The notes under the pieces: model-generated | The model's database searches: none | What the model was told of the DNA's origin: nothing | The model's input: only the letters and a program-made list of their open reading frames with translations | Shown here: in pieces, positions 1 through 64,000 of the stretch | Numbering within the stretch: position 1 is the stretch's first letter | How the letters are laid out: each line of letters starts with the position of its first letter | From: Bacteroidota bacterium | Lineage (GTDB): Bacteria > Bacteroidota > Bacteroidia > B-17B0 > Aurantibacillaceae | Reading direction: 5' to 3' | Assembly (NCBI GenBank): GCA_013697245.1 | Contig: JACCXH010000010.1 | Location: forward strand, 62,001 to 126,000 | Length of the DNA stretch: 64,000 bases | Translations under genes and position numbers: made by a program

Positions 1-1131
1 CAAAAGATAATTCCTAGTTACGGGCAAGCATATGGCAATAACAAAACCGGGTATTCTTTTATGGATTATACCGGTTATGTTTCTTATTCGCCCAACAATA
101 ATAAAATATTTAATTTTCAATTGGGGCGCGATAAACATTTTATTGGCGATGGTTACCGCAGTTTATTGTTAAGTGATAATGCCCCTGCCTATCCCTTTTT
201 CAGGATCAATACAAATATCTGGCGAATACAGTACAATGTTTGGTATGCCTGGATGTATGATGTGACAAATGCGAACGGCTTTCAAAAAAATTTCCAAAAT
301 AAATTTGCGGCATTTCATTATTTAAGTTACAACGTTACCAAAGAGTTTAATGTTGGTTTGTTTGAAAACATTGTTTTTAGAGGAACCGACTCTAACCAGG
401 TGCGGGGCTTTGAGGTTAATTATTTAAACCCAATTATATTTTTTAGGCCGCAAGAGTTTGCGGTTGGCTCGCCGGATAATGCTTTTATTGGTTTGAACTT
501 AAATTACAAATTATTTAATCGTTTAAAACTATACGGACAACTGGGCTTGGACGAGTTTTATTTAAAAGAAATAAGGGCCCGCAAAGGTTGGTGGGGTAAT
601 AAACAAGGTTGGCAACTGGGCGCAAAATATATTAATGCCTTTGATGTAAAAGGTTTGAGTTTGCAGGCGGAGTATAATCAGGTTAGGCCTTATACTTATT
701 CTCATGGCGTAGTTGAACAAAACTATGCACATTATGGTGTCCCTTTAGCCCATCCGTTTGGCGCTAACTTTAAAGAGTATTTAGGTTTTTTATCTTATAG
801 AAAAAATAATTGGGAGCTTAATTTTCAAGGTATGTATGCTATTATTGGAAAAGATTCTTTGAACGGAAAATCGAATTTAGGGCAAAATATTTTTTTAAGT
901 TACACAACTCGTCCGTATGAATATGGTCACAAAACAACACAAGGCATTAAAACAAACATTATACAAAGCACTCTAAAATTTACCTATTATCTGGTGCCAA
1001 AAATGAATATGAGAATTGAAGTTGGTTATATACAGCGTTCAGAGTCCAATGCCCTGGGTTATATCTTGCAGAGCCCTTTTGTTTATCTTGGGATTAAGAC
1101 CAGTTTCTGGAATCGATACAGGGATCTTTAA
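1..1131 (+). CDS. Outer-membrane beta-barrel protein, Wzi/RemB-like (5' partial)
   Basis: The reading frame is open from the first base of the window, so the true start lies upstream and the first ATG at 61 is internal. The 376 visible residues are rich in alternating aromatic and polar residues, as in outer-membrane beta-barrels, and end in an aromatic-rich strand. The stretch around residues 22-50 of the ATG-numbered protein (GRDKHFIGDGYRSLLLSDNA) resembles the capsule-assembly Wzi family, whose Bacteroidota members are often annotated as the gliding motility protein RemB. The family is known for surface polysaccharide attachment in enterobacteria; the role here is inferred. It converges on recO with a 4-base tail overlap. 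Family assignment is moderately sure, function less so. Confidence 0.65.
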   Translation, partial: QKIIPSYGQAYGNNKTGYSFMDYTGYVSYSPNNNKIFNFQLGRDKHFIGDGYRSLLLSDNAPAYPFFRINTNIWRIQYNVWYAWMYDVTNANGFQKNFQNKFAAFHYLSYNVTKEFNVGLFENIVFRGTDSNQVRGFEVNYLNPIIFFRPQEFAVGSPDNAFIGLNLNYKLFNRLKLYGQLGLDEFYLKEIRARKGWWGNKQGWQLGAKYINAFDVKGLSLQAEYNQVRPYTYSHGVVEQNYAHYGVPLAHPFGANFKEYLGFLSYRKNNWELNFQGMYAIIGKDSLNGKSNLGQNIFLSYTTRPYEYGHKTTQGIKTNIIQSTLKFTYYLVPKMNMRIEVGYIQRSESNALGYILQSPFVYLGIKTSFWNRYRDL

Positions 1132-1835
1132 GCAGAACTTACTTCTTTTAAAACTTCGAGGCTTTTTATTGTATTAAAACCCGGAAAATGCAAACGATAA
1201 TATGCTAATAAGATCTCTAAAATAATTTGCCGTTGTTCGTTCGAGATCTTTGATTTTAACGCATTAACTTTTAAGAATTCTGAAAATAAAAAAGAATCTT
1301 CTTTATTAAGTCCTAACGGAAAAGCTAAAGCCATAGGCGAGAATTGCCCTTCGCGGCAATCAAAAAATGGTGCTTGTAAAGCGTAATTATTCTGCGGCTC
1401 TACGCCAAAATATTTTGTGAGTTCTATTAAAAAATACAAGTGTAAATTAATAAATTCAGTTTCGGTATCGTTCAAATAAGTTAAGGTCGATTCAATAAAT
1501 TCGTATAAATGTTTGTTGGTGGCACTTTCTTTAATAGCTTTAATTAAGATCTCGTTTAAGAATTGCGCTATGCTTAGCTTTGGTAATGAATTAGAAATGT
1601 TAGATAAAATATAATAGCTCGAGATCTCGGTAACTTGGTGTACTTCTTTATTTTGTTTTAAAATAAGCTCCACGTTTATTAAACTTAAAGGGAAAATATT
1701 GCTTGAACGGATATTTTTATTTAAAGCAACTGCGGCAGTTACAAGGCCGTTGTTGTTTGTATATAGTTTTAAGATAAATTTTTTATCACCATGTTTGATA
1801 GATTGTAAAACGATGGCTTTATCTGAAAGGCGCAT
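1128..1835 (-). CDS. recO: DNA repair protein RecO
   Basis: RecO loads RecA onto SSB-coated single-stranded DNA with RecR in the RecF pathway of recombinational repair. The 235-residue protein has the expected N-terminal OB-fold pattern (opening with LSDKAIVLQSIKHGDK, then an alternation of short strands to about residue 80) and a helical C-terminal part. The four-cysteine zinc site found in many RecO proteins is absent, as I would expect for short Bacteroidota members. The ATG at 1835 overlaps the stop codon of the upstream PorZ-like gene by one base (TAATG), so the two are probably translationally coupled. Confidence 0.85.
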   Translation of the reverse strand: MRLSDKAIVLQSIKHGDKKFILKLYTNNNGLVTAAVALNKNIRSSNIFPLSLINVELILKQNKEVHQVTEISSYYILSNISNSLPKLSIAQFLNEILIKAIKESATNKHLYEFIESTLTYLNDTETEFINLHLYFLIELTKYFGVEPQNNYALQAPFFDCREGQFSPMALAFPLGLNKEDSFLFSEFLKVNALKSKISNEQRQIILEILLAYYRLHFPGFNTIKSLEVLKEVSSA

Positions 1836-4174
1836 TAGTTTATTACAAGAATTTTTGAAACCGCTTTTTGGTCGCCGGTTGTTGTGGAGGCATAAACTAT
1901 ATAAACACCCGATGCCACGCGATTACCCGCTAGTGTTTTTACCGGCCATTCTATTTGGCCTCCTTGCGATTTGGTTTCCCAAACCAGATTGCCGTTTTGA
2001 TCAACAATCTTTACAACAGAGTTATCTACTAAGCCTCTCACAAAAACAGTACCCGGATAATTTGATCTTACAGGGTTTGGATAGGCATAAACGTTATTGT
2101 ATTTTTCGTCGCCTTCAATAATAATACTTCTAAAAGATTGTAAGCCCAGATCCGTTCCAATATAAACATCGCCGCTTACTTGTTCATAATTTAGATCAAT
2201 TATGGTGTTTGAATATAGTGGGCTATTGTCTTTTGTAAAGTGATAGATCTGTGTTAAACCATCTGGACTAAAGCAGTAAAGTCCTCCATCTAATGTGCCA
2301 ACCCATTTATTATTTGCGCCATCAACCACTATAGCCGTAACAACATCTTTTTCAAGTAACAATTCTACATTTCCATCCTGAACAATTTTTATTGGCTGCG
2401 CATCATAGTTAGAGCCATTAAAGATATTTGTAGGGTTATAAAAAACCCTTATTCCTGCGCCTGTCCCGATCCATATCTTTCCATCTTTATCTTCGGCGAT
2501 TGAATAAACTGAGTTAGATTCTAAATTGCCTGTGCCAACATCTTTATTAAGCACTTTAAAATTTACATTTTGAATTGGCGCAGAAAAATTATTGTGATTA
2601 AAAACAGTTATTCCTCCTTGGCGTTCGTGAAGTGCCCACACATAGTTATTTTTGTCGACAAATACTTTTCTTGTGAACCTGCCGGCATCAAAATAAAATG
2701 ATTGAAACGTGCCGTCTTTCTTTTTAACTCCCAAAAAATTCTTTACATCACTAGTCGCAAACCAAAGATTGCCATTTTTATCCATACACAAGCCACTGCA
2801 ACGTACTGCGCCAGGGTATACTTCTCCCATTGGTGAGTTTGACGCATTATACACGGCTACCAATTGATTGTCTTTATACTCTAATAATCCCGAAGACCAT
2901 GAGCTGGCATAAAAGCGACTTTTATCCTTCCTATCGTAATAAACGCAGTTAATATCATATACCACATTATTTGAAAGATCTGACACTTTTATATAAGACC
3001 AGTTATTATCGTTATAAATATTTACTCCTTCGTTTACAAAATTGGTTCCGCCACCCTGATCGGGTGCGGATGGCGAAATTGCAACTCTCCCATCTAAAAC
3101 ATCAATATTGCTTATTAAATTTCTATTTGTTCCGTTACACTTTACAACGTTCTGGCCATAATATGGGTTACTTCCGTACGTTTGAAAGGCGCCGTTGTAC
3201 TTGTCTGCTACCCAAAAAGAATAGTTTCCATTAAACTTATAAAAATAAGCGTCGTTTGGACTATAGTTTGTTTCACTATTTACAGCGGTAAAATAACCTT
3301 GCTGTTGCAACGTGTTTACATCCCGAACAAATACACCATATTGATCAATGATTGAAAAAAAAGTATTTGTAGAGTAAGACATTTTTTTAACGGTAGTTGG
3401 TAGAGGATTACTAAGTAGTTTTGACCAAACATTATTTGAAAGAACATATAGGGTGTCTTTTAGCACATCTACATTGTTAGCTCTCCAGGGAGAATATGCG
3501 GCTACTACTTTACCCGAAACACACACTACACCGCCAACAGGGCCTGCAGGAATACTTGTAGGTGGAACCAAAACCCAGTTATTAAAGTTATTTAAGATTT
3601 GGGTTTTGTAATTTGATTTATATAGCCCATTTGGAGTTGCAGCAAATATTAGCGAATCATTAAGGGCCACCTGATATACTTCAAGGTTAGACCCGCTCGG
3701 GCCAATAATAAATGTTTCTTTCACCTCCAGCTTATCCATGTCAAAAACAATTATGCCAAACCCACAGGCTAAGTAGGCGTATTGGTTCTTAAAGGTGACC
3801 TCGTTTATTATTTTTTTTCCGTTTAAGATTTTTGATTTAATGTCTGAGTAATTTTTAATCTCATCATTTGAATTAATAACATCAATATTGCTGTTATCAT
3901 AAACAACCAAAAGTTTATTGTTATTGGCGTTTGTTCTAAGAAGGCGAACACCTACGTCATTTAAGCCATTTATTTTACTAAGTCTTTCAATACTAAAATC
4001 ATTCTCATCAATTTTAACGATGCCATTATAATTTGAAGCGTAAATTTTGTTGTTAAATCGTGTAATAGAATTACAGTTGTTCAAGCTCAAATGATCTTGC
4101 CATGAACGAGGCCCAATTTGAGGGAATACCGAAAAAAAACAGAGGCAGAAAATAATTACTAAAATGCGGTTCAT
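1835..4174 (-). CDS. porZ: PorZ-like secreted beta-propeller protein with T9SS C-terminal domain
   Basis: The 779 residues begin with a signal peptide (about 1-18) followed by the GPRSWQDHLSLNN entry typical of PorZ-type proteins. Repeated two-component-regulator-type propeller blades follow (for example LWFATSD, IWIGTGAGI, KWVGTLDGGLY). The last 80 or so residues form a type A sorting domain (YPNPV ... GVYIV ... KILVIN). In Porphyromonas gingivalis PorZ, of nearly the same length, is a surface component of the T9SS attachment complex that delivers anionic LPS to PorU. Length, order of domains and coupling to recO fit PorZ; a general propeller cargo protein is the alternative. The gene is upstream of recO in one transcription unit. 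Confidence 0.72.
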   Translation of the reverse strand: MNRILVIIFCLCFFSVFPQIGPRSWQDHLSLNNCNSITRFNNKIYASNYNGIVKIDENDFSIERLSKINGLNDVGVRLLRTNANNNKLLVVYDNSNIDVINSNDEIKNYSDIKSKILNGKKIINEVTFKNQYAYLACGFGIIVFDMDKLEVKETFIIGPSGSNLEVYQVALNDSLIFAATPNGLYKSNYKTQILNNFNNWVLVPPTSIPAGPVGGVVCVSGKVVAAYSPWRANNVDVLKDTLYVLSNNVWSKLLSNPLPTTVKKMSYSTNTFFSIIDQYGVFVRDVNTLQQQGYFTAVNSETNYSPNDAYFYKFNGNYSFWVADKYNGAFQTYGSNPYYGQNVVKCNGTNRNLISNIDVLDGRVAISPSAPDQGGGTNFVNEGVNIYNDNNWSYIKVSDLSNNVVYDINCVYYDRKDKSRFYASSWSSGLLEYKDNQLVAVYNASNSPMGEVYPGAVRCSGLCMDKNGNLWFATSDVKNFLGVKKKDGTFQSFYFDAGRFTRKVFVDKNNYVWALHERQGGITVFNHNNFSAPIQNVNFKVLNKDVGTGNLESNSVYSIAEDKDGKIWIGTGAGIRVFYNPTNIFNGSNYDAQPIKIVQDGNVELLLEKDVVTAIVVDGANNKWVGTLDGGLYCFSPDGLTQIYHFTKDNSPLYSNTIIDLNYEQVSGDVYIGTDLGLQSFRSIIIEGDEKYNNVYAYPNPVRSNYPGTVFVRGLVDNSVVKIVDQNGNLVWETKSQGGQIEWPVKTLAGNRVASGVYIVYASTTTGDQKAVSKILVIN

Positions 4175-4271
4175 TATTGAGTTTTGGTTCTAAAAACACA
4201 TATATAACGCTAAAATTACGATAATATTATCTCAAAAACCATAAAATATGGTGTTATATTTGTGGTCAAAT

Positions 4272-4345
4272 GGCTTCGTAGCTCAACTGGATAGAGTGTC
4301 GGTTTCCGGAACCGAAGGTTATGGGTTCGACTCCCTTCGAGGTCA
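4272..4345 (+). tRNA. tRNA-Arg (anticodon CCG)
   Basis: A complete cloverleaf can be folded. The acceptor stem is GGCTTCG (4272-4278) with CGAGGTC (4338-4344) and discriminator A. The D stem is GCTC/GAGT, and the anticodon stem is TCGGT/ACCGA with loop TTCCGGA, giving anticodon CCG for codon CGG. The T arm has loop TTCGACT with one U-U mismatch in its stem. CCA is not encoded. A Rho-independent terminator follows 14 bases downstream. Confidence 0.95.
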
Positions 4346-4359
4346 CTTAAATTAAAAAT

Positions 4360-4385
4360 GGGGGCGCGTTTTGCTCCCTTTTTTT
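4360..4385 (+). terminator. Rho-independent terminator after tRNA-Arg
   Basis: The stem GGGGGC/GCTCCC (one G-T pair) encloses a 7-base loop and is followed by seven T residues. It sits just downstream of the tRNA and reads rightward. Confidence 0.8.
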
Positions 4386-4596
4386 GTGTTTTCATTCTGA
4401 AACTTCTTTTTATAGAATTATATACTGCCACCTTTGAACATTTATTTTCCCTCTTTTAGTTTAGGCCATTTTTCTAGCTTTCGCGCCTGCCTTTGAGAAT
4501 GATCGTTTTTGGCAATTGCTTTATAGAAAATAAAAGCCAAACCATCTACATATTATGCTATTCATCTAAAAATTAAGGTAATATCAAATTCAATGC

Positions 4597-4604
4597 TACT
4601 TTTG
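4597..4604 (+). promoter_or_regulatory. Putative -7 box (TACTTTTG) of the S46 peptidase gene
   Basis: This matches the Bacteroidota sigma-A -7 consensus TAnnTTTG and would place transcription start roughly 40 bases before the ATG at 4652. No clear TTG -33 element is visible at the usual spacing. Confidence 0.45.
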
Positions 4605-4651
4605 TGCACTTATTTTAAACTAATATCAAAAACATAAATTATCAAAATACT

Positions 4652-6811
4652 ATGAAAAAACTATTTTCTATTTTATTTATCACCCTAAGCTTTTTTTCGG
4701 TTAAAGCTGACGAAGGTATGTGGTTGGTGCAACTTATTGGCGAAAAAACTTATGCCGATATGGTAAAAAAAGGGCTTAAGTTAACCAAAGAACAACTTTA
4801 TAGTGCGAACAACAATAGTATTAAAGACGCCATAGTTTTATTTGGAGGTGGTTGTACAGCCGAAATAGTTAGTAAGGAAGGTTTGGTTTTTACCAATCAC
4901 CATTGCGGGTATGGAAGTATTGCCGCGGCAAGTTCTGTTGCGCATAATTATTTAAGAGATGGTTTTTGGGCCAAATCAAAACAAGAAGAAATTGCCAGTG
5001 CGGGTTTAAGCGTGCAATTCTTAATTAATATTGATGATGTAACTGATAAGGTTAACGAAAAAATTAAAGATATTCCTGCAAATGAACTTGCCGCAAAATT
5101 ACCGGGAATCTTAGCAGCCATGTCTGCTAAAGCAGGCGAGGGAACAGGTTACGAAATTAGAATTGGCAGCTTTTTTAAAGGCAATCAATTCTTACAATTT
5201 ACTTACCAAAGATTTACAGACATTCGCCTAGTTGGCGCACCGCCTGAAAGCATTGGAAAATTTGGTGGAGATACTGATAATTGGGAATGGCCGCGCCATA
5301 CCGGTGATTTTTCTATCTTCCGTGTATACATGGGTAAAGATGGTAAACCTGCAAATTATAGTGCAGAAAATATTCCTTACGTACCAAAGCATTTTCTTCC
5401 TGTATCTATCAAAGGAATAAAAGACGGCGATTTTTCTATGATCTATGGTTATCCCGGAGGCACAAACAGGTACGAGACTTCATATGGCGTTAAATTAAAG
5501 ATCGATATTGAAAACCCATTTACGGTTAGCTTACGCGATGCGCGTTTAAAATTAATGATGACAGAAATGTTGAAGGACCCTGCCAACAAAATTCAATTGG
5601 CAAGTTACTATGCTCAGGTTGCAAACTACTGGAAGTTCTTTGACGGAGAAACAAAACAATTAATAAAGTATAATGTAATTGGCCAAAAACAAAAAGACGA
5701 AGCGGCTTTTGATGCCTGGGCTAAAGGTAAACCAGAATATGATAATTTGTTTTCAAACATTAAAAATGCTTACGATAATTGGAGGCCGTATGCCAAACAC
5801 AGGGTATATATTACAGAAGGAATACTTGGCTCTCCTTTATTAGCATTTGCTTCAAGCTTAAAAGCGCTTGAAACTGCTTTGGTTGATCCTGCGATAACTC
5901 CCGAAAATTTAACTAAAGCCATTACAGGCGCTAAAGCAGCTAAAGACAGATTTATTACAAACGAAAATATTACTTCAGATAGAAACATCTTAGGCATTAT
6001 TACGAAATTGTTTTATACAGACATAGACCCAAGTCAAAGGCCACAGGCATTTTACAGCATGCTAAAAAATTCTTACGGCCCGCTTGAAAAAGATGACACC
6101 TACGAAAAATTTGCCAAACATGTTTTTGAAAATACCATGATCCTTAATAAAGATAAGTGGGATGCTTTTGTTGCTAAGCCTGATACAGCAACGCTTCATA
6201 AAGATCCTGCTTATAAAACCGCGATGGGTTTTTTAGATAACTTTAATAATAATTATGGAAAATTCTTTGCCGATTTTAATGGCGCAACTTACGCTTTAAA
6301 TAAAAAATATTTAAAGGGTGTTCTTGAAATGAAAAAAGGCCAGGCAATGTATCCTGACGCCAACCAAACTATGCGCATCTCTTATGGAAATGTAAAGTCA
6401 TATTCGCCAAAAGATGGCGTTAGCTATAACTACCTTTGTACTTTGAATGGTTTAATGGAAAAATATAAGCCAGGAGATTATGAATTTGATGCGCCTGCAA
6501 AATTGATCGAATTAATAAAAAATAAAGATTATGGTCAGTACATTGATAAACAAACCAACGACATTGTGGTTACTTTTATTACTACAGATGATATTACCGG
6601 TGGTAACTCTGGCTCGCCTGTTATTAATGGTAAAGGGGAGTTGATTGGTTTAGCATTTGATGGTAACTACGAAGCATTAAGCCATAAGATAGCTTTTGAT
6701 AAGAATTTAAACCGCACCATTTGTGTGGATGTAAGGTTTGTATTATTTATAATAGACAAATTAGGCGGCGCAAAAAACATTATTGATGAACTCTCTTTAA
6801 TAAAGAACTAA
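4652..6811 (+). CDS. S46 family dipeptidyl-peptidase, DPP7-type
   Basis: This is a periplasmic serine exopeptidase that removes N-terminal dipeptides. The 719 residues start with a signal peptide (about 1-19). The mature N-terminus DEGMW is typical of S46 enzymes. The chymotrypsin-like triad is visible: His84 in TNHHC, Asp219 in WPRHTGDF and Ser653 in GGNSGSP. The residue 18 after the serine, which sets S1 specificity in this family (Gly in DPP7, Arg in DPP11), is Gly671 in FDGN. This predicts preference for hydrophobic rather than acidic P1 residues. The gene is monocistronic: a promoter box lies 40-50 bases upstream and a strong bidirectional terminator just downstream. Confidence 0.92.
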   Translation: MKKLFSILFITLSFFSVKADEGMWLVQLIGEKTYADMVKKGLKLTKEQLYSANNNSIKDAIVLFGGGCTAEIVSKEGLVFTNHHCGYGSIAAASSVAHNYLRDGFWAKSKQEEIASAGLSVQFLINIDDVTDKVNEKIKDIPANELAAKLPGILAAMSAKAGEGTGYEIRIGSFFKGNQFLQFTYQRFTDIRLVGAPPESIGKFGGDTDNWEWPRHTGDFSIFRVYMGKDGKPANYSAENIPYVPKHFLPVSIKGIKDGDFSMIYGYPGGTNRYETSYGVKLKIDIENPFTVSLRDARLKLMMTEMLKDPANKIQLASYYAQVANYWKFFDGETKQLIKYNVIGQKQKDEAAFDAWAKGKPEYDNLFSNIKNAYDNWRPYAKHRVYITEGILGSPLLAFASSLKALETALVDPAITPENLTKAITGAKAAKDRFITNENITSDRNILGIITKLFYTDIDPSQRPQAFYSMLKNSYGPLEKDDTYEKFAKHVFENTMILNKDKWDAFVAKPDTATLHKDPAYKTAMGFLDNFNNNYGKFFADFNGATYALNKKYLKGVLEMKKGQAMYPDANQTMRISYGNVKSYSPKDGVSYNYLCTLNGLMEKYKPGDYEFDAPAKLIELIKNKDYGQYIDKQTNDIVVTFITTDDITGGNSGSPVINGKGELIGLAFDGNYEALSHKIAFDKNLNRTICVDVRFVLFIIDKLGGAKNIIDELSLIKN

Positions 6812-6830
6812 TACCTTTTTATTCTTCAAT

Positions 6831-6866
6831 AAAAAAGCCAATTGTAAATTACAATTGGCTTTTTTG
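6831..6866. terminator. Bidirectional terminator between convergent genes
   Basis: A perfect palindromic stem (AAAAGCCAATTGTAA with its complement) is flanked by A residues on the left and T residues on the right. It can therefore stop transcription from both the peptidase gene and the leftward gene ending at 6881. Confidence 0.85.
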
Positions 6867-6880
6867 TTTTTCTAAATTCT

Positions 6881-7870
6881 TTAGTTCTTCGTCAACGGCT
6901 TTTTTCTCAGATTTTTACTTGGAATGATGTATCCAATTCTAAAGCCACCGGTAAATGAAAGGCCTACAGTAGGTATTCTTAAAAAACCATAGTAGTTAGA
7001 CGTGTAGTTTCTTTCTTTCCCGGCATAATAATACTGTTGGTTGTTGGTTCCAAATGGGTTTGTAAAAAAATCAGGATTTGAGTATGTTTCTGATTGGCCT
7101 GTAAAACCCATTCCTACATAATAATCCAACGTAAGAATATTGCCTAAAATAAACTGGCGGCCGTAATTTACAAAACCGCCGTATGCGATAGTGTTTAAAT
7201 TAGAGTATACCGTGCGGATAGTTTGAACACCATTATAAGGGTAATTATTCTGACTATAATATACCAAACTCAAATCCTGAAAATTAATATAAGAAACCGC
7301 AAGATCCAATTTTATATAACGCCCTTTTAATGGATGCGCATATTTTAATCCTTTAATTGAAAAGTCTTCTCCTAAAAAGAATTTTACGCCGGGCTTAAAG
7401 TAAAAACCCGCATGATGCGTACTATTATTCATACCTGAACTGTACATCTTGGCTGCATCGCTATTAATTTCCGAATTAATATATCCTGCCTGGATATCTA
7501 AATTCATTCCTACTTTAATTACACTTTCATACCCAAAAGAAATATGGTTAAATGCAAAACCAAAAGGGCTTATCTTTATTACCTGCCGGTTTCCTATTAT
7601 CTCTTTATGCTCGTGCTCTATTGAAAGTTCATCGGGCATTATTAATTCTGTAAACCCATTAGATAATGTATATTTTGTTACGGTTGATTTATCAATAATG
7701 TATATTGGACCATCAATATTGCCGGCCATTTTATACTTAATTTCTGAATCGTTGATCTCAAAGATCTTACAGGCAACTTTTTTATTTTTTTGTAAGAATA
7801 AAGTATCTGCCTGCGAAAAAATAATTGTTGAAATGAACAAAAAGGCAAAGGAAAAAAACAGCTTTTTCAT
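6881..7870 (-). CDS. Secreted outer-membrane beta-barrel-like protein of unknown function
   Basis: The 329-residue product starts with a clear signal peptide (MKKLFFSFAFLFISTIIFSQ). A short N-terminal domain (about 20-80; DTLFLQKNKKVACKIFEI) is followed by alternating strands with many Tyr, Phe and Gly residues, which suggests an 8- to 12-strand outer-membrane barrel. I do not recognise a named family; related Bacteroidota proteins are usually called hypothetical or outer-membrane beta-barrel proteins. It ends at the shared bidirectional terminator and has about 200 bp of non-coding sequence upstream, so it is probably transcribed alone. Confidence 0.7.
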   Translation of the reverse strand: MKKLFFSFAFLFISTIIFSQADTLFLQKNKKVACKIFEINDSEIKYKMAGNIDGPIYIIDKSTVTKYTLSNGFTELIMPDELSIEHEHKEIIGNRQVIKISPFGFAFNHISFGYESVIKVGMNLDIQAGYINSEINSDAAKMYSSGMNNSTHHAGFYFKPGVKFFLGEDFSIKGLKYAHPLKGRYIKLDLAVSYINFQDLSLVYYSQNNYPYNGVQTIRTVYSNLNTIAYGGFVNYGRQFILGNILTLDYYVGMGFTGQSETYSNPDFFTNPFGTNNQQYYYAGKERNYTSNYYGFLRIPTVGLSFTGGFRIGYIIPSKNLRKKPLTKN

Positions 7871-8004
7871 AGCTTTCCGGGTTTAAGTTTTTAAATCTAG
7901 TACTGATTAAATGTATAACGACAGATAGATTCGTTTATTGCCAGTTAACATTTAAAATAAAGATATACAATATTCATCATTTGCAAAAAGATATAGGGTT
8001 AAAT

Positions 8005-8059
8005 CTTATATCCGGTTACTTTTGTGAGTAGAATTAGAGTTTCGCCTTATATCTGGTTA
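8005..8059. repeat. Pair of 14-bp direct repeats (CTTATATCYGGTTA)
   Basis: CTTATATCCGGTTA at 8005-8018 and CTTATATCTGGTTA at 8046-8059 differ by one base and are 41 bases apart. They lie in the non-coding gap between two leftward genes. A TACTTTTG box (8017-8024, plus strand) overlaps the first copy. Function unknown. Confidence 0.4.
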
Positions 8060-8069
8060 AAAAAACCAG

Positions 8070-8975
8070 TTAGTATAAAAAGGGCTTAGTGCTGGGGTCT
8101 ATTTTATTCTCTTCAGGTTTTGGACTTTCCTGATAAAATTTACTTAAGTATTCGTTCATCCTGTCAACAGAAATAGCGATCTTTTGATAGGTATAATGTT
8201 TGGGAATGCTTACGATCATTTCTACACCCTTATACTTAAAAGCTTTTTGTCCTCTTGAAGTTCTTGTTCCTCCGATATTAAAAGGTATAGCAATGCCATT
8301 GATAGTTATGTAAGTAACATAGCCCAGTTTTTTTTGCGAATCATATTTTTCGCCTGAATAATATGGAAAAGGCCCTTTTAACTGGTGTCCGTATTTATTT
8401 TTTATAACTATTGGCACTTCTTTTACGGCATTGCCTTTTTCAGTTTGAATTCTTGCAGAATCCTCGGGAACAAAACCAATAGATGAGTTATAGGCATAGT
8501 CTCTTTCTGCCAATAAATAAAATTTTTCGTTCATCACAATTTTTGGATCAACATTTAATGTTGTATCCAAAAAAATATTTGTTCTTGTGCCGTTCAATAA
8601 ACTATCACTACTATAACTGTTTATAAAATAAATTTTACTAAAGGTATAGTTGGCTAAATACGCACGCATGGTATTTAAATTTATGGCATACTGCTCTAAA
8701 CGTTTTTCTTCGGCCAAAGTAGGCTTACCCTGTTTGTTCAAAGCATCTATTAATTTTTGGTTGGTCTTTAATCTTACTACCAATGCGCCTTCTTTCAATT
8801 GGTTGATCTGCCAGGCAGCAATAAGCATACGGCGTTTACGGAATTTCTCAAATTGTTGCCTATCCTTATAATCTTTTGGCGCATCAAATTCATTTGTTTC
8901 TTGCGCAGAGCTAAAAAATACTGCCATTAAAAAACAAACCATAAAACTTACTTTTTTATTTAACGATGGCGCCAT
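8070..8975 (-). CDS. Secreted protein of unknown function downstream of metG
   Basis: The chosen ATG at 8975 gives 301 residues with a good signal peptide ([25 protein letters not shown]). The frame is also open to a TTG at 9005 and an ATG at 8987, but these would give an unusually long n-region. The mature part has a helical, basic segment (about 35-90 of the longest form) and then a strand-rich domain with [17 protein letters not shown] do not recognise the family. The start lies inside the end of metG (20-base overlap), so it is co-transcribed with and probably translationally coupled to metG. A weak 6-bp hairpin (8053-8069) follows the stop codon. Confidence 0.7.
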
Positions 8976-10998
8976 TTTCAATGTCATTTTTTTCAGGTGA
9001 AACAAAGCTTAATTCTCCTTTTGCATTTTCGGCCATTAATATCATTCCCTGACTTTCAATTCCTTTTATTTTTCTTGGTGCCAAATTAACTAACAGGCAA
9101 ACTTTTTGCCCAATAATATTCTCTGGCTTAAAATAAACTGCAATACCACTTACTACAGTACGCACATCTTTTCCGGTATCAATAGTTAGCTTTAATAATT
9201 TATCTGTTTTTGGAACCGATTCTGCCGCAATAATAGTAGCGGTTCTTATATCCATTTTAGAAAAATCGTCAAAAGTAGTTTCAGGTTTAAATTCAACCGT
9301 ACCTGCACTTACTAAATTATCTTCTTTGCTTTTTTGTAACTTGCTTAATTGATTTTGAATTTGCTCATCTTCTACCTTAGAGAATAACAATTCATCTTTA
9401 TTTATTTTGTGGCCATGGGCCATGTTGGATGTTTGGCTGCCAGCAGCCCAACGCAAAGGTTTAATATTTAAAAGCTCAAATAATTTTTTTGAGGTGAACG
9501 GTAAAAAGGGTTCTGCTAAAATGGCCAGGTTGCAAGAGATCTGAAGTGCCACGTTCATAATTGTTTTAACACGTTGCTCATCTGTTTTAATTAATTTCCA
9601 GGGCTCTGTCTCTGCCAAATATTTATTACCAATGCGGGCAACGTTCATCCATTCGCTAATAGCTTCTCTAAATTTAAATTGCTCAATTGCTTTAGCCACT
9701 TTTGCAGGGGCAGCGGCTAATTCTTCCAATACTATAAGATCTTCTTTATTATATGTTTTTGCTTCTGGAACATGACCATCATAGAACTTATGTGTTAAAA
9801 CCAAAGTGCGGTTTATAAAATTCCCAAAAATGGCAACCAACTCGCTGTTGTTCTTTGTTTGAAAATCCTTCCAGGTAAAATCATTATCTTTTGTTTCGGG
9901 TGCGTTTGAACATAAAGTATAACGCAAAACATCTTGCATTCCTTTAAAATCAGCTAAATACTCGTGTAGCCAAACAGCCCAATTGCGGGAGGTTGAGATC
10001 TTATCGCCTTCTAAATTTAAAAATTCATTTGCAGGAACATTGTCCGGTAAAATAAATTCGCCATGCTCCATTAACATCGCCGGAAAAATAATACAATGAA
10101 AAACAATATTATCTTTTCCAATAAAGTGTATTAAACGCGAGTCATCTTTTTTCCAATAATTTTCCCAGGTATCCGGCAATAGATCTTTAGTAGCAGAAAT
10201 ATAGCCAATTGGTGCATCAAACCAAACGTATAACACTTTTCCTTCAGCATCTTTTAAAGGTACCGGTACGCCCCAATCCAGGTCGCGCGTCATAGCCCTT
10301 GGTTGCAAACCATCGCCACTATCTAACCAACTTTTGCATTGCCCGTAAACATTGGCTTTCCAATCGCTGTGTTTTTCAATGTATGCTTTTATTTTTGGCT
10401 GTAATTTATCTAAAGGTAAAAACCAGTTCTTTGTTTGTTTTAAAACCGGCTTGTTTCCCGACAGGGTTGATTTAGGGTCAATAAGGTCGGTAGCGTTCAA
10501 TGTTGATCCGCAACGCTCACACTGGTCGCCATAAGCATTGGGGTTAGCGCATTTTGGACAGGTACCAACAATATAACGGTCGGCAAGAAATTGCTTTGCC
10601 GTTTCGTCGTAATACTGTTCTGTTACTTCTTCCGTAAATCCATGCTTATCATACAATACTTTAAAAAAATCGGAAGCTGTTTGGTGATGGGTCTTTGATG
10701 AGGTGCGAGAGTATATATCAAATGATATCCCAAAATCTTTAAAAGAAGTTCCCATCAGGTTGTGGTATTTGTCTACAATAGCCTGGGGGGTGGTATGTTC
10801 TTTTTTTGCTTTAATGGTAATAGGCACGCCATGTTCATCGCTTCCGCATATAAATTTAACATCGTGGCCAATACTTCTTAAGTACCTAACATAAATATCT
10901 GCAGGCAGGTAACATCCTGCTAAATGGCCAATATGAACAGGGCCATTTGCATAAGGCAATGCTGCAGTAACTAATGTTCTTTTAAATTTTGAATTCAT
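8956..10998 (-). CDS. metG: Methionyl-tRNA synthetase
   Basis: It charges tRNA-Met with methionine using ATP. The 680-residue protein has the HIGH motif at 22-25 (PVHIGHLAG), the zinc-knuckle cysteines at about 145-165 (CPKC ... CERCG), the KMSKS-loop variant KISTS at 333-337, the anticodon-binding helical domain, and a C-terminal tRNA-binding OB domain (about 575-680; [14 protein letters not shown]). The domain order is that of the E. coli-type long MetG. A promoter box lies about 85 bases upstream. The gene shares a 20-base overlap with the secreted-protein gene that follows. Confidence 0.97.
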
Positions 10999-11082
10999 TT
11001 TTATCTCCTAAAGTGCAACCCGTTATGCCTTTTCATTTTTTTGCTGAAAGTGCAAATCAATTAATTTTTTGTTATATTTATA

Positions 11083-11090
11083 CAAAAGTA
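11083..11090 (-). promoter_or_regulatory. Putative -7 box (TACTTTTG) upstream of metG
   Basis: Read on the minus strand the sequence is TACTTTTG, matching TAnnTTTG, about 85 bases before the metG ATG. No obvious -33 TTG is seen. The box sits in the divergent gap shared with the NUMOD4/HNH-like gene. Confidence 0.45.
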
Positions 11091-11116
11091 ACTATAACTA
11101 TTAAAATAAATTAAGA

Positions 11117-11869
11117 ATGAGCAATAAAAAAGAAATTTGGAAAACAATTACTGTAAATGGCAAAAAACCTTCGGTGCCATATGTAATTTCAAATCATGGC
11201 CATTTTGGTGTATTATTAGACAAAAGTGGCAAGGTTGAGAAAAGAAACTTTAAGCCTACAGCCGGCAGTTACCGCTTTAACGTAAGGCAGGACGGTAAAG
11301 CTGCAGCTATCTTTTTATACAAAGAAGTTGCTAAAGCTTTCTTAAAAAAACCATCTCCAAAACATAAATTTGTAATTCATAAAGATCATAATTATTTAAA
11401 TGATCATGTTGATAATTTAAAATGGGCTACACAGACCGAACACAGGGCGCACACCACTTTTAGCCCGAATGCCATTTTATCGAGAAAGAAAAAAGCCATT
11501 GTAAAAAGCTCGCATTCGCAAGTCTTTAACGAGAAAAGCATTGTTACGCTTAAGAAAATGATCTGGGATCCTAAAAGAAAATTATCGTTCAAACAAATAG
11601 CCGAAAAGTTTGGGGTTTCTGAAATGCAGATCTACCGTATTAAAACCGGCCAGTTCTGGTACCACGTTAGAGTTGAGAACGAACCAATCCATGCAAAATA
11701 CAAGCAAAACTTAAGCAACATTGCTTACCAGGAAAAAAAATCGGAAGTTGAAACTGCAAAAAAAGAAAAGCGTGAAGCTTTATTAAAGAAAAGTGCAACT
11801 AAGAAAAAAACCGGTAGCGGCAAAAAAGTAAAAGCAAAAAAAGGTAAAGCAGCTAAGAGAAAAAGATAA
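11117..11869 (+). CDS. NUMOD4/HNH-like DNA-binding protein with lysine-rich tail
   Basis: The 250 residues show parts of a homing-endonuclease-like protein. A NUMOD4-type segment (about 6-30; EIWKTI ... PYVISNHGHF) is followed by an HNH_3-like region (about 62-112; VAKAF ... IHKDHNYLNDHVDNLKWAT) and a helix-turn-helix (157-181; SFKQIAEKFGVSEMQIYRIKTGQFW). A strongly basic tail (about 214-250) rich in Lys and Ala resembles histone H1 tails. The usual His of the vHR motif is Tyr68, and the Asn/Asp normally before the motif His (His88) is Ile87, so nuclease activity is doubtful. It is not inside an intron or another gene. It is the first gene of an apparent operon with the LD-carboxypeptidase (4-base gap). 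Possible roles are regulator or nucleoid protein; this is inference. Confidence 0.7.
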   Translation: MSNKKEIWKTITVNGKKPSVPYVISNHGHFGVLLDKSGKVEKRNFKPTAGSYRFNVRQDGKAAAIFLYKEVAKAFLKKPSPKHKFVIHKDHNYLNDHVDNLKWATQTEHRAHTTFSPNAILSRKKKAIVKSSHSQVFNEKSIVTLKKMIWDPKRKLSFKQIAEKFGVSEMQIYRIKTGQFWYHVRVENEPIHAKYKQNLSNIAYQEKKSEVETAKKEKREALLKKSATKKKTGSGKKVKAKKGKAAKRKR

Positions 11870-11873
11870 TATA

Positions 11874-12770
11874 ATGGCCGTTATACCTCCTTATTTAAAA
11901 AAAGGTGATACCATTTTAATTATTGCTACCGCACGCGCAAGGTCTAAAGAGGCCATTAAACCTGCCATTGATATTTTAAAAAGCTGGGGCCTAAAGGTTG
12001 AAACCGGCCCAAACGCTTTTAAAGTACATCATCAATTTGCGGGCACTGATGAACAGCGCATCAACGACCTGCAATGGGCCATCGATCATAAAAGCGCCAA
12101 AGCTATCCTCATTAGTGGCGGCGGATATGGAACCTTAAGAGTAATTGATCACGTTAATTTTAAGCCGCTCACAAAAACCCCAAAGTGGTTTGTAGGTTAC
12201 AGCGATACTACAATTATTCACAACCGTTTATTTCATTTAAAGATGGCAGCCATACATGGTACAATGGCTTTTCAGTTCCCAAAAAATGAAGAAGCCACTT
12301 TGTCTATTAAGCAATTATTGTTTGGCGAAAAAATAATTTACAACATCCCTAAAAACAAATATAACAGGGCGGGTAAAGCAGAGTCAGAAATAGTTGGCGG
12401 TAACCTTTCATTATTATATGCTTTAAGCGGAAGTGTTGATGATGTTTACGGGAAAAATAAGATCTTATTTATTGAAGACCTGGATGAGCAATTATATCAT
12501 GTGGATAGAATGATCTTACAGTTAAAACGCAGCGGAAAACTTAAACATTTAAAAGGCCTGATTGTTGGGGGTATGAGCGACATGAAAGATAATGCCATAC
12601 CTTTTGGGAAAACCGCCGAAGAAATTATTTTAGATGCCGTTAAAGAATACGATTACCCCGTTTGCTTTAATTTTCCGGCCGGACATATTGAAAAAAATAT
12701 GGCGCTTTATTTAGGAAAAAAAGCAAAATTAGAAGTCACAAAAAATAAAGTTGAATTAAGTTATTTATAA
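11874..12770 (+). CDS. LD-carboxypeptidase (S66 family)
   Basis: S66 enzymes cleave the terminal D-alanine from tetrapeptide stems in murein recycling. The 298-residue protein has the family layout and triad: nucleophile Ser110 in GYSDTT, Glu201 in FIEDLDE and His271 in FPAGH. The spacing is close to that of E. coli LdcA. No signal peptide is present, so it acts in the cytoplasm. It lies 4 bases after the NUMOD4/HNH-like gene and 1 base before the hydrolase gene, in the same operon. Confidence 0.93.
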   Translation: MAVIPPYLKKGDTILIIATARARSKEAIKPAIDILKSWGLKVETGPNAFKVHHQFAGTDEQRINDLQWAIDHKSAKAILISGGGYGTLRVIDHVNFKPLTKTPKWFVGYSDTTIIHNRLFHLKMAAIHGTMAFQFPKNEEATLSIKQLLFGEKIIYNIPKNKYNRAGKAESEIVGGNLSLLYALSGSVDDVYGKNKILFIEDLDEQLYHVDRMILQLKRSGKLKHLKGLIVGGMSDMKDNAIPFGKTAEEIILDAVKEYDYPVCFNFPAGHIEKNMALYLGKKAKLEVTKNKVELSYL

Positions 12771-12771
12771 C

Positions 12772-13569
12772 ATGTTTTGTAAAACCTCCGATAATTTAAA
12801 TGTGTATTACGAAGTGCAGGGTAATGCTGCCGCTTCTGAAACACTTGTTTTTTTAAACGGCTTAACACAATCAACCGCATCATGGTTTTTTGTTTTGCCT
12901 TTTTTTAAAGATAAATATAAGCTCGTTTTGTTGGATCTTATATTCCAGGGACAAAGCGATAAGGCCGAAGTATGGCGTGATTTTGACAAACATGCAAGAG
13001 ATGTAAAGAGTGTTTTGGAGCAGGAAAAAATAAGCAAAGCAAACATCATTGGTTTATCTTATGGCAGCTTGGTGGCGCAGCATTTTGCAGTTAATCATCC
13101 GGCTTTGGTACATAAATTAATTTTGATCTCTACCTTCGCGCACAAAACACCATATTACGATGCCATTGAGTTAAGCTGGTGGCGGGCATTAGAGTTTGGC
13201 GGTTATAATTTGATGTTAGATATTATGCTGCCAAGTGTTTTAAGCGAAGGATACTTTTCCAATCCTATAATTCCCATTCAATTAATGAAAGAAGCACGTT
13301 TGGATGCACAACAAAACAAACAAGCCATTTTTCATTTAATGCAAGCCACAAAAGAAAGAAAAGATTACCGCCGCGACCTTGAAAAGATAACGGCCCCCAC
13401 TTTGGTTATACAAGGCGAAAAAGATCTTTTATTACCGGTACATTTAGCGCAGGAAGTTCATAAACACATTAAGAGCTCAAAATTAATAGTTGTATCAAAC
13501 GCAGGGCATACTTTAAATTTAGAGCACGTGCCCGAAGTGTGTGGATATATAAAAGAGTTTTTAAATTAA
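12772..13569 (+). CDS. Alpha/beta-hydrolase
   Basis: The 265 residues form a typical alpha/beta-hydrolase fold with the nucleophile elbow GLSYGS (Ser96), acid Asp218 in GEKDLLLP and His246 in NAGHTLN, plus an oxyanion-hole segment NGLTQS. No signal peptide is seen, so it is cytosolic. The substrate cannot be read from the sequence; it could be an esterase or an acyl-carrier-protein esterase-like enzyme. The gap of one base to the LD-carboxypeptidase suggests coupling. The operon ends at a C/G-rich hairpin (13585-13602). Confidence 0.85.
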   Translation: MFCKTSDNLNVYYEVQGNAAASETLVFLNGLTQSTASWFFVLPFFKDKYKLVLLDLIFQGQSDKAEVWRDFDKHARDVKSVLEQEKISKANIIGLSYGSLVAQHFAVNHPALVHKLILISTFAHKTPYYDAIELSWWRALEFGGYNLMLDIMLPSVLSEGYFSNPIIPIQLMKEARLDAQQNKQAIFHLMQATKERKDYRRDLEKITAPTLVIQGEKDLLLPVHLAQEVHKHIKSSKLIVVSNAGHTLNLEHVPEVCGYIKEFLN

Positions 13570-13574
13570 TTCAA

Positions 13575-13602
13575 TCCCCCCTAACCCCCTTCTCTAAGGG
13601 GG
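13575..13602. repeat. C-run/G-run hairpin element between convergent genes
   Basis: CCCCCTT and AAGGGGG (13585-13591 and 13596-13602) form a perfect 7-bp stem with loop CTCT. A second C-run precedes it at 13575-13581 and could pair alternatively with the G-run. This resembles the short C/G palindromes scattered between genes in some Bacteroidota genomes. There is no T-tract, so it is a weak terminator candidate at best. It is the only GC-rich patch in this AT-rich area. Confidence 0.5.
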
Positions 13603-13616
13603 AATAACATTGGTTG

Positions 13617-14333
13617 TTATTTCAGATCAAACAAATTATTTACGCCGGGATAACGTTCTACCGTAAAGCCCTCTGCATAAGCTACGCCAATTGCCCGGCC
13701 CCATAGTGCTAATTTACTGTTCAATGTTTCTATAAACGCTTTGCTAGATATTGGCGTTTCAGGTTCTTTAGAGTTTGGATCAAAGAACTGCGACGAAAAA
13801 GCCATGATTGCTTTGTGTTTTATTTCCATAAAATCTGTAATATCAATTACAAGATCGGGATGAATGTAATGATCTTGTATGTAGTGATAAACCGCTTTTG
13901 GTCGCCATGCACTTTGTTTTTGGCCATCGGCCATTGTTTCAATTTTTATAAGGCCGCTATAAAAACAAGCGTCTGATACCAATTTAGCAGCACGGCCATG
14001 ATCGGGATGACGATCGTTAATAGCATTACATAAAATAATTTCTGGTTGGTGTTTGCGAATGACCTCTATAATTTGGCGTTGGTGTGCTTCATTATTTTCA
14101 AAAAAACCATCTTTCATTTTTAACTGGGTCCTGAAAGAAACATTTAAAATTTTTGCAGCTTCAGTTGCTTCTTTGGTGCGAAGCTCAGCACTGCCCCGCG
14201 TGCCAAGTTCGCCAAGAGTAAGATCTAAGATGCCTACTGTTTTACCCAATGCAATATGTTTTGCAATAGTGCCGCTACAACCTAACTCCACATCATCTGG
14301 ATGAACCCCTATGGCTAAAATATCAACCTTCAT
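13617..14333 (-). CDS. bshB1: Bacillithiol biosynthesis deacetylase BshB1
   Basis: BshB1 removes the acetyl group from GlcNAc-malate, the second step of bacillithiol synthesis. The 238-residue LmbE/PIG-L-type protein has the zinc-binding HPDD at 11-14, the LTLGELGTRGS segment, and the NDRHPDHG motif with its catalytic-site histidine. Length matches the family. The start is one base from the lpxD stop codon (lpxD upstream), so both belong to one leftward operon. The other bsh genes are not in this window. Confidence 0.93.
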   Translation of the reverse strand: MKVDILAIGVHPDDVELGCSGTIAKHIALGKTVGILDLTLGELGTRGSAELRTKEATEAAKILNVSFRTQLKMKDGFFENNEAHQRQIIEVIRKHQPEIILCNAINDRHPDHGRAAKLVSDACFYSGLIKIETMADGQKQSAWRPKAVYHYIQDHYIHPDLVIDITDFMEIKHKAIMAFSSQFFDPNSKEPETPISSKAFIETLNSKLALWGRAIGVAYAEGFTVERYPGVNNLFDLK

Positions 14334-14334
14334 A

Positions 14335-15366
14335 TTATTTTGATTTTTTGATCAGGTCATTAATCTTCTCATTTATTTTTGGAAGGTTCCTGAACAGAAC
14401 AAAACTGCGTTTAAACTCGCCGCTATTAAAGGCCGGCGAGCCTTGTACTATTTCGCCTTCTTTTTCAATACTCGATGCTACGCCCGATTGCCCACCAATT
14501 TTTACGCCGTTAGCAATTTTTAAGTGTCCGGCAATACCTACCTGGGCGCCGATCATACAATTCTTTCCAACTTTGGTTGAGCCGGCAACACCTGAAAGAC
14601 CTGCAATAACCGTGTTCTCGCCTATCTCCACATTATGCGCTATCTGCACTAAATTATCCAACTTTACACCTTTACGTAAAACAGTAGATCCTAACGTTGC
14701 TCTATCAATGGATGAATTAGATCCTACTTCTACATTATCTTCGATTACCACGTTTCCTATTTGCGGCACTTTTACAAAAGCATTTCCCTCGGTATTTGGT
14801 GCAAAACCAAAACCATCACTGCCAATTACTGTGCTGGCATGAATAGTGCAATTAGCGCCGATCTTGCAATCGTAATATAATTTTACCCCGGGAAATAAAG
14901 TGGTGTTATCGCCAACTTCACAATTATCGCCAATGTAAACATGCGGATATAACTTTACATTATTACCAATTTTTGCGTTTTGGCCAATGTAAACAAAGGC
15001 GCCAATATAGCAATCTGTACCCGTTGTAGCACTTTCAGAAACAAAGGATGGTTGTTCTATACCAACTTTATTTCCTTTTATTTGCGTATATATTTCTAAT
15101 AATTTTGCAAAAGATTCGTAGGCATTATCTACACGTATTAAGGTGCAGGTTGACTTTACCGGTTTTTCAAGTGTTAATGTTCTATTAACAATAACAATGC
15201 TTGCGTCGGTAGTATAAATAAAATGAGTGTATATTGGATTTGATAAAAAAGATAAGGTCTTTTCTTTTCCTTCTTCGATCTTAGAAAGATTATTTACTAC
15301 GGCATTCGCATTTCCCTCTACAGTTCCATTTAAAAGTTGTGCTATTTGTTGAGCAGAAAATTCCAT
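14335..15366 (-). CDS. lpxD: UDP-3-O-acylglucosamine N-acyltransferase
   Basis: LpxD transfers the second hydroxyacyl chain to the amine of UDP-3-O-acyl-glucosamine in lipid A synthesis. The 343-residue protein has an N-terminal uridine-binding domain (about 1-100), a left-handed beta-helix of hexapeptide repeats (about 105-310; IGNNVKL, IGDNCEV, IGANCTI and others) and a C-terminal helix. The catalytic histidine is His244 in [10 protein letters not shown]. Start ATG at 15366. It is followed immediately by bshB1. A non-coding gap of 32 bases separates it from the polysaccharide genes upstream, which read in the same direction. Confidence 0.97.
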
Positions 15367-15398
15367 ACAGTTTTTACACCTTAAATTTAAGTAATTTA

Positions 15399-16382
15399 TT
15401 AATACATAATTCGTTTAGATAAAAGTTGTGTGGGTTTTTCTACAAAACGGTACATAATGTAAGAGGATAAAATAGTTACTGCTAAACCTAAAGAAATAAC
15501 CAGGGGCTTTTGCCAGCTTTGAAAAAAAGAATGGCTTAAAACATTAATGATACTTCCGCCAATTAAGGGGTGAATAAGGTAAAGGGAGTAGGAAATGTTC
15601 CCAAAGAAATTTAAAATTTTATTTGAATAGGTATTAAAAAAGTGAATGAATATAACAGCAAAAAGTGCAAGGAAGGCATCGAGTTGACTAAATTTAAAAT
15701 ACACCACAAAAAAAGAAACGAAAAGCACAACTAAAAACTCGATGATATTTATTTTACCAACATAATAAAAACTCCAGCAAATACCCATTAAAAAAATAGC
15801 TGCATAGGGTGGAAAAAAATTCATATCCAAAAAATAAAAAGGCAAGCCCAATAGAGAAATATAGAAAAGCATGCGACCCATTATTTTCCCTTTAATGACC
15901 AGCAAGATCAAAAAACTTATTAGCAAATAATATTGAAATTCAATGGCGAGTGTCCAAAACACTTCGTTCAGCCATTTAAACTTATCTAAAAAAAACGGAA
16001 CAAGATAACCAATGTGAACCACCACTTGTGTGAAACTAATTTCAGTTACATCCTCTTTTATAATTTGTTTTCGCAACAGAATAAGTGTAACGGACAAAGC
16101 CAGCGCCACTAAATACGGCGGTTCTATACGAATAATACGTTTCATTAAAAACCTTGGCCATTTTTTAATGGTGTAACCTGCCCGCAACAGAGAAAGTGGG
16201 ATAACTACACCCGAGATCACAAAAAAAATAGTGATACCGAATTGTCCATAGTAAGCAATATCTAAAACAATTTGTTCTGTAACATAATTAACTGTAGAAT
16301 AAATAAAGTGATACAAACAAACTAGCAGTGCAGCTATGCCGCGCAAATTATTAATAAAAGGTATTTGTGTCCGCTTAAACAA
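15399..16382 (-). CDS. Acyltransferase 3 family membrane protein
   Basis: The 327-residue polytopic protein starts with the family signature [18 protein letters not shown] and has about ten hydrophobic segments. Family members (OafA/ExoZ type) O-acetylate cell-surface sugars at the inner membrane. The start codon is TTG (TTG TTT AAG), since no ATG or GTG occurs early in the frame. It overlaps the stop of the upstream glycosyltransferase by 8 bases, so the two are co-translated. Probable job: O-acetylation of the polysaccharide made by the neighbouring genes (inference). Confidence 0.88.
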
Positions 16383-17502
16383 GCTTGTTAATAATTGTGA
16401 TTAGTTTTTGTTTTTCGTTGGTCCAGTTCAATTCAGCTGCGCCCACTTTCGCATTTCCCTTATATTCCTGCAGTAATTCTTCTGCCGATAAAATTTGATT
16501 TATCTTTTTGGCAATGGTTTCCGGTTTATGATCGTCAATAAAATCTCCAACTTTATAAGCAGTAATTATTTTTTCTATTTCGGGTAAACGACTGGCTAGT
16601 ATAGGTATTCCGGCTTGTAAATAATCAAAGATCTTATTGGGTAAACTATAATAATAATTTAAATTGGTGTTCTTGTCAATACTAATTCCAAGATCTGCAT
16701 TAAACGTGTAGCTTGTTAATTGCAATTTGGGCATCTTATCAATAAGTAATATTTTTCCCGAAAGGTTTTGATCTTTCACTTTTTTTTGTAAGATGTTCCA
16801 GCAATCACCTCCACCAATAATTAATAAAAATGCGTTATCTACAAATTTCATCGCGTCTATTAGTTCTTCAGCTCCCCTATCGATATTTATCCCTGCGCCT
16901 TGCAATAGGATAATTTTTTTATTAACAGGCAAGCCCAATTGTTGTTTTGATAGGGGTATAAAATTTTCAATAGGCGCAGATATATTCTTTACTGAATGAA
17001 ATTTTACCTTGTACTTTTCTTCAAATATCTTAGCAATACTCTCGTTTACAGTAATACAGTTTTTTAATTTGGGCACAACGCCTTTTTCGATCCTTAACCA
17101 AATCTTTCTTTTAATTGGAGATTCAAGCAGTTCGGGCACTTCGCAAAATAACTCATGGCTATCATAGATTAAGGGAACATTTTTTATTTTGGAAACCCAG
17201 TAGTTTGGTAAAAGCGTATCAAGATCGTTTGCAAGCAACAGATCTGCTTTTTTAAATAATAGTTTAAAGAACAACCTGAAATTAAAAAAGAAATAAAATA
17301 AAGGGCCTTTAAGAAAAAGTAAACGCATACGAATCGTGGTAAAAGGCCAACCCTTAATTGGTAAAGAGTTTGGAAGTTCTCTTCCAATTAGAACTACCTC
17401 ATAACCACATTCTATAAGCGCTAAACAGGTTTTATTAACGCGATTGTCGGTTACAAGGTCGTTAATGACACTAACTACGGCTATTTTTTTTGTTGTAAAC
17501 AA
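16375..17502 (-). CDS. Glycosyltransferase (GT4-like)
   Basis: The 375 residues have a GT-B fold: an N-terminal domain beginning KKIAVVSVINDLVTDNRV, a DSHELF motif around residue 115-120, and a C-terminal nucleotide-sugar-binding domain (ILLQGAGI ... ADLGIS ... LPNKIFDYLQAGIPILAS). This is the pattern of GT4-type transferases that use a retaining mechanism. Start codon TTG at 17502; there is no ATG alternative. It is divergent from murB with about 65 bp between, and coupled to the acyltransferase gene downstream. Donor and acceptor sugars cannot be told. Confidence 0.87.
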   Translation of the reverse strand: MFTTKKIAVVSVINDLVTDNRVNKTCLALIECGYEVVLIGRELPNSLPIKGWPFTTIRMRLLFLKGPLFYFFFNFRLFFKLLFKKADLLLANDLDTLLPNYWVSKIKNVPLIYDSHELFCEVPELLESPIKRKIWLRIEKGVVPKLKNCITVNESIAKIFEEKYKVKFHSVKNISAPIENFIPLSKQQLGLPVNKKIILLQGAGINIDRGAEELIDAMKFVDNAFLLIIGGGDCWNILQKKVKDQNLSGKILLIDKMPKLQLTSYTFNADLGISIDKNTNLNYYYSLPNKIFDYLQAGIPILASRLPEIEKIITAYKVGDFIDDHKPETIAKKINQILSAEELLQEYKGNAKVGAAELNWTNEKQKLITIINKLV

Positions 17503-17554
17503 ATACTTTGTTGATATTGGGTTAAAGATAGAAATATTACAGCTATTTTATTAG

Positions 17555-17562
17555 TATTTTTG
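17555..17562 (+). promoter_or_regulatory. Putative -7 box (TATTTTTG) just before murB
   Basis: It matches TAnnTTTG, but its last base is only 8 bases before the murB ATG, which would give a leaderless or nearly leaderless mRNA. No -33 element is seen. Low certainty. Confidence 0.3.
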
Positions 17563-17569
17563 TTTGAAT

Positions 17570-18589
17570 ATGTTGGATATAAAAAACAATGTAAACCTTA
17601 AACCCTTTAATACCTTTGGTATTGAGGCCTCCTGTACCTTTTTTGCCGAAATAAATTCAGTAGAAGATTTTTTAGCCCTTTTAAAAACCGATACCTATAA
17701 AAATAATTTAAAGTTGATAGTTGGAGGTGGAAGTAATATTCTGTTCACCACGAATTTTAATGGATTGGTAATTAAAAATAATTTAAAGGGAATTACGCTT
17801 GTTTCTGAAAGCAATGATGATGTAATTGTACGTGCAGCAGCAGGCGAAAATTGGCATGGTTTTGTGCTTTGGTGTATTGCAAAAGGTTTTTATGGTTTAG
17901 AGAACCTATCGCTCATCCCGGGTTGCGTGGGTGCCAGCCCTATGCAAAACATTGGTGCTTATGGGGTAGAGATCAAAGATGTGTTTAACGATTTGGAAGC
18001 AATAGATAAAAGTACCGGTTCAAAAAAAATATTTACCAAAGCCGAATGCGAATTTGGCTATCGCGAAAGTGTTTTTAAAACAAAATATAAAGATCAGTTT
18101 TTGATAAGCTCTGTTTCGTTCAAACTAAGTAAACAGCCAAGTGTAAATACCACTTATGGTGCTATTAATTCTGAGTTGGAAGCCATGAAAGTAACAAACC
18201 CAACGGTAAAAGATGTATCTAATGCGGTTATTGCCATCCGCCAAAGTAAGTTGCCTAACCCGGCAGAAATGGGTAATGCCGGCAGTTTTTTTAAGAATCC
18301 AGAAGTTTCAGCAGAAAAATTTAATAGCTTAAAAACATCTTTTGAAGCGCTGGTTGCTTATCCCTTGCCAAACGGCAACTATAAGCTGGCGGCGGGTTGG
18401 CTAATTGAACAATGCGGCTTAAAAGGCTTCGAAAAAGATGGCGCCGCCGTACATTCAAAGCAAGCCTTGGTGCTTATCAATAAAGGCAATTGCACAGGCA
18501 AAGCCGTTTTTGAGTTGTCGGGTTATGTATTACAGAAAGTATTTGATAAATTTGGAGTAACTCTTGAGCGTGAAGTAAACATTATCTGA
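17570..18589 (+). CDS. murB: UDP-N-acetylenolpyruvoylglucosamine reductase
   Basis: MurB reduces UDP-GlcNAc-enolpyruvate to UDP-MurNAc with NADPH and FAD in peptidoglycan synthesis. The 339-residue type I protein has the N-terminal NTFGIEA, the FAD-binding VGGGSNIL, the LSLIPGCVGASPMQNIGAYG block with the conserved YG, and the C-terminal GNAGSFFKNP containing the catalytic serine, followed by the terminal KFGVTLEREV. I choose the ATG at 17570 over a TTG two codons earlier. The stop overlaps the start of the polymerase gene (TGATG), making murB the first gene of the polysaccharide operon. Confidence 0.96.
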   Translation: MLDIKNNVNLKPFNTFGIEASCTFFAEINSVEDFLALLKTDTYKNNLKLIVGGGSNILFTTNFNGLVIKNNLKGITLVSESNDDVIVRAAAGENWHGFVLWCIAKGFYGLENLSLIPGCVGASPMQNIGAYGVEIKDVFNDLEAIDKSTGSKKIFTKAECEFGYRESVFKTKYKDQFLISSVSFKLSKQPSVNTTYGAINSELEAMKVTNPTVKDVSNAVIAIRQSKLPNPAEMGNAGSFFKNPEVSAEKFNSLKTSFEALVAYPLPNGNYKLAAGWLIEQCGLKGFEKDGAAVHSKQALVLINKGNCTGKAVFELSGYVLQKVFDKFGVTLEREVNII

Positions 18590-19899
18590 TGATTGGTTTT
18601 TTAATTGATGTAGGTATTTTCTCTAACTTATTTTATACCGGGTTTGTTTTTTTTAAACAACCGTTCGAGTTTTACTTTTCTTATATCCCCATATTAATTT
18701 TACTGCCAATTTTTATTATTAAATATAAATTTTACGCTCCTTCACTTTATATCATTATTCCGTTATTGATCGTTGGTGTTTTTAATGTTTTTATTGAAAA
18801 TAATACTGCTTCAAAATTTATTAAAATTTTTGTTAACCTATCTGTTAATCTTATTTTTTATCAATATGTATTGCAGTATTATAATTTTGATGTAAGGCTC
18901 ATCTTTAAAAAATACATGAACATTTCTTTTATTGTTTGCGCACTAGGGCTTTTTCAATTGCTTAGTTATTGGATAGGCTTTAAATATGGTTATGACCTGA
19001 GTTTACTTTTACCCCTTAATAAATGGGGGCTTAATTTAGGGGGTCTTGGTATCCGTATAAATAGTTTGTTCAGCGAACCCTCCTCGCTGGGAATTGCTGT
19101 TGCGCCGGCTTTTTTTGTTTGTATATACCAACTATTAACCCGCACAAACGACTTTATTTCTTTAAAGCGCTGTTTGGTAATTGTAGCGTGTTATTGCCTA
19201 TCATTTTCCAGCCTTGCCTTTTTAGGAATATTTTTATCTATTATTTTAATCACGCTTAATTTTGGTGCGGTTCGTTATTTTTTATTCGCGATCCCACTTT
19301 CGGTTTTTTTATTTTTTATCGCTTATAACAATGCTACTGAATTTAAAGTGCGCGTGGATGGTATAAAAGAATTATTTGTTGATAATATATTAGATGAAGC
19401 TAAAGCAGGTGAAACTAAATTGGCAAAAAACAAACGCATTCGCAATTTCTTAAATCGTGTCCACGGCTCATCTTTTGTTTTTTATAATAATTATTATATT
19501 GCCAAACAAAATTTTATTAAAAACCCTCTGTTTGGAACCGGTATTGGCTCCCACGAATTTGCTTATGATAAATATACCCTCAATAAAATAATTGGTGGTA
19601 TTTATGAATTTAACACAGGTGACGCCAACTCACTATTTTTAAGAACCATTTCTGAGGTTGGATTGTTTGGTGCTTTATTTTTAATTCTTTTTGTGTTTAA
19701 ATATTTTGTTTCGCACGATCTTAACGGTGACGAGAACGAGGACTATTGGCTCATGAGTAATGCCCTGTTGGTTTTAATTCTATTAACTTATTTGCGGCAG
19801 GGAAATTATACCTATAATGGATTTTTCTTATATGGTTGGATGTATTATTATAACTCTGCTAATTATAAAAACTCTTTAGAAAGTTTAAAGGTAGAATGA
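18589..19899 (+). CDS. O-antigen polymerase/ligase-like membrane protein (Wzy-type)
   Basis: The 436-residue protein is highly hydrophobic with about 11-12 membrane segments and one larger loop (about 255-320). The segment RINSLFSEPSSLGIAVAP and the later NPLFGTGIGSHEF are typical of O-antigen polymerase/ligase-family proteins. Such proteins polymerise lipid-linked repeat units or ligate chains in the periplasm. The ATG overlaps the murB stop, and its own stop overlaps the next glycosyltransferase (ATGA). Polymerase versus ligase cannot be decided from sequence alone. Confidence 0.82.
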   Translation: MIGFLIDVGIFSNLFYTGFVFFKQPFEFYFSYIPILILLPIFIIKYKFYAPSLYIIIPLLIVGVFNVFIENNTASKFIKIFVNLSVNLIFYQYVLQYYNFDVRLIFKKYMNISFIVCALGLFQLLSYWIGFKYGYDLSLLLPLNKWGLNLGGLGIRINSLFSEPSSLGIAVAPAFFVCIYQLLTRTNDFISLKRCLVIVACYCLSFSSLAFLGIFLSIILITLNFGAVRYFLFAIPLSVFLFFIAYNNATEFKVRVDGIKELFVDNILDEAKAGETKLAKNKRIRNFLNRVHGSSFVFYNNYYIAKQNFIKNPLFGTGIGSHEFAYDKYTLNKIIGGIYEFNTGDANSLFLRTISEVGLFGALFLILFVFKYFVSHDLNGDENEDYWLMSNALLVLILLTYLRQGNYTYNGFFLYGWMYYYNSANYKNSLESLKVE

Positions 19900-20948
19900 C
19901 GGTTCTGTTTTTATATACCGAAATTGCAGATTATTTTATCAAATGCTGCGAAGATCTTTCAAAAACAGCCGACGTACATATTATCAGATGGCCTGTAAAT
20001 AAAGAGGCGCCTTTTGTTTTTTCTTTCCCCGAGAAGGTAACTATTTATGACAAAAACAAATACAATTATGTCGAATTAGAAACCCTCGTTAAAAAAATTG
20101 CGCCCGATATTATTATTTGTAGTGGTTGGATAGATAAAGATTATTTGCGCCTTGTAAAGCCATACTATAAAAAAATTCCAACAGTATTATCTTGCGACAC
20201 ACATTGGAATGGCTCGCTAAAACAACATGTTGCCAAAATCTTAAGCCGTTTTTTTCTTTTAAACAAATTCTCATACTCCTGGGTGCCAGGTAATAGTCAA
20301 TTAGCTTATGTAAAAAAGCTGGGCTTTGACCAAAATAAAATAAAGAAAGGGTTTTATTGTTGTGACCTTGAAAAGTTCAATACAATTTATGAAGCGCAAA
20401 ATCCGGCAAAGAAAAAAGCTTTCCCAAAGCGTTTTTTATTTGTGGGAAGATACTACGATTTTAAAGGCATTACTGATCTTTGGGAGGCATTTATACAATT
20501 GCAGAATGATGCGCCAAACGAATGGGAATTATGGTGTTTGGGCACGGGCACTATTGCACCTATTGAACACTCCAAAATAAAACACTTTGGTTTTGTTCAG
20601 CCAAAAGATCTGGCAGAGATCACTCAAAAATGTGGTGTATTTGTTCTGCCTAGTCATTTTGAACCCTGGGGCGTAGTTGTGCAGGAATACGCTGCCTCTG
20701 GCTTTCCTCTGGTCACAAGCAGTGCGGTGGGTTCAAACGAGGCCTTTTTGACAGAAAATGAGAATGGTTATTCTTTTCGCTCAAAAAATGTAACCGAATT
20801 AAAAAAAATACTAAAAAAAATCATAACTTTAAGTGATCCGGAATTAAACGACATGGCATTAAAGAGTCACCAATTGGCTCAAAAGATCAATCCAAAAATC
20901 TGGACAAATACTGTTTTAGAAATTTATAATGAATTCCATAAAAAATAA
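19896..20948 (+). CDS. Glycosyltransferase family 4-type
   Basis: A GT-B transferase of 350 residues. The C-terminal domain shows RFLFVGRYYDFKGITDLWEAF and the E-x7-E motif in FEPWGVVVQEYAASG, typical of GT4. It is cytoplasmic or membrane-peripheral, extending the lipid-linked repeat unit. A 4-base ATGA overlap links it to the polymerase gene, and a 20-base overlap to the epimerase gene. Substrate unknown. Confidence 0.88.
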   Translation: MTVLFLYTEIADYFIKCCEDLSKTADVHIIRWPVNKEAPFVFSFPEKVTIYDKNKYNYVELETLVKKIAPDIIICSGWIDKDYLRLVKPYYKKIPTVLSCDTHWNGSLKQHVAKILSRFFLLNKFSYSWVPGNSQLAYVKKLGFDQNKIKKGFYCCDLEKFNTIYEAQNPAKKKAFPKRFLFVGRYYDFKGITDLWEAFIQLQNDAPNEWELWCLGTGTIAPIEHSKIKHFGFVQPKDLAEITQKCGVFVLPSHFEPWGVVVQEYAASGFPLVTSSAVGSNEAFLTENENGYSFRSKNVTELKKILKKIITLSDPELNDMALKSHQLAQKINPKIWTNTVLEIYNEFHKK

Positions 20949-21891
20949 GATCCTCGTAACAGGCGGTGCCGGTAATATTGGCAGTGCTTTGGTTGAAAAA
21001 TTAATTGCCAACCCACATAACTTTGTTGTGATTGTAGATAATTTGTCAACCGGCCTTCTTTCAAAACTACCTTCTTCCAAACAAACCAACTGGAAGTTTA
21101 TTAAAGGCGATGTTAATCATTTGAACGATCTGTCCTCAGTTATGCTCTCGTTTCATTTTGATTACGTTTTTCACTTTGCCGCAGTAGTTGGTGTAATAAG
21201 AACGCAGGAAAATCCGATCGATGTATTGAATGATATTGAAGGAATAAAAAATATTCTAAATCTTTCAAAGAACACTTCTGTAAAACACGTTTATTTTTCA
21301 TCCAGCTCCGAGGTTTATGGTGAGCCGGTTGAGTTACCACAAAACGAATACAGCACCCCCTTAAACTCGCGCGTGCCTTATGCAGTAGTTAAAAACGTGG
21401 GAGAATGTTTTTTTAGAAGCTACTGGCAATCTTTCCATTTACCTTATACTATCTTTCGGTTCTTTAATACCTATGGTCCAAATCAAAGTACTGATTTTGT
21501 TGTGTCACGCTTTTTATCTGCGGCCTTAAAAAATAAGGACATCACAATTTATGGTGATGGTTTACAAACCCGCACATTTACTTATGTAGATGATACGGTT
21601 AACGTATGCGCAAAAATATTTGACGAACAATTATTGATCAACGATGTTATTAATATTGGTAACCATGAATTAATGACCGTAAAAGAGCTTGCAGAACTCA
21701 CCATAAAACTAACCAACTCATCATCAAAGATAATTTATCTTCCGCCACTTAAAGAAGGCGACATGACACGGCGCCAACCCGATAACGCAAAGATGCGGGA
21801 GATCCTTAACAAGAAGTTTGTGAGCATTGATGAAGGATTAATGTTAATGATGACAGATGAGCGGTTCTTAAGATCTACCGGTTTAAAATAA
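20929..21891 (+). CDS. NAD-dependent epimerase/dehydratase (extended SDR)
   Basis: The 320 residues are an extended short-chain dehydrogenase acting on nucleotide sugars. The NAD-binding motif is GGAGNIG (12-18), the catalytic pair is Tyr151-x3-Lys155, and SSSSEVYGE and YGDGLQTRTFTYVDD are family hallmarks shared by UDP-glucose 4-epimerases, UDP-glucuronate decarboxylases and dTDP-glucose dehydratases. The exact reaction cannot be fixed from sequence alone. It starts inside the preceding glycosyltransferase gene (20-base overlap) and is followed 4 bases later by asnB. Confidence 0.87.
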   Translation: MNSIKNKILVTGGAGNIGSALVEKLIANPHNFVVIVDNLSTGLLSKLPSSKQTNWKFIKGDVNHLNDLSSVMLSFHFDYVFHFAAVVGVIRTQENPIDVLNDIEGIKNILNLSKNTSVKHVYFSSSSEVYGEPVELPQNEYSTPLNSRVPYAVVKNVGECFFRSYWQSFHLPYTIFRFFNTYGPNQSTDFVVSRFLSAALKNKDITIYGDGLQTRTFTYVDDTVNVCAKIFDEQLLINDVINIGNHELMTVKELAELTIKLTNSSSKIIYLPPLKEGDMTRRQPDNAKMREILNKKFVSIDEGLMLMMTDERFLRSTGLK

Positions 21892-21895
21892 TATT

Positions 21896-23785
21896 ATGTG
21901 CGGCATAAACGGTTTTATATCAGATCAGTTTTTAGCTGAACAAAAAAAAGAAATTGTTCAGAAAATGAACAACACCTTAAGTCATCGCGGACCGGATAAT
22001 GAAGGTTTGTGGTCCGGCGAAAACATTGTTCTTGGACACAGGCGTTTATCCATTATTGATCTTAGCGCCGATGGTAATCAACCTTTTTTTTCTGCAGATA
22101 AACGTTACGTTATTGTTTATAATGGCGAATTATATAATTACAAAGAATTAAAATTAGAACTACAGCGTTCATCACATGGGTCAAACGATCAGCCTTATTT
22201 TTTTAAGACCAATACCGACACTGAAGTTGTGTTGGCCGCGTTTATCCGTTACGGAACAAACTGCCTGCAATTATTTAACGGCATGTATGCATTCGCTATT
22301 TACGATACCCTAGATAAAAAATTAACCGTTGCGCGCGACAGGCTTGGTGTAAAACCGTTATATTATTATTTTGGCAACGAAGGCTTTTTATTCTCAAGCG
22401 AAATAAGGCCCATCATCCATTCAAAAGTAAAATCTTTTTCTTTAAATAAAGATGTGCTGGCCGAATACATGATGTATCAAACTGTTTTTGCCCCTAATAC
22501 AATTATAAAAAGCATAAAAATATTGTTGCCCGGAAATTATTTAGAATACCAGGATGGAAAGGCAAGTATTTCTGAGTATTACACACTAAACAAATTTTCA
22601 AAAGCAAGCGATACACTTTCTTATGCTGAAACCTGTGCAAAAGTTAACGAGCTGCTCACACATTCTGTTCATCAACGTTTAGTGGCTGATGTACCGTTTG
22701 GTGCATTCCTTTCGGGTGGCATAGATTCGAGTGCCATTGTTGGATTAATGAGTAAGGTAAGTACAGAAAAAATTCAAACCTTTAATATTAGTTTTGATGA
22801 AAGTGAATTTTCAGAATCCAAATACGCCAGGTTAATTGCTAAAAAATTTAATACACAGCATCACGAAATAAAATTAAGCCCCGACAGTTTTTTAAAACAG
22901 TTGCCCGCAGCCCTTTCAGCTATGGATCATCCCAGCGGTGATGGCCCAAACACTTTTGTTGTTTCTAAGGCGACTAAAGAGGCCGGTATTACTATGGCTT
23001 TAAGTGGTATTGGCGGCGATGAACTTTTTGCCGGTTACGATGTTTTTAAACGTATGGCAGCGTTAGAAAAAAAATCCTGGATAAATGCTTTCCCAACATT
23101 TAGTCGTAAAGCTGCAGGGTATGTGATACAAAAAAGAAAAAAAACAATTGCGGGCAATAAGATACAAGAATTATTGGGTCAGGAAAAAATAAATTTTAAT
23201 TCAGCCTACCCGTTAAACAGAAGTGTATTTACAAAAAAAGAACTTGCATCGCTTTTAAATGATCCTTCACCATTTAAACAAATAAACGCTATTGTTTCAA
23301 ACGTGCCTCAAATAAAAGATCACTTATTAAGCTCTGTTTCTATCTGCGAAATAAATACATACCTGCAAAATGTTTTGCTGCGCGATGCTGATCAAATGAG
23401 CATGGCCGTTGCGCTTGAAGTTAGAGAACCTTTTTTGGATTACCGTTTAGTAGATTTTGTTTTAAATTTGAACGATGAAAAAAAATATCCGCTTACACCA
23501 AAAAAATTATTGATAGATAGTTTAGGTGATCTTTTACCTGACGAGATCGTTAACCGGCCAAAGATGGGATTTACTTTGCCCTGGCAGCTTTGGCTTAAAA
23601 CAGAGCTAAAATCTTTTTGCGAAAAGAATATTGTTGAATTTTCAAATTATGATCTGTGCAATACTGCGGCGATACAAAGTTTGTGGCAGCGATTCTTAAA
23701 CAACGACGAATCAATTACCTGGAGCAGGATCTGGCACATTGTAGTATTAAATAACTGGATAAAAGAAAATAATATTTTAGTATAA
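21896..23785 (+). CDS. asnB: Asparagine synthase-like glutamine amidotransferase
   Basis: The 629-residue class II amidotransferase has Cys2 as the glutaminase nucleophile (MCGINGF), then the RLSIIDLS and YNGELYNY elements. The C-terminal synthetase domain has PP-loop SGGIDSS (273-279) and the GIGGDELFAGYDVF motif. AsnB-family proteins inside polysaccharide clusters (for example WbpS-type) often amidate uronic acids or sugar carboxylates instead of aspartate. The location in the middle of the operon makes this role likely here (inference). Genuine asparagine synthetase is the alternative. Confidence 0.9.
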   Translation: MCGINGFISDQFLAEQKKEIVQKMNNTLSHRGPDNEGLWSGENIVLGHRRLSIIDLSADGNQPFFSADKRYVIVYNGELYNYKELKLELQRSSHGSNDQPYFFKTNTDTEVVLAAFIRYGTNCLQLFNGMYAFAIYDTLDKKLTVARDRLGVKPLYYYFGNEGFLFSSEIRPIIHSKVKSFSLNKDVLAEYMMYQTVFAPNTIIKSIKILLPGNYLEYQDGKASISEYYTLNKFSKASDTLSYAETCAKVNELLTHSVHQRLVADVPFGAFLSGGIDSSAIVGLMSKVSTEKIQTFNISFDESEFSESKYARLIAKKFNTQHHEIKLSPDSFLKQLPAALSAMDHPSGDGPNTFVVSKATKEAGITMALSGIGGDELFAGYDVFKRMAALEKKSWINAFPTFSRKAAGYVIQKRKKTIAGNKIQELLGQEKINFNSAYPLNRSVFTKKELASLLNDPSPFKQINAIVSNVPQIKDHLLSSVSICEINTYLQNVLLRDADQMSMAVALEVREPFLDYRLVDFVLNLNDEKKYPLTPKKLLIDSLGDLLPDEIVNRPKMGFTLPWQLWLKTELKSFCEKNIVEFSNYDLCNTAAIQSLWQRFLNNDESITWSRIWHIVVLNNWIKENNILV

Positions 23786-23789
23786 GAAA

Positions 23790-24944
23790 TTGAAAAAACC
23801 AAAAATAGTTATTTTTATGCATTGGTATTTGCCGGGCACAAAAGCCGGCGGGCCGGTTCGTTCTGTTTTCTCGTTGGTGAGTTTATTAAAAAGTTATTTT
23901 GATCTTTATATCATCACGTCCAATAAAGATCTAGGTAGTGCAATAGCATATAAAGATGTAATCCCCAACAAACTGTTTTTAAAAGAAGAAATAAATTATT
24001 TTTATTTTAATGATGCGTATTTAACCGTTGATAATCTCCTATCCACATTAAGTGAAATAAAGCCTGATCTTATTTATTTAAATAGTTTTTGGTCATTTCC
24101 TTTTTCAATAAACATTATTCGCTTAAAAAATAAAAAACTAATTACGGCTCCTGTTCTACTGGCGCCAAGAGGCATGCTGAGCAAGGGCGCGTTAAGCCTT
24201 AAATCGTTCAAGAAAAACACTTATCTTATTTCTGCCAAATTATTTGGATGGTATAAGAACGTACATTTTCATGCTACTAACAAACAGGAAGAGCAGGATA
24301 TAAAAGCGTGTTTTTCTTCTGCAAAGATCACCGTTGCTTCTAATTTAAATTCAGGAGTAATTGTAAAAAACATTTCTAAAAAAGAGCCGGGTGTTTTAAA
24401 ACTTTTTTTCTTATCCAGAATATCGGAAGTTAAAAACCTGCATTTTGCATTAGAGGTTTTAAAGAATGTTCCGTCAAATATTCAGATCACTTATGATATT
24501 TATGGTAACCTTGAGGATGAGGCTTATTGGGCCAGGTGTATAGAGATCATTGATCAGTTACCAAAAAATATTACGGCAACCTATCAGAACGAATTGTCTT
24601 TTAATGAGGTTCAAAGTATTATTTCAAATTATCACGCATTATTTTTACCAACCTTAAATGAGAACTTTGGCCACTCAATTGTTGAAAGCCTGTTATCCGG
24701 TTGTTCGGCCATTATTAGCGACCAAACCCCCTGGAATGATCTTGAGGAGCGCAACGCCGGTTTTGCTATTGCCTTAAATAACAAACAAGGTTTTGTAGAC
24801 GCTATTAATACACTAGCAAAATTAAACCAACAAGAATTTCTACAAAAAAGCGAAGCTGCAAATAGTTATATTAGCAGTAAGATTGAGGTAGAAAAAAGCA
24901 TAAACTTATATAAAAATTTATTTAATGGATTCATTAAAAACTGA
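23790..24944 (+). CDS. Glycosyltransferase family 4-type
   Basis: A GT-B transferase of 384 residues. The N-terminal domain begins KKPKIVIFMHWYLPGTKAGGP with the glycine-rich acceptor loop. The C-terminal domain carries LFFLSRISEVKNLHFALEVL and the E-x7-E motif in LNENFGHSIVESLLSG. The start codon is TTG at 23790; the first ATG (23817) would cut off the first beta strand, so TTG is preferred. Gap of 4 bases after asnB, and a 20-base overlap with the acetyltransferase gene that follows. Confidence 0.88.
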   Translation: MKKPKIVIFMHWYLPGTKAGGPVRSVFSLVSLLKSYFDLYIITSNKDLGSAIAYKDVIPNKLFLKEEINYFYFNDAYLTVDNLLSTLSEIKPDLIYLNSFWSFPFSINIIRLKNKKLITAPVLLAPRGMLSKGALSLKSFKKNTYLISAKLFGWYKNVHFHATNKQEEQDIKACFSSAKITVASNLNSGVIVKNISKKEPGVLKLFFLSRISEVKNLHFALEVLKNVPSNIQITYDIYGNLEDEAYWARCIEIIDQLPKNITATYQNELSFNEVQSIISNYHALFLPTLNENFGHSIVESLLSGCSAIISDQTPWNDLEERNAGFAIALNNKQGFVDAINTLAKLNQQEFLQKSEAANSYISSKIEVEKSINLYKNLFNGFIKN

Positions 24945-25491
24945 CCTTTCGAGTTTTGATAATGATTGGTACAAGCCCGGCCGACCATTGATCGTAAGGG
25001 CTTTATGGTATTTTATCAATTACTTGTTTTTTAAATCCGTATTTCCTTTTTATGGTCCAAAACGTGCTTTACTGCGCATGTTTGGCGCTAAAGTTGGCAA
25101 AGGCGTAATTATTAAACCGCATGTTTCTATTAAATATCCATGGCATCTTGTAATTGGCGACCATGTTTGGATAGGTGAAATGGCCTGGATAGATAATCTG
25201 GCAAAAGTAACGCTGAAGGATCATTCTTGTGTTTCGCAAGGAGCCTTGTTGTTGTGCGGAAATCATAATTATAAACGCACCACCTTCGACCTTATAGTTG
25301 GCGAAATTACATTGGAGGAAGGGGCATGGGCCGGCGCTAAAACGGTAATTTGTCCGGGAGTAAGATTAGGCAGCCATAGTTTACTAACGGTTGGCAGTAT
25401 TGCTACAGTTTCTTTAGAAGCTAATTGGATCTACCAGGGTAATCCGGCAAAAAAATTAAAGACCCGCGAATTTAAAACGCCGAAACGTTAA
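24925..25491 (+). CDS. WcaF-like hexapeptide acetyltransferase
   Basis: The 188-residue protein opens with an N-terminal helix pair typical of colanic acid acetyltransferase WcaF (WYKPGRPLIVRALWYFINY), followed by a left-handed beta-helix (IGDHVWIGEMAWIDNLAKVTL ... GVRLGSHSLLTVGSIAT) and the NPAKKLK tail. The GNHNY segment holds the likely catalytic histidine. It would acetylate a sugar of the repeat unit with acetyl-CoA. It is the last gene of the operon and converges on relA/spoT with a 4-base overlap. Confidence 0.88.
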   Translation: MDSLKTDLSSFDNDWYKPGRPLIVRALWYFINYLFFKSVFPFYGPKRALLRMFGAKVGKGVIIKPHVSIKYPWHLVIGDHVWIGEMAWIDNLAKVTLKDHSCVSQGALLLCGNHNYKRTTFDLIVGEITLEEGAWAGAKTVICPGVRLGSHSLLTVGSIATVSLEANWIYQGNPAKKLKTREFKTPKR

Positions 25492-27692
25492 TTCTTCTCA
25501 TCAATTCGTTCTACTTTGGTTACACCTTTTACTTTTTTGAGTATGTCCATTAAATGATTTAAATGTTTGGTGTCGTGAACATAGATCATGATCGTTCCTT
25601 CAAAAAGTCCATCATCTGTATCAAATTTAATAGATCGCATGTTTATATTATTCTCGTTGGAAATTATTTTGGTAATATTATTTACCAAACCCAATTCATC
25701 GGTACCAATAATTTTAATTCCCGCAAGAAAAGAGATCATTTGATCGTTTAACCATTTTGCCTTTACAACGCGATATGCATAGTTAGAAAGTAATTTAATG
25801 GCATTGGGGCAATTTACACGGTGAATTTTTATGCCTTCGCCAACGGTAATAAAACCAAAAACATCATCTCCGGGTATTGGATTGCAACATGGCGAAAGTT
25901 TATAATCCAACTTTTGCATATCATCGCCAATTACAAGCATGTCGCTGCTTCCGCGTGCATTTGTTACCAACTGTTCTATTTTTGGTGTAACAACTGTTTT
26001 GCGGCTTGGCTTTACCGGGTTGTTCTTATAACGAACATATTCCTTGATCTCTTTTATATCAACATTTCCTAAAGCGGCCCTATAAAATAATTCCTGTGAT
26101 GACGGGATCTTGAGGAATTGACAAAAATCATTTACATTTTGTAAAGTAAAATCCAATTTGTTCTTATAGAACTTACGCTCCATAATTTCACGTCCTTCTT
26201 CTGCTATTTTTTTGCGCTGCTCTTTTAAACTGCTTTTTATTTTAGATTTTGCTTTGGCGGTAATAACATAGCCTAACCAATCTTCTTTTGGTGTTTGTTT
26301 ATTGCTGGTAAGTATCTCTACCTGATCGCCACTTTTTATTTCATAGCTTAGAGGTACTAATTTAAAATTTACTTTAGCCCCAATACATTGCTCACCAACC
26401 TTTGTGTGAATTTCAAACGCAAAATCTAATGCGGTTGCGCCAACAGGCAAAGTTTTCATATCGCCTTTTGGTGTAAACGCAAACAATTCATCACTAAACA
26501 AGTTCAGCTTAAAATCATCCATAAACTCCAGCGCATTCGGATCAGGGTTCTCCAACATTTCGCGGATACGCAGCAACCAGTTTTCAAGATTACTTTCTTT
26601 GTCAACTACACTGTCTTTATACTTCCAATGAGCCGCATATCCTTTTTCAGCAAGCTCATCCATCCTAACGGTTCTAATCTGCACTTCCACCCATTTACCT
26701 TCCGGGCCCATAACGGTCGTGTGCAAACTTTCGTAACCGTTACTTTTTGGCGTGCTAATCCAATCACGCAAACGTTCTGGACTTGGATGATAAAAATCGG
26801 TGATAATAGAATACACTTTCCAGCAATCTGATTTTTCCTGTTCCAAAGGTGTATCAATTACAATTCGAATAGCAAAAAGATCATAGATCTCTTCAAAAGC
26901 AACACCTTTGGTTTTTGTTTTATTGTAAATGCTAAAAATAGATTTTGGTCTTCCAAAAATTGTAAATTTAAATCCCTGTTCTATTAAAATTTCTTTTAAA
27001 GGCTCAATAAATTTTTGAACGAAACGTTTTCTTTCAGGTTCTGTTTCCTGAAGTTTAACCGCAATATCATAATACCCTTCGGCATTGGTATATTTTAAAC
27101 CAAGGTCTTCAAGTTCTGTTTTAATGTTATTTAAGCCGAGACGATGAGCCAAAGGCGCATACAGGAACAATGTTTCGCTGGCAATTTTCATCTGCTTTTC
27201 GCGCTTCATGTGCTCAAGTGTGCGCATATTATGCAAACGATCGGCCAGCTTAATTAAAATAACGCGAATATCTTCGCTCATGGTTAAGAGAACTTTTCTA
27301 AAATTCTCTGCTTGTATAGAAGAAGTATTATCAATTACACCTGAAATTTTTGTTAGCCCATTTATGATCTGAGATACTTTTTCGCCAAACAACCCTTTTA
27401 CATCTTCGAGTGTAAGATCGGTGTCTTCAACTGTATCGTGTAATAAAGCACAAACAATACCTGTAGCGCCGAGGCCAATTTCTTCAGCGCAGATCTGGGC
27501 AACAGCAATGGGATGGTAAATATATGGCTCCCCGCTTTTACGGCGCATTTCCTTATGCGCTTCAACAGCTACTTCAAACGCTTTGCGAATTGTTTCCTTA
27601 TCACCTTTTTCTAAACGGCGTTTACAAGCCTTTATTAAAATTTTGTACCGGTTTAAAATTTCCTTCCGCTCCGCTTCAAGATCAATTTTCAT
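25488..27692 (-). CDS. Bifunctional (p)ppGpp synthase/hydrolase (RelA/SpoT family)
   Basis: The 734-residue protein has every expected domain. The HD hydrolase (about 40-190) has GEPYIYHP and HDTVEDT (His85-Asp86), and both are intact. The synthetase domain (about 235-350) carries GRPKSIFSIYNK, YDLFAIRIV and NGYESLHTTV. A TGS domain follows (about 390-450; FTPKGDMKTLPVGATALDFAF), then a zinc-finger/helical region (LSPCCNPIPGD) and a C-terminal ACT domain (about 655-734). It both makes and degrades the stringent-response alarmone. The gene has its own unit; its 3' end overlaps the convergent acetyltransferase gene by 4 bases. Confidence 0.96.
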   Translation of the reverse strand: MKIDLEAERKEILNRYKILIKACKRRLEKGDKETIRKAFEVAVEAHKEMRRKSGEPYIYHPIAVAQICAEEIGLGATGIVCALLHDTVEDTDLTLEDVKGLFGEKVSQIINGLTKISGVIDNTSSIQAENFRKVLLTMSEDIRVILIKLADRLHNMRTLEHMKREKQMKIASETLFLYAPLAHRLGLNNIKTELEDLGLKYTNAEGYYDIAVKLQETEPERKRFVQKFIEPLKEILIEQGFKFTIFGRPKSIFSIYNKTKTKGVAFEEIYDLFAIRIVIDTPLEQEKSDCWKVYSIITDFYHPSPERLRDWISTPKSNGYESLHTTVMGPEGKWVEVQIRTVRMDELAEKGYAAHWKYKDSVVDKESNLENWLLRIREMLENPDPNALEFMDDFKLNLFSDELFAFTPKGDMKTLPVGATALDFAFEIHTKVGEQCIGAKVNFKLVPLSYEIKSGDQVEILTSNKQTPKEDWLGYVITAKAKSKIKSSLKEQRKKIAEEGREIMERKFYKNKLDFTLQNVNDFCQFLKIPSSQELFYRAALGNVDIKEIKEYVRYKNNPVKPSRKTVVTPKIEQLVTNARGSSDMLVIGDDMQKLDYKLSPCCNPIPGDDVFGFITVGEGIKIHRVNCPNAIKLLSNYAYRVVKAKWLNDQMISFLAGIKIIGTDELGLVNNITKIISNENNINMRSIKFDTDDGLFEGTIMIYVHDTKHLNHLMDILKKVKGVTKVERIDEKN

Positions 27693-27739
27693 ATGAAGAT
27701 AGTTTCATAATTTGTTTAGAAATATGTTCATGAAGGTAT

Positions 27740-27747
27740 TAATTTTG
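27740..27747 (+). promoter_or_regulatory. Putative -7 box (TAATTTTG) of the methyltransferase gene
   Basis: It matches TAnnTTTG and would place the transcription start about 15 bases before the TTG start at 27770, which supports that start codon. No -33 TTG is seen at standard spacing. Confidence 0.4.
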
Positions 27748-27769
27748 TGTAACATTAAAAAGCCTTTAC

Positions 27770-28411
27770 TTGAAAGTTTTTCTCTATATCTATTATTTTT
27801 TTCGATCTGCGGTATTGCGTGGTTTTATCAATACTATCCGGCTTATCAGGGCAGAGCTTTTAAGCGAAAAAAAATACGGAATAAGCACTTCATCTATTAA
27901 AAAAAGTGACTCTACAGAGTTTTTCCATTATCAGGGCGCGGGTTACCAAGTGCTATCAAGGATCTTTGAAGAAATAACACCTCAAACAAAAAGCTTTAAT
28001 TTTGTTGATATTGGCTCTGGTATGGGCCGACCTGTTTTTGTGGCAGAGCATTTTGGGTATGAAAATTTAACGGGCATTGAGTTGGATAAAGAATTGGTTG
28101 AAGCCGCCAACCTAAATTTAAAACACTATTTATTAAAGCGAAAAACATCGCAAATTGAATTTATTAATGTGAATGCTTTAGAGTATAATTACAAAAACAT
28201 GTCTACTGTTTATTTTTTATTTAACCCCTTTAATGAGGTGGTATTAAAAAATGTTTTAGAACGCATACTTTCTTTTACAAAAACTGAAACCTGGTTTGTT
28301 TATATGAACCCTAAATATGCAGAAGTGTTTGTTGAGAGCAAATTTGAAAAGTTGAGGGAGTTAAAAACAAAAAGATATTTAGAGGCTGTGATTTATAAGA
28401 TTAGGTATTAA
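27770..28411 (+). CDS. Class I SAM-dependent methyltransferase
   Basis: The 213-residue protein has the SAM-binding motif I FVDIGSGMGRP (about 80-90), the acidic residue of motif II in TGIELDKELVEAA, and a later NPF motif (FLFNPFNEV) in the position often used for catalysis or substrate binding in N-methyltransferases. An N-terminal basic, hydrophobic helix (about 1-30) may be peripheral to the membrane. The start is TTG at 27770, because no ATG precedes the SAM motif. Substrate unknown. It is divergent from relA/spoT. Confidence 0.78.
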   Translation: MKVFLYIYYFFRSAVLRGFINTIRLIRAELLSEKKYGISTSSIKKSDSTEFFHYQGAGYQVLSRIFEEITPQTKSFNFVDIGSGMGRPVFVAEHFGYENLTGIELDKELVEAANLNLKHYLLKRKTSQIEFINVNALEYNYKNMSTVYFLFNPFNEVVLKNVLERILSFTKTETWFVYMNPKYAEVFVESKFEKLRELKTKRYLEAVIYKIRY

Positions 28412-28414
28412 AAA

Positions 28415-29917
28415 TTATTCCCGTTTTAAAACTATCCTGAACGTTGTTCCTTTATTGACCTCGCTTTTTAAAACAAAGATCTTGCCGTTATGGTAGATCT
28501 CAATAATTCGTTTACACAAACTAAGACCTAAACCCCAACCTCTTTGTTTGGAGGTAAAGCCCGGCTCAAAAACAGTTTTAAATTTTGATTTTGGTATTCC
28601 TTTACCTGTATCAGAAATATCCACGAACAATCCTTCGGGTACATCTATTAAAGCAACTTCAATTTCTCCTTTTCCCTCCATGGCATCAATAGCATTCTTA
28701 CAGATGTTTTCGATCACCCATTCAAAAAGTGGAACACATAAATGTACCTGCAAATGTTCTTCGGGTAATTTTAATGTGTAGTTCGTATTCTTTGAAGTAC
28801 GGTTCTTTAAATATTCAATAGCATCAATAAGCACCTGGTTAATGTCGGAAGGAATTAAAGTTGGTTGCGAACCAATTTTACTAAAACGATCGGTAATGGT
28901 ATTTAACCGTTTTACATCTTGTTGCATTTCATTCACAATAGATTCATCAACGCCCATTGCTCTTAAATGTTCGTTCCATGCCATAAGAGATGAAAGTGGT
29001 GTACCTAACTGATGCGCGGTTTCTTTGCTCATACCAACCCAAACCTGGTCCTGCTCTGCCTTGCGGGCAGTACTAAAAAGTATGTAAGCAATTAATAAAA
29101 ATAAACCTATTACACCAAACTGTACGTAAGGATAATATTTAAGTTGAGTGAGCAATTCAGATGGCGCATAAAAAATATAATCGCTGGAGCCTTCTCCAAG
29201 ATCAACTTTTATGGGCGTGTTTTGTGAAGAGAGCTCGGCCAGTTTTTTTTGTAGCTTTTCGGCAGTATTAACTTCGGTAGTGTCTATCTTTCCAAGAGCT
29301 AATATTTTATCCTGCGAATTATTTGTATAAATAACCGGTACCGCTGCCGAATTAACCGCTACCTCGGTAATAAAAGATTTTATTAAACTGTCAAACACCA
29401 ATTTAATATCGCTAAAAACCCTGCTATCCTTATGGTACAGCTTTTGTTTAATGCCTTTATAAACATTTATTTCAACTGGTTGATAAAGATCTTTCATGAT
29501 CTGCAATTGTTCCTGCAAATACGTTTTATCCTTTTCTTTAGTTGAATCCAAATTCCTTGAGATCTGGATCACATCGTTCTCATCGGTTAAAATTACAGGT
29601 ACAGATGTGTTTTCCTGCAACACTTTTAAAACAAAAGAAACGTCTTGTGCATCGGCGCTTAATTGTTTTGTAGCCTCGGCGTACAACTCCGCCTTTTTTC
29701 TTTCGCCTTCTTTTATTTTTTCAAATAACTCATTGGTAAATTTTACAAGGTTAGCTTTTTTCTGAACTGCTTTAGCCCAAAGCTCTACTTTTTCTTTTTC
29801 GCTACGCGAGATCTTTTTAACTAAATTTCGGGTGTACCATAATGAAGCAATAATAATAAGCAAAGCAAAAGCTGCAAGCCCTAATTTCCAACGTTGTTTT
29901 TTATTATAGATGTTCAC
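28415..29917 (-). CDS. Membrane sensor histidine kinase
   Basis: The 500 residues contain an N-terminal membrane helix (about 12-29), a long periplasmic/coiled-coil region (about 35-260), and a second membrane helix (about 262-285). The H-box follows in MSKETAHQLGTPLSSL (His near residue 303), then a HATPase domain with N-box ICKNAIDAM, and G-boxes DTGKGIP and GWGLGLSLCKRI. It autophosphorylates on His and passes the phosphate to a response regulator, which is not next to it (orphan kinase). Start codon GTG at 29917. The AsmA-like gene is upstream in the same direction with a 31-base gap. Confidence 0.9.
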   Translation of the reverse strand: MNIYNKKQRWKLGLAAFALLIIIASLWYTRNLVKKISRSEKEKVELWAKAVQKKANLVKFTNELFEKIKEGERKKAELYAEATKQLSADAQDVSFVLKVLQENTSVPVILTDENDVIQISRNLDSTKEKDKTYLQEQLQIMKDLYQPVEINVYKGIKQKLYHKDSRVFSDIKLVFDSLIKSFITEVAVNSAAVPVIYTNNSQDKILALGKIDTTEVNTAEKLQKKLAELSSQNTPIKVDLGEGSSDYIFYAPSELLTQLKYYPYVQFGVIGLFLLIAYILFSTARKAEQDQVWVGMSKETAHQLGTPLSSLMAWNEHLRAMGVDESIVNEMQQDVKRLNTITDRFSKIGSQPTLIPSDINQVLIDAIEYLKNRTSKNTNYTLKLPEEHLQVHLCVPLFEWVIENICKNAIDAMEGKGEIEVALIDVPEGLFVDISDTGKGIPKSKFKTVFEPGFTSKQRGWGLGLSLCKRIIEIYHNGKIFVLKSEVNKGTTFRIVLKRE

Positions 29918-29948
29918 CCTAAAAAATAATTAATTAAAGATACGATTT

Positions 29949-32549
29949 TTAGAAATCATCATCGTCATCTTTCTTCTTTTTTGGTTCTAACGTTTTTTTA
30001 GGTTTATTATTGTTAGGTTTCTCTAGTTCAAAGGCCTGATCGGCCTTTTCTTTCTTTTTTACCTGGATAGAATCTTTTTTAAAAAGGCCAAACTCCTCTT
30101 TAAGCAGCTGTTTTAAGTTTTGTTTTTCTTCTTTTATATCTTTTTTAATGTTCTCTTTTAATCCTTTTCTGTCGTATTTTATGATCGGCTTATCCACTGT
30201 GCCTGTCATTAAAATAAAAGCGCTGCGTTTATTATCCGGATCGTTTTCAATTGGTCCAAATTCTTCCTCTTCTTTTTTGTGTTTCCTTTTTTTGGACAAT
30301 AATTCGCTTATCAATAATTCAATGTGATAATTTATATCGTTATTAAATGTGTGTGTTCCCCAAAAAATAATGTTTAAGGCGGAGTTTTTTATAGTTGTAC
30401 TTGGTAAAATAATGGTTTGATCTTTTATTTCGATCGCGCTTTGCAGGTTTGAGAATTTTATGTTTTGAAGGTCCTCTATATCTACAAATTTTGACAGACT
30501 TAATAAAGGTTTAAAATCGATGAGCTCTCCTCTATCAATATTTAAATTGATACTTGACCTGATAGAGCTAAGATCCGGTTCAAGACTGTTGCTCCAGCTT
30601 CCCGAAAATTCTATGGTTGCTGTTGCAAGTCCTTTTATGTTCTTCTCCTGCAGGGTTGACTGGCCAAAATTATTTAATTGGGAGAACATGGTATTTACAT
30701 TTATGTTCTGCCATTTGCTTTGCATCACCACATCTAATCTTTTACCGGAATTATCTGCGTATGCATCTATCTCGGCCTGGCCTTGCATGGTGCTAAGTTT
30801 CATATCACTGATAATGGCTTTTTGGTTCTTAATTTCAATTTCGCCGGTTACAGATTTTGCCTCAAACTTTGCATAGGTGAATTTTAAAATTGCCGCGTTC
30901 AATTTAAACTGAATGTTAGCCGGGATCAATGGTGCCGATTGATCTTCAGAAGATTTATATTTCAGCATAAAATCTTCGAGCTTTAAATAATTTGAAAATA
31001 AATTTCCTGTAATAATTAAAGGCGCTGTTTTATCAGACAAATAATTATAAATTCCCGGCAGCTTTCCGTTTAGAACAATATCTGAACTACCTCTTTTTAA
31101 TTTCAGGTCCTTAACCTCAACCTCACGATCTTTTGCGGTTATCGAACAGCTTTCGACAGCAAAAATATTCTCGTCGCCCTTAAATTGTGCTTCCAGGCCT
31201 GTAACGGTAGCTTCCAGGTCTAATTTAACCTTGTTTGAAAATGTTTGTTGTTTAAGATCGCTTAACAAGCCTTCCACTTCTGAATTGATCTTTAAATTTC
31301 CTTTTAATGTACTTAAAGTATCTATCGGCCAAAAATTTTGCAGGTTTTCAAGATTGGCATTTGCATCTACTAACAAATGAATAAAGGGGTTAGAAAAATC
31401 ATGAATAGAAAGACTGCCTTTTAGCTCATCGTTATTTAATTTTAATTGAACGTTTGTAAGATCAAGTCTGGATGTTGAATTAGTATAAACTAATTTTCCA
31501 TCTACATTTACATTTTTTGCGGTTGTAGAAGTTGGCTTATATGTGATCTCAGCATTCTTTATTCCAAATTCACTTTGCAGTTCAAAATTTGTTTTGTTAG
31601 AGTAATTGAATTTTCCTTTTGTGTAAAACTCGCCATCGCTTTTATAATCGTTTGCTTTTTGTTTTTGGTCTTCGGGCAATAAAGATAAAACTGTAGCAAC
31701 GTCTAGGTTGGATGCCACATAATTGACCTTCATATTCTGCAGACTATCGGCATACATAAAATTACCATTGAGATCGAATAACATATTGTTTAAGCTAATG
31801 CTTGTTTTTTCGAACACATAATTGGCGCCGCTTACTTTCAGATCAATATTTAAATTACAGCTCTTGTTTTTAAGGAAGGCTTTTTTACCGGCGTCAATTT
31901 GGTTAATAATTAATTTGCCTTTTGAGCTCATTTCATACTCAGCTTCGCTAAAATTTCCTTTAAAACTTAATTCTTTAATCAAAAGATCCGTCTTAAAAAC
32001 TCGTTGTTTGTCTTTGTAAATAAGATGGCAATTCTCGAGTTGGATCAGATTAAGGTTAAAATTAATAGAGTCGCTTTTATTATGTCCGTTCTCCGACTCT
32101 TCCCAAAAAATGTAATTAGGCTTTCCTGCCTTGGTTAGGCCTGGTTTTGCAATTGCGTTTTTAAGTTTTATTTTTTTAATGTTGTATTTTTTATTCCATA
32201 GGTCGCTAATATCAAAATGTAAATTTAATTGTTCTGCAAATAAAAGTGTGTCGCGTTTTTTAATTTGTAAAGCTTCAAGCATTAAAACATTTTTAAACTC
32301 CATAGAGCAATCGGGAAAGGTTTTTATAATAGTAAGATCAATATCCTTAGGGTCTATTATAACCTCTGACTTAAGATGTTTATTTATTTCACCAAGTAAA
32401 GCCGATTTTACTTCGTCTTGATAAATATACAATAGGCTTACCAATGCTACAAAAATTAATACAAAAGTAAATGCCAGGTAAAAAATAATTTTAACCAAAC
32501 GTTTAAGTACCGACTTCTTTTTAGGCGCTATTTCGGGGCTGTTTTCCAA
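29949..32549 (-). CDS. AsmA-like inner-membrane-anchored protein
   Basis: The 866-residue protein has a single N-terminal membrane helix (about 20-46; IIFYLAFTFVLIFVALVSLLYI) followed by a very long, strand-rich periplasmic domain of AsmA/TamB-like bridge type, and a Lys/Asp-rich tail ending in DDDDDF. AsmA-family proteins are thought to help lipid transport between the membranes. The start codon is TTG at 32549 (TTG GAA AAC). The histidine kinase gene follows after 31 bases, possibly in the same unit. Family call is fairly sure; the exact function is not known. Confidence 0.8.
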   Translation of the reverse strand: MENSPEIAPKKKSVLKRLVKIIFYLAFTFVLIFVALVSLLYIYQDEVKSALLGEINKHLKSEVIIDPKDIDLTIIKTFPDCSMEFKNVLMLEALQIKKRDTLLFAEQLNLHFDISDLWNKKYNIKKIKLKNAIAKPGLTKAGKPNYIFWEESENGHNKSDSINFNLNLIQLENCHLIYKDKQRVFKTDLLIKELSFKGNFSEAEYEMSSKGKLIINQIDAGKKAFLKNKSCNLNIDLKVSGANYVFEKTSISLNNMLFDLNGNFMYADSLQNMKVNYVASNLDVATVLSLLPEDQKQKANDYKSDGEFYTKGKFNYSNKTNFELQSEFGIKNAEITYKPTSTTAKNVNVDGKLVYTNSTSRLDLTNVQLKLNNDELKGSLSIHDFSNPFIHLLVDANANLENLQNFWPIDTLSTLKGNLKINSEVEGLLSDLKQQTFSNKVKLDLEATVTGLEAQFKGDENIFAVESCSITAKDREVEVKDLKLKRGSSDIVLNGKLPGIYNYLSDKTAPLIITGNLFSNYLKLEDFMLKYKSSEDQSAPLIPANIQFKLNAAILKFTYAKFEAKSVTGEIEIKNQKAIISDMKLSTMQGQAEIDAYADNSGKRLDVVMQSKWQNINVNTMFSQLNNFGQSTLQEKNIKGLATATIEFSGSWSNSLEPDLSSIRSSINLNIDRGELIDFKPLLSLSKFVDIEDLQNIKFSNLQSAIEIKDQTIILPSTTIKNSALNIIFWGTHTFNNDINYHIELLISELLSKKRKHKKEEEEFGPIENDPDNKRSAFILMTGTVDKPIIKYDRKGLKENIKKDIKEEKQNLKQLLKEEFGLFKKDSIQVKKKEKADQAFELEKPNNNKPKKTLEPKKKKDDDDDF

Positions 32550-32670
32550 TAAGGTAAATTTCAGTAAAACTATAACTCTTATTAGGCTTAAGGTTACTAG
32601 AAATAAACAATTTGCTTTTTATAAAATTATAGCCGGAAACGCCAAATTCTCACAATAAATACAAATAGGT

Positions 32671-33804
32671 TTAGTCGATAATGAGTTTTTGCGAGAAAGC
32701 ATCCTGTGGGTCAGAGCCCGAAATGAGATAAACACCCTTTACAAACTCGGTTTTCGAAATTTCTATTATTGCCGGGGCCTCCGAAATTAAACTGATCTCT
32801 TTTATTCCGCGACCTGTAATATCATGGATCATAACTGTTTTACTAAGCGGTATTTTTTCGTAACCTATCTTAATTACCTCAGGCGTATGATTTACCCAAA
32901 TGGCCGAGGCAGATGCATTCTTAAAGTTTATTGCGATAGTTTTATGCGTATCAATTGACCCATCTTTATTTACATTTTTTAAGCGGTAATAATTTATTCC
33001 TTTGGCGGGTTCATAATCATAATTAAAGTAGGACAGATTATTTTCTCCACTCGCATTTGCAAGTGAATAAACTGTTGTTAGGGGTAAGAAAACGGTTCCA
33101 TCAGTGCTTTTTTCTAACAAATAATAAGCAACGTTTTTTTCTGTTGCCACAGTCCACTTCAACAAAATTTTATTCTCTAAAGGTTCGGCATAAAAATCTT
33201 TTAGGCTAATTGGAAGTACTCCGTTGCAGCCCGGCCCACAGGTGCCGGTAAGATTAATTGTGTAGGTTATTATTTCGTCGCTTCTGTTGGCCTGGCCCCA
33301 AATAAAAATAGTGCCGCCGGTTTGTGTTAAAGTACAATTTACATCTGCATTTGCCGCGCCCAAACATCCTGGTGGATTTACGCCGGGTGTGCTTGTTCCA
33401 TTGCCACAATTTCCAACATTGGTACCAAATACTGCAATGCTATTTATCCCAAGTATATCGCTTCCATCCATGCCTGAATTCGTACAAGTACCGCCTCTTT
33501 TCATAAATTCAGCGGTAACATTGGCGGTGCATCCGGCGGGTAAAGAAAATGAGGTTGACATAGTCTGGTGCCCTCCCGATGCTGAACTAAAACAGTTACC
33601 GTTGTTTGTTGTTCCGTTACACATTGGTCCAAAACTTGTAAATGTAGCCGCTAAATTACAGCCGCCGGTGCATCCTTGTCCGTTATTACACGCATTATAA
33701 ATTCCCATGCCCCCGCTTAAATTACAGCCGGAAGTTGATGTTTGTGCTAAACTGTTTTGCAGTAAAATAGTAAATAGGATAAATATTTTATACACGTTCT
33801 TCAA
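32671..33804 (-). CDS. Secreted cysteine/glycine-rich T9SS cargo protein
   Basis: The 377 residues start with a signal peptide (about 1-20), then a Gly- and Cys-rich domain (about 25-190) with many Cys residues (CNLSGGMGIYNACNNGQGC, CFSSASGG, CTLTQTGG) that may form disulphides. A fibronectin-like linker follows, beginning LPISLKDFYAEPLENKILLKWTVATE, a hallmark of T9SS proteins. The end shows a type A sorting domain (VMIHDITGRGI ... GVYLISG ... FSQKLIID). Start codon TTG at 33804: an in-frame stop lies just upstream and no ATG is available. Probable surface or secreted protein; specific function unknown. Confidence 0.75.
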   Translation of the reverse strand: MKNVYKIFILFTILLQNSLAQTSTSGCNLSGGMGIYNACNNGQGCTGGCNLAATFTSFGPMCNGTTNNGNCFSSASGGHQTMSTSFSLPAGCTANVTAEFMKRGGTCTNSGMDGSDILGINSIAVFGTNVGNCGNGTSTPGVNPPGCLGAANADVNCTLTQTGGTIFIWGQANRSDEIITYTINLTGTCGPGCNGVLPISLKDFYAEPLENKILLKWTVATEKNVAYYLLEKSTDGTVFLPLTTVYSLANASGENNLSYFNYDYEPAKGINYYRLKNVNKDGSIDTHKTIAINFKNASASAIWVNHTPEVIKIGYEKIPLSKTVMIHDITGRGIKEISLISEAPAIIEISKTEFVKGVYLISGSDPQDAFSQKLIID

Positions 33805-34070
33805 AACAAAAATAAATTATTGCAGTAAAAAGCGGTTAAGGTTATCTTTTCTTTTCGGATGAAAATTCAAAAGTCCTTTAGGGTGTTCACTTCTTTTATT
33901 AAGTGCGGTACAAATTTAGGGTATTGTGTGAAACTGACTAATACCGAAATATTAAGTAAATATTAACTTTTATGCCATAATTAAGGCAAAACAAGAGCGT
34001 ATTTATGCCTTTACTGTTAAATTAACATTTCTTGATTTTAAAGCTATGCAAAATTTTGTAAATTTAGGTT

Positions 34071-34682
34071 ATGAAAAAACTTGTCGTATTTTTATTCCTA
34101 ATTGTTATTTCAATAATAACATTTTCTTTTATTAGTTCGCCGCCTGATGAATTAGCTTTAAACTCCGCTATTCCCCAAGGCGATTACAAAATGAAAGATG
34201 TAAGCGGAAAAACTGTTAGTCTTAACGAGATCAAAACCGCAAAGGGCCTTTTGGTTATTTTTAGCTGCAATACTTGCCCTTATGTAAAATTAAGCGAGGC
34301 TCGTATAAAAGAATATTCAGATTATTGCCTTGCCAACGGAATTGGCTGCGCTTTAATTAATAGTAATGAAGCGCAACGTACCGAAGACGATAGTTTTGAT
34401 AAAATGTCGGCTTATTTTACTGAACAAAAGTTAAAATGTGCTTATGCCGTTGATGAAAAAAGTCAATTAGCAAATGCGTTTGGCGCCACACGCACACCAC
34501 AGTGTTTTTTATTTAACACTAAAGGGTTGGTTTATAAAGGCGCTATTGATGATAACGTAAAAGATGCGGCGGCAGTTAAAGCGCCGTATCTTAAAGAAGC
34601 TTTAGGTGCATTGTTGAAAAATGAAACTCCTAAAACCCAGGAAACCAAATCTATTGGCTGTACAATTAAGCGTGTAGAATAA
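34071..34682 (+). CDS. Thioredoxin-like (redoxin) exported protein
   Basis: The 203-residue product has an N-terminal signal/anchor helix (about 4-22) and a thioredoxin fold with redox motif Cys66-Asn-Thr-Cys69 (FSCNTCPYVK). The cis-proline segment is ATRTPQCFLF, with a third Cys after the Pro, and a C-terminal CTIK motif (SIGCTIKRVE) is often seen in Bacteroidota members of this group. The fold and motif indicate periplasmic thiol-disulphide or peroxiredoxin-like activity. Its partner is unknown. A terminator follows at 34706-34735. Confidence 0.78.
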   Translation: MKKLVVFLFLIVISIITFSFISSPPDELALNSAIPQGDYKMKDVSGKTVSLNEIKTAKGLLVIFSCNTCPYVKLSEARIKEYSDYCLANGIGCALINSNEAQRTEDDSFDKMSAYFTEQKLKCAYAVDEKSQLANAFGATRTPQCFLFNTKGLVYKGAIDDNVKDAAAVKAPYLKEALGALLKNETPKTQETKSIGCTIKRVE

Positions 34683-34705
34683 TTTTAAACTGTATATTTT
34701 ATATT

Positions 34706-34735
34706 AAAAAGCTTTGCTCCGGTAAAGCTTTTTTG
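34706..34735 (+). terminator. Rho-independent terminator after the thioredoxin-like gene
   Basis: A stem AAAAGCTTT/AAAGCTTTT encloses the loop GCTCCGGT and is followed by a T-run, 24 bases after the stop codon. Confidence 0.8.
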
Positions 34736-34753
34736 TTTTAAAACAATGCTTAA

Positions 34754-34948
<195 letters not shown>

Positions 34949-34955
34949 ATCTATT

Positions 34956-36968
34956 ATGTCGGTAATAACAAATGTATCGTTCAAAGAATTAGTACTGCAG
35001 GGCATACCCGAACAATTGCCTGAAGCAAAATCGTACGAAAGCAATATCAATCATGCGCCAAAACGTAAAGACAGTTTAAGTGCAGATGAAAAAAAATTAG
35101 CGGTTCGTAATGCGTTGCGTTATTTCGATCCAAAACACCATGCTGTTTTAGCTAAGGAGTTTGCCCTTGAACTAAAAACATATGGCCGTATTTACATGCA
35201 CCGCTTTAGGCCCGATTATAAAATTTACGCCAGGCCAATAAACGACTACCCTCATAAGAGTATACAGGCCGCGGCCATCATGCATATGCTAAGTAATAAT
35301 TTAGATCATGCGGTAGCGCAACACCCTCATGAATTAATTACTTATGGCGGTAACGGTTCTGTTTTTCAAAACTGGGCGCAATACCTTTTAACCATGCAAT
35401 ACTTAGCCAATATGACCAACGAACAAACTTTGGTTTTATATAGTGGCCACCCTATGGGTTTATTCCCATCGCATAAAGACGCACCGCGGGTAGTTATCAC
35501 CAACGGTATGATGATCCCAAATTACAGCAAACCAGATGATTTGGAAAAGTTTAATGCTTTAGGCGTAACACAATATGGGCAAATGACGGCGGGCAGCTTT
35601 ATGTACATTGGCCCGCAAGGCATTGTTCACGGCACAACCATAACCGTTATGAATGCTGCTCGTAAAAAATTCCATACAGAAGAAGAGCGGAAAGGAAAAT
35701 TATTTGTAACCTGTGGCCTGGGAGGCATGAGTGGGGCTCAACCCAAAGCGGCAAAAATTGCAGGTTTAGTTTCTGTTACCGCAGAAATAAATGCTAAAGC
35801 CGTAAAAACGCGTCTTTCGCAAGGGTGGGTAGATGAGGTTTTTTCTGATCTTGATAAATTAGTTGAGCGCATTAAAATAGCGCAAAAAAACAAAGAAGCA
35901 GTAAGCATTGCATACGAAGGTAACGTGGTTGACCTATGGGAAAAACTTTTGCAGGAAAATATTATGGTGGATATTGGTACCGATCAGTCCTCATTGCATA
36001 ATCCCTGGGCAGGAGGTTATTATCCACAAGGTTTTAGCCTTGAAGAATCAAATAAATTAATGGCAGAAGATCCTGCCAGATTTAAAGAAGCGGTTCAAAG
36101 AACATTGCGCACACATGCCGATTGCATAAATAAATTTGCCGCAAAGGGTATGTACTTTTTTGATTATGGTAATGCCTTTTTATTAGAGGCCAGTCGCGCA
36201 GGCGCTGATATTTTAGAAAAGAACGGCGATTTTAAATACAAAAGTTATGTACAGGATATTTTAGGGCCAATGTGTTTTGATTATGGCTTTGGGCCTTTTC
36301 GCTGGGTATGTACAAGTGCAAACGAAAATGATCTTAGAAAAACAGATGAGTTGGCTTTAATCGTTTTGGAAGAAATTTATAAAACAGCGCCAAAAGAAAT
36401 TAAACAACAATTAATGGATAATATTTTGTGGATAAAGAACGCCATGCAAAATAATTTAGTGGTTGGCTCACAGGCCCGCATTTTATATGCTGATAGCGAG
36501 GGCCGCATTAAAATTGCGCGCGCTGTTAACAAAGCCATTAAAGAAGGTAAAATTACAGCGCCTGTTGTTTTAGGAAGAGACCATCACGATGTAAGCGGAA
36601 CAGACAGTCCGTATAGGGAAACCTCAAATATTTATGATGGTTCTAAATTTACGGCTGATATGGCCGTGCAGAATTTTGTTGGCGATGCGTTTAGAGGCGC
36701 TACCTGGATAAGCCTGCACAATGGCGGCGGCGTTGGTTGGGGCGAGGTTATAAACGGTGGCTTTGGTTTAGTATTAGATGGAACTGATGATGCGGAAAGA
36801 CGTTTAGAACAAATGTTATTTTGGGATGTAAATAATGGTATTTCGCGCAGGGCCTGGGCACGTAACGATGAAGCTTTGTTTGCCATTAAACGTGAAATGG
36901 AACGAAGCCCGAATTTAAAAGTAACCTTGCCTAATTTGGTTGATGATAGTTTATTAGAAGATCTGTAA
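34956..36968 (+). CDS. hutU: Urocanate hydratase
   Basis: HutU converts urocanate to imidazolone propionate in histidine degradation, with a tightly bound NAD+. The 670-residue protein has the glycine-rich CGLGGMSGAQPKAA NAD-binding signature, YGFGPFRWVCTS containing the conserved cysteine, and the GRDHHDVSGTDSPYRE and LHNGGGVGWGEVINGG segments near the end. The enzyme is longer than the roughly 560-residue proteobacterial form, which is usual for the Bacteroidota type. Start ATG at 34956. The other hut genes are not adjacent in this window. Confidence 0.95.
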   Translation: MSVITNVSFKELVLQGIPEQLPEAKSYESNINHAPKRKDSLSADEKKLAVRNALRYFDPKHHAVLAKEFALELKTYGRIYMHRFRPDYKIYARPINDYPHKSIQAAAIMHMLSNNLDHAVAQHPHELITYGGNGSVFQNWAQYLLTMQYLANMTNEQTLVLYSGHPMGLFPSHKDAPRVVITNGMMIPNYSKPDDLEKFNALGVTQYGQMTAGSFMYIGPQGIVHGTTITVMNAARKKFHTEEERKGKLFVTCGLGGMSGAQPKAAKIAGLVSVTAEINAKAVKTRLSQGWVDEVFSDLDKLVERIKIAQKNKEAVSIAYEGNVVDLWEKLLQENIMVDIGTDQSSLHNPWAGGYYPQGFSLEESNKLMAEDPARFKEAVQRTLRTHADCINKFAAKGMYFFDYGNAFLLEASRAGADILEKNGDFKYKSYVQDILGPMCFDYGFGPFRWVCTSANENDLRKTDELALIVLEEIYKTAPKEIKQQLMDNILWIKNAMQNNLVVGSQARILYADSEGRIKIARAVNKAIKEGKITAPVVLGRDHHDVSGTDSPYRETSNIYDGSKFTADMAVQNFVGDAFRGATWISLHNGGGVGWGEVINGGFGLVLDGTDDAERRLEQMLFWDVNNGISRRAWARNDEALFAIKREMERSPNLKVTLPNLVDDSLLEDL

Positions 36969-36971
36969 AAC

Positions 36972-37004
36972 AAAAAACCCACCTTATATCTTGGTGAGTT
37001 TTTT
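36972..37004 (+). terminator. Rho-independent terminator after hutU
   Basis: AAAAAACCCACC pairs with GGTGAGTTTTTT (one C-A mismatch) around an A/T-rich loop, ending in a T-run, a few bases beyond the hutU stop. Confidence 0.75.
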
Positions 37005-37050
37005 GCTTTGTCTAATTCACTATTTTTCAGATAGCAAAATTGACGGTATG

Positions 37051-37197
37051 TTATTTGTGCTTTTGTGGTAGATCTTTTTTAAGATCAGCGTTTTGTTTTT
37101 TATTTTTATCAGACTCTTTTTGGTGTGTCTGTGTGCCATGTGATGGAGCTGCTTTCTTAATGCGGACTCTTGCATCATCTCTTCCTGTTTGTGGCAT
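37051..37197 (-). CDS. Possible small basic protein, 48 aa
   Basis: An ATG (37197) to TAA (37051) frame encodes a very hydrophilic peptide (MPQTGRDDARVRIKKAAP ... KDLPQKHK) with about 40 percent Lys, Arg, Asp and Glu, no Cys and only a few hydrophobic residues. The opposite strand carries only a Cys/Phe-rich frame that looks like its shadow. Composition fits a disordered DNA- or RNA-binding peptide, but no family is recognised and the length is near the noise level. It would be transcribed leftward from downstream of the phosphate transporter terminator. Confidence 0.35.
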   Translation of the reverse strand: MPQTGRDDARVRIKKAAPSHGTQTHQKESDKNKKQNADLKKDLPQKHK

Positions 37198-37294
37198 AGT
37201 TCCTGTTTTTTATTTGTTTCTTATATATTAAGAAGCAAGAACTAAGCCAAACAAACAATTTACTATCTATCAATAAGTTAAATGTACGTAAACG

Positions 37295-37326
37295 AAAGAT
37301 CTGTGTATTTACATACACAGATCTTT
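37295..37326. terminator. Perfect 14-bp inverted repeat downstream of the phosphate transporter
   Basis: AAAGATCTGTGTAT (37295-37308) and its exact complement ATACACAGATCTTT (37313-37326) flank the loop TTAC. It lies 28 bases beyond the transporter stop and can serve as a terminator, although the T-run is weak; a protein-binding operator is the alternative. Confidence 0.6.
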
Positions 37327-37353
37327 AACGTATTTCTACACTAAATAATAAAA

Positions 37354-38757
37354 CTATAGAAGAGCGCGGAACAGAAGAAATAAGCTGCCCGATAAAATAA
37401 TTGTTACCGGTAAAGTAAATAACCAGGTTAGCGCAATGGTTTTAATGGTGCCTTTTTGTAAATTCTTTAATCCTTTTTTAGCTACCATCGATCCGGCAAT
37501 ACCGGATGAAAGCATGTGCGTGGTTGAAACCGGCACGCCATAAGAAGAAGCCAAACCAATGCCCATAGATGCTACTAACTCGGCACTGGCACCTTGAGCA
37601 TAACTCATGTGTTGTTTTCCGATCTTTTCACCAACGGTTTTTACAATCCGTTTCCATCCCACCATAGTTCCTAAACCTAAACATAACGAGATCAATATAA
37701 TTACCCATGAAGGTGCATATTCAATTAATTTTTTTGTGGCTTTTATTTCGGCAGTAAGTTCTTTTATTTCGTTGGCGCTTAAAGTTAAGTTACCTCCTTT
37801 AATTATTTTCTCAGCACCTTTTGTGATCTTGATTACATCTTTTCTTAATCCGAACCTGCTAGTAAGGGCAATATCATCAGCATTTGATTTAGCTGTTGTT
37901 TCAGTTTCAAAATGATCGGAGTGAATCATTATCTCGGCGTACATCTTTTTTTCCTTCCCGGCAAGCACAACCGTATCTGCTTTTGACATTAAAAGTTCTA
38001 TTTTACTTACGCTGGCATTAACGCTTTGCAGGTTAATACTCGAATCAATGGCAAATTGTCCCGGTAAAACTGCAATCAGTATCAGCATAATTAAACCCAC
38101 ACCTTTTTGACCATCGTTTTGACCGTGAAAAAAACTTACCAAACCACAGGTTACCCAAAGTAATACGCGGATCCATATTGGTGGTACTTTTCCGGGAATT
38201 GGTTCTTTGTAAATAATTTCGTTCTTAATAAATCTTTTAAAAATAAACATTACAATAATGGCAACCGAAAAACCAATTAAGGGTGATAACAACAATGCTA
38301 AACCGGTATCTTTAGCCTTATCCCAGTTAACTGCCGAAACGCCCATATCTCCCGGTAAAAAGGCAAAGGCTAAACCAATACCTAAAATTGAACCGATAAT
38401 TGTATGTGAGCTGGACGATGGAATGCCAAAATACCAGGTGCCAAAATTCCAAATGATGGCACTTAATAATAAGGCCATTATCATGGCAATACCATGATAT
38501 GGGTTACTATCTACCAGCACATCCATTGGTAATAAATTTACAATGCCCATGGCAACAGTAATGCCGCCTAACATAACGCCGGTAAAGTTTAATATGCCGC
38601 TATAAACTACTGCTACTGTAGGTTTTAACGAGTTGGTATAAATAACGGTAGCAACCGCATTCGCAGTATCATGAAAACCATTAATAAACTCGAAGAAGCA
38701 GGCAAAGACCAGACAAAGTATTAATAGTACGGTAAGTGTTGTATCTAATCCAAACAT
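37354..38757 (-). CDS. Inorganic phosphate transporter, PiT family
   Basis: The 467-residue polytopic protein has the two PiT signature halves: FINGFHDTANAVATVI near residue 25-40 and the second half with FFHGQNDGQKGVG (around 215-225) and GVPVSTTHMLSSG near the C-terminus. About ten membrane segments are seen. Between the halves lies a roughly 110-residue soluble insert (about 235-350) with repeated helical Lys/Asp-rich stretches. PiT carriers co-transport phosphate with protons or metal-phosphate. ATG at 38757; no pst or pho genes are beside it. Confidence 0.92.
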   Translation of the reverse strand: MFGLDTTLTVLLILCLVFACFFEFINGFHDTANAVATVIYTNSLKPTVAVVYSGILNFTGVMLGGITVAMGIVNLLPMDVLVDSNPYHGIAMIMALLLSAIIWNFGTWYFGIPSSSSHTIIGSILGIGLAFAFLPGDMGVSAVNWDKAKDTGLALLLSPLIGFSVAIIVMFIFKRFIKNEIIYKEPIPGKVPPIWIRVLLWVTCGLVSFFHGQNDGQKGVGLIMLILIAVLPGQFAIDSSINLQSVNASVSKIELLMSKADTVVLAGKEKKMYAEIMIHSDHFETETTAKSNADDIALTSRFGLRKDVIKITKGAEKIIKGGNLTLSANEIKELTAEIKATKKLIEYAPSWVIILISLCLGLGTMVGWKRIVKTVGEKIGKQHMSYAQGASAELVASMGIGLASSYGVPVSTTHMLSSGIAGSMVAKKGLKNLQKGTIKTIALTWLFTLPVTIILSGSLFLLFRALL

Positions 38758-38929
38758 AGTGTGTGTTTAATATTGCTCAAATCTATTTTTTTAAAGGCTT
38801 AACTGTGTTAAGTTAACGTTAATTATTGCCTCTTTCGCTGATGGCAGATGACTGGAAGAGAAAAGACAAGTAAAGCTTAATTGCACAATAAGTTTTCTTT
38901 CGCTTTTAAAATATGGGTATAATTAATAA

Positions 38930-39364
38930 TTATTTTTTTAAAGCGTCTCGGATCTCTGTTAAAAGTATTTCGGTGGTGGTTGGTTCGGGAATTGCGGCCG
39001 GGGCTTCTTCTTCTTTTTTCTTCATCCTGTTAATAGCTTTAATAAGCATGAACATCACAAAAGCAACCACTATAAAATCTATTGCCGCTGTTATAAAATT
39101 ACCCCATTGTATTGCAACCTCTTGCACTGCTGGCGTGATAACTGAGCCAGTAGGATCTTTAATTTCCGCAACGCCCTCTTTTATTACGATCTTTTTCTTT
39201 GTTAAATCCACGCCTCCCATTAGCAACCCGACTAAAGGAGAAAACATTTTTTCAACAAACGCACTAACAACCTTGCCAAAAGCAGCTCCCATAACGAAAG
39301 CAATTGCTGTATCAACTAAATTACCCTTAAGAGCAAAGGCTTTAAACTCTGTCATCATTCCCAT
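38930..39364 (-). CDS. mscL: Large-conductance mechanosensitive channel
   Basis: MscL opens under membrane tension to release solutes during osmotic downshock. The 144-residue protein has the N-terminal FKAFALKGNLVDTAIAFVMGAAFGKVV first helix, a periplasmic loop, a second membrane helix (FITAAIDFIVVAFVMFMLIKAIN) and a charged cytoplasmic helix with Pro/Ala linker at the end. Length matches the family. It follows the OmpA-like gene by 11 bases and is probably co-transcribed. Confidence 0.97.
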   Translation of the reverse strand: MGMMTEFKAFALKGNLVDTAIAFVMGAAFGKVVSAFVEKMFSPLVGLLMGGVDLTKKKIVIKEGVAEIKDPTGSVITPAVQEVAIQWGNFITAAIDFIVVAFVMFMLIKAINRMKKKEEEAPAAIPEPTTTEILLTEIRDALKK

Positions 39365-39375
39365 AAAAATTAATT

Positions 39376-40383
39376 TTAATTATTGTTTCCCAACACTTTT
39401 AATAGCTCGTCTAACTTAGGCGTAAGAATGATTTCGGTACGGCGATTTTTCTTTCTTGCTTCTGGTGTTTTAGCATTATCTAAAGGGAAAAATTCGCCGC
39501 GACCGGCGGCTGTAATTCTTTGCGATTCTATTTTTGCATTGGATAACATTATTTTTGTAACCGAGGTGGCCCTCATCACGCTTAGGTCCCAGTTATCCTT
39601 TATTTCGCCGGCGCCTTTCATTGGCACATCATCGGTGTGGCCTTCAACCAACACATTTATATCGGGGTTTTGTTCTAAAACCTTTGCAACGCTTTTTAAT
39701 GCCTCAACACCTTTTGCTTCTACGTTGGTTTTTCCACTGGCAAATAAAAGGCTCTCATCCATGCTCACATATACTTTACCGTTTTTTTGTGTAATGGTTA
39801 ATCCTTTACCCTCAAAACCAATCAAGGCGTCGCTCAGTTTTTTTCGAAGATCTGCCGCTGCCTGATCTTTCTTTTTAAGAATGTCTTCCAATTCTGTTAC
39901 ACGGGCTTCGCGTTTTTTTAGTTCGGCGTTCAGCATATCCAGATCGATTTTTTGAAGTGTTAGTTTTGCTTCTAATCCCTTTAGCTCGTCTTGTTTCTTC
40001 AACAATTGCTCTTGCGTTAATTGAAGGTCGCCACTTAGTTTGTTATTATCTTTTTCACTGCCGCTTAATAATTTATTTAAACGGTCCATTAATTGTTGGT
40101 TAAGCTGATCGAGCTTATCATATTTAGAAGTTAAATTCCTGTAACTACTTCCAACTATACTGGTATCTCTTTTTAAACCTACATTCTCTTTTTCATATTT
40201 GGTAAATTGTTCTTTTAACTCAGCGAGTTTTGCTTCGGCCTCCTGTGTTGATTTTTTTAGCGATGCTCTTTCGGTATCACATTCCTTTAATTTTGTTTTC
40301 GATTCATCCAACAATCTTGCGGGAACACATGCGTATGCCACAAATAAGGCCGTTACAGCTATTAATAAATACTTTTTCATCAT
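39376..40383 (-). CDS. OmpA-family lipoprotein with coiled coil
   Basis: With the ATG at 40383 the protein has about 335 residues. It opens with a lipoprotein-like signal (KKYLLIAVTALFVAYAC) and a long predicted coiled coil (about 30-190, with KLAELKEQFTKYEKENV and many heptads). The C-terminal OmpA-like peptidoglycan-binding domain has the signatures LVEGHTDDVP, NWDLSVMRA and ARKKNRRTEI. The frame is also open to an ATG at 40401, but this adds a non-signal extension. It likely tethers the outer membrane to murein. Gene order: OmpA-like, then mscL. Confidence 0.85.
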   Translation of the reverse strand: MMKKYLLIAVTALFVAYACVPARLLDESKTKLKECDTERASLKKSTQEAEAKLAELKEQFTKYEKENVGLKRDTSIVGSSYRNLTSKYDKLDQLNQQLMDRLNKLLSGSEKDNNKLSGDLQLTQEQLLKKQDELKGLEAKLTLQKIDLDMLNAELKKREARVTELEDILKKKDQAAADLRKKLSDALIGFEGKGLTITQKNGKVYVSMDESLLFASGKTNVEAKGVEALKSVAKVLEQNPDINVLVEGHTDDVPMKGAGEIKDNWDLSVMRATSVTKIMLSNAKIESQRITAAGRGEFFPLDNAKTPEARKKNRRTEIILTPKLDELLKVLGNNN

Positions 40384-40488
40384 GGTTAAATATAAGTCCA
40401 TTTTTTAATATAAATAAAGGTTTAACAGTCACGTTTTTAACAACTCAATTGTTTACAAAAATACTTATCTTGTGAAAGGCATTCAAGC

Positions 40489-41988
40489 TTGAAAAAACGA
40501 CTATATATTCTTCTTTTTTTATTCCAAAATTTGCTTTTTTTGGGACAATCCGGTCAAGGTGATTCATCCGCTTATAATGCACTTTTTAAAGAATATCAAG
40601 CCGTTGCAAGCACAAACAGGGTTAAGGCTTTTAATGCGCTTAATAAGATCGAAAAAAAGAGCACAAAAGAAAATAATCTTTTTTATTTATCAGAAGCGCT
40701 TGTTTACAAAGCTATTTTATACTATTATGATAACAAGTATGATAGCGCTAAAGTATACATTAGCAGGTCTCTTAGTCTCGCCGCAAAAGGAAATAATGCT
40801 AAAGCGCAAATGCGCGCCTATAATTTGTTAGGCGCCATTTATTATAACCAGGGCGATTTTAAGAATACAGAAAAGTATTATAATGAAAAAATAAGGGTTG
40901 CTGAAAAAAACAAAGATACTGCGGCTATTTTTGGCACCTATTATAATATGGGCCTTGTCTTTTTTCAACAAAGTAATTATTTAAAATCGGCCGACTACAA
41001 TTTTAAGGCATTGCCGTATTTTGAACGAGCTAAAGATACTTTTAATATTATTTCTTCTTTGCAATCCATTGGCTTTACTTATATGAATTTAGACGACGTT
41101 CCCTCTTCCATAAAATTTTATACCAAAGCTCTCTCATTGGCGAAAGGATATAAGGACAAATACCAGTTAGCGGGGATCTATATTGACCTGGCCGCTGCGC
41201 AAGGCATTATTAATAAACCCGATTCTGAACTGTATTACCTTGATCTTGCGCTCAAGTTATCTTCTAAAGAAAAAGATGATTTTCATTTCGCCATTGCGCT
41301 TAACAATAAAGCAGATCACTACCTAAGAGAAAAAAATTATTCGCAGGCACTTGTTTTATCAAAAGAGGCCGAAAAATTAAATTTAAAAAGTTCGCGCAAA
41401 TTAGTTTTGTGCGAGGTGTATAATAATCTTTCAAATATATATTATTATTTAGATAAGCCGGACAGCGCATTAATATATGCGAATAAAGCCTACACGATTG
41501 GCGTTGAGGTACAGCAGGCAAAAATGGCGCGTTTGTGTGCCAAAACACTTTCTTTTATTTATGAAGCCCGAAAAAATTCGGATAGTGCTTTAAAGTATTA
41601 CAAACTGTTTTCCGCTTTTAACGATACACTTAAAAAAGAAAGCCAGTTACGCGGTATTGCCCAAAAGGAATTTTTATTCGAAAAACAAAACCAGGAAACG
41701 CTTCGTGCCCAGGAAAAATTATTAGCTGATGCCAGACTCGAAAAACAAAAACAAATAAACCTCATTGTACTCGTTGCTTCTATTTTGCTTTCCGTTTTTT
41801 TATTGATTGGGATCGTTAACTACAGGCAAAAACAAAAGGCTAACGCGCAGGTTTTGGCTCAAAAAAAATTACTGGAAGAAAAACAAAAAGAAATCTTAGA
41901 CTCCATAAATTATGCGAGCCGAATTCAAAATAGTTTGATGCCAACAGATAAATACATTGACAAGAGTTTAAAAAAATTAAAGACTTGA
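40489..41988 (+). CDS. TPR sensor-like membrane protein lacking the SpoIIE phosphatase domain
   Basis: The 499 residues have a signal peptide, seven or so tetratricopeptide repeats (about 30-400), one membrane helix (about 425-442) and a coiled-coil linker with LEEKQKEILDSINYASRIQNS. In related proteins this linker leads into a SpoIIE/PP2C phosphatase, as in the protein at 60583-62685, but here the protein stops just after the linker (ending SLKKLKT). The start codon is TTG at 40489. acs begins 4 bases after the stop, so no phosphatase remnant can be hidden downstream. Function unknown; possibly a regulatory partner of a complete homologue. Confidence 0.75.
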   Translation: MKKRLYILLFLFQNLLFLGQSGQGDSSAYNALFKEYQAVASTNRVKAFNALNKIEKKSTKENNLFYLSEALVYKAILYYYDNKYDSAKVYISRSLSLAAKGNNAKAQMRAYNLLGAIYYNQGDFKNTEKYYNEKIRVAEKNKDTAAIFGTYYNMGLVFFQQSNYLKSADYNFKALPYFERAKDTFNIISSLQSIGFTYMNLDDVPSSIKFYTKALSLAKGYKDKYQLAGIYIDLAAAQGIINKPDSELYYLDLALKLSSKEKDDFHFAIALNNKADHYLREKNYSQALVLSKEAEKLNLKSSRKLVLCEVYNNLSNIYYYLDKPDSALIYANKAYTIGVEVQQAKMARLCAKTLSFIYEARKNSDSALKYYKLFSAFNDTLKKESQLRGIAQKEFLFEKQNQETLRAQEKLLADARLEKQKQINLIVLVASILLSVFLLIGIVNYRQKQKANAQVLAQKKLLEEKQKEILDSINYASRIQNSLMPTDKYIDKSLKKLKT

Positions 41989-41992
41989 TGCT

Positions 41993-43885
41993 ATGCAAAT
42001 AACAACTTTAGATGAATATAAAATAGCTTATAAAAAAAGCGTTGATGCCCCGGAAGAATTTTGGGCCGAAGTAGCGTCCGGTTTTGAGTGGCAAGAAAAA
42101 TGGGATAAGGTTTTAGACTGGAATTTTACTGAGCCAAAAATACAATGGTTTATTAACGGAAAATTAAATATTACCGAGAACTGCATTGACAGGCATTTAA
42201 AAACGGACGGGAACAAAACAGCTTTTATTTGGGAGCCAAATGAACCCGGAGATAAGAATAGAATTATTACTTATAAAGAATTATCTGAAGCTGTAAATCG
42301 TTTAGCCAATGTTTTAAAAAGTTTTGGTATAAAAAAAGGCGATCGTATTTGTATTTATTTGCCCATGGTGCCCGAAGCCGTTTATGCTATGCTGGCCTGT
42401 GCAAGGGTTGGCGCAGTGCACTCTGTTGTGTTTGGTGGTTTTAGCGCCCAGTCTATAATAGATCGTATCAACGATTCACAGTGCAAAGTGGTTTTAACAA
42501 GTGATGGCGCTTATCGCGGCAATAAACAATTACCAATGAAAACAACAGTTGATGAAGCTTTATTAAAATGCCCTTCGGTTACAAACGTTTTGGTTTACAA
42601 ACGCACCGGCGAAAAAGTATCTATGCAGCTTGGGCGCGACCTAGACTGGGAAACTGAGTGTAAAAAACAAAATGTTGATTGTAAAGCTGAAATAATGGAT
42701 AGCGAAGATCCGCTGTTTATACTTTATACCTCCGGTAGTACCGGCAAACCCAAAGGCGTGGTGCATAGTTGTGGTGGTTTTATGGTGTATACAGCTTATT
42801 CTTTTCAAAATGTATTTCAATACAACAAAAATGATGTGTACTGGTGTACCGCTGATGTGGGCTGGATAACCGGTCACTCTTATATTGCTTACGGCCCTTT
42901 ATTATGCGGCGCCAGCTCCGTAATTTTTGAAGGTGTGCCTAATTACCCTGATAGCGGAAGGTTTTGGCAGGTAGTAGATAAACACAAAGTAACCATATTT
43001 TATACCGCACCAACTGCCATTCGCGCTTTAGAAGCGGCCGGACTTGATTTTGTTACACCGTATAAATTAAACAGCCTGCGTGTTTTAGGCAGTGTTGGCG
43101 AACCTATTAATGAAGAAGCATGGCAATGGTATCATAAGAATATTGGGAAAGAAAAATGCCCCATTGTTGATACCTGGTGGCAAACTGAGACCGGCGGAAT
43201 CCTAATTTCGCCAATCGCAGGAATTACACCCTTAAAGCCCGGCTTTGCAACTTTACCACTTCCGGGCATACAACCTGTGTTGGTGGATGAAAAAGGAAAA
43301 GAAATTTTAGGTAACGGGGTAGAAGGAAACTTATGCATTAAATTCCCCTGGCCATCCATTATCCGCACTACTTATGGTGATCATGAGCGCTGCCGTACTA
43401 CTTATTTTGCAACCTATCCTAATTTATATTTTACAGGTGACGGTTGTAAACGAGACGAGAATGGGTATTATAGAATTACCGGAAGAGTGGATGATGTTAT
43501 TAATGTAAGTGGTCACCGCATTGGCACCGCCGAAGTAGAAAGCGCTATTAACGAACAGGCTGATGTCGTTGAATCGGCTGTGGTGGCTTATCCACATGAT
43601 ATAAAAGGACAAGGCCTTTATGCGTTTTGTATTGTTCCAAAAACAACAAAAACAAACGAGCAAATAAAAAAAGAAATTAACGAGTGCGTTAATAAAATAA
43701 TTGGAGCTATTGCAAGACCGGATAAAATTCAAATTGTAAGCGGCTTGCCAAAAACACGCAGCGGAAAAATTATGCGTCGCATTTTACGAAAAGTGGCCGA
43801 AGGTGAACTAAGTAATTTAGGCGATACCTCCACGCTTTTAGATCCATCGGTAGTTGAAGAAATAATAAAAGGGCGCATCAATTAA
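41993..43885 (+). CDS. acs: Acetyl-CoA synthetase
   Basis: This AMP-forming ligase activates acetate to acetyl-CoA. The 630-residue protein has the P-loop YTSGSTGKPKG (245-255), TWWQTETGG, the FTGDGCKRDENGYYRITGRVDD adenylation motif, and the C-terminal PKTRSGKIMRRILR block with Lys592, the residue acetylated in family members. The size is typical. It follows the TPR gene after 4 bases and overlaps the ogt start by one base, so the three are probably in one unit. Confidence 0.96.
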   Translation: MQITTLDEYKIAYKKSVDAPEEFWAEVASGFEWQEKWDKVLDWNFTEPKIQWFINGKLNITENCIDRHLKTDGNKTAFIWEPNEPGDKNRIITYKELSEAVNRLANVLKSFGIKKGDRICIYLPMVPEAVYAMLACARVGAVHSVVFGGFSAQSIIDRINDSQCKVVLTSDGAYRGNKQLPMKTTVDEALLKCPSVTNVLVYKRTGEKVSMQLGRDLDWETECKKQNVDCKAEIMDSEDPLFILYTSGSTGKPKGVVHSCGGFMVYTAYSFQNVFQYNKNDVYWCTADVGWITGHSYIAYGPLLCGASSVIFEGVPNYPDSGRFWQVVDKHKVTIFYTAPTAIRALEAAGLDFVTPYKLNSLRVLGSVGEPINEEAWQWYHKNIGKEKCPIVDTWWQTETGGILISPIAGITPLKPGFATLPLPGIQPVLVDEKGKEILGNGVEGNLCIKFPWPSIIRTTYGDHERCRTTYFATYPNLYFTGDGCKRDENGYYRITGRVDDVINVSGHRIGTAEVESAINEQADVVESAVVAYPHDIKGQGLYAFCIVPKTTKTNEQIKKEINECVNKIIGAIARPDKIQIVSGLPKTRSGKIMRRILRKVAEGELSNLGDTSTLLDPSVVEEIIKGRIN

Positions 43886-44385
43886 TGGAAGCCATTATTT
43901 ATAATTATTATTTATCGCCCGTTGGAGAATTGGAAATGGCGCAGGAAGGCAATGAATTACTTTGGCTTAAATTTTTCGAAACTCAAAAAGAAAAAAGAAT
44001 AAAGCAAGAAGCCACCGGATCAAATTTATTTACAAAAGCAAAAGAACAATTAGATCTTTACTTTAAAAACGAATTAGACGTTTTTGATTTGCCATTAAGT
44101 TTACGCGGAACAGATTTTCAAAAAAGTCTTTGGCAAAAATTAAAGGAAATTCCATTTGGAAAAACCATTAGCTATTTAACTTTATCTAAACAGGTGGGCG
44201 ATGTAAAAGCGATAAGGGCCGTTGCCTCCACAAATGGGAAAAATCGTTTTTGTATTATTATTCCCTGCCACCGTGTAATAGGTACCAATGGTTCTTTGAC
44301 CGGTTATGCGGGCGATCTATGGCGTAAGAAATGGTTGTTGGAGCACGAGTTAAAACGTTCTAGTGTGCAAACGGAATTGTTTTAA
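43885..44385 (+). CDS. ogt: Methylated-DNA--protein-cysteine methyltransferase
   Basis: It repairs O6-methylguanine by transferring the methyl group to its own Cys128 in the PCHRVIG motif. The 166-residue protein also has the RAVASTNGKN segment and an N-terminal non-catalytic domain typical of Ogt/MGMT. The start overlaps the acs stop by one base (TAATG). The Ada-type regulatory domain is absent. Confidence 0.93.
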   Translation: MEAIIYNYYLSPVGELEMAQEGNELLWLKFFETQKEKRIKQEATGSNLFTKAKEQLDLYFKNELDVFDLPLSLRGTDFQKSLWQKLKEIPFGKTISYLTLSKQVGDVKAIRAVASTNGKNRFCIIIPCHRVIGTNGSLTGYAGDLWRKKWLLEHELKRSSVQTELF

Positions 44386-44422
44386 TAATCAATAAAAGAC
44401 GCTGAGCTTTTCGAGGCTAAAA

Positions 44423-45532
44423 TTACGCCAACTCATACATCTTTCCGGGACGAGACTTAATTAAATTACTGAATTCTAATTGCAACAATAAAGTAGAAAT
44501 TTTGCTGATTGTAAATTCCGTAGTCTGACAAATTTCATCTACGTGTAAACTTGATTTTTTTGCAAATACATCGATCACTTTTTTTTCTTCGTCACTTAAA
44601 TTTATTGGTAAGGGAATTTGTTTTGAGGTTTTAGTTTTCTTTTCTGTTTCCTGCCATTGCATGGCGTATAAAAGGTCGGCAGCATTTTCAATTAACACTG
44701 CGCGGTTCTGTTTTATCAAACCGTTGCAACCTTCGGCTAATGGCTCGCCGGCCCTTCCCGGAAAAGCAAACACATCTTTATTATAGCTGTTTGCAATAGT
44801 TGCTGTAATTAAACTGCCACCACCACGTTTGCTTTCAACAACAACAAGAGCATCACATAAGCCGGCAACTATCCTGTTACGCTTCGGAAAATTTACCGCA
44901 TCGGGATTTGTACCGCTCATAAAATCCGTCAATATCCCTCCCTGCCCTATCATGCGTTTAGCCACTTTTTCATGCAATTGCGGATAGATCCTGTCCAGGC
45001 CGTGTGCCACAACGCCAACTGTTTTTAAGCCCGTTTCCAATGCTGTTTTATGCGCTAACACATCTACGCCATAAGCCAGGCCGCTTAAAATTAAAATGCC
45101 GGTGTCTTTTAATTCTGAAATAAATTCTTCTGTTTTTTCTTTGCCGTAACTGCTTGGCTTGCGTGTACCTACCACGCTTACAATTCTCTCGTGATTTAAG
45201 TTGGCGTTACCTCTGTAATATAGTAACACGGGACTATCACTGCAATACCTTAAACGTGTAGGATAATTTTCATCGGTAAAAAATAAAGGGTCGATCTTGT
45301 ATTTTTGAATAAATTTTATTTCTTCCTCTGCCCTGTTTAAAACGTCTTTACTGTTTATAATTGATCTTGCCCAAGTTGCGCCAATACCCGGGATTTTTAA
45401 CAGGTGTGTTTGCTTTTGTTTAAACACCTCGCTGGCGCTACCACAATAGGCTAGTAAAGATTTTGCATTAACATCTCCTATCCCTTCTATCAGGGTTAAT
45501 CCGATCTGATAAGGCAATTCGTCTAAATTCAT
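44423..45532 (-). CDS. dprA: DNA-processing protein DprA
   Basis: DprA binds incoming single-stranded DNA and loads RecA during natural transformation. The protein has an N-terminal HhH/SAM-like region (TLIEGIGDVNAKSL), the Rossmann-type core with VVGTRKPSSYG, SGLAYGVDVLAHKTAL and FPKRNRIVAGL, and a C-terminal winged helix (about 310-369). I choose the ATG at 45532 (369 residues) because the longer frame starts at a TTG (45556) and adds only eight non-conserved residues. Shared in many non-competent bacteria as well. It converges on ogt. Confidence 0.94.
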   Translation of the reverse strand: MNLDELPYQIGLTLIEGIGDVNAKSLLAYCGSASEVFKQKQTHLLKIPGIGATWARSIINSKDVLNRAEEEIKFIQKYKIDPLFFTDENYPTRLRYCSDSPVLLYYRGNANLNHERIVSVVGTRKPSSYGKEKTEEFISELKDTGILILSGLAYGVDVLAHKTALETGLKTVGVVAHGLDRIYPQLHEKVAKRMIGQGGILTDFMSGTNPDAVNFPKRNRIVAGLCDALVVVESKRGGGSLITATIANSYNKDVFAFPGRAGEPLAEGCNGLIKQNRAVLIENAADLLYAMQWQETEKKTKTSKQIPLPINLSDEEKKVIDVFAKKSSLHVDEICQTTEFTISKISTLLLQLEFSNLIKSRPGKMYELA

Positions 45533-45602
45533 ATTGTGGTGTAAATTTTGTTTCAAAATAAAAAAAGCATTTACTATATTGTAAAATTATTCTCAATTAA
45601 AC

Positions 45603-47966
45603 ATGAACAAATTTACATCCAAACTTATATTAGTTCTTGCTTTGTTTTGTAGTATTTTAAAAGCACAAACCGTTTTAAGAGGGTATGTTACTGATTCAAA
45701 AAATGGCGATACTTTAATTGGGGCTGTAATAAGTATTGGTGCAACAAAAGCTGTAACCAGCGATATTCGCGGGGCCTTTGAGTTAAAGGTCGATTCTTCC
45801 GGATCTTACACGTTGCGTTGCGATCTTATTGGTTATAAAACCTATAACAAATCAATAATTATAAAAGAAAACGAAGCTCTTACTTTAAACATCCAACTGC
45901 TTGACGGCAATAATTCGCTGGATGAGGTAGTTATAAGTGCCGGAAAATTCGAACAAAAACTAAGCGATGTTACCGTGAGCATGGAGATCATAAAACCTTC
46001 CTTAATTGAAAATAAAAATATTACCAGTTTAGATGTGATCATCAACCAGGTGCCCGGTGTATCGGTAGCCGATGGACAGGCAAGCATACGCGGCGGAAGT
46101 GGTTTTAGTTACGGTGCCGGCAGTAGAGTATTGATGCTTGTTGATGAAATGCCAATGATTAGTGCCGACGCCGGAGATATTAAATGGAATTATTTACCCC
46201 TGGAAAATATTGAGCAGGTAGAGGTAATAAAAGGCGCTTCTTCTGCTTTATTTGGATCGAGCGCGCTGAATGGTGTAATTAATTTACGTACCATTTATGC
46301 AAAAGATAAACCCATTACCAATATTATTTCTTCATTTGGAAGTTTTGATGCGCCAAGCAAAACATATAAATGGTGGAAGGGTACTTCACAATTTCAAAAA
46401 GGAATTAATATTTCGCATGCACAAAAAATTGGCAGGCTGGATCTTGTTTTGGGTGGACATATTTTTGACGATGATGGTTTTAGAATGTTGGAAACAGAGT
46501 ATAGAAAACGCTTTAACATCAACTTACGCTATAACTTTAAAAAAATTCCCGGGCTGGCGGTTGGCGTTAATACCAATATGATGAACACCATTGGCGGTTT
46601 ATTTTTCTTGTGGCAGAGTTATGATTCCGCTTATATTCCACAAGGGCGAACTATCCAAAAATACAATAACGATCGTTTTAATATAGACCCTTATGTAACT
46701 TATTTTTGGAAGAACAATAAATTAAGTTTGCGCAACCGTTACTTTAAAACCGTTAACCGCAACGATAAAGGCCAAGGCAGTAGTGCCGAATTATATTACA
46801 GTGAACTGCAATACCAAAAACATTTTGCCAATAATTTAAACCTTACAACCGGTGCTGTATATATGGAACAGCAGGTTTTGGGCGATTCGCTATACGGCAA
46901 ACACGGTGGGCGAAATATTGCAGGTTATGTGCAGGCCGATAAAAAATTCTTTAAAAAGTTAACCGTATCACTTGGTATTAGGGGAGAGTTTTATAAACTG
47001 GATACCGCCAAAACAAACGGTTATTTATTTCCGCATGATCATAAAGTACCTTTGCCGTTTCAGCCGGTGGCAAGAATTGGTTTAAATTATCACGCCTTCG
47101 AATATACTTTTTTCAGGGCCTCGTTTGGGCAAGGTTACAGGTTTCCGAGTGTAGCCGAAAAATATGTAAGCACCGCAGTAAGCTCGTTAAAAATCTATCC
47201 TAATAACTCTTTACAGCCGGAGCGAGGATACAGTGCAGAAGTTGGCGTCAAACAAGGTTTTAAAATCGGTGGCTTTAAAGGTTTTTTAGATGCCGCTGCC
47301 TTTTATACCAAATACGAAAGTATGATAGAATTTGTGTTTGACATTTATAAGCCCGGTGGCGCTACAGGTGTTTTTTACCAGGATTTTCCGTATGCCGGAT
47401 TTAAATCAAAAAACATTGGCGAAGCACAAATTACAGGTTATGAAATTTCTGTAAGCGGCGCCGGTAAAATAGGGCCAATTAATGTAACTGTGTTTTCGGG
47501 TTATACTTATATGAATCCTATCAACCCAAATTTTAACCCTCAAAGAGATACGCTTGGTTTACCCGGCATAAATATTTTAAAATACCGCAGTAAACATTTA
47601 TTAAAAAACGATATACAGTTGGATTACAAATTTATTTCGTTTGGTTATAGCACGCGCTTTCAAAGTAAAACAGCAAACATAGACAGGCGTTTTGTAGAAA
47701 GCATTTTGCATGAGTATAACGATATTGCTAACGGTGTAAATTGGGATGCGGTAGATGCTACCTATATTTTACCCGGCTTAAATACCAACTTTGGGCAGTT
47801 TCAAAAAAGTGTGTGGGTGCACGACGCGCGTATTTCCTGTAAGTTAAACAAGCATATAAAACTTTCATTTATTGTAAATAATTTCACCAACGTGTCATAC
47901 CAGGCAAGGCCCGGTGATATGCGGCCACCTACACAATATGTTGGGCAGTTGGCTTTGAAGTTTTAG
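45603..47966 (+). CDS. TonB-dependent receptor with carboxypeptidase-like N-terminal domain
   Basis: The 787-residue outer-membrane receptor has a signal peptide (about 1-20) and a carboxypeptidase-regulatory-like beta domain (about 22-110; LRGYVTDSKNGDTLIGAVIS). A plug follows (about 120-230; SIRGGSGFSYGAGSRVLML, VEVIKGASSALFGSSALNGVINL) and then a 22-strand-type barrel to an aromatic C-terminus (QLALKF). The TonB box region is in the linker. Ligand unknown: there is no SusD partner beside it, so a siderophore, vitamin or peptide is possible. It is divergent from dprA. Confidence 0.9.
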   Translation: MNKFTSKLILVLALFCSILKAQTVLRGYVTDSKNGDTLIGAVISIGATKAVTSDIRGAFELKVDSSGSYTLRCDLIGYKTYNKSIIIKENEALTLNIQLLDGNNSLDEVVISAGKFEQKLSDVTVSMEIIKPSLIENKNITSLDVIINQVPGVSVADGQASIRGGSGFSYGAGSRVLMLVDEMPMISADAGDIKWNYLPLENIEQVEVIKGASSALFGSSALNGVINLRTIYAKDKPITNIISSFGSFDAPSKTYKWWKGTSQFQKGINISHAQKIGRLDLVLGGHIFDDDGFRMLETEYRKRFNINLRYNFKKIPGLAVGVNTNMMNTIGGLFFLWQSYDSAYIPQGRTIQKYNNDRFNIDPYVTYFWKNNKLSLRNRYFKTVNRNDKGQGSSAELYYSELQYQKHFANNLNLTTGAVYMEQQVLGDSLYGKHGGRNIAGYVQADKKFFKKLTVSLGIRGEFYKLDTAKTNGYLFPHDHKVPLPFQPVARIGLNYHAFEYTFFRASFGQGYRFPSVAEKYVSTAVSSLKIYPNNSLQPERGYSAEVGVKQGFKIGGFKGFLDAAAFYTKYESMIEFVFDIYKPGGATGVFYQDFPYAGFKSKNIGEAQITGYEISVSGAGKIGPINVTVFSGYTYMNPINPNFNPQRDTLGLPGINILKYRSKHLLKNDIQLDYKFISFGYSTRFQSKTANIDRRFVESILHEYNDIANGVNWDAVDATYILPGLNTNFGQFQKSVWVHDARISCKLNKHIKLSFIVNNFTNVSYQARPGDMRPPTQYVGQLALKF

Positions 47967-48018
47967 CGGTTATTGCACTTTAAATACAAATTTTTATATT
48001 TCTTAATCATAAAATAAA

Positions 48019-48420
48019 ATGTCAAAAAAATTAAAGGTTGCTATAATTGTTGCCATAACAATAATAGCCGTTTGCGGATTTGTTGGTTTTGCCGGAAAAG
48101 CAAAAGATGTAAAAAAGATAAAAGCCAATCCAAAACAAACCATCGCAACTATTGTTGAATTTGATAACCTTCAAGAATACAATACCAATGGTTGTTGGAT
48201 CTACTATGAATATACCGTAAGTGCAAAAAAATATAAACACTGCCAAAAATACCATGGCTGGAAAAAAGAAGATAATTATTTTCTTAAACGTAGTTTTCCA
48301 TTGGTATATTGTGCAGAAGATCCGGATCTTTCTCGTTTACTTATTATTGAAGAGGAATTTAAAACTTTTGGCCTTATACAACCAGACAGTTTAAAAAAAT
48401 ACAACGGAAGAATACTTTAG
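48019..48420 (+). CDS. Small membrane-anchored protein of unknown function
   Basis: The 133-residue protein has one N-terminal membrane helix (about 6-25) and an exported domain with a strand-rich core and three to four cysteines (NTNGCWIYYEYTV, KHCQKYHG, VYCAEDPD). It resembles DUF3592-like proteins, but I am not confident of the family. It sits alone between the TonB receptor and the convergent CHAT gene. Confidence 0.6.
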   Translation: MSKKLKVAIIVAITIIAVCGFVGFAGKAKDVKKIKANPKQTIATIVEFDNLQEYNTNGCWIYYEYTVSAKKYKHCQKYHGWKKEDNYFLKRSFPLVYCAEDPDLSRLLIIEEEFKTFGLIQPDSLKKYNGRIL

Positions 48421-48454
48421 GGTTTATAAAAAAATCGAAAGAGTCGTTTTTAAA

Positions 48455-51274
48455 TTATTTACTCAGCATCACAAAGGCACTCCAAAAAAAAGGTTCTTTA
48501 TATTTAACTTTTAACTGTTTTATGGCGTCAGAAAAAGCTTGTTGCTTGTTCCCACTTTTTGCATAATTGGTATAAAACAAGGTCATTAGTTCCATTGTAG
48601 CAGCATCGCTTACACTCCATAAGCTCATAATAATACTTTTTGCACCGGCAATTAAGAACGCACGTTGCAAACCATACACACCTTCGCCCTGCTTTACACT
48701 GCCCAGACCTGTTTCGCAGGCACTTAAAACCACCAGGTCGGTCTTATCCAAATTTAAACTCATGGCTTCGTAAGCTGTTAAGATCCCGTTCTCGCTATTT
48801 GGTGATGGATGAAAATTTTCATCGAATACGTTTTCGCAATTCGCTAAAAGCACGCCGCTCCTTAATAAGGGGTTCTCCTTTGCAGCAGAGACATCTACAC
48901 CTAACACCTTTGATGTTTCTAGTTGACTTAAATCTGCTAAAAAATAACCATGTGTTGCAATATGCAAAATACTTGGTGAGCTGATTTCTTTTACTTTAGC
49001 TTCTGTTGCAGTTGTACCATACAACGCTGTTGCTTTAACTTTATAGGTTGTTAATAATTTTGTGATGTTCTTTACCTCCGCCTCTGTTCCGGGTAATTGA
49101 GCTACCACGCCATTTGTGCCATACTGCGGATTGCCTATTAAAAATGCAGTAGTTGGTTTTATCGAAGCGGTTTCGGTTTGTTTAACACTAATAATATCTT
49201 TTGTATTACCGGTAAATTGTATCGAATATTTATCTACCAAATATTTTCCGGCGCCATCTTTTAAAGCATTAATACTTAATTGATGGTAAGCGCCATCTAG
49301 CGATATATAAAGTTTTGTAACGCCTTTCAGTTGTTCATCCAAAGGTTTCCAGGTTAAAGCATATGCTTCGTTCTCGGGTTTTTGGTCGATGGTTTTTTCC
49401 CTAAAAGCGCTAACCGCATCGCTAATTGTCTTTATATTTCCAAGATCAATTATTTTTAATTCAGCTGGCGTTAGAAGTAACGCTATATAACTTCCATTAC
49501 CCGTAAAGCCATTTTTATATTCGTTTAGCTCAAGAATTTCCACAGCGGCTTCGCCGGATTTTAATTGTTTTTGAATCGTTTCATAGGTAACGCTTTGCTC
49601 TGTGGCACTTTCTTTAAACAGTGCGCTTTTTTGAGAAAGTTCTCGCTCTAATTCATCGGCTCTTCTTTTTAAACTATCTACATTTACTTTTTCCTGAACC
49701 AACTCTTCTTTACTTAACTGATAAGCTTGGTTTAAGTTTTCTTTCGTTTCTAACCATTGATTATAGGTTGTTTTTAAAGATTCGTCGGTACTGGAAGAAA
49801 TGATGTTCCTGATCTTTGAGGAGTTGCTTAACAAAAACCCTTTAGTATTAATTGTTGTGTTGTACAATTGTTGCGTTAAACCTGCGTCTGCAGAATTTGC
49901 ATAAGCAAAAGCATAAAAGCGTTGCAGGCGGGTGTTGGTTTTTTCCCAATACAGGGTTTTTTCATTATCGTTTAATGAATTAAAAAAAGTGTTGATATAA
50001 TTTAAGGTATTATCAATTACAATTTTATAGTTGGCTTTTGTTTCGGCAATTTTATTGTTTTGCCATTGGGCCAGGGCAAGATCTTCAAGGGCCTGAATAT
50101 AATTAGGGTGGTTCTCTCCATAAATTTCTTTTTTCTTTTCTACAACCTTGGTCATTAATTCCAAAGCTTTTGTCGGGTTATTATTAAAGCGGTAAAAATT
50201 TGCTAATTCTTGTTGTGTAGAAACTGTTGCGGGATTACTCTCACCTAATTTACGTTTATTAATATCGTAAGCGCTTAGCAGAAGTTTTTCAACCTCTGCC
50301 GTTTTTCCCATTTCCATATATAGTTGCGCAAGGCCCATTTTTAGATGTGCCAGATCAGGATGCGCGCCTAATTTTTTTTCTTTTATTTCAATGGCCTTTA
50401 AATAGAGTTTTTCCGATTCTTCGTGTTTTTTTTCAAAGCGATAGATGTTTGCTAAGTTAATTTGTAATTTAATAAAGTTGCTTGCGTCTTCCTTTAAAAC
50501 CGCTTTTGCCTCTGTAATACTTGTGTTCATTTGACTATCGGCATCCTTTAATTTATTCATGTCCAGATAGGTCATAGCAAGATTGTTATGTATAAGGGCT
50601 TTTGCCATTTGATCGTTTTGACTTGATGCCATTTCTAAGGCTTTTTTAAAATCGGCCTCGGCTTCAGTATAAAAGCCGGTTTCTTTTTTTAATACCGCAT
50701 TGTTGTTTACCGAAACAATTACCATTCCTTTGTTGCTCAAACTTTCGCGAAGCTTAATAGCGTCTTCATCATAAGGTTTCGCCTTAGTGTATCGTCCACG
50801 AGATTGATATAGCAGGCCAAGGTCACTTATCGTTTGCGCGTAGTTATCTGTTGATTTTTTTCCGTCGGTTTCGTATAAAGCTTTTGCTAATTTAAAACTT
50901 TGTTCAGCCATACTAAATTTATTACTGGCCATTAAAATTTCACCGTTTTTTAAATTTGTATAAGCGCGCTCTTCAACCGTTTTTTCTTCTTTATTGGCAA
51001 ACTTTGCCGCACTCAATAAATTACTGCTAAACTCTCCGCCCTTTTCATTGGCTTCAAAAACACCGCTGTTATCTAAAAAAGAAATGGCATAATTAAAATT
51101 ACTGGCATCGTATTCCTGTTGTTTCTTTTCCCAGCTTTCTGTGGTTTTTTCGCGGGCTTTACTTTTTGCTTTATCTTTTGCTTCATTGGCTTTATCCTTT
51201 AAAAAACCACCTAATTGCGAAAAGCCGTTTAAGCCTGCAATTATCATTAAACTTATAAAAACATTCTTTTTCAT
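48455..51274 (-). CDS. TPR-CHAT domain protein (caspase-like peptidase)
   Basis: The protein has about 939 residues from the ATG at 51274; a more upstream ATG at 51286 adds four residues. A signal peptide is followed by a Lys/Asp-rich segment, about eight TPRs (roughly 85-430), and a CHAT domain (about 640-939). The catalytic dyad of CHAT/separase-type peptidases is visible: His in HIATHGYF and Cys in LSACETGLG, 78 residues apart (779 and 857 in the longer numbering), with the GLQRAFLIAGAKSIIMSLW segment after the Cys. CHAT proteins range from self-cleaving enzymes to inactive scaffolds; the substrate here is unknown. It is divergent from the TPR gene. Confidence 0.88.
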   Translation of the reverse strand: MKKNVFISLMIIAGLNGFSQLGGFLKDKANEAKDKAKSKAREKTTESWEKKQQEYDASNFNYAISFLDNSGVFEANEKGGEFSSNLLSAAKFANKEEKTVEERAYTNLKNGEILMASNKFSMAEQSFKLAKALYETDGKKSTDNYAQTISDLGLLYQSRGRYTKAKPYDEDAIKLRESLSNKGMVIVSVNNNAVLKKETGFYTEAEADFKKALEMASSQNDQMAKALIHNNLAMTYLDMNKLKDADSQMNTSITEAKAVLKEDASNFIKLQINLANIYRFEKKHEESEKLYLKAIEIKEKKLGAHPDLAHLKMGLAQLYMEMGKTAEVEKLLLSAYDINKRKLGESNPATVSTQQELANFYRFNNNPTKALELMTKVVEKKKEIYGENHPNYIQALEDLALAQWQNNKIAETKANYKIVIDNTLNYINTFFNSLNDNEKTLYWEKTNTRLQRFYAFAYANSADAGLTQQLYNTTINTKGFLLSNSSKIRNIISSSTDESLKTTYNQWLETKENLNQAYQLSKEELVQEKVNVDSLKRRADELERELSQKSALFKESATEQSVTYETIQKQLKSGEAAVEILELNEYKNGFTGNGSYIALLLTPAELKIIDLGNIKTISDAVSAFREKTIDQKPENEAYALTWKPLDEQLKGVTKLYISLDGAYHQLSINALKDGAGKYLVDKYSIQFTGNTKDIISVKQTETASIKPTTAFLIGNPQYGTNGVVAQLPGTEAEVKNITKLLTTYKVKATALYGTTATEAKVKEISSPSILHIATHGYFLADLSQLETSKVLGVDVSAAKENPLLRSGVLLANCENVFDENFHPSPNSENGILTAYEAMSLNLDKTDLVVLSACETGLGSVKQGEGVYGLQRAFLIAGAKSIIMSLWSVSDAATMELMTLFYTNYAKSGNKQQAFSDAIKQLKVKYKEPFFWSAFVMLSK

Positions 51275-51328
51275 TTCTAAATACATTTAGTGGTTTAAAA
51301 GTAGAAAATAATCTCCACTTGTAACTAA

Positions 51329-51336
51329 TACCTTTG
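51329..51336 (+). promoter_or_regulatory. Putative -7 box (TACCTTTG) of the TPR/PorE-like unit
   Basis: It matches TAnnTTTG and lies about 60 bases before the ATG at 51396. It is in the divergent gap with the CHAT gene. No -33 TTG at normal spacing. Confidence 0.4.
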
Positions 51337-51395
51337 ACAACTTATTTTTTAATATTTCAAATAAAATTTTATATTTAGTGCTTTAATCTCATCAA

Positions 51396-52451
51396 ATGAA
51401 ACATAACTATTACTTTACCCTTCTTGTTTTTTTAATGTTTACCGCCAGAGCGCAGGATACTGTAAAAGTGGCAAGCAATTTAACCCCCGAGCAAATTGCA
51501 GAACAAGATTATAACAGCGGCCTTGCTGCCCTTAAAAAAAACGAGTGCGCGGCAGCGGTGGAGTTATTCAATAAGTCGTTAATAGCCAAGCCTAATTTTG
51601 ATAAAGCCCTTGCCAATAGGGCTATTGCCTATATACATTTAAAAAAACCTACCGAAGCATTAGCCGACATTAATAGTGCGATTAAACTTAATCCGCAAAA
51701 CCCTGAGTTTTATTTTAATAAAAGCCTTATTTTTTACGACCTCAACCAAAAAGATAGTCAAAACGTTGCTTTAGATAATTGCCTTAGAATAAATCCTGCG
51801 CATGCTGAAGGTTGTTATTACAAAGGCATAGCTTTATATGGTTCTAGTGATTATGATAAGTCTATTGAGTTTTTCACAAAGGCCATAAGCGCCAACCCTA
51901 ATTATGTATATGCTTATAACGACAGGGCCAGCGCAAAAAGAGGAAAGTCTGATTATACAGGTGCCATTGCCGATTATGAAAAAGCTATTAGCCTTGATAA
52001 TTCGCTGGTGTTTATTCATAACAACCTTGGCTCTGCTTACCGTTTAAATAAAAATTATCCGAAAGCTATTGAGGCTTATACAAAGGCCCTGCAGGCGAAT
52101 CCAAATTACCTGGTTGCTTTAAACAACAGGGGTTCTGCCAATTTTGAAAATAATAATTTAAAAGCTGCACAGGCAGATTTTGAAGATGTATTAAAAAAAG
52201 ATCCAAAAAATTCATTCGCTTATAACAATTTGTCTTCTATTGCCATAAAAAATAAAGATTACAAAAAAGCAAAAGAAATGGCCAGTCGTTCTATTGAAAG
52301 CGACCCAAAAAACGGCCCTGCTTATTACAACAGGGGCATTGCCCGCCAAATGCTTCGCGAAGAAGCCGATTGCTGCAGCGATTGGAAAAAAGCTTACGAG
52401 CTGGGTGTTAGTAACGCCAAAACATTTATTAATGCCTCTTGTTTAGATTAA
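51396..52451 (+). CDS. Secreted tetratricopeptide-repeat protein
   Basis: The 351 residues have a signal peptide (about 1-19) and eight or nine canonical TPR units (for example ALAKPNFDKALANRAIAYIHL and AIEAYTKALQANPNYLVALNNRG). TPRs mediate protein-protein binding, so it is probably a periplasmic scaffold. It is 20 bases upstream of the PorE-like gene in the same direction, so the two are probably co-expressed. Confidence 0.85.
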   Translation: MKHNYYFTLLVFLMFTARAQDTVKVASNLTPEQIAEQDYNSGLAALKKNECAAAVELFNKSLIAKPNFDKALANRAIAYIHLKKPTEALADINSAIKLNPQNPEFYFNKSLIFYDLNQKDSQNVALDNCLRINPAHAEGCYYKGIALYGSSDYDKSIEFFTKAISANPNYVYAYNDRASAKRGKSDYTGAIADYEKAISLDNSLVFIHNNLGSAYRLNKNYPKAIEAYTKALQANPNYLVALNNRGSANFENNNLKAAQADFEDVLKKDPKNSFAYNNLSSIAIKNKDYKKAKEMASRSIESDPKNGPAYYNRGIARQMLREEADCCSDWKKAYELGVSNAKTFINASCLD

Positions 52452-52470
52452 TTTTTATTTATTTGACGCT

Positions 52471-54609
52471 ATGAAAAAATTATTACTTACAATAACCTTT
52501 ATTTATTTCTCGCTTTTATCATTTTCTCAATCAATAGAATTTGAAAAAGATAATTTTCCCGGCAAAAAAGATGAGATGAAAGTTGCAAGAAAACAGTTGG
52601 ATATTGGAACTGAATTTTATCTTCAGGGTAGAAAAGAGTTCGACGATTTTAAAAAATCGTATATGTCAGAACACAGGTATTGCCCTGTAAGCCATTACGA
52701 TTATCAAAAAGCGGGTTATCAAAATTTTAGAGACGGCCTTTCGCCATTATTAACTGCACAGGCTTTTAACCCAAACAATGCCCGTTTAAATTATATGTTG
52801 GGTTTTATTTCTTTTATAACCGATCCAACCACAGCACAAACATTAAAATATTTTGAAACTGCCTACAAACTTGATCCGCTAGCCGAGCCCGATATGGCCT
52901 TTTGGTTAGCTTGGAGCTATCATTTAAATAGTCGTTGGGACGATGCCATTAAATATTACCAAATCTATCTTCAGGCAGGTAAAAAAAACGCTATGGAAAC
53001 AGAAGACGTTACCAAAAAAATTGCAGAGTGTAATAGTGGTAAAAAATACAGTGCCAATCCTGAACGTGTTTTTGTTGATAACCTTGGGTCGAACATTAAC
53101 AGCTCTTTCCCGGAATATGGCCCATCTATTTCTGCCGATGAGGAAACAATCATTTTTACAGCCAGAAGAGATAATTCTACCGGCGCAAAGCGCGATGAAA
53201 ATGATAATGGTTATTATGAAGACGTTTATTCGTCAGTAAAACTAAATGGCAAATGGCAGCCATCAAAACAATTAAGTAAAAATGTAAATACCGAAAATCA
53301 TGATGCAGCAGCAGGTTTATCATCTGATGGAAGCAAGTTGTATGTTTACAGACATTCCGGTAAAGATGGCGGCGATCTTTATGAAACTGTTTTATTTGGT
53401 GCAGATTGGGAGCCACCGGTTCACATGAATAAATACATCAACACAAAATACCACGAGTCTAGCGTGAGTTTAAGTTTTGACGGAAAACGTTTGTATTTTG
53501 TAAGCGATAAAGAATCTGGTTTGGGTGATAGGGATATTTATTACAGCGATATGGATGTAAAAGGTGAATGGGGTGTTTCAAAGAACATTGGCCCTGTTGT
53601 AAATACAAAGTATGGCGAAGAGGCTGTATTTATGCACCCTGACGGAGTAACATTGTTTTTTAGCAGTAAAGGGTTTAACACCATGGGTGGCTACGATATT
53701 TTTAAAACAACCTTAACCAATGGTGTTTGGAGTGCTCCTGAAAATTTAGGATACCCAATTAATGGTCCGGATGATGACGTGTTTTTTGTTGTAAGCGGTA
53801 GCGGAAGCCGCGCTTACTTTGCTTCTTCAAAAACCGGCGGCTTTGGCGAAAAAGACATTTACAAAATTACTTTTCTTGGCCCCGAAAAACATCCTTTATT
53901 AAATACACAAGATCAGTTAATGGCCATGGCTGCTAACCCGGTAAGTAATTTAAAGGTGGAGAATGCAGTAGAAGTTGCTTCTGCAAAATTAACTATTTTA
54001 AAAGGAGTGGTTACTGATGCAAAAACCAATCAACCCCTGGAAGCCTCTATTGATCTGATCGATAACGATAAGAATATTGTGTTAGCTACATTTAAATCTA
54101 ACAGCAGCAGCGGTAAATATTTGGTGACTTTACCAAGCGGAAAAAATTATGGTATTGCTGTAAAGCGCGATGGTTATTTATTCCATTCCGAAAATTTTAA
54201 TATTCCCGATAACGCAGCTTTTCAGGAGTTTACAAAAGATGTTGCTTTAAAAAGGATAGAGATAGGAAGCACCATTGTGTTGCGTAATATTTTCTTTGAT
54301 TTTGATAAGGCCACCATTCGCCCTGAATCTGCAAACGAATTAGAGCGTTTAATAAAATTATTAAATGATAACCCAACATTAAAAATTGAGTTAGGTAGTC
54401 ATACAGATAGTAAAGGATCTGATGATTATAATATGAAATTAAGTGATAGCCGCTCTAAATCTGTTGTAGATTATTTAATTGGAAAAGGTATTAGCACAGC
54501 GCGTTTGGTAGCAAAAGGTTATGGCGAAACAAAACCTATTGATACGAATGAGACGGATGACGGTCGCCAGAATAACAGGAGGACAGAGTTTAAGATCTTA
54601 GAGAAGTAG
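52471..54609 (+). CDS. PorE-like OmpA-family protein with TPR and propeller domains
   Basis: The 712-residue exported protein has a signal peptide (about 1-19), an N-terminal TPR-like region (about 30-190), a PD40/WD40-type beta-propeller (about 200-470; repeated FTARRD, GKRLYFVSD, LFFSSKG blades), a carboxypeptidase-regulatory-like domain (about 510-590; GVVTDAKTNQPLEASI) and a C-terminal OmpA domain (about 600-712; FFDFDKATIRPES, GSHTDSKGSDDYN, NNRRTEFK). This is the domain order of P. gingivalis PorE, which links the T9SS to murein. No lipobox is seen. OmpA-family assignment is sure; PorE orthology is inference. Confidence 0.82.
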   Translation: MKKLLLTITFIYFSLLSFSQSIEFEKDNFPGKKDEMKVARKQLDIGTEFYLQGRKEFDDFKKSYMSEHRYCPVSHYDYQKAGYQNFRDGLSPLLTAQAFNPNNARLNYMLGFISFITDPTTAQTLKYFETAYKLDPLAEPDMAFWLAWSYHLNSRWDDAIKYYQIYLQAGKKNAMETEDVTKKIAECNSGKKYSANPERVFVDNLGSNINSSFPEYGPSISADEETIIFTARRDNSTGAKRDENDNGYYEDVYSSVKLNGKWQPSKQLSKNVNTENHDAAAGLSSDGSKLYVYRHSGKDGGDLYETVLFGADWEPPVHMNKYINTKYHESSVSLSFDGKRLYFVSDKESGLGDRDIYYSDMDVKGEWGVSKNIGPVVNTKYGEEAVFMHPDGVTLFFSSKGFNTMGGYDIFKTTLTNGVWSAPENLGYPINGPDDDVFFVVSGSGSRAYFASSKTGGFGEKDIYKITFLGPEKHPLLNTQDQLMAMAANPVSNLKVENAVEVASAKLTILKGVVTDAKTNQPLEASIDLIDNDKNIVLATFKSNSSSGKYLVTLPSGKNYGIAVKRDGYLFHSENFNIPDNAAFQEFTKDVALKRIEIGSTIVLRNIFFDFDKATIRPESANELERLIKLLNDNPTLKIELGSHTDSKGSDDYNMKLSDSRSKSVVDYLIGKGISTARLVAKGYGETKPIDTNETDDGRQNNRRTEFKILEK

Positions 54610-54638
54610 TGTTTCTGGTTTGAAGTTTTTGTTTCTGG

Positions 54639-55472
54639 TTATAAAGCCAGGTGTTTTGATTGTACTTCTTTCCCATAAAACAAAGTAGCCGCTTTGTCAA
54701 ATGTTTCAGGAAGATCTGTAGTATAAAAGCTAACGGTTCCTGACTTACTGCATTTCTCTTCCATTTCAGGGTGACGCTTTAAATATTCTTTTAATCCATT
54801 GGCAACAATTGTTCCCTGCGAAAGCAATTGAACATTTTTTGGAAGGTTCTTTTTTATTTTATCAATAATAAGCGGGTAATGCGTGCATCCTAAAATAATA
54901 GCATCAATGTTTGGTTGCTGTTGCATTAAATTTACAACATGCTTTTGTATAAAAAAATCGGCGCCTTCATTTTGATACTCGTTATTTTCTATTAACGGAA
55001 CCCACATTGGGCAAGCCTCCTGATACACTTTTAACTTTGGAAAAAATTTTTCTATTTCTACCAAATAAGAACCTGAACTAACGGTTCCTGCTGTGCCTAA
55101 CACACCAACGTGGCCCGTTTTACTGTAATTGCCAATAATTTCGGTGGTTGGTCTAATAACACCAAGCACTCTTTTTGAAACATCGATCTTTGGAAGATCT
55201 TTTTGTTGAATCGTCCGTAAAGCCTTTGCTGATGCCGTATTACAAGCCAGTACAACCAACTCGCAACCCATAGCAAACAAATGATTAACGCATTCTAAAG
55301 TGTACTCATAAACCGTTTCGTAACTGCGCGAACCATAAGGCGCCCGGGCATTATCGCCCAAATATAAATAATCGTATTGCGGCATTTCTTTTACGATCTC
55401 TTTTAAAACGGTTAAACCGCCAAAGCCACTATCAAAAACGCCAATTGGTTTATATGAATTCTTTTGGTCCAT
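54639..55472 (-). CDS. murI: Glutamate racemase
   Basis: MurI supplies D-glutamate for peptidoglycan. The 277-residue protein has the FDSGFGGLTVLKEI motif (Asp14), catalytic Cys77 in ACNTAS, and Cys196 in GCTHYPL, the pair that act as bases in the two directions. Length is typical. Possible minus-strand -7 box TAGATTTG lies at 55485-55492, just upstream. It is divergent from the PorG-like gene. Confidence 0.96.
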   Translation of the reverse strand: MDQKNSYKPIGVFDSGFGGLTVLKEIVKEMPQYDYLYLGDNARAPYGSRSYETVYEYTLECVNHLFAMGCELVVLACNTASAKALRTIQQKDLPKIDVSKRVLGVIRPTTEIIGNYSKTGHVGVLGTAGTVSSGSYLVEIEKFFPKLKVYQEACPMWVPLIENNEYQNEGADFFIQKHVVNLMQQQPNIDAIILGCTHYPLIIDKIKKNLPKNVQLLSQGTIVANGLKEYLKRHPEMEEKCSKSGTVSFYTTDLPETFDKAATLFYGKEVQSKHLAL

Positions 55473-55554
55473 TTATAAGCAACGCAAATCTAAGCAAAGA
55501 TTAGCGAATTGTATGTTTTTCATCAAAAACATCATTTTTTAACAAAAAATCAGT

Positions 55555-55562
55555 TATTTTTG
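55555..55562 (+). promoter_or_regulatory. Putative -7 box (TATTTTTG) of the PorG-like gene
   Basis: It matches TAnnTTTG about 125 bases upstream of the chosen start at 55687, leaving a leader of about 115 bases. No -33 element at standard spacing. Confidence 0.3.
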
Positions 55563-55686
55563 CCTCAAAAAGCTAAAAAATTGATAAAAATAGCCTTTGT
55601 CATTAAAAACTAAAAGGCCGAAAAGTTGCTGTTTTTTAAACCAAAATCACAATAAATCTGTTATTTCAGCGTTATATACTTTCAAT

Positions 55687-56424
55687 TTGAAGAAATTTCT
55701 GCCATATTTTTTGTGCTTATGCATTTTAAGCAGTTTTGGTCAAACCCGGAAACGTAATTTTCGCCAACGCGAAATTGGGATCTTTGGTGGCGCTTCTTAT
55801 TACATTGGCGACCTTAATCCGCGGGGACATTTCTCAATGTCAAAACCTGCAGCAGGTATCTTTTTCCGTTATAGCACACATTACCGTTATGCTTTTCGTT
55901 TTGGTTTTAATTATGGCAATATTGCCGGCAACGATGCAAAAAGTAAAGAGCTTGATCAATTAGAAAGAAATATTAGTTTTAAATCTCCTGTTTACGATCT
56001 GCACGCCATAGCGGAATTTAATTTTGTAGATTACCGTATTGGTAACGAGAAACACCGTTTTACCATGTTTATTTTTGCGGGTATTGGCGCTTATCATTTT
56101 AACCCGCAAAGCAGCATTGCCAGCAGCAGCGTACCTTCATCAACCAATTTACATAATGGGGTTGTTACAAAACATTATTCCAGGTACCAGGTTAACATAC
56201 CTTATGGTATTGGTTTTAAATGGCACCTTACAGATATTTTTGGTTTAGGCATTGAATGGAGTCCGCGTAAACTTTTTACAGATTATCTAGATGATGTAAG
56301 CTCAGAATATGGTGATGGCAGTATGCGTGGCAACCCCCGTACTAAAGATTGGTATTTCTTTTATGGTATGACCTTAACTATGCGTTTGCCAAACTTAAAC
56401 AAACCTTGCTTTCAAAATAATTAG
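55687..56424 (+). CDS. PorG-like outer-membrane beta-barrel (DUF6089 type)
   Basis: The chosen start is TTG at 55687 (TTG AAG AAA), which gives a good signal peptide (KKFLPYFLCLCILSSFGQ); the frame remains open to a TTG at 55597, but that extension has no signal character. The 245-residue protein continues with REIGIFGGASYYIGDLNP, the hallmark of the DUF6089 group that includes the T9SS component PorG, and then about eight beta strands ending in an aromatic-rich segment. In P. gingivalis PorG is the outer-membrane partner of the PorK/N ring. Orthology is likely but unproven here. A strong terminator follows. Confidence 0.75.
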   Translation: MKKFLPYFLCLCILSSFGQTRKRNFRQREIGIFGGASYYIGDLNPRGHFSMSKPAAGIFFRYSTHYRYAFRFGFNYGNIAGNDAKSKELDQLERNISFKSPVYDLHAIAEFNFVDYRIGNEKHRFTMFIFAGIGAYHFNPQSSIASSSVPSSTNLHNGVVTKHYSRYQVNIPYGIGFKWHLTDIFGLGIEWSPRKLFTDYLDDVSSEYGDGSMRGNPRTKDWYFFYGMTLTMRLPNLNKPCFQNN

Positions 56425-56442
56425 TTCTGTTTAAATAAAAAC

Positions 56443-56479
56443 AAAAAAGCCGTTTCAAGATCATTTGAAACGGCTTTTT
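56443..56479. terminator. Bidirectional terminator between PorG-like gene and sdhB
   Basis: AAAAAGCCGTTTCAA pairs with TTGAAACGGCTTTTT around a GATCAT loop, flanked by A and T runs. It can end transcription from both convergent genes. Confidence 0.85.
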
Positions 56480-56493
56480 AAATTTATAAACTC

Positions 56494-57261
56494 TTACGCC
56501 TTGTTTTGTGTAAAGCTTGCGCCCAGATACTCACGGTTCATGCGCGCTATATTCTCCAATGAAATACTTTTCGGGCACTCTGCTTCGCAGGCGCCGGTAT
56601 TCGTGCAATTACCAAACCCTTCTTCATCCATTTGTTTTACCATGTTTAATACACGGTCTTGTTTTTCAACTTTACCCTGTGGTAATAAAGATAGCTGAGA
56701 AACTTTTGCGCTTACAAATAACATTGCACTTGAATTTTTACAAGCTGCAACGCAAGCACCACAACCAATACAAGCCGCTGCATCAAAAGCAGTATCAGCA
56801 TCGTCTTTAGGAATTAAAATATTGTTAGCGTCTTTTGCATTACCCGTATTAACAGAAACGAAACCACCGGCAGACATAATTCTGTCGAATGAAGAACGAT
56901 CAACTGCAAGATCTTTAATTACAGGAAACGCAGCGCTTCTCCATGGCTCAACAACAATAGTGTCGCCATTTTTAAAACTGCGCATGTGTAACTGGCAAGT
57001 AGTAACTCCGCCTTTTGGTCCGTGCGGACGGCCATTAATGTACATACTGCACATACCACAAATACCTTCGCGGCAATCATGATCAAACGCTATTGGCTCT
57101 TTACCACTACTTATTAATTGTTCGTTAACTACATCAAACATTTCTAAAAAGCTCATGTCTGGCGAAATGCCTTTTGCATCATAAGTTTCAAAACGTCCCT
57201 TACTGTCTTTGTTTTTTTGTTTCCACACTTTTAGTGTGAGGTTCATATTTCCGTGTTCCAT
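56494..57261 (-). CDS. sdhB: Succinate dehydrogenase/fumarate reductase iron-sulfur subunit
   Basis: It carries the three Fe-S clusters that pass electrons from the flavoprotein to quinone. The 255-residue protein has the plant-type 2Fe-2S ligands (CREGICGMC ... C), the 4Fe-4S set [11 protein letters not shown] and the later [12 protein letters not shown] motif. The ATG at 57261 is one base from the left inverted repeat of the inserted element; an internal ATG (MNLTL, six codons later) is an alternative. It belongs with sdhA and sdhC in one complex (complex II). Confidence 0.95.
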
Positions 57262-57697
57262 ATAGTTAATAGGGAATAGCGATTAGGCTATGCCGCTTTT
57301 ATTAGTGTAATTTTTTGTTGAACGCTTTTAATTAATCCTTGAAGAATTTTTCCTATTTCCTCAATTTTTTTATTTACTTCTATAAATTCTTTTTCGTTAA
57401 TGTAATTTAGGTTTTTAGAAATTAAAATCATTGCTTCAACTTCCATTAAAGAACCTCTTGAAACTCTTAAAAATTGCAGATAATTTTTTGATAGTTCTCT
57501 TCCCCAACCCTCTGCAATGTTTGATGGAATTGAGATGACTGCACGATTAAGTTGACTTACAATTCCAAATCTTTCATCAGCAGGAAAAGTTTTAGTTAAT
57601 GCATATATTTCTGTAACCAATTGAATGGATTTTTGCCAAACAATTAAATCTTTATATGTAGTAATTTTTCCTTCCATTTCTAATCCCTATTAACTAT
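57262..57697. mobile_element. IVS-like insert with inverted-repeat ends
   Basis: ATAGTTAATAGGGA (57262-57275) and its exact complement TCCCTATTAACTAT (57684-57697) flank the four-helix-bundle gene. The left copy abuts the sdhB start codon and the right copy lies about 14 bases past the sdhA stop. The arrangement fits a small insert of the type found as intervening sequences, which usually carry this protein family between inverted repeats. Confidence 0.6.
57288..57677 (-). CDS. Four-helix-bundle protein (23S rRNA IVS-type)
   Basis: The 129-residue protein (TIGR02436-type) has the family motifs TYKDLIVWQKSIQLV, RFGIVSQLNRAVISIPSNIAEGWGR and the four predicted helices. Homologues are best known from intervening sequences in 23S rRNA genes and from small mobile-like insertions elsewhere in Bacteroidota; no enzymatic activity is established. 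Here it interrupts the sdhA-sdhB pair, on the same strand. The IR-flanked context suggests recent or ancient insertion. Confidence 0.88.
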   Translation of the reverse strand: MEGKITTYKDLIVWQKSIQLVTEIYALTKTFPADERFGIVSQLNRAVISIPSNIAEGWGRELSKNYLQFLRVSRGSLMEVEAMILISKNLNYINEKEFIEVNKKIEEIGKILQGLIKSVQQKITLIKAA

Positions 57698-57711
57698 TCG
57701 CTAATAACAAA

Positions 57712-59700
57712 TTACGCATAGTTCCTCTGAGCCAACTTAATATTCTCAAATTTCAATTCTTCTTTATGTAATTCAAAGTTGCTTTCTCCTTTGTATTCCC
57801 AAGCGGAGACAAAAGCAAAATTATCGTCATCGCGTAAAGCTTCGCCCTCTGGGGTTTGGTATTCTTCTCTAAAATGACCGCCACAACTTTCGTTTCGGTT
57901 TAAAGCATCTACGCACATCAGTTCACCTAGTTCGATAAAATCGGCAACCCGTCCTGCTTTTTCTAATTCTGCGTTTAGTTCGTTATTAGTTCCAGGTACC
58001 CTGACGTCGCTCCAAAATTCTGCCTTTAGCTTCTGAATTTCAGCAATTGCCCAAGTTAAACCTTCTTTGTCCCTCGACATTCCACATTTTTCCCACATAA
58101 TTTTCCCTAAGCGTTTATGGAAATTATCAACCGACTTGGTTCCTTTAATTGCAAATAATTTATCAATACGCGCTTGCACTTCTGCCTCTGCTTTTACAAA
58201 AGCTTCATTATCGGTTGGTATAGATTTAGTGCGGATTTCTTCGCTTAAATAATCGCCGATCGTATAAGGAATAACAAAATAACCATCGGCTAAACCTTGC
58301 ATTAATGCAGATGCTCCCAAACGGTTAGCGCCGTGATCGGAGAAATTTGCTTCGCCCAAAGCATACAATCCCGGAACCGTTGTCATTAAATTATAATCTA
58401 CCCAAAGGCCTCCCATTGTATAGTGAACGGCAGGATAAATACGCATTGGCATTTCATAAGGATCTTCATCGGTAATTTGTTTGTACATATCAAACAGGTT
58501 ACCATATTTCTCTTTCACTACATCTTTTCCTAATGCGCGAATTTCTTCTTTACTCGGATTGTGTAAATTTTTCTTGTTCGCTTCTATCTGACCATAACGC
58601 ATCATGTTGGCTTCAAAATCAAGATACACAGCCATTTTAGAAGTTCCCACTCCGTAACCTGCATCACAACGCTCTTTGGCGGCACGGCTTGCAACGTCGC
58701 GCGGCACTAAGTTACCAAAGGCAGGATAACGTCTTTCCAAATAATAATCTCTTTCCTCTTCAGGAATATCTTTTGCTTTGCGTTTATCATCTTTTTGTTT
58801 TGGCACCCAGATCCTTCCATCATTACGTAATGATTCTGACATCAATGTCAACTTAGATTGATGATCGCCTGAAACAGGAATACAGGTTGGATGAATTTGT
58901 GTGTAACAAGGATTTCCAAAGAATGCGCCTTTTTTATGTGCTTTCCACGCAGCTGTGACATTACAACCCATGGCGTTGGTAGATAAATAAAACACGTTAC
59001 CATAACCACCGGTGCATAATAATACTGCGTGACCAAAATGTCTTTCCAGTTTTCCGGTAACAAGGTCGCGGGCAATAATGCCTCGGGCTTTACCATCAAT
59101 GGTAACAACATCCATCATTTCGCGACGCGCTAATAATTTAACCGCGCCCATGCCAACCTGGCGTTGTAGCGCGCTATAAGCTCCTAATAATAATTGCTGG
59201 CCCGTTTGTCCTGCAGCGTAAAATGTACGTTGTACCTGTGTTCCACCAAAACTGCGGTTACTTAAAGTTCCGCCGTATTCGCGGGCAAACGGTACGCCTT
59301 GTGCAACACACTGATCAATAATATTTCCTGAAACCTCAGCTAAGCGATGAACATTGGCTTCGCGGGCACGATAATCTCCTCCTTTAATAGTATCATAAAA
59401 TAAACGGTAAACACTGTCGCCATCATTTTGATAATTTTTTGCGGCATTAACACCACCCTGTGCAGCAATAGAGTGCGCACGACGTGGCGAATCCTGGAAG
59501 CAAAATACTTTTACTTTGTACCCCATTTCGGCTAAAGAAGCTGCGGCCGAAGAGCCTGCAAGGCCTGAGCCTACAACAATAACTTCTAAGCTACGTTTGT
59601 TGGCAGGATTAACCAGATGAACAGTTGAACGGTATTTTGTCCATTTATTCTCTAAGATACCTTCAGGAATTTTTGCATTTAATTTTGATGAAGAAGCCAT
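57712..59700 (-). CDS. sdhA: Succinate dehydrogenase/fumarate reductase flavoprotein subunit
   Basis: The 662-residue protein carries the FAD-binding [19 protein letters not shown] (about 41-60), the covalent-FAD histidine segment ([13 protein letters not shown]), the active-site regions [10 protein letters not shown] and [13 protein letters not shown], and a C-terminal helical domain. It oxidises succinate or reduces fumarate. The large size and the b558-type cytochrome partner are typical for Bacteroidota. ATG at 59700. It follows sdhC after a 31-base gap, and is followed by the IVS-like insert. Confidence 0.95.
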
Positions 59701-59731
59701 AGTATTGTATTTACAATTTTTTAATTGACAC

Positions 59732-60400
59732 TTATTTTATAATTCCTAAAAACATCGTAACAGGCATTGCTGCAAATAAAGTGCAAACAATTATTGAGAA
59801 CCATATACCTGTTTTTTTAATGAGCGGCGTGTATTTTTTATGATTTAACCCTAAGGATTGAAATGCAGATTGAAAACCGTGTAACAAGTGATATAACAAA
59901 CTAATTACGCCTACTAAATAAATTGCAACAAAATACCATTTCGCAAATACCAGTTTCATGCTTGCAAACGTATTGTGCTCTTCATGGCTAAACACTGCTA
60001 TTTTTGTTGGTACCCAAAAGTTGCCTAAATGCACAACAAGGAATAATAAAAGCAAAGATCCTAAAACGCCCATAGAGCGCGAGTACCAGCTGCTATTAGC
60101 GCCGCCGTTAACTACTTCGTATGGCGTTGGACGCGCTTTACGGTTCTCTAACGTTAAAAGTAACGCTTGAAAGATATGTAACAACAGGCCGGCGAATAAA
60201 CCTATTTCTAATATCCTTATAACAGGGTTATGCGCCATGAAGTCAGCGCCCGCATTAAAACTTGCGCCGCCATCGTTAAAGAAAATAAAGCTGTTTAAAC
60301 TTACATGTATCACTAAAAATGAAATAAGGAATAAACCTGTTAGTCCCATTAAAAATTTTTTCCCGATAGAGGAAGATAAAAATCCTGTTTTTTTACTCAT
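59732..60400 (-). CDS. sdhC: Succinate dehydrogenase cytochrome b558 subunit
   Basis: The 222-residue membrane subunit (b558 family) has five hydrophobic helices and the heme-ligand histidines in the helices starting [30 protein letters not shown] and [17 protein letters not shown]. It anchors the complex and binds quinone. The ATG at 60400 ([17 protein letters not shown]) is chosen over a GTG at 60454 because the promoter -7 box lies between these positions. It is the first gene of the sdh operon. Confidence 0.92.
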
Positions 60401-60433
60401 AATGGTATAAAATAAATACTTGAAATTGTGTGT

Positions 60434-60464
60434 CAAAGGTATTAAGCAAAACACTCAGAATCAA
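60434..60464 (-). promoter_or_regulatory. Promoter of the sdh operon (TTG-N20-TACCTTTG)
   Basis: On the minus strand a TTG (complement of 60462-60464) is followed after 20 bases by TACCTTTG (complement of 60434-60441). This is a good match to the Bacteroidota -33/-7 promoter. The start site would fall about 27 bases before the sdhC ATG at 60400, which supports that start codon. Confidence 0.65.
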
Positions 60465-60582
60465 GTTTTAAAGTAAATGTTTTTAACTTTTATAGAATCG
60501 TGGCGGCGGCCAAGTTGTTCATTAGTAGTGTTAAGGCATAAAAACCCTTATTTAGACTTGTTTTAAATATGCTCTTTTGCAA

Positions 60583-62685
60583 TTATACTCTAAATCCCAG
60601 CACGGTTACATCGTCTACCTGGCCAAGGTTTCCTTTCCAACCCGTAAAGTTCTCCTTAACGGCATTAAACTGTTTATCGGTTGACAGTTCTGCAATATCA
60701 ATGAACAATTTTTGCATATTCTTTTTCATCATTTTTTTTCCTCTCTCTCCTCCAAACTGATCGGCATAACCATCAGTACCCATGTAGATCATGTCATTTT
60801 TTTCAAGCTTTACTATTTGTTGTGTGAATTTATAGTTGCTTTCAAATGCCATTTTACCAAGCCCCATTTTATCTGGTTTTAATTCGATCAGTTTTTTATC
60901 TCTTACAATATAAATTGAAGTATTAGCGGCACCGAAATGCAATTCCATTTTTGCGGGATAAAAAACACAAATGGCAAGATCCATTCCGTCTGATGCAGTC
61001 TTTTGCGATACATTCTGTTTTAAAGAATAGTAAAGTTCCCTATTTAATTCTTGTAAGATTTCTGCCGGCTTGTTTACTTTTTTTTCGCGCACCACTTTAT
61101 TTAAAAGGTTATTGGCCACCATGCTCATGATTGCGCCCGGTACACCGTGGCCCGTACAATCCACCACCGAAACAAAAGCAAACTCTTCTGTTCTTTCAAT
61201 AAAATAAAAGTCGCCGCTTACAATATCTTTTGGTTCAAAAAACAAAAACGATTCAGGCAATGCTTGTTTAAATTCCTCTTCGGCAGGTAATAAGATTTGC
61301 TGCAGACGTTGCGCGTAATTAATACTATCAATAATGTCTTTGTTTTTTTCTTCTATGATAGAACTTTGCTCTTCTACCTTTTTATTCTTTGTGTTTAGTT
61401 CGGAGTTAATAAGTTTGTTAACCCTTAAACTTTTTAAAATAAAAAACACAAATACAGCTATTAATAAAACAACCATAACAAGTCCGTAATTAAAAAACCG
61501 CTGGCGTTTTATTTCAAGATCTTTTATTGCCTCGTTCTTTTGCAACAATTCGAGATCTTTTTTTCGTTTTTGGTTAGAAATATCATTCTCCATTTTTGAG
61601 ATCTTTTCAGAGAGATCGGTTGAAAAAATAGAATCATTTAGTTTAAACATTCTTTCATACACATCAAGCGCTTCTTTATAATTTCCGCCTGATTTTAGAA
61701 AATCTATTCTTAAACCTAAACTTGCATTTTGTGTTTTTATATCTTTGCGACCAGACAGATTTTTTATTGCCAGGTTATAATATTTATCTGCAAGGTTTGC
61801 TTTGCCCCATTTTTTATAAAGCAAGGCAAGACTCTCATACATAGATGGTGGAACAGAATCTTTTTTTAGAGCTTTATCATACTGCATGCGTTTAAAATAA
61901 AATTCCTCTGCCTTTAAATAATCTTTTTCTGCTACATATATTCCTGCTATTAGATCGTATAAATTAAATGCCGAATTCGACCTTGGGTTTGTTAACATAA
62001 CCAGCTTTAAAGTAGCCAGAGCTGTTTTTTTAGACTCTTCCAATCGTCCGGTTTCTTTTAACGCGGTGCATTTATTAGAGCTGTTTTTAATTAAGCCTAT
62101 CGTATCATTAAGAATTGAGTATATAGAGTCGCAGCTATTATAATAGTCTAAAGCTCTTTTTGGGTTTTTTAAATTACGATAAACAATGCCAATATTCATG
62201 TAAATGGTAGCAAACCGGCCTTTGTCTTTTTCTTTATCAAGAGGTTCAATAGCGGCATAGTAATACTGTAACGATTTTATGAAGTTATTCCTATTCTTCT
62301 CCATAATTCCTAATCCATTATAGGCCAAAGAAACACCTTTTCTGTCGTTTATTTTCTGGCACAATTCTAAACCCGCAAGTTGGTATTTTTCGCAGGAATC
62401 GTATTCGTTAATGTTTTTATAAGACGTGCCTATCATACATAAAAGAGCTGCATATTTTTTTTCTGAGCGTTTCCCTAAAGGTTTAATTCCAAGAATTTGT
62501 TTTTTATATTTTATTGCCAAAAGAGGGTTTTCTCCTGAAAGCTCTTTGTAGTAATCTTCGTAAAGTTTAATTTTTGTGCTATCATCTTTTTCTAATGCTA
62601 CTTTTTGAAGCATTTGTTCGGTTACTTCTTTTTGTGCAAAAACAACGAAAGTTGAAAAAAGAAAAAAGAAAGCGGCAAAAACCAC
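60583..62685 (-). CDS. TPR-coiled-coil protein with SpoIIE-type phosphatase domain
   Basis: The 700 residues contain a signal segment (about 1-18), TPRs (about 30-350), a membrane helix (about 398-415), a coiled-coil linker (EEKNKDIIDSINYAQRLQQILLP, about 440-465) and a SpoIIE/PP2C serine phosphatase (about 475-700). Metal-binding motifs are visible: DIVSGDFYF, VVDCTGHGVPGA and MGTDGYADQFGGERG. Such proteins typically dephosphorylate an anti-sigma antagonist; the partner is not in this window. The GTG start at 62685 gives a signal segment without positive charge; an ATT about 12 codons upstream would give a more normal one. It follows the 2'-5' RNA ligase gene. Confidence 0.9.
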   Translation of the reverse strand: MVFAAFFFLFSTFVVFAQKEVTEQMLQKVALEKDDSTKIKLYEDYYKELSGENPLLAIKYKKQILGIKPLGKRSEKKYAALLCMIGTSYKNINEYDSCEKYQLAGLELCQKINDRKGVSLAYNGLGIMEKNRNNFIKSLQYYYAAIEPLDKEKDKGRFATIYMNIGIVYRNLKNPKRALDYYNSCDSIYSILNDTIGLIKNSSNKCTALKETGRLEESKKTALATLKLVMLTNPRSNSAFNLYDLIAGIYVAEKDYLKAEEFYFKRMQYDKALKKDSVPPSMYESLALLYKKWGKANLADKYYNLAIKNLSGRKDIKTQNASLGLRIDFLKSGGNYKEALDVYERMFKLNDSIFSTDLSEKISKMENDISNQKRKKDLELLQKNEAIKDLEIKRQRFFNYGLVMVVLLIAVFVFFILKSLRVNKLINSELNTKNKKVEEQSSIIEEKNKDIIDSINYAQRLQQILLPAEEEFKQALPESFLFFEPKDIVSGDFYFIERTEEFAFVSVVDCTGHGVPGAIMSMVANNLLNKVVREKKVNKPAEILQELNRELYYSLKQNVSQKTASDGMDLAICVFYPAKMELHFGAANTSIYIVRDKKLIELKPDKMGLGKMAFESNYKFTQQIVKLEKNDMIYMGTDGYADQFGGERGKKMMKKNMQKLFIDIAELSTDKQFNAVKENFTGWKGNLGQVDDVTVLGFRV

Positions 62686-62738
62686 TTTAAAAGAATAAAT
62701 ATTTTTTTGTCGAAGAATGGTGTTTAAATTTACTAAAA

Positions 62739-63284
62739 TTAAAGGTTATTAAATGAAAATGTCTTCAATACTTCCCATTTTTTTTCGAGTTTTAGTAGGG
62801 AAAAATTGTTGATGGCAAAAATTCCTGTTAACTTTTCGTTCTCAAAACATGTTTTAAGTTCGTAGAACATTGGTTTTTTAAGATCGCGAAAGGCAACTGT
62901 TACGTGCGGATGATAGCCTCGCATATCATTTACCTCGTTAAACAACTTCAACTCTTTTTTAGCATGCAATTTTAAAGCATTATATAAATTTAAAAGATCG
63001 TTGTTGGGCACTACGTCCACATAAATAACGCGCGGTTCAAAAAAAGAAAAATTGTTAAGTTCAACATTAAAAGTTGGTGTAAAATTAAACGCACTTAGCG
63101 TTTCTATCAACTCATTTTCCTTTTCCTCTTTCCATTCAAAAGGCCTGTGCAATGTAATGTGCGCAGGGCTTCTAAGCGCACCTTTTAGACTATTTTGCTC
63201 AAACAGCTTTTGTTTAACGGCCTCCACCTTTTCAAATAATGGTGGTGGAATTACAATAGCTAAAAAGTATTTTTTAACGGTCAT
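62739..63284 (-). CDS. 2'-5' RNA ligase family protein
   Basis: The 181-residue protein has the two H-x-T motifs of the LigT/2H phosphoesterase family: His42-Ile-Thr44 in PAHITLHRP, and His127-Val-Thr129 in HPHVTVAF. Family members cleave or join 2',5' phosphodiester or cyclic phosphate bonds; the biological substrate is not known. ATG at 63284. It leads into the SpoIIE-phosphatase gene (53-base gap) and is divergent from the nucleotidyltransferase. Confidence 0.88.
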   Translation of the reverse strand: MTVKKYFLAIVIPPPLFEKVEAVKQKLFEQNSLKGALRSPAHITLHRPFEWKEEKENELIETLSAFNFTPTFNVELNNFSFFEPRVIYVDVVPNNDLLNLYNALKLHAKKELKLFNEVNDMRGYHPHVTVAFRDLKKPMFYELKTCFENEKLTGIFAINNFSLLKLEKKWEVLKTFSFNNL

Positions 63285-63312
63285 TTTACCCTTTTACATC
63301 AGTAAATTATGT

Positions 63313-63320
63313 TATTTTTG
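63313..63320 (+). promoter_or_regulatory. Putative -7 box (TATTTTTG) of the nucleotidyltransferase gene
   Basis: It matches TAnnTTTG and ends 17 bases before the ATG at 63338. No clear -33 element. Confidence 0.4.
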
Positions 63321-63337
63321 TGAGATTATAAAATTAT

Positions 63338-64000
63338 ATGCAAATTATTATACCTATGGCCGGTAAGGGTAAGCGTATGCGCCCTCACACTTTAACTACA
63401 GCAAAACCATTATTACCTGTGGCCGGCAAACCCATTGTTCAGCGCTTGGTAGAAGATATTACCAAGGTTTGCGGGCAAAAAGTAAATGAAATTGCGTTTG
63501 TTATTGGCCCGGATTTTGGTGCCGAAGTAGAGCAAAATTTAATAAAAGTAGCCGAAAGCCAGGGTGCTAAAGGCCGTATTTTTTATCAGGATGTTGCTTT
63601 AGGAACTGCCCACGCTATTATGTGTGCAAAAGATGCCATAAAGGGCAAAACTGTTGTGGCTTTTGCCGATACTTTATTTAAAGCCGATTTTGTTATGGAC
63701 ACTGAGCAGGAAGGTGTTATTTGGGTGCAAAAAATTGAAGATCCAAGTCAGTTTGGTGTTGTAAAATTAGATGCAAAGGGAATGATAACTGACTTTGTAG
63801 AAAAACCGCAAAGCTTTGTTAGCGATCTTGCAATTATTGGCATTTATTATTTTAAAGATGGCGATTATCTTAAAAGCGAATTGCAACATTTACTGGACAA
63901 TAAAATTACCGAAAAAGGAGAATACCAACTTACCAATGCTTTAGAAAATATGAAAAGCAAAGGCACTAAATTTATGCCCGGGCAAGTAACAGAGTGGTTA
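63338..64000 (+). CDS. Sugar-phosphate nucleotidyltransferase (3' partial)
   Basis: The frame starts at ATG 63338 (MQIIIPMAGKGKRMRPHTL) and runs off the right edge of the window after 221 codons. The N-terminal GKGKRMRPHT and KPLLPVAGKPI are the signature of the NTP_transferase family, which makes NDP-sugars (for example GlmU-like, RfbA-like or mannose-1-phosphate guanylyltransferases). The EKPQSFVSDLAIIGIYYF segment is also typical. The exact sugar cannot be determined, as the C-terminal domain is missing. Confidence 0.88.
   Translation, partial: MQIIIPMAGKGKRMRPHTLTTAKPLLPVAGKPIVQRLVEDITKVCGQKVNEIAFVIGPDFGAEVEQNLIKVAESQGAKGRIFYQDVALGTAHAIMCAKDAIKGKTVVAFADTLFKADFVMDTEQEGVIWVQKIEDPSQFGVVKLDAKGMITDFVEKPQSFVSDLAIIGIYYFKDGDYLKSELQHLLDNKITEKGEYQLTNALENMKSKGTKFMPGQVTEWL

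What the first reader, a model, noticed from the sequence alone, without database searches (positions are those of the whole stretch)
57262..57697. IVS-like four-helix-bundle insert splitting sdhA and sdhB, with perfect inverted-repeat ends
Exact 14-bp inverted repeats (ATAGTTAATAGGGA and complement) flank a four-helix-bundle gene placed between two genes that should be contiguous. The left repeat touches the sdhB start codon, so the insert may change sdhB translation or the subunit ratio. Members of this family are best known from 23S rRNA intervening sequences. If transcribed as part of the sdh mRNA, the repeats could form a stem and be cut out by RNase III, as IVSs in rRNA are.
Basis: partly seen in the sequence, partly recalled or inferred. 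Interest (0 to 1): 0.55.

Follow-up and report, generated by a model that had tools for sequence, protein, structure and literature searches.

The report
Repeat-armed four-helix-bundle operon insert
A small selfish-looking gene has lodged between two genes of an energy-metabolism gene cluster, and its matching ends turn out to be rows of 7-letter repeats of a kind that also flanks relatives of this poorly understood gene in many bacterial phyla, which gives a family known mainly from ribosomal RNA inserts a testable mode of action.

Summary
A PF05635 four-helix-bundle (FHB) gene (57288-57677, minus strand) sits between sdhA and sdhB with exact 14-bp inverted repeats at both ends, and close relatives have empty sites.

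The repeats are part of two inverted arrays of 7-bp units: TTATTAG CGAATAG TTAATAG GGATTAG upstream and TTAATAG GGAATAG CGATTAG downstream, read inward. The design recurs around FHB genes of the genus, of Bacteroidota and of other phyla. Of 140 non-redundant elements, 121 show significant 7/8-bp periodicity on at least one side and 76 on both; control stretches give 8 of 140. An AG core recurs in phase in 137 of 181 arrays. Repeat type tends to follow the FHB protein clade, with exceptions. Elements fill gaps between co-directional genes, from stop codon to start codon.

RNA-stem excision is not supported: the arms are not matched in register and show no sense-strand G-U bias.

Best reading: a compact IVS-family mobile element whose FHB protein recognises AG-core repeat arrays at its own ends. 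Binding and the route of movement are inferred.

The parts
57288..57677 (-). Four-helix-bundle gene, 129 aa, PF05635 / TIGR02436
   Evidence: sequence relatives of known structure 2gsc (E 5e-22) and 2rld (E 1e-4)
57680..57707 (-). Upstream array of four 7-bp units, TTATTAG CGAATAG TTAATAG GGATTAG in FHB direction, beginning 4 nt after the sdhA stop codon
   Evidence: read directly; periodicity of such flanks as a group
57262..57286 (-). Downstream inverted array; read inward on the + strand ATAG TTAATAG GGAATAG CGATTAG; abuts the sdhB start codon
   Evidence: read directly; inverted repeat
57262..57275 (+). Exact 14-bp repeat ATAGTTAATAGGGA (part of the downstream array)
57684..57697 (-). Inverted partner of the 14-bp repeat (part of the upstream array)
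57712..59700 (-). sdhA, flavoprotein subunit, upstream host gene
56494..57261 (-). sdhB, iron-sulfur subunit, downstream host gene

Best explanation
This is a compact mobile element of the IVS/S23 (PF05635) family: one gene for a four-helix-bundle protein, whose solved relative is a homopentamer, between two inverted arrays of short (7- or 8-bp) repeats with an AG core and an element-specific remainder. It occupies a gap between co-directional genes, in their direction, and probably relies on the host transcript for expression. The protein most likely binds the arrays, as ends on DNA, perhaps one repeat per subunit, and so marks or joins the two ends for integration or upkeep. Shown here: anatomy, recurrence across phyla, empty and filled sites, recurrent sites, gap and orientation preference, a link between repeat type and protein clade, purifying selection on the gene. 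Inferred: that the protein binds the arrays, that DNA rather than RNA is the substrate, and how the element moves.
For: Inverted element-specific arms: own pairs above the 95th percentile of cross pairs in 50 of 77 (genus), 18 of 30 and 25 of 40 (Bacteroidota) and 33 of 38 (other phyla). Periodicity of 7 or 8 in 121 of 140 against 8 of 140 controls. AG core in phase in 137 of 181 arrays, CT in 26. Co-directional neighbours on both sides in 73 of 77, 65 of 70 and 26 of 43; antisense between co-directional genes in 1 of 190. Arrays run from the upstream stop (median 0 nt) to the next start (median 5.5 nt). Repeat type goes with protein clade (permutation test 0 of 1000). Empty sites and a filled genome nested among empty ones. 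dN/dS 0.03-0.15 in 14 of 15 pairs.
Against: No target duplication or exact junction was found. No transposase or other enzyme is encoded. 19 of 140 elements show no significant array, and 27 of 77 genus pairs of arms do not exceed the cross-pair threshold. The link of repeat type to protein has exceptions: L090 is 78-82% identical to four other FHB proteins but its arms do not match theirs. Control flanks also grow more alike with protein identity, though less. AA and TA also recur in phase often (102 and 99 of 181). Arrays without the gene exist. An RNA-borne route is not excluded.
Confidence: 0.62

Rival explanations
1. RNA-level IVS: the arms pair in the sdh transcript and RNase III cuts the insert out, as in 23S rRNA.
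For: The predicted fold pairs the arms. The Coxiella 23S IVS, with tandem heptamers before its ORF and a terminal stem, is cut by RNase III in vitro (PMC4990558, passages). Sense orientation is nearly strict.
Against: No excess stability, no G-U asymmetry (59.4 against 60.9; 113 against 118), no register match.
Confidence: 0.13
2. The arrays are host repeats made by polymerase slippage, like the short tandem repeats of cyanobacteria, and FHB genes merely land in or beside them.
For: Arrays without the gene occur: 10 places for one unit type in 6 of 40 genomes and 14 of 148 gaps periodic at p <= 0.05, where about 7 are expected. Heptamer direct repeats without an FHB link are reported (PMC4679880, passages).
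Against: FHB flanks are periodic far more often (97 and 100 of 140) than gaps in general. The arrays are inverted on the two sides, and their type tends to follow the protein clade across phyla.
Confidence: 0.13
3. A resident regulatory gene, not a mobile one: the FHB protein binds the arrays to control its own or the neighbours' expression.
For: Strong purifying selection, recurrent sites, arrays next to start codons.
Against: 18 of 29 sdhA-sdhB gaps read hold neither gene nor array, and FHB subfamilies only about 30% identical occupy the same gap in different genomes. An operator would not need arrays on both sides.
Confidence: 0.1

Closest known systems
23S rRNA intervening sequence with S23/IVP ORF (Coxiella and others)
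   Same: Same protein family; one ORF between complementary ends; in Coxiella, tandem heptamers directly before the ORF (PMC4990558, passages).
   Different: Lies between protein genes, not in rRNA; two-sided arrays of 7/8-bp units with an AG core, whose order is not matched between the sides.
Avd of diversity-generating retroelements
   Same: Homologous fold family: weak matches to the Avd models. Avd loci of Bacteroidota have a one-sided upstream array of similar grammar.
   Different: Below the Avd cut-offs (34 against 80 bits; 36.6 against 40); next to sdhA and sdhB, not next to a reverse transcriptase.
REP elements with RAYT genes (recalled, no call)
   Same: A gene flanked by its own inverted repeats, with gene-less relatives elsewhere.
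   Different: The FHB protein matches no transposase family in Pfam or NCBIfam; 7/8-bp units in arrays instead of single palindromes.
Short heptamer direct repeats of Beggiatoaceae, cyanobacteria and Bacteroidetes (TAACTGA; PMC4679880, passages)
   Same: 7-bp tandem units in intergenic regions near start codons.
   Different: Mostly direct, one fixed unit; no FHB gene mentioned ('four helix' 0 occurrences).

Membership tests
PF05635 / TIGR02436 IVP protein family | Protein match above the curated cut-off | tested here: met
   133.8 against 33.8 bits; 125.8 against 24 bits
23S rRNA intervening sequence | Insertion inside a 23S rRNA gene | tested here: not met
   Neighbours are sdhA and sdhB; no Rfam match other than one chance-level hit in 56900-58100
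23S rRNA intervening sequence | Complementary ends enclosing the ORF | tested here: met
   18-nt arms, one mismatch
23S rRNA intervening sequence | Excision by RNase III | not testable with these tools
   Needs RNA data; the indirect sequence tests gave no support
DGR accessory protein Avd | Match above the Avd cut-off | tested here: not met
   NF033474 34 against 80 bits; PF22296 36.6 against 40 bits
DGR accessory protein Avd | Reverse transcriptase with template and variable repeats nearby | not tested
   Only the direct neighbours were identified; they are sdh genes
Insertion sequence / transposon | Encodes a transposase | tested here: not met
   The only ORF is PF05635; no transposase family among its matches
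Insertion sequence / transposon | Target-site duplication at a junction seen against an empty site | tested here: inconclusive
   Empty gaps differ too much from filled ones to place the junctions
Anti-phage defence gene | PADLOC model match | tested here: not met
   0 families

The most novel reading that the evidence does not exclude
PF05635/Avd proteins are ring-shaped readers of AG-core repeats spaced 7-8 nt. With their inverted arrays they form an undescribed class of mobile element without a transposase that enters gaps between co-directional genes at stop codons. Diversity-generating retroelements use the same array grammar at the end of their target gene, and rRNA IVSs are only the best known members.
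Probability: 0.3. Interest if true: 0.9.

Novelty: new variant of a known kind. Interest (0 to 1): 0.72.

Why it matters
The family is very common (a match in 157 of 198 Bacteroidota genomes), yet its model names occur in only 3 papers of the library held, and the passages I saw of those describe no flanking arrays. The arrays offer a testable substrate for the protein, would explain why such genes turn up inside unrelated gene clusters (including cas loci, PMC3936711, passages), and may connect rRNA IVSs with Avd of diversity-generating retroelements.

Tried and rejected
Looking for more copies of the 14-mer: none in the genome, because each element has its own unit.

RNA stem: tested by G-U asymmetry and by register, no support. 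My first register test looked strongly positive (87 of 100 elements) but was biased, because the segment had been chosen by its own alignment. The fair version, which shuffles whole arrays, removed the effect.

Array-free background: strict scans of the window (too insensitive to see even this element's own arrays) and of 400 kb of G001 found no 7- or 8-bp arrays and suggested that arrays occur only with FHB genes. The gap-based test corrected this: 14 of 148 gaps are periodic, 7 of them at p <= 0.01. Those seven are not at the FHB sites sampled. Their units resemble FHB arms of the genus, but in only 1 of 7 is an FHB of the same genome the best match, so a REP/RAYT-like tie to the resident gene is not shown.

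Avd flanks were meant as a negative control and were not negative on the upstream side.

rRNA context: none of three conserved 23S motifs was found in the loci held.

Prior reports: searches combining the family's names with repeats or inserts listed no paper whose title or opening abstract reports arrays around these genes; subscription papers and preprints are not held.

Structure prediction was not run, since solved relatives exist.

Full report
What is there. On the minus strand the order is sdhC, sdhA (57712-59700), a 129-aa four-helix-bundle (FHB) gene (57288-57677) and sdhB (56494-57261). The FHB protein matches PF05635 with 133.8 bits and TIGR02436; relatives of known structure are 2gsc and 2rld. 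The 14-bp inverted repeats are exact and are the only two copies in the genome. Read in the FHB direction the upstream arm is TTATTAG CGAATAG TTAATAG GGATTAG (57707 to 57680). The downstream arm, read inward on the other strand, is ATAG TTAATAG GGAATAG CGATTAG (57262 to 57286). The same or nearly the same 7-bp units thus occur on both sides, inverted and in a different order. The 14-bp repeat is a part of these arrays.

Other copies. The genome holds five FHB genes, and their flanks differ. The score of left arm against inverted right arm exceeds the 95th percentile of cross pairs in four of the five; L002 falls short. In the genus, 32 of 40 genomes hold PF05635 matches. From the loci read, 78 FHB genes were found and 77 used: own pairs scored 14.1 on average and cross pairs 8.3; 50 of 77 exceeded the 95th percentile of cross pairs and 25 the 99th. 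The same measure gave 18 of 30 for further Bacteroidota loci, 25 of 40 for named Bacteroidota loci and 33 of 38 for other groups, which include Planctomycetota, Rhizobiales, Desulfobacteraceae, a cyanobacterium and a Methanophagales archaeal assembly. Of 123 FHB genes found in that wider set, 108 had enough flank. The named loci are the best 80 of a capped list.

Repeat anatomy. With one representative per 75% identity cluster, 140 elements were tested for 7- or 8-bp periodicity against shuffles: left 97, right 100, either 121, both 76. A control stretch 590-700 nt upstream gave 8 of 140. Among significant arrays the left has G>C in 88 of 97 and the right C>G in 82 of 100, so the G-rich strand mostly reads inward at both ends. 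The left array starts at the stop codon of the upstream gene (median 0 nt, n = 85) and the right array ends 5.5 nt before the next start (median, n = 88). In 181 arrays (142 of period 7, 39 of period 8) AG recurs in phase in 137 and its complement CT in 26; AA does so in 102 and TA in 99. The other letters vary between elements.

Repeat type and protein. At one recurrent site, FHB clades carry their own unit: L004, L085 and L091 a GTTTCTT type, L054, L087 and one L079 copy a TTTCGGGTTA/ATTTATT type. For pairs at different sites, left-arm similarity was 8.0 (371 sampled pairs of 45-55% identity), 9.0 (305 sampled, 55-65%), 12.5 (46, 65-75%) and 10.8 (6, over 75%). The last bin holds the main exception: L090 is 78-82% identical to four FHB proteins of another site, yet its arms do not match theirs. 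For 78 named loci, comparing the left arm of one element with the inverted right arm of the other, a permutation test gave 0 of 1000 (rho 0.28). Control flanks also rise with identity but less: means 6.9 to 7.6 against 7.2 to 11.0 for arms, rho 0.19 against 0.29 (73 loci). Part of the link is therefore kinship or base composition. Example across phyla: L137, L138, L154 and L159 share AAGGGGTC/AAGGATTC units.

Where they sit. FHB genes lie between two co-directional genes in 73 of 77 (genus), 65 of 70 (Bacteroidota) and 26 of 43 (other groups, where 11 lacked a called neighbour on one or both sides). One of 190 lies antisense between two co-directional genes. Sites recur: 13 copies at one junction, 9 at each of two others, 6 at sdhA-sdhB. 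Six Rhizobiales loci carry an element at a junction that I read as nuoC-nuoD (gene names recalled from the protein ends).

Filled and empty sites. SdhB was found in all 40 genomes of the genus and 30 loci were fetched; 29 had sdhA in reach. Six hold an FHB gene: five at 71-89% identity to one another, and L020 at 29-36% to these. Five hold an ORF-less array of 80-86 bp (judged by eye) and 18 hold gaps of 4-81 bp with neither. Among the ten genomes not fetched, G011 has a partial FHB match just upstream of sdhB. In a tree of sdhA and sdhB the filled G009 is nested among four empty genomes and is sister to the empty G012 (support 100/98), while deeper forks are weak. FHB dS is lower than sdhAB dS in all 10 pairs of the five orthologous elements (0.57 against 0.95 for own genome and G009), which hints at transfer or recombination, but values are near saturation and rest on few sites. 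In Rhizobium, the 30 best loci of 100 genomes showed 15 full elements of three repeat types, 3 gaps with a right arm only and 12 without an evident element (by eye). Exact junctions and target duplications could not be defined.

ORF-less arrays. A pattern for one unit type found 10 places in 6 of 40 genomes, 0 for the reversed pattern. Eight places could be judged on both sides, and all eight lie between co-directional genes; the other two were at a contig end or not evaluated. No FHB remnant was detected in these ten loci. In 400 kb of one genome plus the window, 14 of 148 gaps were periodic at p <= 0.05 where about 7 are expected, and several are plainly arrays. They do not lie at the FHB sites sampled. 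They may be relics, non-autonomous copies or older targets.

RNA or DNA. If a stem in the transcript were selected, mismatches that form G-U pairs on the sense strand should be tolerated more. They are not: 113 against 118 (100 elements) and 59.4 against 60.9 (49 clusters). Shuffling the order of units in the right array does not lower its match to the left array (17.7 against 17.5, 88 elements, p = 0.52). The predicted fold of the insert pairs the arms, but 48 of 100 shuffles fold at least as well overall. What is kept is the unit on both sides, inverted, as expected for binding sites at the ends of a DNA element. The sense orientation can be explained by a need for host transcription, but an RNA-borne route is not excluded.

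The gene appears functional: dN/dS is 0.03-0.15 in 14 of 15 orthologous pairs, one undefined.

Literature. The Coxiella 23S IVS has tandem heptamers (GACAGAT) before its S23 ORF and a 28-bp terminal stem, and is cut by RNase III in vitro (PMC4990558, passages). IVP genes were reported in cas loci, for example between cmr3 and cmr2 (PMC3936711, passages); the present anatomy suggests that these are inserts (inference, not tested). IVP ORFs occur in rRNA inserts of CPR bacteria (PMC11270868, passages). The kinship of Avd and PF05635 is noted in PMC10053308 (passages). Heptamer direct repeats with no FHB link are described in PMC4679880 (passages). A search for the family's model names found 3 papers; the passages seen of them do not describe inverted arrays around these genes.

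Verdict. The mechanism it proposed is not supported by sequence. The larger finding is the array design and its tie to the protein family.

Noticed in passing
L299-L301, L303, L304, L307-L309, L311 (avd loci of Bacteroidota): Between the end of the presumed variable target gene and avd lies a one-sided array of CTG spaced 7-8 nt (CAG on the other strand), the polarity of a right arm. Periodicity p <= 0.05 upstream in 7 of 11 tested loci over the Avd cut-off and downstream in 0 of 11; most of these loci come from one genus and one of the seven (L306) is AT-rich.
   Followed up: partly
L269-L298, L139, L163, L181, L183, L185, L186: The nuoC-nuoD gap of Rhizobiales is a recurrent site with several repeat types, right-arm-only remnants and gaps without an element.
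   Followed up: partly
L234:2304-2382, L242:4849-4938, L248:4978-5145: ORF-less 7-bp arrays in intergenic gaps of G001; the best-matching FHB arms are mostly from other genomes of the genus.
   Followed up: partly
L045, L079, L089: Two FHB genes lie close together at one site, of different subfamilies and with different arms.
   Followed up: no
L013 against L008-L012: The 3' end of sdhA in the filled G009 looks more like the filled window genome than like its empty sister genomes, as if flank and element had come in together (by eye).
   Followed up: no
G027:C176:3423-4158: sdhB is split into two frames in this draft genome, an assembly error or a frameshift.
   Followed up: no
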